A stretch of DNA of 26,412 bases from a virus: positions 1-26,412 of IMG/VR virus record IMGVR_UViG_3300037071_000422; one strand, given 5' to 3'. Under the pieces are notes generated by a model, which had not been told where the DNA came from, searched no databases, and worked only from the letters and a program-made list of their open reading frames with translations. A program made the position numbers and the translations under genes. Positions 1-26,412 of this stretch are shown here, piece after piece. Within the stretch, counting starts at the first letter, position 1. Every line of letters begins with the position of its first letter.

Positions 1-83
1 AGATTTTGCTGTGCGGCAGTCAGGGCTTTGGCAGTCTCCTGCTGTACGGCTTTGGGCGCTTTGGTAGCTGTCGTTGTTGCCAT
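1..83 (-). CDS. N-terminal part of a leftward gene, function unknown (runs off the window)
   Basis: On the reverse strand an ATG at 83-81 opens a frame with no stop to the window edge (27 codons). The peptide starts MATTTATKAPKAVQQETAKA and is rich in Ala, Thr, Lys and Gln, which suggests a soluble or disordered N-terminus. An AGGAA motif at 99-95 lies about 11 nt upstream of the ATG and could be its ribosome binding site. It is the only leftward gene supported in the window, and the space between it and the rightward RHH gene holds promoter-like and operator-like elements. The fragment is too short for a functional call. The strand and start are inferred from the start codon, the ribosome binding site and the absence of stops. 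Confidence 0.5.
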   Translation of the reverse strand, partial: MATTTATKAPKAVQQETAKALTAAQQN

Positions 84-118
84 TGTTCTCACGGTTCCTA
101 TCGGTTGGTGTTGCTGTC

Positions 119-148
119 TGTATCGTCCCGGTTGGTTCGATAGGTCAA
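119..148 (-). promoter_or_regulatory. Candidate leftward promoter (TTGACC / GATACA)
   Basis: On the reverse strand TTGACC (148-143) is followed after 18 nt by GATACA (124-119). This is a fair sigma70/HrdB-like pair that would start transcription near 112, about 30 nt before the leftward ATG at 83. A second TTGACA lies at 177-172 but has no good -10 partner at 16-18 nt. Prediction from sequence only. Confidence 0.3.
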
Positions 149-197
149 CACTCTCATGGAATGGCAATACATGTCAAGCCCTGACAATGGACCAATT

Positions 198-219
198 TTC
201 TCCCGTAGTTACAGGACTT
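198..219. promoter_or_regulatory. Palindromic operator-like site, copy 1
   Basis: The core TCCCGTAGTTAC (201-212) is followed by AGGACTT. It belongs to a four-copy family in this window (also 12410-12431, 23517-23538 and 26286-26307) whose idealised form CCCGTA-GT-TACGGG is an inverted repeat with a 2-bp centre. This copy lies in the divergent region between the leftward gene at 83 and the rightward RHH gene. Read leftward it sits inside the 17-nt spacer between TTGGAA (223-218) and GAAAAT (200-195), a plausible promoter. The likely role is binding of a phage regulator; the protein is not identified. Confidence 0.6.
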
Positions 220-247
220 CCAAGCCATCCCGGACCAAACCACACAA

Positions 248-278
248 CCCACACCCACACCCACGCGCAACGCACCCC
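248..278 (-). other. G-quadruplex-prone tract on the reverse strand within a CA-rich, G-poor stretch
   Basis: The plus strand from about 232 to 290 is almost free of G outside CG steps and carries C-runs at 248-250, 254-256, 260-262 and 275-278. The complementary strand therefore has four G-runs with loops of 3, 3 and 12 nt, which fits a G-quadruplex pattern with one long loop. It lies between the operator-like site and the rightward promoter. No coding sequence is supported here. Structure formation is inferred. Confidence 0.3.
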
Positions 279-404
279 GCGCATACGCACATGTACGCTG
301 GCCACCTCCCCGGATAGATAACCCCCCAGAAAATATCCGTCTACATTTCCGTGATTGCACAGGGTGTCCCTCAGGGGTATGTGCATCTCGTATGAACGTG
401 CATA

Positions 405-417
405 TATGATGTGAACA
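405..417 (+). promoter_or_regulatory. -10 element TATGAT placed for a leaderless transcript of the RHH gene
   Basis: TATGAT (405-410) ends 6 nt before the ATG at 417, the spacing expected when transcription starts at the A of the start codon, as is common in actinobacteria. No Shine-Dalgarno sequence precedes the gene, which supports leaderless translation. An alternative rightward promoter is TTGCAC (355-360), 17 nt, TATGTG (378-383), whose spacer contains the small palindrome CCCTCAGGG (369-377). The direct repeat GTGCAT (381-386 and 398-403) next to the CATATATG palindrome (401-408) could be an autoregulatory operator. None of this is tested. Confidence 0.4.
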
Positions 418-623
418 TGAGTAATCGACGCCTGACCATGAATCTGTCCGAGGAAACCGACGCGATCCTGAAAGCCCAGCAGGAGGCGAACGGGCATGGG
501 TACACGGAGACGGTTCGCCGGGCCGTGAAGCTCCTCGCCCACATCGAGAAGCTGGAGCGGGAGGGGTGGACCTTTGAGATGAGCAAGCGGGGTGAGACGG
601 GGAGGATCATCACCCTCCTCTGA
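417..623 (+). CDS. Small ribbon-helix-helix (CopG/Arc-type) DNA-binding protein
   Basis: This 68-aa protein has the ribbon-helix-helix layout: a short strand (RRLTMNL, residues 4-10), a first helix (SEETDAILKAQQEAN), a turn with Gly-His-Gly, and a second helix (YTETVRRAVKLLAHIEKLE). RHH proteins dimerise through the strand and bind inverted or direct repeats, usually as repressors. A GTG at 411 in the same frame would add two residues; ATG 417 is preferred because TATGAT lies 6 nt upstream and there is no ribosome binding site. It is the first rightward gene after the divergent control region, so autoregulation or control of the leftward gene is plausible. The C-terminal 20 residues are basic and polar. 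The fold call is moderately secure; its target is unknown. Confidence 0.7.
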   Translation: MSNRRLTMNLSEETDAILKAQQEANGHGYTETVRRAVKLLAHIEKLEREGWTFEMSKRGETGRIITLL

Positions 624-755
624 GCCGCCCCCTCCCCGGTGGGTGCGCCCCGAGTTTTATGTAGACACAGATCGGGGATTCGGGAGTAGAGTAAATGTAT
701 ACCCCTTGGGGGCTACCAATTTTCGAGCGGCTACGCCGCAGAAGGAGACACACAG
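624..755 (+). promoter_or_regulatory. Intergenic leader ahead of the small-gene train
   Basis: This 132-nt gap holds no convincing gene. It contains TATACC (698-703) without a good -35, the short CCCCTTGGGG inverted repeat (702-711) and the hairpin GCGGC-TAC-GCCGC (727-739), which ends just before the ribosome binding site of the next gene (GAAGGAG, 741-747). A promoter for the operon could lie here but none stands out. A weak GGG/CCC stem followed by TTTT at about 640-658 might be a poor terminator for the RHH gene. Confidence 0.3.
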
Positions 756-1058
756 ATGGACCTCCCCAAAGACCACACCATGGACCTCCGGGCCGTCCGC
801 ACATGGGCACTCGACCGGGCCATCAGCGAAGTCGGCAACAACACCCCATGGGAACTGGTCTTCGGCCTCGCCCACAAATACGAGAAGTACATCCTCACCG
901 GAGAATGGGACACCCCCGTAGCCGACGCCAAGAAAGCCGAAGCCGAAGCCGCCACCACCGACCCCGCAGACGACACCCACAGGTTCATCCCCAAAGGAAC
1001 CATGAAGTCACGGTGCATGATCTGCAACCAACTCCACGGAGAAGGGAACCACGAATGA
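756..1058 (+). CDS. Small phage protein with C-terminal Cys/His cluster, unknown function
   Basis: This 100-aa protein is preceded by a strong ribosome binding site (GAAGGAG, spacing about 8 nt). The N-terminal half (residues 9-50) looks helical and aromatic-rich; residues 55-75 are Ala/Glu-rich and probably flexible. The C-terminus carries C-x2-C-x4-H-x4-H (SRCMICNQLHGEGNH), a spacing that could bind one zinc ion. It is the first gene of the overlapping small-gene train, and its stop overlaps the start of the next gene (ATGA at 1055). No family is recognised. Zinc binding is inferred from residue spacing only. Confidence 0.75.
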   Translation: MDLPKDHTMDLRAVRTWALDRAISEVGNNTPWELVFGLAHKYEKYILTGEWDTPVADAKKAEAEAATTDPADDTHRFIPKGTMKSRCMICNQLHGEGNHE

Positions 1059-1396
1059 CCGACCAGCCCACAGAAGGGCGCGTCACCCCGCCAGCCATGA
1101 TGCCCCCCGCCACCCGCGTCCGCCGCGAAGACGGAGAAGTCCCCGACCGCGCACCCCAGAGGTCCAAACGGGCCAACGTGTGCGAAAGGTGCGGCGAAAC
1201 CATCGGCGTCATCGAAGACCACCTCCCCAACTGCAACCGCTCCCCCGCCATCGTCGGGACAATGCTCCTCGGGAACGCCGTCCTCGAAGCCACAGGCGTC
1301 ACGCCCGTCAAGCTCATGCTCCACGCAGACGGCACCACCACATGGCGTCCCCTCTACGCGATGGAACCGAAACCCGGAACGGGGCCGAAGAAATGA
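1055..1396 (+). CDS. Small protein with putative CCHC zinc finger
   Basis: This 113-aa protein starts at ATG 1055 in an ATGA overlap with the upstream stop; GAAGGGA lies about 9 nt before. The same frame is open further upstream, but that part overlaps the 756-1058 gene and has no ribosome binding site. A basic, Pro-rich N-terminal segment is followed by C-x2-C-x9-H-x3-C (VCERCGETIGVIEDHLPNCN), typical of a small treble-clef or zinc-finger unit. The C-terminal half (about 70-105) is a compact, hydrophobic segment. Small zinc proteins of this kind are common in actinophage genomes and mostly uncharacterised. Function unknown. Confidence 0.7.
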   Translation: MTDQPTEGRVTPPAMMPPATRVRREDGEVPDRAPQRSKRANVCERCGETIGVIEDHLPNCNRSPAIVGTMLLGNAVLEATGVTPVKLMLHADGTTTWRPLYAMEPKPGTGPKK

Positions 1397-1599
1397 GTCC
1401 CGGCAGGTACCTCTACGCCGTGCTCCTCATGCTCCTCATCCTCCTCGGCGGGGCCGTCCTCGCCGTCATGACCATGGACATCGCCGTAGCGATCATCTGG
1501 GGCAACGAACCAACCGTAGGAGAAGGGTGGGGGCCGGTGTTCATGGCGCTCGGCCTCGCGTCCCTCATCACCACCTACATCACGACAGTGAGGGACTGA
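1393..1599 (+). CDS. Small membrane protein with two predicted transmembrane helices
   Basis: This 68-aa protein starts at ATG 1393 in an ATGA overlap with the previous stop. Hydrophobic segments lie at about residues 6-28 (Leu/Met/Val-rich) and 46-64, separated by a short acidic loop containing Trp and Glu; both ends are short. Size and two-helix layout resemble small phage membrane proteins such as holins, but the gene lies far from the endolysin (17722) and no holin family signature is recognised, so the holin idea is only a possibility. Confidence 0.65.
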   Translation: MSPGRYLYAVLLMLLILLGGAVLAVMTMDIAVAIIWGNEPTVGEGWGPVFMALGLASLITTYITTVRD

Positions 1600-1739
1600 T
1601 GCTTCACCGCCTTATCATCCGGCTCTCCACCCGCAAATGCCGGGGAGGGTGCGGCAACGACCCCTACGAGTTCGGATTCCACACCCACCACTTCACCCCA
1701 CTCGGCAGGTACATCTACACAGGAAGCTGGATCAAATGA
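1599..1739 (+). CDS. 46-aa Cys/His-rich microprotein
   Basis: The start ATG 1599 overlaps the previous stop (TGATG), and the stop overlaps the start of the next gene (ATGA at 1736). The product is basic at its N-terminus (LHRLIIRLSTRKC), then has C-x3-C followed by H-x-H-H (FHTHHF) and an aromatic tail. The residues would suit one metal site. Coding status rests mainly on the tight overlaps on both sides. Function unknown. Confidence 0.55.
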   Translation: MLHRLIIRLSTRKCRGGCGNDPYEFGFHTHHFTPLGRYIYTGSWIK

Positions 1740-2593
1740 AAGTCACACGCATCACCCTCGACTCCGAACTCGGACTCGTCGAACTGCACACCGGGCCGGG
1801 CGGCGACGGCAACTACGTCCTCCTCCCCATCGACATCCCCCCGACCGCCGCCATGTACCTCCGGCACCCCGGCGAAGCCACCGTGGCTGAAGCCCCCGAA
1901 GAGAGTGGTTCCATCGTCGCCGCTGGCGGCTGGTCCGTGCCAAAAGATCAGGCATACGACTACAACACCACGCCCGGCCTCGGCGCGTACGACGCTGAGA
2001 TTGCAGACCCGCCCCGGTTTGAGCGTGGCGGCATCAAGTACCCGGCACGCAAGACTGAGGAGAAGGAACTGAACGCCTACCTCGCCGCCGACGAGTGCGA
2101 GACGATCAGCGTCACGAACAACGCAGGCGAAACCGTCTCCACCGAGAAGTGCGACGGCCACTGCGGAGCACACCCCGTAGACGGGAGCATCGAGTTCCCC
2201 GGCACAGCCACAATCGAAGAGGTAGCCGAAGCGCTGAAGCTGGACACCAAGATCGTCGCCGCTGGTCTGACCCTCGACTCCAACGGACTCCACCCGACCG
2301 TCAAGCCCGAATGGCAGGAACCCGAGACTGGACCCGGCAGGGGAGAGCGCGACGGCGGCTTCTGGGCCAAGGACACACCAAACCGGGAACGCCACACCGG
2401 CCCCGCCACATGCCCCGACCCCGTGACAGTCTTCGCCACCGACTACGGTCACGGCTACCGGCTCACATGCCCGGCGCTTCCCCAGTGGACGCGGACCATC
2501 AACCGGTACGATCTGCATAGAGTGCCCGGCCTGATCGGCAACGCGCTCGGAGAAAAGAAGACCGTCTCTGTCACCATCATCGAGGAGCAGTAA
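1736..2593 (+). CDS. 285-aa mosaic protein carrying a fragment of the major capsid protein
   Basis: The start ATG 1736 is in an ATGA overlap with the previous gene. Residues 56-66 read ESGSIVAAGGW, matching EGGSLVAAGGW at residues 235-245 of the phage's own major capsid protein (13797-15500), and RGGIKY at 97-102 matches RGGISY (274-279) with nearly equal spacing (41 versus 39 residues). At DNA level 1901-1933 and 14499-14531 agree at 29 of 33 positions. In HK97-fold capsids this part precedes and enters the E-loop region. The rest is not capsid: a Cys-rich stretch (about 122-145), a second IVAAG motif near residue 178 and a C-terminal segment (YGHGYRLTCPALPQW) faintly like a HicB fold. Function unknown; decoy, assembly modulator or gene-fragment capture are possible. 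Confidence 0.75.
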   Translation: MKVTRITLDSELGLVELHTGPGGDGNYVLLPIDIPPTAAMYLRHPGEATVAEAPEESGSIVAAGGWSVPKDQAYDYNTTPGLGAYDAEIADPPRFERGGIKYPARKTEEKELNAYLAADECETISVTNNAGETVSTEKCDGHCGAHPVDGSIEFPGTATIEEVAEALKLDTKIVAAGLTLDSNGLHPTVKPEWQEPETGPGRGERDGGFWAKDTPNRERHTGPATCPDPVTVFATDYGHGYRLTCPALPQWTRTINRYDLHRVPGLIGNALGEKKTVSVTIIEEQ

Positions 2594-2904
2594 TGCCTGA
2601 GTATGACCCGGAGAACCCGTTCGGAGACATCATCTCCAACGAGTTGTACGAAGAGTCAATCCACATCGAGAAGTTCCTTGCCGAAGTCTTCAACATCACG
2701 GACGAAGAGCACGAGCAGGCGAAGCGCTGGATGCAGGGCCTCAACACCGGAGAGATGCCAGAGTCCCTCCGGCGCGTAGCCAACGGCCCGATCCTCAACG
2801 AGCAGTTTCTCGACCTCTGCAAGAAGTACGAGATGCGCTCCACCCAGTTCCGCAAGGACATCCTCGACAAGCTGTACGCCGCAGCAGTAGGGAACCTCTC
2901 ATGA
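2593..2904 (+). CDS. Small acidic helical protein, unknown
   Basis: This 103-aa protein has a start overlapping the previous stop (TAATG). It is charged and mostly helical in appearance, with an acidic N-terminus (MPEYDPENPFGDI) and several Glu/Lys-rich helices. It has no transmembrane segment or Cys motif. Its position in the overlapping gene train and codon usage (C-ending codons, like its neighbours) support it as real. No family recognised. Confidence 0.7.
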   Translation: MPEYDPENPFGDIISNELYEESIHIEKFLAEVFNITDEEHEQAKRWMQGLNTGEMPESLRRVANGPILNEQFLDLCKKYEMRSTQFRKDILDKLYAAAVGNLS

Positions 2905-3119
2905 GCCACCCATACAACGACCACCGCAAGATCGTCCGCGACATCACCCGGTCCATGAAGGGCCTCGCCGCTTCCGCCGACTACACGCGGGAGCAGATGG
3001 AGGCATTCAACTCGATCTTCGACGCCCGGCGCGAACTGAAGGAGCGGCTGAACATCCGGCTCCAAGGCGGCGATCCCGGCGAACCGTTCAACTGGCGCGG
3101 CGAGAGGGGCATGTGGTGA
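2901..3119 (+). CDS. Small helical protein, unknown
   Basis: This 72-aa protein starts at ATG 2901 in an ATGA overlap. Its central part (SMKGLAASADYTREQMEAF and ARRELKERLNIRL) is amphipathic helical; the C-terminus is Gly/Trp-rich. Its stop overlaps the start of the next gene. No domain recognised. Confidence 0.65.
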   Translation: MSHPYNDHRKIVRDITRSMKGLAASADYTREQMEAFNSIFDARRELKERLNIRLQGGDPGEPFNWRGERGMW

Positions 3120-3373
3120 ACCCGGACCTCGAAGCGACGGCGCGGAACCTCGCGACCCTCCACTTACTGAAGACGCAGGACGAACTCGTCATAGAGATAG
3201 CCAAGGAAATGCGGAAGCACTACATCCTCGGCGGCATCTCAGCGCTCGACGCACTCGTTGAAGCCATCCCGCCGACAGTGCTGGAACTCCCCAAGGAGCA
3301 ACGGCAGATACTCGCCGCCATCGTCAAAGTCGTAGAGAACTTCACGACCGTCCTGAAGGGCAAGCTGAAGTGA
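3113..3373 (+). CDS. Small helical protein, unknown
   Basis: GTG codons at 3113 and 3116 are both possible starts, giving 86 or 85 aa; GAGAGGGG lies just upstream. The product looks all-helical with a hydrophobic middle (YILGGISALDALVEAIPPTV) and a basic C-terminus. It overlaps the stop of the upstream gene. No recognised family. Confidence 0.65.
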   Translation: MVNPDLEATARNLATLHLLKTQDELVIEIAKEMRKHYILGGISALDALVEAIPPTVLELPKEQRQILAAIVKVVENFTTVLKGKLK

Positions 3374-3594
3374 CCGAGTACCGCTACTTCAAGGTCCACC
3401 CGGACGCGGTGGTCGGGCACCTCCCGGCGAACAAGGAACTCATGGGAGTCCGCGTTGGCTACCCGGAAGCGGAGCAGTACAACATCTACCGCTACCCGGC
3501 TACGACGACGATTTTCTTCGGCCTCATGATGGCATCGCACAACACCTACCAAGCCGCCCGTGACGGGGCCTACTACGAAGGTCAGGACGCATGA
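3370..3594 (+). CDS. 74-aa aromatic-rich small protein, unknown
   Basis: The GTG start at 3370 overlaps the previous stop (GTGA). The product is rich in Tyr and aromatic residues, with a mixed alpha/beta appearance and no Cys motif. Its stop overlaps the next ATG (ATGA at 3591). Coding status rests on the overlaps and on codon use matching the neighbours. Confidence 0.6.
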   Translation: MTEYRYFKVHPDAVVGHLPANKELMGVRVGYPEAEQYNIYRYPATTTIFFGLMMASHNTYQAARDGAYYEGQDA

Positions 3595-3893
3595 AAAACC
3601 ACGAAGACACCTGTGCCGTTGTCACTGAAGGCGAGTGCACCTGCTCGTTCACGAACCAGCCGGGACGTGACATCATCAAGGTCCTCAACGGCAAAGCCGA
3701 CCTGTACGCGGAGATAGGCGACCTGAACGCCATCATCAGTGCACAGCGCGGCATCATCATCGACCGGGACGAGGAGATACGGGCGCTCCTCGACTACCCG
3801 TGGGGCCGGGCGTGGACGTACGCGCTCGCGGCCTCAGTTTCAGGCGTCTTGGCCATCGTCACCTCCACCGTCTTCACTTGGATGCTCCAATGA
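3591..3893 (+). CDS. Tail-anchored small membrane protein with N-terminal Cys cluster
   Basis: This 100-aa protein starts at ATG 3591 in an ATGA overlap. The N-terminus has H-x3-C then C-x-C (CAVVTEGECTC), possibly metal-binding. Residues 27-65 form a probable coiled coil or long helix (DIIKVLNGKADLYAEIGDLN and following). Residues 74-98 are a single transmembrane helix ending at the C-terminus, so the bulk of the protein should face the cytoplasm. Layout resembles a spanin-like or i-spanin-like protein in outline, but nothing links it to lysis. Function unknown. Confidence 0.65.
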   Translation: MKNHEDTCAVVTEGECTCSFTNQPGRDIIKVLNGKADLYAEIGDLNAIISAQRGIIIDRDEEIRALLDYPWGRAWTYALAASVSGVLAIVTSTVFTWMLQ

Positions 3894-4021
3894 TCGGGAA
3901 GCTAATGTGCCGGTTTGGCCGTCACGACTTCGCGCACGCAGGTTATGTGGCTTGGAACATGTACCGGATTTCCTGCACCAGAGGGTGCGGCGCTCACATG
4001 TCGATAGTGACACGCTGGTGA
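3890..4021 (+). CDS. 43-aa Cys/His microprotein
   Basis: The start ATG 3890 is in an ATGA overlap; the same frame is open upstream, but that part lies inside the preceding gene. The product has C-x4-H (MCRFGRHDF) and C-x3-C-x2-H (CTRGCGAH), a spacing that can form one zinc site. The stop overlaps the next GTG start. Function unknown. Confidence 0.55.
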   Translation: MIGKLMCRFGRHDFAHAGYVAWNMYRISCTRGCGAHMSIVTRW

Positions 4022-4212
4022 AACCCTCCTGCACACACAATCACCATGGCGGGATCGTCACAGACGGTTCCTGCCCCGGTTGCTTGGAGTATGCGGAAGT
4101 CCTCGCGGACGATATGGCGGACTACACTCTCGACGAAGTGATGGGGATGGACGTAATAGTGAACGACACAGAGCAGTACCAGATCATGAAAGAAGGCGAG
4201 ATAGAACCATGA
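4018..4212 (+). CDS. 64-aa zinc-ribbon-like acidic microprotein
   Basis: The GTG start at 4018 overlaps the previous stop (GTGA). The N-terminal 25 residues contain C-x-H-x-H-H then C-x2-C (CTHNHHGGIVTDGSCPGC), a good zinc-binding arrangement. The remainder is strongly acidic (Asp/Glu/Met-rich) and helical, with a possible interaction surface resembling DNA-mimic charge. Its stop overlaps the next ATG. No recognised family. Confidence 0.6.
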   Translation: MKPSCTHNHHGGIVTDGSCPGCLEYAEVLADDMADYTLDEVMGMDVIVNDTEQYQIMKEGEIEP

Positions 4213-4391
4213 CACGAGCAGTCGTGCATTTCATCTACTGCGACAACACAGCGTGCAACTTCCGCACGAACACCCGCGTGCCGCTGACGATGCGCAAGGA
4301 GCAGGGGTGGATCACCGTCTTATCGGATGGCCAGTATTTCGACTACTGCCCGGAACACCACCCCTCCCCCTCCGAAGAGGAGAAGAAGTAG
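4209..4391 (+). CDS. 60-aa zinc-finger-like microprotein
   Basis: The start ATG 4209 is in an ATGA overlap. The fold is probably a beta-rich zinc ribbon: YCDNTACNF gives C-x4-C and FDYCPEHH gives C-x2-H-H about 34 residues later. The residues between the two pairs (VPLTMRKEQGWITVLSDG) look like strands. The C-terminus is Ser/Glu/Lys-rich. Proteins of this size and pattern are frequent in actinophages. Function unknown. Confidence 0.65.
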   Translation: MTRAVVHFIYCDNTACNFRTNTRVPLTMRKEQGWITVLSDGQYFDYCPEHHPSPSEEEKK

Positions 4392-4393
4392 CC

Positions 4394-4723
4394 TTGCCGA
4401 TCACAGCCGACACATACAACTACAGCAAGAACGTGCCGCGCCGGGGCATGGGCGACGATGCCGACACCCTCATGGAACTGTGCGACGAACTGAACTACAA
4501 CGTGTACACGTACGGCGGCATGGTCCTCCAGCTTGAACCAGACCGGTATATACTCTCGACCTCGCGCTGGTTCGTGTCATTCACGGAACTGAACAACGGT
4601 CGGCAGTTGTTCCACGAAGCATCAGGCAACGGCTACGTCTTCAACTCGGAGCGCGACCCGGAAGCGTTCAAGCACTTTCTGGTCAAGTTGCAGGAGAATG
4701 TACCTGACTGGAAGGTGATCTAA
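4394..4723 (+). CDS. 109-aa protein with TTG start, unknown
   Basis: The start is uncertain. TTG at 4394 is chosen because GAGGAGAAG (4377-4385) gives a good ribosome binding site and the position follows the previous stop by two bases; upstream in-frame starts lie inside the 4209-4391 gene. The product is a mixed alpha/beta, aromatic-rich protein (MELCDELNYNVYTYGGMVLQ, then strands YILSTSRWFVSFTEL), compact and without transmembrane segments. No family recognised. Confidence 0.65.
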   Translation: MPITADTYNYSKNVPRRGMGDDADTLMELCDELNYNVYTYGGMVLQLEPDRYILSTSRWFVSFTELNNGRQLFHEASGNGYVFNSERDPEAFKHFLVKLQENVPDWKVI

Positions 4724-4882
4724 ATGGGACGTGTAGCACTGGGAAGCGCGAAGCGAAGCGAAGTCGTGTCCACCCGCATGACGAAGGACCAGAAGGAAGA
4801 ACTGGAGAAGGTGTACGGCAAGGCTGGCGACGGCCTCCACGCCCTCATGATCGCATGGTACGGAGACAGGAAGCGCAAGTGA
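4724..4882 (+). CDS. 52-aa RHH-like basic protein
   Basis: ATG 4724 directly follows the previous stop (CTAAATG). The product begins MGRVALGSAKRSEVVSTRMT and continues with two short helices (KDQKEELEKVYGK; LHALMIAWYGDRK) separated by a Gly-rich turn and ending in a basic tail. Strand-helix-helix order and size fit a minimal ribbon-helix-helix protein, so DNA binding is a reasonable guess. Its stop overlaps the next GTG. Confidence 0.6.
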   Translation: MGRVALGSAKRSEVVSTRMTKDQKEELEKVYGKAGDGLHALMIAWYGDRKRK

Positions 4883-5034
4883 TTGGCGACGGCACCCCTC
4901 CCCCGGACGACGGGGTGTGCGAGGAATGCGACGGGCCGCTCGGGGCTGACTACCAAGAGCGGCTCGTAGGCATGATCGGGGACATTGAAATCGTCGAGCT
5001 TATCTGCTCGTCCTGCAAAGCCAAGGAGGCGTGA
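4879..5034 (+). CDS. 51-aa zinc-ribbon microprotein (two CxxC pairs)
   Basis: The GTG start at 4879 overlaps the previous stop (GTGA), with AGGAAG 5-10 nt upstream. The product has C-x2-C (VCEECDG) and, 26 residues later, C-x2-C (ICSSCK), a classic zinc-ribbon arrangement. Between the pairs lies an acidic helix/strand segment. The stop overlaps the start of the ParB-like gene. Confidence 0.65.
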   Translation: MIGDGTPPPDDGVCEECDGPLGADYQERLVGMIGDIEIVELICSSCKAKEA

Positions 5035-5630
5035 TGAGAGGTGTGAGATTCCCCAAGGCCGTCGAGCCTCTGCTGTGCGACATCTCCCAGATTCACCAGC
5101 ACCCCGACAACCCGAACAACGGCGACATCGACAACCTCGTGGAGTCCATTCAGGAGTCGGGCTTCGTCACGGTCATCACCGCGAACTCCCGCACCGGAGA
5201 AATCATCGCCGGGAACCACAGGTATCAGGCGCTCCTCGCGCTCGGCGCAACGCAGGCACCCGTACTCTGGGTGGACCACTGGGATAACGACGGCGCTCTG
5301 CGCTACCTCGTCGGTGACAACGCATCGTCACGCCGGGCAGTCATGGATCAGGAACACCTCGCCGGTCTGCTGAACTACCTCCACGAGACGGAGCGCGGCC
5401 TTGCCGGTACCGGCTTCGACGAGCACCTGTACCTCCGGCTCCTCGAAGACCTCAACAACCAGCGCAACATGCTCCCCGAAGTCCCCGGATACGGCGGCGA
5501 CATGGCACCCACAGGCGTGTTCCAAGTCGTCATCGAGTTCTCCTCCCCGTCAGAGCGGGACGAGTGCTATGCGGACATCCTCGACAGGTTCGACGAACTC
5601 GAACCAAGAATCAGGAAGGCGAATCTGTGA
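5034..5630 (+). CDS. ParB/Srx-fold nuclease-domain protein
   Basis: ATG 5034 follows a perfect AAGGAGG; a GTG at 5031 is an alternative one codon earlier. The product (198 aa) has the ParB N-terminal fold: IHQHPDNPNNGDIDNLVESI near residues 20-39, then SGFVTVITANSRTGEIIAGN and NHRYQALLALG (61-71), the phage version of the G-[HN]-x-R-x-x-A box. The helix-turn-helix of true plasmid ParB is absent, so the protein resembles the stand-alone ParB-like domains found near phage terminase and methylase genes, some of which nick DNA or hydrolyse CTP. The C-terminal region (about 140-198) is a separate small alpha/beta unit. It lies two genes upstream of TerS, so a role in packaging or DNA processing is plausible but unproven. 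Confidence 0.8.
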   Translation: MRGVRFPKAVEPLLCDISQIHQHPDNPNNGDIDNLVESIQESGFVTVITANSRTGEIIAGNHRYQALLALGATQAPVLWVDHWDNDGALRYLVGDNASSRRAVMDQEHLAGLLNYLHETERGLAGTGFDEHLYLRLLEDLNNQRNMLPEVPGYGGDMAPTGVFQVVIEFSSPSERDECYADILDRFDELEPRIRKANL

Positions 5631-5743
5631 TGGAAACCCTCATAGTCATCGTCGCGCTCGCGGTCATCATCCACTACAAATGGACTAGACCGAACGCTAG
5701 AGGCCGGGCACGAGTCACCATCAACCGGAAGCGCGGCTGGTGA
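5630..5743 (+). CDS. 37-aa single-pass membrane microprotein
   Basis: ATG 5630 overlaps the previous stop (TGATG). Residues 3-16 are a hydrophobic helix (TLIVIVALAVIIHY) followed by a strongly basic tail (KWTRPNARGRARV and NRKRGW), giving an N-out/C-in membrane protein with a cytoplasmic basic end. Too short for family assignment. Confidence 0.5.
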   Translation: METLIVIVALAVIIHYKWTRPNARGRARVTINRKRGW

Positions 5744-5744
5744 A

Positions 5745-5951
5745 GTGCGTAAGTGGGTCAGGCTGGGTGGCTGGCTTACGCATACGGGACGCACGCGGCC
5801 CGAAAGGCTCCTGAAGTTACTCATCAGGGCGCACGAGATAGACGAGCACGAGTCGAGCATGGCAATGGCCTTCCGGGCAGGAATACGGATCGGCCTGAAA
5901 CACCCACAGTTGGGCAGAGAGGTTCTTGGAGAACCGGAATGGACGATCTAA
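5745..5951 (+). CDS. 68-aa basic helical protein, unknown
   Basis: The GTG start at 5745 follows the previous stop by one base; the stop is directly followed by the TerS ATG. The sequence is helical and basic at the N-terminus (MRKWVRLGGWLTHTGRTRPE) with a longer helix around residues 22-52. No motif recognised. Coding status is supported by the lack of gaps on either side. Confidence 0.55.
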   Translation: MRKWVRLGGWLTHTGRTRPERLLKLLIRAHEIDEHESSMAMAFRAGIRIGLKHPQLGREVLGEPEWTI

Positions 5952-6509
5952 ATGGCGAAGAACGAGCCTGAACCCCTCCGGGGAGAGAAGGACATCGCAC
6001 AGCGCGTTGAGCGGGGAGAGGACCCCAACGCGGACTTGTCACTGGCTCAGGCCGAGACGAAGGCGCAGGGTGCGCTGTTCCTCAGCATGAACGGCGCAAG
6101 CTGGTCAGACATCGCCCGGATGCAGGGCTACGCCTCACCCACTCACGCCCGGCTCGCCGTCGAAAGAGTGCTGGCCGACTCGGTAGGCCCCGAAGACCGG
6201 GAGCACGCGAGGGAGATGAACCGCCGACGCTACAAGCGGCTCCTACAGTCCGTCATGGGCAAGGCAGTGGACCCCAACGACCCCCAGCACCTCGCCTACA
6301 ACGCCCGTGCCCTCGCAATCATCGACCGGCTCGGTATTTTGGACGGCCTCAACGCCCCACAGCAGGTCCAGATCACGCCCACAGACCAGCACATGTACGA
6401 ATACCTCCAGAAGATGCTCCCAGAGGCGCAGAGGGACCGTGACGCAGGCGAGGCAGACATCCTCGACGCTGAGGTAGTCGGCCCGGACGGAGAGATTGAG
6501 CGTGGCTAA
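5952..6509 (+). CDS. terS: Probable terminase small subunit
   Basis: This 185-aa protein lies one small gene upstream of the large terminase. Residues 50-76 (SWSDIARMQGY then SPTHARLAVERVLA) form a helix-turn-helix typical of TerS DNA-recognition domains; a helical segment with Arg/Lys-rich MNRRRYKRLLQSVM follows, then a helix and an acidic C-terminal tail of the kind that contacts TerL. TerS would recognise the packaging site and stimulate the TerL ATPase. The assignment rests on position, size and the HTH; sequence alone cannot exclude another HTH protein. The stop overlaps the next gene's start. Confidence 0.7.
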   Translation: MAKNEPEPLRGEKDIAQRVERGEDPNADLSLAQAETKAQGALFLSMNGASWSDIARMQGYASPTHARLAVERVLADSVGPEDREHAREMNRRRYKRLLQSVMGKAVDPNDPQHLAYNARALAIIDRLGILDGLNAPQQVQITPTDQHMYEYLQKMLPEAQRDRDAGEADILDAEVVGPDGEIERG

Positions 6510-6921
6510 TCCCAAGGGGAACCTCGCCGGTTTCACCGACATCTCCCAACCGGGCTGGCAGAAGCGTGCGTTCAACCGGGTCAAGGCCCGGCAGAAGGGG
6601 TCGAAGCGCCACACGGAGCGCCAAGACGGGGTTCGTACCGTCTGGGACCTCCCGTTTCGGGTCCTGCTCGACGAAGCGGCCATGCGCCGGGGCATTTCCA
6701 TGGCAGGGTACTGCCGGAGGGCCATTGCGGCGTTCGTTGCGCACGATTTGGGCATAACACCGAAGGCTTCCGCACAGTACATGCCCGTCCCCACCGAATA
6801 TCGGTCAGCAGGCGGCGTAGGAAACACTGTGAAAACGCGGGATAATCTAGCTGGGTATGGCAAGTGGGTCATTACCGGACTGGAGGAAGCCCCCGATGAC
6901 ACAGCCAACGACGGGATTTGA
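6502..6921 (+). CDS. RHH-type DNA-binding protein between the terminase genes
   Basis: GTG 6502 is preferred over TTG 6496 because GGAGAG (6489-6494) is then at normal spacing. The product (139 aa) has a basic N-terminal half (RAFNRVKARQKGSKRHTERQ), then a strand (VRTVWDLPF), helix (VLLDEAAMRRGI) and helix (MAGYCRRAIAAFVAHDLG), the ribbon-helix-helix layout. The C-terminal 50 residues are polar. The gene overlaps TerS at its start and TerL at its end (26 nt), so all three should be translated together. It could be a packaging accessory or an autoregulator of the terminase genes; no target is visible. Confidence 0.65.
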   Translation: MANPKGNLAGFTDISQPGWQKRAFNRVKARQKGSKRHTERQDGVRTVWDLPFRVLLDEAAMRRGISMAGYCRRAIAAFVAHDLGITPKASAQYMPVPTEYRSAGGVGNTVKTRDNLAGYGKWVITGLEEAPDDTANDGI

Positions 6922-8560
6922 CCCGAAAGAGTGGGAGAAGTGGGATCCGAAATCGAAGGAACGCTTCTATAAGCTCCTTCAGCAAGCTGGCAAGAAGAAG
7001 CGGGCTTGGTTCTGCAAGAAGGGCCGCTCTTGTGACGGTATGCCCCACGATGAGTACGACTACAAGCACGCCCGAGGGGACCAGTGGCCCCCAGTCGGGC
7101 ATGACTGGCTCGTTTGGCTCCTTCGCGGTGGTCGTGGTTCCGGTAAGACACGATCCGGCTCCGAATGGACCCGCGCAATCTCACTGAAACTCCCCTACGT
7201 GTCCATCATCGGCCCCACATGGAAGCACGTTCGCCGCTACATGGTGGAAGGACCCTCGGGTCTGCTCAAAGTCTTCGCGAATGCCGGGATCGAGGTCGTC
7301 TGGGAACCCTCCAACCAGCGCATCCTCGTCCCCTGCCAGTGCGCAGAGGATCAGGAACAGCATGATACCCACGTCATTCAGGTCTTCACGGGTGAGGAAC
7401 CTGACCGTCTCCGTGGTCCTGAGCACTACGCTGTCTGGTTGGACGAACCCGCCCACATGCCGCTGATTGATGCGGTCTGGGACATGATGCTTCTCGGTCT
7501 GCGACAGGGTGAACACCCACACGTCCTCTGCACGACGACTCCTCTGCCTACAAAGTGGATGAAGGAACTCGTAGCGGACCCTGACACGCGCTCCGTCACG
7601 GTATCGACGTTCGCCAACGCCGCGAACCTGTCTGCCGCCGCGCTGAAGGTGCTGAAGAAGAAGTACGACGGCACCCGGCTGGGCCGACAGGAGCTTTACG
7701 GCGAGATTCTCGAAGACATCGAGGGCGCACTGTGGAAGTACGCGATGATCGAGGACTCCCGCGACCAGTTTGATGTCCGTATTGAGGACATGGACCAGAT
7801 TTACATTGGCATTGACCCTGCTGGTACCTCATCGAAGAAGCGTGACGAGACGGGCATCATTGTTGTGGGCCGGAAGGGCGATCACTACTACGTTTTTGCC
7901 GACTGCTCCGGTCACTACACCCCGGATGGTTGGGCGACGACTGCTTGGAAGGCTTTCGACGACTACAAGGCCGACAAGATAGTTGCCGAGAAGAACTACG
8001 GCGGCGAAATGGTGCTCTCCACCCTGAAGAACAAGCGTGCAGACGGAAACGTCGAGCTTGTCCACTCCCGGCGAGGCAAGGTGCTTCGCGCAGAACCGAT
8101 TGTGGCGCTCTACGAGCAGAAGCGGGTCCACCACGTAGGCATTCACCCCGATCTGGAAACCCAGATGACCAACTGGGTGCCTGACGCGGAAGATTCGCCT
8201 GACCGGGTTGATGCTTTGGTCCACGCGCTCACCAAGCTGAACGATCATGGTGGCCCGGCGCAGATTGCGGTGCCCGGTGGACGCGGAGGCGACCCCGATC
8301 CCGGTTTCTCGTACGGCGCAGAGGCGACAACCCAGCGCTACGCATCCATGGATGGTGGGATGTTCGGCTACCGTCCCCGCGAGGAGAAGATGGACCCGTT
8401 CACACCCCGGAACATGCCGTACTGTGAGCACCCGGCGCGGTTCGAGAGTCACACTGTGGACGGTGAGATGATCTGCTCGACGTGCCTGCATCCAGTCGCT
8501 TGGAACGATGGACTCGCGAAATGGTACACCACAGAGCAGTTGCACACGGTACTCTCGTAA
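6896..8560 (+). CDS. terL: Terminase large subunit (ATPase and nuclease)
   Basis: This 554-aa protein drives genome packaging into the prohead and cuts the concatemer. Visible motifs are Walker A GGRGSGKT (78-85), Walker B ending in DE (YAVWLDE, D183-E184), and RNase-H-like nuclease acidic residues in YIGIDPAGT (D307) and DRVDALVHAL (D439). ATG 6896 is chosen over an upstream in-frame start at 6857 because GGAGG (6882-6886) lies 9 nt before it. An unusual feature is the C-terminal extension (about 500-540) with C-x-H and C-x2-C-x-H (C510, H512, C527, C530, H532), which looks like an added zinc ribbon. Confident family call. Confidence 0.95.
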   Translation: MTQPTTGFDPKEWEKWDPKSKERFYKLLQQAGKKKRAWFCKKGRSCDGMPHDEYDYKHARGDQWPPVGHDWLVWLLRGGRGSGKTRSGSEWTRAISLKLPYVSIIGPTWKHVRRYMVEGPSGLLKVFANAGIEVVWEPSNQRILVPCQCAEDQEQHDTHVIQVFTGEEPDRLRGPEHYAVWLDEPAHMPLIDAVWDMMLLGLRQGEHPHVLCTTTPLPTKWMKELVADPDTRSVTVSTFANAANLSAAALKVLKKKYDGTRLGRQELYGEILEDIEGALWKYAMIEDSRDQFDVRIEDMDQIYIGIDPAGTSSKKRDETGIIVVGRKGDHYYVFADCSGHYTPDGWATTAWKAFDDYKADKIVAEKNYGGEMVLSTLKNKRADGNVELVHSRRGKVLRAEPIVALYEQKRVHHVGIHPDLETQMTNWVPDAEDSPDRVDALVHALTKLNDHGGPAQIAVPGGRGGDPDPGFSYGAEATTQRYASMDGGMFGYRPREEKMDPFTPRNMPYCEHPARFESHTVDGEMICSTCLHPVAWNDGLAKWYTTEQLHTVLS

Positions 8561-8562
8561 GC

Positions 8563-8874
8563 ATGGAGCAAATGATTATCGTAGCCGTAGCTGTGCTCAC
8601 TGGCGTGCTTTCCTCGGCGCGTCTTACCAGACTTCTTACGCAGGATGAGTTCCCTCCGGCAGTATGGTTGAGAATAAAGTGGGACACGCTCACCGAAGAC
8701 AGCGGCTGGAATAAGCTTTTCCACTGTCACTGGTGCATGGGTCCGTGGACCACCGCAGTTGTCGGCCTCTGGGGCTGGCTCTCCGACCTTCACGTTACGT
8801 GGTGGGTCTTCAATGTTTGGCTGGCGGCGGCATACGTCAACAGCATGATCGTCGAACGTGATGAGGTCGAGTAA
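8563..8874 (+). CDS. DUF1360-like phage membrane protein
   Basis: ATG 8563 lies 3 nt after the TerL stop; an in-frame ATG at 8482 would overlap TerL by 79 nt and is rejected. The 103-aa product has the conserved layout of this family: a hydrophobic N-terminus (IIVAVAVLTGVLSS), the ARLTRLLTQDEFPP segment, a C-x2-C motif (CHWCMGPW) and a second hydrophobic segment (TAVVGLWGWL and WWVFNVWLAAAYV). It is found repeatedly near terminase/portal genes in actinophages and in Bacillus sporulation-type proteins. Role unknown; probably an inner-membrane protein. Confidence 0.75.
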   Translation: MEQMIIVAVAVLTGVLSSARLTRLLTQDEFPPAVWLRIKWDTLTEDSGWNKLFHCHWCMGPWTTAVVGLWGWLSDLHVTWWVFNVWLAAAYVNSMIVERDEVE

Positions 8875-8877
8875 CAG

Positions 8878-10773
8878 ATGGGCCGTATGCGCACCCCCGT
8901 TGCAGTGGAGACGACGAACTCTCTCGTAGCCTCTGCGGCCCGTGTCAACACAGCAACGTTCGCTGGTATCCAGCGGTACAACACCGGCACGGAATGGCAC
9001 AGCACTTCATGGCACTACTACCACACCATCGGTGAGTTCCGTTATGGCTGTGACTGGCAGGGCGCGATGCTCTCCAAGGCAATCTTGCGTGCGTCGAAGA
9101 AGGACCCGAGCACCGGCAACTACGACATCCTGTACGAAGGCCCCGCCGCCGAGTACATGGAAGACCTCTTCGGGGACGACGACGGACGCGCTGAGATGCT
9201 CCGTCTCATCGGCATCCACATGGCCGTCACCGGCAAATGCTTCGCCGTCACCTACCCCGACTTCGGAGAGTTCGCCGGAGACGACGACATCTGGAGGGTA
9301 GTCGCTTCCACGAAGCTGACCCGACCCTCATCCCCCACTGACTTCTACCGCATCGAGGGTGAGACGATCCCCCTCAATCCGAACAAAGTCGTCTGCATCG
9401 AAATCTGGCGACCGGACCCCGAGGACTCGAAGAAGCCAATCGCCCCCTCACAGGCAGTGCTCACTTCCCTCGGGCAGATCGAAGCGCTGGATCAGCACAT
9501 CGCCGCACAGGTGGACTCGCGTCTGGCCGGTGCAGGCATCATGCTCTTCCCGTCAGAGATGACGTTCCCGACCCCGCCTGTACCGGACGGGGCCGTTCAG
9601 CGTGTGGCCAACACAGCCGACGACCTCATGAGCATCATCCAGCACGCCATGGCCGTCGCCCTCCGCAACCGCGCCGATCCCGCGTCCAAGGTCCCCATTG
9701 TCATCACGGCCCCCGCTGAAGCGATCAGCGCGATCCACCACATCAAGTTCTGGTCCGACCTCGACGAGAAGGTCATCGAGATGCGGAACGCCGCTGTCGG
9801 TCGTCTCGCTCTTGGCATGGACATTCCCCCGGAAGTGCTGAAGGGCAACGGGGACGTGAACCACTGGGCCGCTTGGCAGTCCGACGAGTCGGCTATCAAG
9901 TCCCACACTGAGCCGCTCCTGAAGATCATCACTGCCGCTCTCGCGAAGGCGTACCTACGCCCGGCGCTGAAGGGCGAAGTCCCCGACGAAGACCTGCGGT
10001 ACTACTCCATCAAGGCGGACACGTCCGAGATGCGTCTGCGCCCGAACCGGGCAAAGGAAGCGATGGAGCTTTACGACCGTGGCGAACTGACGGGCAAGGC
10101 CCTGCTCCGCGAGACTGGCTTCGACGACGACGACGCTCCCAAGGACGAAGACACCAAGGCTTGGTACTTGAAGAAGGTCGCCTCCGGCCAGACCACCCCG
10201 GAACTGGTAGCCGCCGCGCTGAAGCAACTCGGCGTGGACCTGCCTGTGGCACCCGCCGCCGAAGTCGGGCAGGAAGCCCGGCCTACCCCGTCCCTCATCG
10301 GGCACCCGACTCAGGACATCCCCGACCGAGAGGTCAGCGAACGTCGCCGGGATGCACGGGATGTCGGCAACGTACCTTCCGCCGATCCTGCCCGGCGTGC
10401 CGCACCGCCCGAGTCTGCTTCACGGATGGCGGCGGCTGTCGCTGTCGCTTCCGAGCAGGCAGTGTTCCGGGCGCTGGAACGTGCAGGCAACCGTATGCGG
10501 AACAAGATGGGCGGCAAGCTCCCCGGCATCTCAGCGGGAGAGACGTACCTGACCTTCGGTTCCTCCGCGTCGGACCTCGACTACTTCCTCGAAGACGCTT
10601 GGGGCGAGAACGTCATCGCCCTCGCGGCCCACTGCGGGTACAGCACTGAGCAACTGAAGGACGCTCTCGACGGCTACTGCCGCGTACTGCTGACCTCACA
10701 GAAGCCGCACTCTTTCAAGAGTCTGGAGAATCACCTGACCATGGCGCTCCGTCTGGAGAGGACATCACTATGA
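8878..10773 (+). CDS. Portal protein
   Basis: This 631-aa protein lies directly after the terminase block and overlaps the MuF fusion gene by 4 nt (ATGA). It forms the dodecameric ring at the unique capsid vertex through which DNA is packaged and ejected. The body (about 20-440) has portal-type segments, including an AQVDSRLAGAGIMLFPSE stretch near residue 210 and a long helical region (SAIHHIKFWSDLDEKVIEM), followed by a Pro/Arg-rich linker (about 455-530) and a C-terminal helical domain (about 535-631). The extended C-terminus is longer than in minimal portals. The assignment is based on gene order, length and resemblance to actinophage portals. Confidence 0.85.
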   Translation: MGRMRTPVAVETTNSLVASAARVNTATFAGIQRYNTGTEWHSTSWHYYHTIGEFRYGCDWQGAMLSKAILRASKKDPSTGNYDILYEGPAAEYMEDLFGDDDGRAEMLRLIGIHMAVTGKCFAVTYPDFGEFAGDDDIWRVVASTKLTRPSSPTDFYRIEGETIPLNPNKVVCIEIWRPDPEDSKKPIAPSQAVLTSLGQIEALDQHIAAQVDSRLAGAGIMLFPSEMTFPTPPVPDGAVQRVANTADDLMSIIQHAMAVALRNRADPASKVPIVITAPAEAISAIHHIKFWSDLDEKVIEMRNAAVGRLALGMDIPPEVLKGNGDVNHWAAWQSDESAIKSHTEPLLKIITAALAKAYLRPALKGEVPDEDLRYYSIKADTSEMRLRPNRAKEAMELYDRGELTGKALLRETGFDDDDAPKDEDTKAWYLKKVASGQTTPELVAAALKQLGVDLPVAPAAEVGQEARPTPSLIGHPTQDIPDREVSERRRDARDVGNVPSADPARRAAPPESASRMAAAVAVASEQAVFRALERAGNRMRNKMGGKLPGISAGETYLTFGSSASDLDYFLEDAWGENVIALAAHCGYSTEQLKDALDGYCRVLLTSQKPHSFKSLENHLTMALRLERTSL

Positions 10774-13520
10774 TCCGCAAGGACAGCTTCGCGGTAGAGA
10801 CTGAGAGCTTCGCTTCCAAGCGCAAGACCCAGCTTGAATCCACGGACGACCGACTGCGCTCACATGTGCGGGAGGCGCTGACCCGTGTCGGCCTGCCGTC
10901 TTGGACCTCCCAGATTGTGCGCGAGGCTCTGTCTGTCTTCGACGAGATTGCCCGTGAAGAAATCGAGGAGTGGGGTCCGGGCCTTGACGAGATGCGCAAC
11001 GAGTTCGAGCGCGAACTGACCGAAGCCCTTGCCCTCACCAAGAAGGTCGAGAAGGACAAGTTCGACGCTCAGGTTGAGCGCGTCACCCGGTGGGTCAGCA
11101 CCATGTCCATCAACTCCGCGACCGAAGCCGCGACCACCACAGACCCCGACCCGATGGTTGGGCTGGAATGGGTCACGATGGAGGACGAAGCGGTTCGAGC
11201 CACCCATAAGGAAGCGCACGGCCAGCAGGTTCGCACCGGCAAGCCGTTCAAGGTTGGCGAAGTGGAGATGCTGTACCCCGGCCAGCCCGTAGGCGACCCG
11301 GCGAACTGGATCAACTGCCGCTGTGTCGCACGCCCGGCCATGCTCAACGAATCCCTCACGGCGTCCATCCCCACGGAAGCGGCTGAACCGATCACCTCGA
11401 CCGTGATCGTCGCACTGCCCAAGGCGACGGACCCGGCATCAACAGCGTCCTCGGAAGAATCAGGAGCGCACGTCACACTGCTGTTCCTCGGGGAGTCTTC
11501 CGAGTTCGATCCCACGGACATCAAGGCTGAACTGGAGGCTTACACCACCACGTTTGCCGGGGGTCCGTTCTCAGAGAACGTGTCAGGCAGGGCCACCTTG
11601 GGCGAGGGGCACGCAGATGTGGTCCTGCTTGACGCCAAAAACCTCGCGAACATTCGCGGGGCCATCCTCGCGTCCGAACCCGTCCGTGCACGTCACGATC
11701 AGGTCGAGCAGTATCCGACGTGGATTCCTCACCTTACGCTGGGCTACCCGGAGACTCCGGCTAAGGCCGAGTTCGCTGGTGAGGCTATCGAGTTTGACCG
11801 GCTGGCCATATGGCACGGCGAGGAACGTACCGAGTACCCGCTTGCGGGAGAGGTGGCAGTTGTGGGAGAGAGCAAGCCTGACGAGTTCGCGGTGAAGGAC
11901 GAGATGCCCGTGCCCGAGGAAGAGGTAGCTGAGGACGGTGAGCCTACGTGGATTCCCGACGAAGAGGCCATGATTCAGGTCCCCTTCCACGGCATCGCCG
12001 CGCCCGAAGGTATCCCCTCCGGCGACAAGCGCATGTTCGCTATCGGTTCCCTCATCAACCGGCCACTCCCTCTCTCGCTGAAGTCCATGTTCATCGACGA
12101 TGAGGGCCACAAGGGGTCGGTCATCTCGGGCCGCATCGACAACATCTGGCGCGAAGATGGCGTTATCAAGTACGAGGGCGTCTTCGACGTTGGTGAGGCC
12201 GGGTACGAAACCGTCCGCCTCATTGCTGACGGCATGTGGCGCGGCGTCTCCGTGGACGTGGATCAGGCCACTGGCGGACCCACACCTGACGGCGGCGTTG
12301 AGTACACTCAGGCACGCATCAGCGCCCTCACGGTCTGCGCCATCCCCGCCTTCGCGGAAGCGTACATCGCACTCGGGACTTGGGCCGACGCCGAAGAGGA
12401 GACGACCGAAACTCCCGTAGTTACAGGAGAAACGGTAGACGCCTCGGGCGAGAAGATCAGCTTCGAGGTAGTTCCCCCGAAGACGAAGGACGGTCCCGGC
12501 TGGATCACCAACCCGAACCCGACGAAGGACATCACTTCGTACTGGGTCACGGGTGTTGGCCGGGCGAAGATTGGATGGGGCACGCCGGGAGACTTCAACC
12601 GTTGCCGGATGCAACTCGTAAAATACGTCCAGAACCCCGATTGGTTGGCCGGGCTTTGCGCCAACCTCCACTACCGCGCTCTCGGCACTTGGCCCGGACG
12701 CGGCGCACATGCAGGAGGCATCGTTGCGATGAAGATGGATGAACAGGCCGAACTGCCTTCGGTCAATCTGACGGCTTCCGCCGCGCTTGCCCTTACTGCG
12801 GTCAGCGCGGACTACTTCCGTCGCATGGAGTTCAGCGCTCCGACAGCAATGACCATCGAGGAGGATGGGCACGTCTTCGGACACCTCGCCCAGTGGGACT
12901 CTTGCCACATCGGGTTCCCCGACAAGTGCACCTCTCCCCCGCGCTCGATGACCAACTATGCGTACTTCCTCACCGGGGAATACCTGACCGACGCCGGGCG
13001 TGTACCTGTCGGACAGATCACCCTCGGCACCGGACACGCTACCGAGCGCATGGGTATGCGTGCCGCACTCGCGCACTACGACAACACCGGCTCAGCCGTT
13101 GCAGATGTCACGGTGTGGGAGGACGAGTTCGGCATTGCGTTCTCCGGCAAGCTCCGTGAAGACCTGCCTGAGAAGGACATCCGGGCGCTCATGGCGTCTC
13201 CGCTGTCTGGCGACTGGCGCGGTGTGATCGTTGCCGGGTCTGAGAATCTGGAGATGTGTGCGGCCCTCGCCGTGAACGTGCAGGGCTTCGCTGTCCCCCG
13301 CGTTTCGTTCGCGATGGAAGGCGATCACCAGCTTTCGCTTGTGGCCGCTGGCGTACTCGAACCGAAGCCGATTCTGACGCCGGAGTTCATGGCGCAGATG
13401 GAGGCGTTCAAGGCGCACGAGCAACGCAAAGCCCGGCTCGCAACACTGAGGGCCGAGCGCAATTCTTTCCGTGCAGGAGAGGTCAAGGCGAAGATCAGGA
13501 AAGCTATGGAGGAGAAGTAA
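10770..13520 (+). CDS. MuF-like head protein / 2H phosphoesterase / capsid maturation protease fusion
   Basis: This 916-aa multidomain head protein follows the portal gene with an ATGA overlap. Residues 1-195 are MuF-like (head morphogenesis), ending in the family's D-x-x-x-W-I-N-C-R-C motif (GDPANWINCRC). Residues about 205-370 contain the two H-x-T-x boxes of the 2H phosphoesterase superfamily: AHVTLLFLG (H234, T236) and PHLTLGY (H321, T323). Residues about 390-540 resemble a prohead protease, with candidate catalytic His in GHKGSVISGRI and Ser in RGVSVDVD. The remainder holds a segment common in actinophage proteases (GWGTPGDFNRCRMQL) and a further alpha/beta region. MuF-protease fusions are known in actinophages; the embedded 2H domain is the odd part. 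The gene also contains operator-like copy 2 at 12410. Confidence 0.85.
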   Translation: MIRKDSFAVETESFASKRKTQLESTDDRLRSHVREALTRVGLPSWTSQIVREALSVFDEIAREEIEEWGPGLDEMRNEFERELTEALALTKKVEKDKFDAQVERVTRWVSTMSINSATEAATTTDPDPMVGLEWVTMEDEAVRATHKEAHGQQVRTGKPFKVGEVEMLYPGQPVGDPANWINCRCVARPAMLNESLTASIPTEAAEPITSTVIVALPKATDPASTASSEESGAHVTLLFLGESSEFDPTDIKAELEAYTTTFAGGPFSENVSGRATLGEGHADVVLLDAKNLANIRGAILASEPVRARHDQVEQYPTWIPHLTLGYPETPAKAEFAGEAIEFDRLAIWHGEERTEYPLAGEVAVVGESKPDEFAVKDEMPVPEEEVAEDGEPTWIPDEEAMIQVPFHGIAAPEGIPSGDKRMFAIGSLINRPLPLSLKSMFIDDEGHKGSVISGRIDNIWREDGVIKYEGVFDVGEAGYETVRLIADGMWRGVSVDVDQATGGPTPDGGVEYTQARISALTVCAIPAFAEAYIALGTWADAEEETTETPVVTGETVDASGEKISFEVVPPKTKDGPGWITNPNPTKDITSYWVTGVGRAKIGWGTPGDFNRCRMQLVKYVQNPDWLAGLCANLHYRALGTWPGRGAHAGGIVAMKMDEQAELPSVNLTASAALALTAVSADYFRRMEFSAPTAMTIEEDGHVFGHLAQWDSCHIGFPDKCTSPPRSMTNYAYFLTGEYLTDAGRVPVGQITLGTGHATERMGMRAALAHYDNTGSAVADVTVWEDEFGIAFSGKLREDLPEKDIRALMASPLSGDWRGVIVAGSENLEMCAALAVNVQGFAVPRVSFAMEGDHQLSLVAAGVLEPKPILTPEFMAQMEAFKAHEQRKARLATLRAERNSFRAGEVKAKIRKAMEEK
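12410..12431. promoter_or_regulatory. Palindromic operator-like site, copy 2 (inside the MuF/protease gene)
   Basis: The sequence ACTCCCGTAGTTACAGGA shares 17 consecutive bases (CTCCCGTAGTTACAGGA) with copy 1 at 200-216. It lies within the coding frame, where it encodes T-P-V-V-T-G. No promoter-like pair surrounds it. The same orientation relative to transcription as the other copies suggests a stoperator-like or roadblock role, but a purely coding explanation for this copy cannot be excluded. Confidence 0.45.
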
Positions 13521-13664
13521 ATGGGTTGCAACTGTGGTGCCAAGAAAACGGCACCGGAAAGTTTCGTACACACCGCGACTGACGGCAAAGTCACCGCGTT
13601 CCGTACGGAGTCAGAAGCCAAAGCCGCCGTTCTGCGGCGCGGCGGCGCGTACAAAAAAGCGTAA
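13521..13664 (+). CDS. MGCNCG-type small phage protein
   Basis: ATG 13521 directly follows the previous stop, with GGAGGAG about 8 nt upstream. The 47-aa product starts MGCNCGAKKT and continues with a small beta-type unit (FVHTATDGKVTAFRTESEA) and a basic end (RRGGAYKKA). Very similar tiny proteins beginning M-x-C-x-C-G recur beside capsid genes in actinophages (DUF7196-like, from memory). The paired N-terminal cysteines could bind metal or pair with a partner. Function unknown. Confidence 0.75.
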   Translation: MGCNCGAKKTAPESFVHTATDGKVTAFRTESEAKAAVLRRGGAYKKA

Positions 13665-13796
13665 GTAATAGACATATGGCCTTCGGTATGGTTACTGTGT
13701 TCTCAGTAGGACACTCTCCGTGCCGTAGGCCGTGTGTCGATCCAAGTGTATTTGTAGTCCACACGTCCCTACGTCTCATCTAAGGAGAGACTCATC
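13665..13796 (+). promoter_or_regulatory. Intergenic leader upstream of the major capsid gene
   Basis: This is the longest gap inside the head module (132 nt). It is less GC-rich than its surroundings and holds imperfect inverted repeats (GACAC at 13710-13714 with GTGTC further down; ACGT-CCCT-ACGT near 13764-13775) and, at the end, the strong ribosome binding site TAAGGAGAGA (13781-13790). It is a natural place for a capsid-gene promoter, but I see no convincing -35/-10 pair. The long leader may serve to boost capsid expression or hold an unrecognised promoter. Confidence 0.35.
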
Positions 13797-15500
13797 ATGG
13801 GTAAGAAGTTCACAGCCCCAGAGAATGTCACCGAACTTGAGGGCGAAAAGCTCCAAGAATCAATCGAAGCCGCGCTTGCCGCTCTCGCTGAAGTCAGCGA
13901 CGAAGCTACCGACGAGGAACTGACTGAAGCAGAGGCAACTCTCGCTTACGTCAACGCCGCACGGAGCGAAGTCCAGAACCGCGAAGCCGTAGAGCAGGCC
14001 CGTGTTGACCGCCTCGAAGCCATCCGTGCCGCATCCAAGCCGGAAGAGAAGGCAGACGAAGCCGAAGCCCCCGCCGCTGAAGTCGTCGAGCCTGTCGTTG
14101 AAGCTCCCCCGGCCCCCGTGGTCGAGGAGAAGGTCGAGGAGAAGGAACTGGTATCGGCCAGCGCCAAGACTGAGACTGCATCTGTTCAGAAGCTCAGCAC
14201 CGCTGAGAAGATCGCATCCCAGCAGAAGGAGACTCCCGTGAAGAAGGAGTTCCCGCGTGCCAGCCTTGTTGCCGCCGCAGGCAACACCGAGTTCGCATCC
14301 GGGCATCAGTTTGCCAACCTTGCCGAAGCAGGCCCCGCCCTGTTCAACCGGCTCGACAACCTGCCGCACCGCGCCGCACCCAAGGGTGTCTCCATGCGCA
14401 ACGGCGCTCTCCAGTTCAAGCTCCCGGCATCTGAGTTCACTCAGACTGCGCTGGACGAATCTGAACTGCTTCAGAAGGTCGCCAAGGAAGCGCGTCTGGA
14501 AGGTGGTTCCCTCGTCGCCGCTGGTGGCTGGGGTGCTCCGTCCGAGCGTTCTCTCGACTTCTGCGTGCAGGAAGAACTGGACGGTCTGATCCAGCTTCCC
14601 GAAATCCAGATCACCCGTGGCGGTATTTCTTACACCAAGGGTCCGACCTTCGCCTCGGTGCTTGCATCCGGCACGGGTTTCTGGGACATGACTGAAGCCA
14701 CCGCTGAAGCCGGTTCGGAACAGAAGACCTCCCTCCGTCCCTCCGTCCCGACGTTCGTCGAACAGCGTCTCGACGCTGTGGGTGTGATGGTCGAAGCTGG
14801 CCTCCTGCTCCGTCAGGGCTGGCCGGAACTGGTCGAGCGCTACGCCGCTCTGGCCCTGAAGGCTCACCAGTACAAGCTGAACCAGAAGAAGATCGCGCAG
14901 ATTCAGGCGTTCACGGGTGCGGCGACCAACATCGCCACCGGCTTCGGCAACGAACTCGACATCCTGCACGTCATGGAACTCGTCGCTGAAGGCGAGCGCC
15001 AGCGCAACTTCCTCGGCACCGGGCAGACCCTCGAAGCGATTGCTCCGAGCTGGGCACGCGCAGTTATGCGTGCAGGTCTGGCACAGCGGAACGGCGTTGA
15101 CTCGATCAGCGTCACGAACGCACAGCTTGATGCTCACTTCACCGCACGCGGTGTGCGCGTCCAGTGGCTTCGCGGCTATCAGGATATGCCTCTGGCATCC
15201 GGTATCGCCGTGACCTACCCGGACACCATCGAGTTCATCATGTACCCGGCTGGTACCTACGTCGCTGGTGTGGCTCCGGTCATCACCCTCGATACGGTCT
15301 ACGATTCCGTCAACCTGAAGAAGAACGATTACGTTCACCTCTTCGTTGAGCAGGGCGTACTGATGACCAACCCGTGTGGCGAAGGTCGCCGCATCACCCT
15401 GCCGTTCCTCGCCAACGGTCGCCGTGCCGGTGTCACTGACGCCGTAGCCACCGCAGGCCAGAACGACAACCTCTTCAACACCGCAGTCGCCAACACGTAA
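13797..15500 (+). CDS. Major capsid protein, HK97 fold, with fused N-terminal scaffold domain
   Basis: This 567-aa protein forms the icosahedral shell. Residues 1-155 are Ala/Glu/Val-rich, charged and low-complexity (EEKVEEKELVSAS region), the signature of a fused scaffolding delta-domain normally removed by the head protease encoded just upstream. The capsid part follows: GGSLVAAGGWGAPSE (236-250), an actinophage capsid hallmark; RGGISY (274-279); TGFWDMTE; then the P- and A-domain regions up to the conserved FVEQGVLMTNPCGEGRRITL near residues 517-536. ATG 13797 is fixed by AAGGAGAGA at normal distance. A hairpin terminator follows within 10 nt of the stop. A short piece of this protein is repeated in the gene at 1736. 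Confidence 0.92.
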   Translation: MGKKFTAPENVTELEGEKLQESIEAALAALAEVSDEATDEELTEAEATLAYVNAARSEVQNREAVEQARVDRLEAIRAASKPEEKADEAEAPAAEVVEPVVEAPPAPVVEEKVEEKELVSASAKTETASVQKLSTAEKIASQQKETPVKKEFPRASLVAAAGNTEFASGHQFANLAEAGPALFNRLDNLPHRAAPKGVSMRNGALQFKLPASEFTQTALDESELLQKVAKEARLEGGSLVAAGGWGAPSERSLDFCVQEELDGLIQLPEIQITRGGISYTKGPTFASVLASGTGFWDMTEATAEAGSEQKTSLRPSVPTFVEQRLDAVGVMVEAGLLLRQGWPELVERYAALALKAHQYKLNQKKIAQIQAFTGAATNIATGFGNELDILHVMELVAEGERQRNFLGTGQTLEAIAPSWARAVMRAGLAQRNGVDSISVTNAQLDAHFTARGVRVQWLRGYQDMPLASGIAVTYPDTIEFIMYPAGTYVAGVAPVITLDTVYDSVNLKKNDYVHLFVEQGVLMTNPCGEGRRITLPFLANGRRAGVTDAVATAGQNDNLFNTAVANT

Positions 15501-15506
15501 TGACTG

Positions 15507-15550
15507 AACTGCCGGGGGCTGTGTGGCCCATGGTCCCCGGCAGTTTCTCT
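15507..15550 (+). terminator. Strong hairpin terminator/attenuator after the major capsid gene
   Basis: AACTGCCGGGG (15507-15517) pairs perfectly with CCCCGGCAGTT (15535-15545), an 11-bp GC-rich stem with a 17-nt loop, followed by TCTCTCTAT rather than a pure T-run. It begins 7 nt after the capsid stop. Only 30 nt separate it from the next start (15576), so downstream genes probably depend on partial readthrough. Confidence 0.75.
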
Positions 15551-15575
15551 CTATCCTCTGGGAAGGAGGAAGGCC

Positions 15576-16331
15576 ATGCTTGCAATTGACACACCCGCTG
15601 TAACACCGATGCGCGGTGGATTGCTTCAGGTCGCTGAGGTCATTACTACCAATGGACAGGGCGGTATCCTGCTCGATGGTGTGACTTACAAAGCTCACCT
15701 TTGTGGCAAGAACCGTGTTGTACCTGCCGAGGGCGTCGAGAAGACTTTCGATCAGCAGACGGTACTGAGCGGGGAACCGTTCGCGCTGTACCGTGGCGTC
15801 GAGGGTGCTCTCCTCGTGAACCGTGATGAAGCGCTGGGAGAGGCTCAGTCGGCGTACAGCGCCGGGGAGTCCTACGGTGTGGAGCGCGGTCTTCAGACCG
15901 GCCTGCTGTCGGACATCGCTGTGGACATCACGCCCACTCCGGGTACTCCGGTAACGAATGCCCGGCAGGCTCTCGGACTGCTTGAACAGTACGCGGCTGA
16001 CAACTACTCGGGCCTGCCGGTTATCTCCGGCAACCGTCTGGCTGTCGGCTACCTGCCTGAGCTTCGCGTAAGCGACGACTTCCTGCTCCACACCATCCAC
16101 GGAACCCCCGTTATTTCTGCGGCGGGTTACGGCACGGATGGCCCGGATGCGGCTGTCGCTGGCGCTGGTCAGGCTTGGCTGTACATCACCGGCAAGATCA
16201 CGCTCTGGAAGGGTCCGGGTGGAGCTTACGAAGCCTACGACCTCGAAGGTAACAGGGTCTACGGTCTGGCAGAAGCGACGTACGTCCCGACCATCGAGTG
16301 CTTCGCCGCCGCGATCCTCGTTGGAAGCTAA
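15576..16331 (+). CDS. Head-associated structural protein, unknown
   Basis: This 251-aa protein follows the capsid terminator; GGAAGGAGG lies about 7 nt before ATG 15576. It is rich in Gly, Ala, Val and Leu, soluble and beta/alpha mixed, without low-complexity regions or Cys motifs. The N-terminal 55 residues look like a beta barrel or arm (LLDGVTYKAHLCGKNRVVP); residues 130-250 contain motifs loosely reminiscent of an HK97-type P/A-domain (LPVISGNRLAVGYL; TIECFAAAIL). It could be a second, minor shell or decoration protein produced at a lower level than the capsid protein because of the terminator. No family recognised with confidence. Confidence 0.7.
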   Translation: MLAIDTPAVTPMRGGLLQVAEVITTNGQGGILLDGVTYKAHLCGKNRVVPAEGVEKTFDQQTVLSGEPFALYRGVEGALLVNRDEALGEAQSAYSAGESYGVERGLQTGLLSDIAVDITPTPGTPVTNARQALGLLEQYAADNYSGLPVISGNRLAVGYLPELRVSDDFLLHTIHGTPVISAAGYGTDGPDAAVAGAGQAWLYITGKITLWKGPGGAYEAYDLEGNRVYGLAEATYVPTIECFAAAILVGS

Positions 16332-16342
16332 GGAGACTGACA

Positions 16343-16741
16343 ATGTTGGAACCCACTCTCAACGACGGGGAAGCCTATGTGCCGGGCCGCTCCGAAGAGA
16401 CGGCAAGGCACCTGATGGAACTCGCGGAGAAGGCAGGACTGAGCGGCACTGTCGTCAGCACCACTTCCCACGGTTACATCGTCCCTGCTGAAATCCTTGG
16501 CAAGAAGGATGAAGCTGTACTGCCGGAAGACCAATCGGTAGTCGCAACGGAGCCGGGCACAAGCTCGGACCCCTCGGAAGTGGTCAACGTCCAGACGGCG
16601 TTTGACCCATCAGAACACTCGGTCGCAGAAGTCAAGGAATACCTTGCCGGAGCGGACGAGACTGAGCGCCAGCGAGTGCTGGATGCTGAAGCCTCCAGTG
16701 AGAAGCCTCGCAAGGGCTTGCTGAAGGAAGGAGATAAGTAA
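16343..16741 (+). CDS. Head-module protein with C-terminal SAP/LEM-like helical motif
   Basis: This 132-aa protein has its start at ATG 16343, fixed by AAGGAGAC; an in-frame ATG at 16298 lies inside the previous gene and is rejected. The N-terminal half (residues 1-55) is mixed alpha/beta; residues 60-90 are acidic and flexible; the C-terminus (FDPSEHSVAEVKEYLAGADE, then RQRVLDAEASSEKPRKG) is the small helical motif seen in many actinophage proteins encoded between the capsid and tail genes. Such motifs are thought to act as adaptors. The stop overlaps the next ATG. Confidence 0.7.
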   Translation: MLEPTLNDGEAYVPGRSEETARHLMELAEKAGLSGTVVSTTSHGYIVPAEILGKKDEAVLPEDQSVVATEPGTSSDPSEVVNVQTAFDPSEHSVAEVKEYLAGADETERQRVLDAEASSEKPRKGLLKEGDK

Positions 16742-17658
16742 TGCAGTCAAACCGGGTTTCCTTCCTCCGTGGTAAGAGGATGCGAGCAACTCTCCTGAAC
16801 GGCGCGGCCATCCCCCTCGTGGGCGATTCCAGCGTTGTCACCACCAAGGGATTCGTCACACTGACGATGACCGCCAACACCGAAGAAGGCGAGGCTATCA
16901 ACGTAGTCAACGCAGGCGGCGAGTCTTGCATCACTGAGGCTGGCACCCCTACGTGGACTGGCGTTGGTGTCGAGGCCGAGTTCTGTGATGTGGACTTTGC
17001 TCTCTTCGAGATGCTCACGGGTCAGGAAGTCGTACTGGACGAGGACGGCGTTGCCATTGGCATCACCGAGTCTTCGGACGTTGACATGTCTGCCGTGAAG
17101 TTCGCTCTGGAACTGTGGATGGGTGCTTCTACGAACGCATCCCCCGCCGCTGGTTCTCAGGGTTTCTACGGTTACGTCCTCCTGCCTCACCTTGGCGGCG
17201 GCGTTATCGGTGACATCACCCTTCAGAACGGCGCGATCACCTTCACCATCTCGAACATGCAGACCAAGAATGGTGCCGCATGGGGCGCTGGTCCTCACAA
17301 GGTCCAGCTTGTCGGCGGCGTACCCTCGGTACTGTCCACGCCGATGAAGGTCAACGATCACCGTCGCATCATGATTGTGGAGGTGGCACCCCCGGAGGTT
17401 TACTCGGGCGCTACTCCGCTTCTCGATTCGACCGATCCGGCTGTCACGGACCTGACCCTCACGCCCACCGCGCTGTCTGTCGCCATCTCGCCCACGCCTT
17501 CTGGCACGGACCCGATGTGGTACGACTTCGGGGATGGCCAGTGGGACTACACCGCGAACGGTTCTTACACGCATGTGTACGCCGCCGCTGGTACCTATAC
17601 GGTCGTCGGGCGACGTGGTTCTTCAGTTGTCTCGAAGAGCGTCACTGTCACTGCATAG
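16741..17658 (+). CDS. Tail-tube-like or decoration protein with C-terminal PKD domain
   Basis: This 305-aa protein has a Thr/Val/Gly-rich beta N-terminal region (residues 1-220) whose pattern (SSVVTTKGFVTLTM, ITFTISNMQTKNG) is compatible with a phage tail-tube or capsid-decoration fold. A C-terminal Ig-like PKD domain (about 225-305) shows the diagnostic Y-D-F-G-D-G (261-266) and T-H-V-Y-x3-G-T-Y-T-V (277-288). C-terminal Ig/PKD domains are common on phage tail tubes and capsid decorations, where they bind carbohydrate surfaces. Its place ahead of the head-tail connector genes is unusual for a major tail protein. An intrinsic terminator follows at once. Confidence 0.7.
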   Translation: MQSNRVSFLRGKRMRATLLNGAAIPLVGDSSVVTTKGFVTLTMTANTEEGEAINVVNAGGESCITEAGTPTWTGVGVEAEFCDVDFALFEMLTGQEVVLDEDGVAIGITESSDVDMSAVKFALELWMGASTNASPAAGSQGFYGYVLLPHLGGGVIGDITLQNGAITFTISNMQTKNGAAWGAGPHKVQLVGGVPSVLSTPMKVNDHRRIMIVEVAPPEVYSGATPLLDSTDPAVTDLTLTPTALSVAISPTPSGTDPMWYDFGDGQWDYTANGSYTHVYAAAGTYTVVGRRGSSVVSKSVTVTA

Positions 17659-17670
17659 CGTGGCATTATG

Positions 17671-17706
17671 GAAGGCGGGGGTCTATGATCCCCGCCTTCT
17701 TTTTTT
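17671..17706 (+). terminator. Canonical intrinsic terminator
   Basis: GAAGGCGGGG (17671-17680) pairs perfectly with CCCCGCCTTC (17690-17699) around a 9-nt loop, followed by seven T (17700-17706). It begins 12 nt after the stop of the PKD gene. Its T-run abuts the ribosome binding site of the endolysin gene (AGGAGAGA at 17707-17714), so no promoter fits between them. Confidence 0.9.
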
Positions 17707-17721
17707 AGGAGAGACGAACCA

Positions 17722-19557
17722 ATGAGCTACCTTCAAGCACACACTGCTGATCTGCGGGTCAGTCAGGCGTTCGGGACCAATCCCGGTGGCCTGAATCCCG
17801 CTGGCGGTCATACTGGCAAGGACATTGCCGGTCCCATCGGCACACCCGTCTACGCGGCGTGCGATGGCATCATCGAAATCGCCGGTAACGCCGGGCCTTG
17901 GAACACGAACCGGTTCTGGATCGAAGGGTCCATGGCTGGTATCTCTGTCGTTCTGAACGACCCGAATCCGGGCGGCGCGGCATTCACCTATAACCACCTG
18001 TCCCGAGTCAACGTGAAGGTCGGCCAGCGCGTAAGTCGCGGCGACATCATTGCGTGGATCGGGAGCACTGGGGCATCGACTGGACCTCACGACCACTTTG
18101 AGTGCCTGCCGGATAAGTGGAACTTCCAGAACGGAACGTACGGGCGCATCAACCCGGACATTCTGTGCAAGGACTACCCCGGCACCCTTGGTAACGCTGG
18201 TGGTGTGGCACCCCCGAAGGGCCGCTATGTCGGCAAGAACTCCAACGTGAACCAGCGTGCCGCCGCGCACATGGACGCCGCTGTTGTACGGACGATCCCC
18301 GCAGGCCAGCTTGAAATCTGGGAGGGCTACGTTCACGGCCAGCCCGTCACTGTCGGTGGCCTGACTACGGACATCTGGTATCAGGACAAGCTGGGCTTCG
18401 CATGGTCTGGCGGCTTCGAGTCCCAGTCCACCACTGGCCTCCCTGACCTGACTCCCCGCGAGAAGCCCCTTGAAGCGAACCAGCGCAAGGCCGGTCCCAA
18501 GGGCGCTAACCAGCGCCGGGAGCCGAATGTTGACGCGACGATCATCCGGTTCGTGCCGGGCGGTCAGGTCGAGGTCTTCACGGGCTTCGTCAAGGGCCAG
18601 CCTGTCACCGTGGATACCTTCACGTCTGACATCTGGTACGTGGATGCCAAGGGCTACGTCTGGTGCGGTGCTTTCGAGAACCCGTCAGTCGTCGGCCTGC
18701 CTGACCTTACTGTGGTCGAGCCGCCGAAGCCGCCCGTCGTTGTGCCCCCGGCTGAGGAGCTTGGGCCGCACATGAACGGCATCGACGTTGCGAAGTATCA
18801 GGAAGCCGCGTCACTGAACCTGATCCCGGCAGAGTTCTACATCATCAAGGCGTCCGAAGGTGGGGCGAACTGGGCTGACTCTGCGCTGGAATCGAACGTC
18901 GCTGAGGCACGCCTGACCGGCAGGCCGATTGGTTTCTACCACTACGCCCGGCCTTTCGTCACGGAAGCCAACACGGCGGCGGAAGAGGCACGGTCGTTCC
19001 TTGCTGTCATCAAGCCGTACATGCGGAAGGGCGACATCCTCGCACTCGACTGGGAGGCTGAGAACCAGCACCGCACTGACTGGGCGCTGGAGTGGCTCAG
19101 GATCGTCCAGAAAGAGACGGGTGCCCTCCCGTTCATCTACATCAATACGGCGACCCTGACGGCCCACGCAGAGGCTTGGGGTCCTGTGGAGCAGGAGTTC
19201 CCTCTCTGGCTTGCCGCGTATGGCACGAATCAGGCTGGCGGTTATGATCCGCGTAAGCCTGCTTTCCCGGTCGAATGGGCCGCTGGCTTCCTCATGTGGC
19301 AGTACACGTCCAAGGGTCAGCTTGACCACTATGACGGCGATCTTGACCTGAATGTCTTCTACGGCACGCAGGCTGAGATGCTGGCGCTCGGCGCGACGAA
19401 GCTCCTCGCGGAGCCGGAAGTGCCACCCGTGACGGAACCTGAGCTTCCGCCTGTTGTCGATCCTGAGGAGCCTGACGAGGAGACTGCGGCGGACCTGATC
19501 CGCGAGTACCAAGAGTGGCTTCTGGAGAAGTTCCTGTCTGAGCGCGGGAAGGTCTGA
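17722..19557 (+). CDS. Bifunctional endolysin: M23 peptidase, two SH3-like repeats, GH25 muramidase
   Basis: This 611-aa lysin has two catalytic domains. Residues 1-155 are an M23/LytM-type zinc endopeptidase with H-x3-D (H30, D34) and H-x-H (H123, H125). Residues about 170-250 and 255-335 are two related SH3-like repeats (shared patterns GQPVTV, SDIWY and GLPDLT) that should bind the cell wall. Residues about 350-555 are a GH25 muramidase (GIDVAKYQ near 353, GFYHYARP, LALDWEAEN with D443/E445, LMWQYTSKGQL). A Pro/Glu-rich linker and a charged helix close the protein. There is no signal peptide. The gene follows a terminator directly and has no adjacent holin. It cuts both peptide cross-links and glycan strands; a virion-associated role is an alternative. 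Confidence 0.9.
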   Translation: MSYLQAHTADLRVSQAFGTNPGGLNPAGGHTGKDIAGPIGTPVYAACDGIIEIAGNAGPWNTNRFWIEGSMAGISVVLNDPNPGGAAFTYNHLSRVNVKVGQRVSRGDIIAWIGSTGASTGPHDHFECLPDKWNFQNGTYGRINPDILCKDYPGTLGNAGGVAPPKGRYVGKNSNVNQRAAAHMDAAVVRTIPAGQLEIWEGYVHGQPVTVGGLTTDIWYQDKLGFAWSGGFESQSTTGLPDLTPREKPLEANQRKAGPKGANQRREPNVDATIIRFVPGGQVEVFTGFVKGQPVTVDTFTSDIWYVDAKGYVWCGAFENPSVVGLPDLTVVEPPKPPVVVPPAEELGPHMNGIDVAKYQEAASLNLIPAEFYIIKASEGGANWADSALESNVAEARLTGRPIGFYHYARPFVTEANTAAEEARSFLAVIKPYMRKGDILALDWEAENQHRTDWALEWLRIVQKETGALPFIYINTATLTAHAEAWGPVEQEFPLWLAAYGTNQAGGYDPRKPAFPVEWAAGFLMWQYTSKGQLDHYDGDLDLNVFYGTQAEMLALGATKLLAEPEVPPVTEPELPPVVDPEEPDEETAADLIREYQEWLLEKFLSERGKV

Positions 19558-19559
19558 CC

Positions 19560-20054
19560 GTGACGACTGTGACGGCGACTCTCGAAGAGGTGCTTGGGGA
19601 CGCGGCGAGAGGATACCTGCTGTTCACTCCTACCACTTCGTGGGACGAGCCGACAGACTTGGGTAATCTCCCGCTCCCCCAGCGGGTGAAGCTGGTGAAC
19701 GGTTCGGTTTCGGTGGAGCTTGATCCCACCGGGCCGGGCTGGGCATGGGCTGTCACGTATCAGGTGCTCGGGTTGGAGCACTGGACCGAGTATTACATCG
19801 TGCCGGATACGGGTACTGTCAGCCTCGACTCGCTCACAGAGGTGGACATCAGGACCCTGACTCCGACCGTCGATGAACCCGACCCTGCTTGGTACGGCTA
19901 CGTTGACTCCGTGGTTGAGGGGCAGGTAGGGCGCGTAGTTGTTGTGACCGGTACGGAAGCGAGGCCCGGCTTCGGGTCAGTGTTCTGGATCGGCGGCACA
20001 ACGCAACCGGTAAACATGGCTGAGAACACGGACGTTTGGTTCAAGGCGACGTAA
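19560..20054 (+). CDS. Tail-region structural protein, unknown
   Basis: This 164-aa protein has GTG 19560 two bases after the endolysin stop. It is beta-rich (VSVELDPTGPGWAWAVTYQV, IVPDTGTVSLDSL) with Trp/Tyr residues, consistent with a small fibre, baseplate or decoration subunit. Its residues 6-75 resemble small beta-sandwich units seen at the start of phage fibre genes. No enzyme motif is visible. The position between endolysin and a common actinophage structural protein supports a virion role. Confidence 0.65.
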   Translation: MTTVTATLEEVLGDAARGYLLFTPTTSWDEPTDLGNLPLPQRVKLVNGSVSVELDPTGPGWAWAVTYQVLGLEHWTEYYIVPDTGTVSLDSLTEVDIRTLTPTVDEPDPAWYGYVDSVVEGQVGRVVVVTGTEARPGFGSVFWIGGTTQPVNMAENTDVWFKAT

Positions 20055-20091
20055 ATTAGATGTAACCACTTTCTCTTGAAGGAGAGACACC

Positions 20092-20529
20092 ATGGCCGTA
20101 ACAGCCAACCTCTACGGGCTTTTCCTGAAGTCCCTCGCGAACAAGGAAATCGACCTCGATACTGACACCATCAAGGTCATGCTCACTACCTCGGCATACA
20201 CGCCGAATCAGGACACGCACCAGTACAAGTCCTCTGTCACCAACGAGGTCAGCGGCACGGGCTACACCGCTACTGGCGCTACCCTCGGCTCCGTCGCTGT
20301 CACCTACGACACTGCGACGAATACCCTGAAGTTCGACGCGGCTGACACCTCGTGGGCCTCATCGACTATCACGGCACGGTACGCGGTCATCTACGACGCA
20401 AGCCCGGCATCCGACGCTACCCGGCCCCTGATCGGCTACGTCGATTTCGGCGCGGACGTTTCCTCGACGGCGGCGGCTTTCACAATCACATGGGATGCCG
20501 CAGGCATCTTCACAATCACGGCGGCGTAG
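20092..20529 (+). CDS. Actinophage structural protein, probable minor tail/head component
   Basis: This 145-aa protein has a strong ribosome binding site (GAAGGAGAGAC) before ATG 20092. It is beta-rich and Thr/Ala/Ser-rich, with a recognisable order: an N-terminal helix (LYGLFLKSLANKEIDLDTDT), VMLTTSAYTPNQDTH, and a C-terminal strand pattern (AAFTITWDAAGIFTITAA). Proteins of this length and layout occur widely in actinophage structural operons, with no assigned function. The stop is followed 6 nt later by the secreted-enzyme gene. Confidence 0.75.
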   Translation: MAVTANLYGLFLKSLANKEIDLDTDTIKVMLTTSAYTPNQDTHQYKSSVTNEVSGTGYTATGATLGSVAVTYDTATNTLKFDAADTSWASSTITARYAVIYDASPASDATRPLIGYVDFGADVSSTAAAFTITWDAAGIFTITAA

Positions 20530-20535
20530 GGACAA

Positions 20536-22785
20536 ATGAAATACAAAGGGACGAAAGCGATGACGGCTGTCATCGCATTACTGGTGCTGATCGCTGGCTT
20601 CTTCGTAGCTGGCACAGCGCAGGCGGTGGGCACTACGGTGCTCACCCCCACTGCCGACACATACGTGCAGGCAGACAAGCCCACAGAGAACTTCGGAGAG
20701 AGCGTCCGATGGTCCACTGAGGGCCGGGCCAATATCTGGCGTCACTCACTGCTCCGCTTCAACGCGGTAGTGCCTGAGGGCGAGAAGATCGTGTCGGCCA
20801 AGCTCCGGGCGTACAGCGAATCCACGATTCCGGCCACGGAGTTCGTCGATGTCTACGGCACTACGGGTGCTTGGACTGAGAGCGGCGTCAACTGGAACAA
20901 CGCCCCAGCGAAGGGCACATGGCTCGGGAAGCAAGGCGGGTTCTCCGTTGATTCTTGGGTCGAGTGGGACGTGACTAGCTGGGTGGGCGCTAACGGCGGC
21001 TACACCAACTTCAAGCTCGAAACCAACGCCCAGCGGTGGACGGGATTCAAGTCCAGCGAACACCCCACCGTTGCACTGCGCCCCCAGCTTGTCATCACGA
21101 CTGAGGCCACCGGCACCACACCTCCTCCCACCACCCCACCTCCGGCTAGCGACGGCACCACTGCCGCATCTACGCAGGGCTGGGGCGCTGTAGTCACGGG
21201 CGACGAGTTCAACTACACGGGCGCACCGCAGGCCACGAAGTGGGATGTCTACGACAGTGCCGGGCACGCTGGCAACGGCGTGCGCTCTCCCGCGCAGGCA
21301 ACCGTTGACGGCACCAAGCTGGTTATCAACGGCACCGCCGATGGTACGACTGCCGGGCTGTCGGCTAAGTTCGCGAACCAGAAGTACGGACGCTGGGAAT
21401 CCCGCATTGCGGCTTCCGGCGACAACGAGTACCACATGGTTTCGATCCTGTGGCCTGACTCGGGCAACTGGCCTTGCGACGGCGAGCTTGACTACGCCGA
21501 GACGACCGGGGACTGGAACGTAATCCAGTTCTTCCAGCACTACTCCTGCTCCAACACGCAGACGAGCGCGAGCAAGGCCATCGACGTGACGCAGTTCCAT
21601 AACTACGCCGTTGACTGGTCCCCCACTGGTGTTGTCGGTTACATCGACGGCGTTGAGTGGTTCCGCGATGAGGTCCCCGCACATCAGCCTCCGGGTTCGA
21701 TGCACCAGACGCTCCAGCTTGACTGGTTCCCCGATGCTACGGCTGACGGTACCGGCGAGATGCGGGTTGACTGGGTGCGCGTTCACGCGGCGGCTACTGC
21801 CCCGACTCCGACGCCTACGCCTACCCCGACTCCGACGCCTACGACGCCGCCTACTGGTGGTTCGTTCGACTTCGCAACCGTTGGTGACATGAACCCGTCC
21901 GGTCACTCTGCGGCCACCACCGAGTCTGGCAAGAACGCCATCAGCATCAAGAACGCGCTGGCCTCGGGTGAACTGGATGCCTTCATCGGCCTCGGTGACT
22001 TCCAGTACAGCATCGGCCACTGTGGACTCTCCGGCTCATCGAATCCGGCGAACGACAACTACTCGAAGTACAACACACAGTGGGGGCCGTTCAAGGACAA
22101 GACGTACTGGACTGCCGCACCGAACCATGATTACCAGCCGGGCCGCAACACTGACCTCGACGACTACATGGACGGCGGTTGCGTCAACACTGTGAAGAGT
22201 GCCACGAGCACCGATCCGACACGTCAGGGTCCGAACCCTGCCGGGACGCATCAGGAGAACGACAACTGGTACTCCATCGACAAGGGCAACTGGCACATCC
22301 TGTTCGCCCCGTCGAACCTGTGGCGCTACGACGTTGCCAAGGCAAACGCGGCAACGGGCCAGATGGACGCGAACCTTGCGGCGGCTAAGGCGGCTGGCAA
22401 GCACCTCGCGGTTGTTGTGCACGATCCCTACTTCACGTCGAGTACGAGTTCACACACGCGCTCGACTGAAATCAAACCGTGGATCGACGTGTTCTGGAAG
22501 AACCGGGTCAAGGTCCTGTTCTCCGGTAGCCAGCACAACTACGAGCGGTCCTGCCCTGTGAACAACGCAGACCAGTGCGTATCTGACGGTATGCAACAGT
22601 TCCAAGTTTCCACTGGCGGCATCACACTGCGCGACTTCACCAGTAACCCGGCGTACATCCAGAAAAAGTTCACCGGAACTTGGGGCCACCTCCGCATGTC
22701 CCTGAACGACAACGGCTCGTACTCTTGGAACTTCGTTCCGACTTCGGGCAACATGTCGAACACCGACAGCGGTACACGGCAGTAA
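20536..22785 (+). CDS. Secreted DNRLRE - GH16 - metallophosphoesterase protein
   Basis: This 749-aa protein begins with a clear Sec signal peptide: basic KYKGTK, a hydrophobic core, and cleavage after A-Q-A at residue 30. Residues 31-190 form a DNRLRE/CBM96-type beta domain (ADTYVQADKPTENFGE, RHSLLRF, VDVTSW-type ending). After a Pro/Thr linker, residues 205-415 are a GH16 glucanase-like domain with the intact catalytic motif ELDYAE (E317, D319, E322). A second linker, PTPTPTPT-type (encoded at 21800-21852), leads to a metallophosphoesterase domain (445-735) with GD (450-451), GDFQY (487-491), PNHD (529-532), H629 and SGSQHNYER (663-671). The architecture is that of secreted actinobacterial enzymes rather than of typical tail proteins. 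It may act on host polysaccharide during infection or after export by the host. Confidence 0.8.
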   Translation: MKYKGTKAMTAVIALLVLIAGFFVAGTAQAVGTTVLTPTADTYVQADKPTENFGESVRWSTEGRANIWRHSLLRFNAVVPEGEKIVSAKLRAYSESTIPATEFVDVYGTTGAWTESGVNWNNAPAKGTWLGKQGGFSVDSWVEWDVTSWVGANGGYTNFKLETNAQRWTGFKSSEHPTVALRPQLVITTEATGTTPPPTTPPPASDGTTAASTQGWGAVVTGDEFNYTGAPQATKWDVYDSAGHAGNGVRSPAQATVDGTKLVINGTADGTTAGLSAKFANQKYGRWESRIAASGDNEYHMVSILWPDSGNWPCDGELDYAETTGDWNVIQFFQHYSCSNTQTSASKAIDVTQFHNYAVDWSPTGVVGYIDGVEWFRDEVPAHQPPGSMHQTLQLDWFPDATADGTGEMRVDWVRVHAAATAPTPTPTPTPTPTPTTPPTGGSFDFATVGDMNPSGHSAATTESGKNAISIKNALASGELDAFIGLGDFQYSIGHCGLSGSSNPANDNYSKYNTQWGPFKDKTYWTAAPNHDYQPGRNTDLDDYMDGGCVNTVKSATSTDPTRQGPNPAGTHQENDNWYSIDKGNWHILFAPSNLWRYDVAKANAATGQMDANLAAAKAAGKHLAVVVHDPYFTSSTSSHTRSTEIKPWIDVFWKNRVKVLFSGSQHNYERSCPVNNADQCVSDGMQQFQVSTGGITLRDFTSNPAYIQKKFTGTWGHLRMSLNDNGSYSWNFVPTSGNMSNTDSGTRQ
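21800..21852 (+). repeat. Direct repeat encoding the Pro-Thr linker
   Basis: A 24-bp unit beginning CCCCGACTCCGACGCCTACG at 21800 is repeated at 21824. It encodes a PTPTPTPT linker between the GH16 and phosphoesterase domains. Such repeats grow and shrink by slippage. Confidence 0.8.
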
Positions 22786-22806
22786 CTAGAAGAAGGAGAT
22801 GTACCG

Positions 22807-24507
22807 GTGGCTATTACCTTCACCGCAGGTACATCCGTTGAGTCAACGGCTAGCGTAACCACAGCAACGGTTGCGCTAGCCGCTGGCATGGCGGCTGGGG
22901 ATTACACGATTTGCGTTGTGTCACTGAACGCCAGCACGGGCACCATCGACACGCCTGCCGGGTGGACTGAAATCCTCCCAGACACTCAGGCCACGGCGTC
23001 CACGTCGATGACCCTCGCCATCTTTTACCGCAAGTGGGTGTCTGGCGACGGCGACGTTGTTGTCACTCATAAGAGCGGTCGATCCGCCGCAACAACTATC
23101 CGTGTCCGGGGCGCTGACGCAACAACCTTCATGGATGTGGGGGCCACGGTGACGCAAGCCGCCGCCGCCGCGACCACAATCGTAGCGCCGACGATCACGC
23201 CTACAACCGGCTGGCTGGTCTGTGTATTCGCCGGGCGTCACCCGACCAACGGCGGTATCATCACGCCGTTCTCCAGTCTCTCCGCTGGCATGACCTCGCT
23301 TGCCGAAGCCTCAGCGCAAGCCCCCACGCAGACCAATGCCGGGCACCTGATCGCCTATCAGGCTGTCACGCCGTCCTCAGCCACGGGCACCCGGCAGGCT
23401 GACCCGAACGTCTCCACTACCGGCGCTATGGGCGTCTCGTTCTCTCTGGTCGAAGCCGCGTCCGGTGGACCCGGCAACGTCACTGCCGTCAAGGCGACTG
23501 CTACCTCTCAGGAGGGAACTCCCGTAGTTACGGGACAAGCGAACATCGTCCATGTGAAGGCGTCGGGCACCGCAACGGACATCGTGCCGGTGGTCACTGC
23601 CGCCGCTACCGTGACAGGGGTACGGGCGCAGGGTAGCTCTCTGGCCCGTGTGCCTGTTGTCGTTGGCGCTCAGACTGCTACGGTCGCCGCTGTCAGGGCG
23701 CAGGGTTCTTCCTCTGCTTCCGCCCCGGTAGTCACGGCGCTGGCTACTCTGGCCGCTGTCAGGGCGCAAGGCTCATCGTTGGCCATCGCTCCTGCCGTGC
23801 TTGGCGCTAAGACCGCCTCTGTCACAGCCGTACGCGCTCAGGGTTCCAGCCTCGCCGTTCCGCCTGTCGTTGTGGGTGGTGCCGGGGCTACTGCTGTCGC
23901 GGCTCAGGGTTCCTCTGCGGCTGTCGCTCCTGCTGTTTCAGCGTTGGCCAGCGTCACGGCTGTCCGGGCGCAGGGTACGTCCCTCGCTGTTCCTCCTACC
24001 GTCACTGCCGCCGCCTCAGCCACGGTTGCTTCCCCCGCGATGTTGGCGACAGCGACCGGTATGGAGCCGTTTGTCAGCGGTGGTGGCCCGGCGAACATTG
24101 ACGCCGTACCAGCAACAGCCACGGCTGACCTCCGTAACCCTGTGGTTAGCGCCCCGGCCACTGTCGCCGCTACGAAGGCCAGCGCATCGACGGCCATGCC
24201 GGAGCCTGTTCCGTCCAGCGCAGTCACCATCCAGTCAGTGCCATCAGCGGCGGCGGCGGAAGCTCAGGCCCCGGTCCCTTCGGTCCTCGTCGTCATGGTG
24301 GCGGTCAGCATGGTGGCCACGGCGCTCCACCACGCACCAACCTTCAACCTCGAAGCCATTACCGCCGCCGTGGTGGCTACTGCAACTGCGCTCGCGCTCC
24401 GACCGTCGCTGAAGGGTGACATAGAGCTGTACCTGAAAGATGGAACGTTGGTGCACCCGCACATACTAATCGGCGGCATACTTGTTCCAGTGGACTCACA
24501 ATTCTAG
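22807..24507 (+). CDS. Repetitive fibre-like structural protein
   Basis: The GTG at 22807 follows AAGGAGATG at normal distance. The 566-aa product has an N-terminal beta domain (residues 1-218), with VTTATVALAAGMAAGDYTIC and AGWTEILPD motifs of the kind found on phage fibre and surface proteins. From about residue 220 to 530 there are roughly 14 imperfect repeats of 22-24 residues, each of the form AVRAQGSSLAxxPVV followed by a short Ala/Thr/Val spacer, best preserved at 270-400. This periodicity suggests a beta-helical or collagen-like extended shaft. The final 35 residues (KGDIELYLKDGTLV, then HPHILIGGILVPVD) form a small C-terminal cap. Likely a tail fibre or head fibre for host attachment. 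Operator-like copy 3 lies in the first repeat. Confidence 0.7.
   Translation: MAITFTAGTSVESTASVTTATVALAAGMAAGDYTICVVSLNASTGTIDTPAGWTEILPDTQATASTSMTLAIFYRKWVSGDGDVVVTHKSGRSAATTIRVRGADATTFMDVGATVTQAAAAATTIVAPTITPTTGWLVCVFAGRHPTNGGIITPFSSLSAGMTSLAEASAQAPTQTNAGHLIAYQAVTPSSATGTRQADPNVSTTGAMGVSFSLVEAASGGPGNVTAVKATATSQEGTPVVTGQANIVHVKASGTATDIVPVVTAAATVTGVRAQGSSLARVPVVVGAQTATVAAVRAQGSSSASAPVVTALATLAAVRAQGSSLAIAPAVLGAKTASVTAVRAQGSSLAVPPVVVGGAGATAVAAQGSSAAVAPAVSALASVTAVRAQGTSLAVPPTVTAAASATVASPAMLATATGMEPFVSGGGPANIDAVPATATADLRNPVVSAPATVAATKASASTAMPEPVPSSAVTIQSVPSAAAAEAQAPVPSVLVVMVAVSMVATALHHAPTFNLEAITAAVVATATALALRPSLKGDIELYLKDGTLVHPHILIGGILVPVDSQF
23517..23538. promoter_or_regulatory. Palindromic operator-like site, copy 3 (inside the fibre gene)
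   Basis: This is the best palindrome of the four: CCCGTA-GT-TACGGG (23521-23534) is perfect in both arms. It encodes T-P-V-V-T-G in the first fibre repeat, and later repeats use different codons for the same residues (for example GTAGTCACGG at 23729-23738), so the exact sequence is not required by the protein. Confidence 0.5.
23620..24010 (+). repeat. Degenerate tandem repeats of the fibre shaft
   Basis: Units of about 66-72 bp begin with variants of GTCAGGGCGCAGGGTTCTTC (for example 23691, 23757, 23829 and 23958) and encode the VRAQGSSLA motif. Divergence of silent positions shows the array is old and maintained at protein level. Confidence 0.7.
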
Positions 24508-24515
24508 GAGACGTA

Positions 24516-25277
24516 ATGAGCGCAACATGGCCTATTGACTGGCCAACGAATGTGGACATCACGCAGAGCGACCCGTACCACGTCCAGATCGCGGAGGAGA
24601 TGGCTTCGGCCACGCTTCGTCTGCTCACCCTGTACCGGGTTGGAGGTCTGCCGATCACCGTGATGCCGTGCACCGGGACGTGCGCGTTCCCCACACTGCC
24701 GTTCTCCGGCCCGGCACAGTCGGGGCACAGCTACCTGCCGTTCTACCCGATCCTGCTGGCCAGCGGCGCGTACGCGAACTGCTTCTGCGCAAGCTCCTGC
24801 CAGTGCGAGGGACGCAGTGAAGTTCTGCTCGGCACACCGGTTGGCCGGATCGACGATGTGAGCATCAACGGTGTCACGCTCGATCCCTCCGCGTACCGGG
24901 TGGAGAACGGCAACATACTCGTGCGTGTTGACGGCGGCGAATGGCCCGCCTGCTCCGGCGACAACTTCACCGTCACCTACCTGAACGCCTACGAGGTGGA
25001 CGTTCTTGGGCAGGCCGCTGGCGGTGTGCTCGCGGCTGAGTACCTGAAGCTGTTCGGCCCGTCTGCGGCGAAGTGCCGCCTCCCCCGTGGCGTCACCTCG
25101 ATCACCCGACAGGGTATGCAGTTCGAGGTCAGCGCTGGAATGTTTCCGAATGGCGTCACGAACATCCCCGAGGTGGACGTGTACATTGCGCAGTGGAACC
25201 CCCACGGTATGCGGACCCGCCCCATGGTGTACTCGACGGACTTGCCGCCGCACCGCTCAGTTAGCTGGAGGCCGTAG
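24516..25277 (+). CDS. Head-to-tail connector (adaptor-like) protein
   Basis: This 253-aa protein has a ribosome binding site (AGGAG) that overlaps the previous stop. The N-terminal segment (YHVQIAEEMASATLRLLTLY) is a helix typical of phage gp15/gp6-like adaptors. The middle carries a Cys-rich loop (ANCFCASSCQCEG), and the C-terminal half has strand-rich VGRIDDVSINGVTLDPSAY and RVENGNILVRV segments. The same type of protein, with the Cys-rich loop, occurs in many actinophages immediately upstream of the tail terminator genes. It would join the portal to the tail. Moderately confident. Confidence 0.75.
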   Translation: MSATWPIDWPTNVDITQSDPYHVQIAEEMASATLRLLTLYRVGGLPITVMPCTGTCAFPTLPFSGPAQSGHSYLPFYPILLASGAYANCFCASSCQCEGRSEVLLGTPVGRIDDVSINGVTLDPSAYRVENGNILVRVDGGEWPACSGDNFTVTYLNAYEVDVLGQAAGGVLAAEYLKLFGPSAAKCRLPRGVTSITRQGMQFEVSAGMFPNGVTNIPEVDVYIAQWNPHGMRTRPMVYSTDLPPHRSVSWRP

Positions 25278-25768
25278 TGACTCAGATTGGCGATGCGGCT
25301 CAGGCGCTTCTCGCGCTGTTGGTCGTGGAGTTCAACAAGCCCGGCAAGAACGGCAACTTCTGCTCTGCCGCTGTGATGCCCGGCTCCGACGTTCCGTACG
25401 ACTACGGGCAGGAGGCGTGTGGCGGTAGCTTGTGGGTGCGCCTGACTACGGCTAACCCGTCAGCTTCGTTCCCAGCCGCAGACACGACCGTTACGAACTG
25501 CGCATCAACGCTCGCGTATCCGTTCGAGGTCGGCGTTATGCGCCCGGCCCCGCTGGCCGAAGTCATCGGTGACGAACTTGTCCTCCCCACGGAGGAAGAG
25601 AACACCGCCGCCGCGCTACAGCAACTCGACGACTTGGAGACGATGTACCGGACCCTTGTGATGTTCGGGGAAGAGGTCGAGGCTCTCCTGCCCGGCATCT
25701 ACACCCCCATCGGCCCAGAAGGCGGCGTCGTCGGCGGCAAGTGGACGTTCACGATTGGGCTGATCTAG
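25277..25768 (+). CDS. Head-tail joining / tail terminator-like protein
   Basis: This 163-aa protein starts at GTG 25277, overlapping the previous TAG by one base; GGAGG lies 7 nt upstream. Features are an N-terminal helix (AAQALLALLVVEFN), a Cys-containing GSLWVRLTTANPSASFP region, and a long C-terminal helix (NTAAALQQLDDLETMYRTLV) with a beta end. Its position between an adaptor and an HK97-gp10-like protein suits a stopper or tail terminator. The exact role cannot be decided from sequence. Confidence 0.65.
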   Translation: MTQIGDAAQALLALLVVEFNKPGKNGNFCSAAVMPGSDVPYDYGQEACGGSLWVRLTTANPSASFPAADTTVTNCASTLAYPFEVGVMRPAPLAEVIGDELVLPTEEENTAAALQQLDDLETMYRTLVMFGEEVEALLPGIYTPIGPEGGVVGGKWTFTIGLI

Positions 25769-25770
25769 CC

Positions 25771-26250
25771 ATGCCAGTTTTCTTCCGGGTCCACGAGGGC
25801 GCGGTCGCGTCGTTCATGAATCCGGGGGACGACGTTGACGACTTGGTGTGGGACGTTACGCGCACCACCCGCGACCTTGCTATCCTGTATGCGCCCGTGC
25901 GTTCGGGGAAGCTCAAAGGCTCGATCCGTGGCTCACGTCCAAAGCGGACAGGCGTGTACACCAATGCCTCGAATGTGACCGCGAACGCCGGGTATGCCCT
26001 GTACGTTCACGATGGCGTCAAGGGCCGTATCTTCCCGAAGACCGGCAAGTACCTGACGGTGCCGCTTGTGCCGGGGTCTGTGTCGGGCGCGGCGCTCCGT
26101 GCACAGTTCGGCGGCAACCGTCGTAAGGGCAGTAGTGCAGGGTTCTTCCTTGCAACATCCGTGCGCGGCCAAGCCTCGCAACCGTTCCTCGCGGACGCAC
26201 TGAAGGTGGCGATGCGCACCAACAGTGTGCTGAGCTACCGTGTTGCTTGA
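25771..26250 (+). CDS. HK97 gp10-like head-tail / tail-completion protein
   Basis: This 159-aa protein starts at ATG 25771, two bases after the previous stop; a GTG 30 nt upstream in frame would overlap the preceding gene. It has a helix followed by APVRSGKLKGSIRG, the conserved 'P-x-x-[ST]-G-x-L' box of gp10-like proteins, then ANAGYALYVHDGVKGRIFP (the Y-x-x-x-V-x-x-G pattern) and a Gly/Arg-rich C-terminal region. In HK97-like phages this protein completes the tail or neck. Ribosome binding site is weak. Fairly confident family call. Confidence 0.75.
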   Translation: MPVFFRVHEGAVASFMNPGDDVDDLVWDVTRTTRDLAILYAPVRSGKLKGSIRGSRPKRTGVYTNASNVTANAGYALYVHDGVKGRIFPKTGKYLTVPLVPGSVSGAALRAQFGGNRRKGSSAGFFLATSVRGQASQPFLADALKVAMRTNSVLSYRVA

Positions 26251-26282
26251 TCCGCGATTGTACCCGTTTCGCGGTACTCTGA

Positions 26283-26311
26283 TTGAAGTCCCGTAGTTAC
26301 GTGACTTACAT
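26283..26311 (+). promoter_or_regulatory. Candidate rightward promoter with operator-like copy 4 in its spacer
   Basis: TTGAAG (26283-26288), a 17-nt spacer and TTACAT (26306-26311) form a reasonable promoter that would start near 26318, before the gene at 26339. The operator-like palindrome (26286-26307) fills the spacer; its outer arms here are also symmetric (AAGTC and GACTT). Just upstream lies the inverted repeat GTACC/GGTAC (26260-26264 and 26272-26276). Binding of a regulator here would block polymerase directly. Confidence 0.5.
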
Positions 26312-26338
26312 GGCGACGATTCACTTAGGAGACGAACA

Positions 26339-26412
26339 GTGAAAGAGTTTGTGACAGCGGCCAAGCCGACAGCAGGCAAGGTCGATAAGTCCAGCATCAT
26401 CGACACCAAGCA
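26339..26412 (+). CDS. Start of a tail gene (possibly tail assembly chaperone), truncated by the window
   Basis: GTG 26339 follows TAGGAG (26326-26331) at normal distance, and 24 codons lie within the window (KEFVTAAKPTAGKVDKSSII). The FVTAA start, and the position after the HK97 gp10-like gene, resemble tail assembly chaperones or the tail tube gene of actinophages. It is the first gene downstream of the promoter/operator at 26283-26311. The identity is a guess until the rest is read. Confidence 0.5.
   Translation, partial: MKEFVTAAKPTAGKVDKSSIIDTK

Follow-up and report, generated by a model that had tools for sequence, protein, structure and literature searches.

The window analysed here, the 26,412 nucleotides (positions 1 to 26,412) of IMG/VR virus record IMGVR_UViG_3300037071_000422, carries among its virion genes a gene for an enzyme with the appearance of a secreted protein, and this raises the question of why a phage would encode such an enzyme at such a place. 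A signal peptide on a phage structural protein had been found puzzling in the initial annotation, and export by infected cells and capture of a host gene as cargo had been offered as possible explanations, with breakdown of matrix or glucan and removal of teichoic acid phosphates as candidate functions. Both are pursued below from the domains of the enzyme, its genomic setting and its relatives in phages and bacteria.

Table 1. Coordinates of the enzyme gene, its domains and the neighbouring features in the window.
Feature	Coordinates	Strand	Evidence
Secreted CBM96-GH16-metallophosphoesterase, whole gene	20536..22785	+	Domains; host homologues end to end, 64-67% identity
Predicted Sec signal peptide, residues 1-30, predicted cleavage AQA/VG (before V31)	20536..20625	+	Sequence
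CBM96/DNRLRE, residues 34-189	20635..21102	+	Pfam PF24517 9.6e-27; NF033679 7.4e-27
GH16 domain, residues 205-418	21148..21789	+	Pfam PF00722 3e-7; PDB beta-1,3-glucanases 5e-15 (profile search)
PAP-like metallophosphoesterase (MPE), residues 444-749	21865..22782	+	hhalign and PDB profile matches; GSQHNYER replaces GHxHxYER
Strong terminator-like hairpin with 14 pairs and a T-run, separating the major tail gene from the lysin	17670..17700	+	Consensus match only
Endolysin (M23 + GH25), heads gene run	17722..19557	+	Pfam, PHROG profiles
Small minor-tail-like protein, opens insertion	19560..20054	+	phrog_17931 and phrog_6614, tail
phrog_644 small virion-like protein, just upstream of enzyme	20092..20529	+	PHROG; L004 equivalent at same place
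Fibre/minor-tail-type protein, 566 aa, next after enzyme	22807..24507	+	Conserved 220-aa N-domain + variable repeats
Head-tail adaptor	24516..25277	+	PHROG; adjoins lysin in four relatives examined

Domain architecture and export signal

The open reading frame is real, keeps its originally annotated boundaries, starts with ATG and encodes 749 amino acids, with proline/threonine linkers connecting the domains (Table 1). The three domains previously proposed were all recovered, two of them by matches above curated cut-offs: CBM96/DNRLRE scored 94 bits with both the Pfam model (cut-off 26) and the NCBIfam DNRLRE model (cut-off 34), and the GH16 match in Pfam, spanning residues 271–414, reached 30.5 bits (cut-off 22). 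The catalytic motif ExDxxE of GH16, likewise said to be intact, is present as ELDYAE at residues 317–322 (nt 21484–21501) and as EIDYAE in the phage copy L004. The C-terminal domain matched no Pfam model, PF00149 included, and was identified by profile comparison, which linked it to metallophosphoesterases of bacteria (hhalign, 99.8% over 234 columns) and, in a profile search of the PDB, to purple acid phosphatases (PAPs; 1.1e-4 and 1.6e-4). AlphaFold2, run on an input of three near-identical sequences, gave pLDDT values of 39 for the MPE domain and 34 for the full protein.

Alignment demonstrated that of the seven PAP metal ligands (D, D, Y, N, H and GHxH), as established for the enzyme from kidney bean, six positions are kept, namely Asp451, Asp488, Tyr491, Asn530, His629 and His667. 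At the seventh, Ser665 replaces the first histidine of GHxH. All aligned bacterial copies have the motif GSQHNYER, which makes the unusual metal site a trait of the family, and degradation of the site through phage decay was for this reason rejected. The MPE domain is, judging from these positions, PAP-like and not a canonical purple acid phosphatase, and is best regarded as a putative phosphatase.

The full Sec signal peptide of the initial annotation was confirmed, with a lysine-rich n-region, a hydrophobic core and, in the c-region, a cleavage site of the AxA type ahead of Val31. A simple signal-peptide rule was passed by the enzyme alone among the 18 ORFs of the window tested, and by 20% of shuffled sequences. 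In view of this weak shuffle control, the stronger evidence is that different yet equally typical signal peptides start L004, the further phage copy L006 and the host homologues, so that the signal peptide is kept as a feature; between phages these peptides are only 36–44% identical, against 72–86% for the mature domains, and all remain typical. Secretion of the enzyme is thereby well supported at the level of sequence, and export by infected cells, one of the explanations offered at the outset, gains support from signal peptides kept in three phages despite their changed sequence; the infected cell presumably does secrete the enzyme. The position of the gene among virion genes, together with the GH16 domains that tail-type proteins carry in other viral contigs, could also be taken to mean that the enzyme is a virion component despite its signal peptide, attached to the tail or head as an appendage and taken along into the next infection. 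That is very improbable, as every copy starts with a typical signal peptide, the architecture is shared from end to end with secreted proteins of the host, and no virion-attachment or tail-type domain was found in the enzyme by Pfam and PHROG profile searches. An export signal without an attachment domain is the reverse of what marks a virion-borne tail depolymerase.

Gene neighbourhood and copies in other phages

The window represents a soil phage with a genome like those of Arthrobacter phages; in the region of the capsid gene it is 72–76% identical in DNA to AWGoat, Tank, BruhMoment and SilentRX. The major tail gene is followed by the terminator-like hairpin, the lysin, two small virion-like genes, the enzyme, the fibre-like gene and the head-tail adaptor. 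The four genes between lysin and adaptor (minor-tail-like, phrog_644, enzyme and the 566-aa fibre-like gene, whose product had no PHROG match) form an insertion that is absent from all four Tank-like relatives examined, where the head-tail adaptor comes immediately after the lysin. Location inside a structural operon, as originally described, therefore holds for the position of the gene, which lies among tail, lysin, fibre and adaptor genes, but not for its product, which is no structural protein; once the gene is seen as cargo beside structural genes, its signal peptide is no longer puzzling. Because the strong terminator-like hairpin separates the major tail gene from the lysin, the enzyme gene belongs to the lysin-headed gene run, and the gaps of just 6 nt to the upstream gene in the window and of 14 and 7 nt in two other phages leave no space for a promoter of its own. 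Elsewhere in the window, residues 232–365 of a 916-aa head protease/morphogenesis protein (10770–13520) resemble the phage RNA ligase family phrog_2659 (7e-9), and a 318-aa ORF of the early region (1637–2593) has a weak match (2e-4) to the major head family phrog_777, besides the full major head gene at 13797–15500.

Relatives in IMG/VR are a full-length copy in L004 (78% identity) and copies in L005 and L006, which are identical to each other over the compared stretch and 81% identical to the window enzyme over the shared part. The viral relatives were located via short peptide patterns, and the three phages are thus a lower bound. Among 50,697 records of sequenced phages no close relative was found, save a CBM-type match in a Listeria phage. 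In L006, where the gene has tail genes on one side and an M23-amidase lysin on the other, CBM96 and MPE are kept and GH16 is missing, which makes the phosphoesterase the constant catalytic part and GH16 optional. The phage backbones differ, L004 having terminase phrog_9 and portal phrog_104, and the host of the three phages, judged from their relatives only, is probably of Arthrobacter type. Among the three copies dN/dS is 0.13–0.18 at a dS of about 1 (NG86), the motifs are intact and GC3 fits phage composition. The enzyme gene is kept by selection in phages. An assembly chimera was rejected on the grounds of independent contigs and this selection signal. The view that a host gene was caught accidentally, with no benefit to the phage, or that the arrangement is an assembly artefact, is hardly credible: its metagenomic origin is all that speaks for it, and it is opposed by three independent metagenome contigs, a single clade and a phage-like composition, and largely refuted by selection.

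In all three phages the gene next after the enzyme is of the fibre/minor-tail type and of one family, its L004 product matching minor tail phrog_13352 at 8.6e-33. The N-domain of the fibre-like protein in the window (22807–24507) also has a relative at the C-terminus of another secreted metallophosphoesterase of Arthrobacter (L103, L105; 33–36% identity, phmmer 3e-18), a module common to phage fibres and host secreted enzymes. The adjoining fibre-type gene, the late gene position, the constant phosphatase and the glycan-binding module would all suit modification of receptors, in which the exported enzyme would strip phosphate or glycan from the wall of its own cell and so block superinfection or the binding of progeny to debris. 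This explanation is improbable, as the host itself makes the enzyme, so that a receptor would need to survive the host's own copy, and these phages have no known receptor.

Host homologues and recurring combinations with phosphatases

The three-domain secreted protein is also encoded on chromosomes of Arthrobacter, Pseudarthrobacter and Actinotalea. A scan of 84,980 genomes with GH16 returned 271 relatives of up to 80–81% identity, the best 80 of which belong almost all to Arthrobacter, Pseudarthrobacter, Sinomonas and Pseudonocardia. At seven loci the relative is a three-domain protein with 64–67% identity over the aligned length (one of them, L041, read from an internal start), and other loci encode CBM96-GH16 proteins, GH16-MPE lipoproteins or GH16 alone. 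In some Arthrobacter GH16-MPE lipoprotein paralogues (L038, L044, L046, L052 and L053), E-[IV]-N-Y-A-E replaces ExDxxE, a substitution that may change catalysis by GH16. Of 198 genomes sampled from the host genus, 56 contain the MPE family, as do, at a stricter cut-off, just 3 of 396 genomes drawn from the order to which the Actinotalea genome belongs; neither set contains an MPE more than 77% identical.

Phylogeny of each domain against host proteins, as had been advised, placed the phage copies in one clade both in the MPE tree (99/99), outside the Micrococcaceae copies and near that of Actinotalea, and in the CBM96 tree (96/94), and placed the phage GH16 domains at the base of the Arthrobacter clade, without resolution. 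Such trees support one capture from the Arthrobacter lineage, followed by exchange between phages. The bacterial copies as prophage genes were considered and rejected, the flanks of L023, L025 and L027 being, by eye, conserved chromosomal genes. Full-length host homologues, phylogeny and absence from the four Tank-like relatives are what is expected of host-derived cargo; a host origin of the gene, as suspected initially, is well supported by these comparisons.

Arthrobacter couples CBM96 with three phosphatase folds: the MPE of the window type, the PF04185 phosphoesterase (L162; L163 alike) and phytase. The Arthrobacter plasmid pAD51 (L022, 2462–4699) carries a secreted CBM96-fn3-phytase, and in one Arthrobacter genome a gene for a secreted CBM96-PF04185 phosphoesterase (L174, G172:C11:488000-503000, 9405–12106) is convergent with an adjoining gene of the MPE family. 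Two further viral contigs encode a signal peptide, a PF04185 phosphoesterase, the fold of which is unrelated to the window MPE, and GH16 in one protein; the fusion in L140 (2776–4293) adjoins lysin and holin, and that in L141 (5047–7077) lies between a GH25 lysin and a long repeat protein. Since the GH16 domains of both fall among other Arthrobacter GH16 branches, the combination of phosphatase and GH16 was probably gained more than once. GH16 related to that of the window also occurs inside long proteins without a signal peptide in other viral contigs (L143, L145, L146, L148 and L149), those of L146 and L149 matching minor-tail families.

Taken together, the constant MPE, the pairing of CBM96 with phosphatases, the PF04185-GH16 fusions and the GH16 of tail proteins point to a phosphorylated extracellular glycan as the putative substrate, and to phages encountering it on the cell surface or in the matrix. 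These clues are compatible with dispersal, phosphate or receptor control alike as the gain. The main rival of a glycan-loosening role is the acquisition of phosphorus (and carbon), in which the exported phosphoesterase would free organic or polysaccharide-bound phosphate and GH16 would open the polymer, feeding phage DNA synthesis in poor soil. It is suited by the phosphoesterase being the part kept in all three phages and, as release of phosphate would be, by the joining of host-genus CBM96 to PF04185 phosphatase and phytase as well as MPE, and glycan hydrolases of soil phages are commonly read as auxiliary genes (PMC9485262). It remains doubtful: the position in a lysin/fibre run predicts expression that is probably too late to supply phosphate for DNA synthesis, and related GH16 domains are found on tail-type proteins of other viral contigs.

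Proposed role and comparison with known systems

The preferred explanation, which in our estimation has an even chance of being correct, is that the enzyme is a captured Arthrobacter-lineage protein, made late, exported by Sec and free of the virion, that loosens phosphorylated glycan around host cells. It builds on the domains, signal peptide, host origin, single phage clade, purifying selection and recurring phosphatase and GH16 combinations, all well supported by the comparisons above; the late expression, substrate and benefit that we infer would follow this course. A gene for a secreted multidomain phosphoesterase of the Arthrobacter lineage would have been captured by an actinophage and then spread among unrelated phage backbones. 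The enzyme would be made late, from the lysin/fibre gene run, exported by the infected cell via Sec, and would remain free of the virion. CBM96, the founding member of which binds alginate (PMC9971899), would bind a surface or matrix glycan, GH16 would cut a backbone of the beta-glucan type, and the PAP-like domain would remove phosphate or phosphodiester substituents. Just before and after lysis this would loosen the polymer that surrounds the host and neighbouring cells, or clear decoy receptors, and progeny could spread. A cell-surface substrate fits the occurrence of related GH16 domains in minor-tail-type proteins of other viral contigs. Against this explanation stand the serine in place of one PAP metal ligand throughout the family and the absence of GH16 from L006, by which glycan cleavage is not essential.

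Selection in at least three phages suggests that phages gain from a free enzyme acting on glycans outside the cell. More tentatively, and with less than even confidence, it is proposed that actinophages have on repeated occasions equipped the cells they infect with an exported, virion-free phosphatase-plus-GH16 that would strip phosphorylated surface glycan at lysis. Such an enzyme would correspond to a tail depolymerase in soluble form, derived from the host secretome and kept beside lysin and fibre genes. If this is true, infected cells act on the surrounding matrix for the benefit of the phage, which bears on phage spread in soil aggregates. The enzyme also offers a testable handle on the role of the Arthrobacter CBM96-phosphoesterases, a family common in its genus.

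Phage depolymerases have mostly been studied as parts of tails. Like them, the window enzyme is a candidate glycanase with its gene among tail genes, and its GH16 domain has relatives in proteins of minor-tail type on other viral contigs; the enzyme differs in being predicted to be exported and in having no recognisable virion anchor. Its closest counterparts are the secreted CBM96-GH16-MPE proteins of Arthrobacter and Pseudarthrobacter (Arthrobacter sp. Soil764, L023; A. agilis, L024), with the same domain order, a signal peptide, GSQHNYER and 64–67% identity; these, however, are chromosomal and, in the trees of MPE and of CBM96, are not part of the phage clade, whereas the phage copies lie in late gene runs on three backbones, one of them without GH16. 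Purple acid phosphatase-like MPEs share profile similarity and six of the seven metal-ligand positions, and are set apart by the first histidine of GHxH, which is serine throughout the window family, and by its lack of a PF00149 match. The papers searched contain no description of a three-domain secreted protein of this kind or of recurring phosphatase and GH16 cargo. Phage-borne glycan hydrolases as such are already known, and the window enzyme is host-derived cargo of which the action may resemble that of a soluble depolymerase. The soil viral chitosanase V-Csn (GH75), a polysaccharide hydrolase read as an auxiliary gene (PMC9485262), is similarly a host-type enzyme encoded between viral genes of a soil virus, but has another fold and substrate, the window enzyme having three domains of which the phosphoesterase is constant. 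The levan-acting GH32 enzymes of Bacillus phages SP10, phiNIT1 and SPG24 (PMC4595243) are also glycan hydrolases of extracellular type, acquired from bacteria and proposed to act on biofilm matrix; they are reported without a signal peptide, whereas every phage copy of the window enzyme has one.
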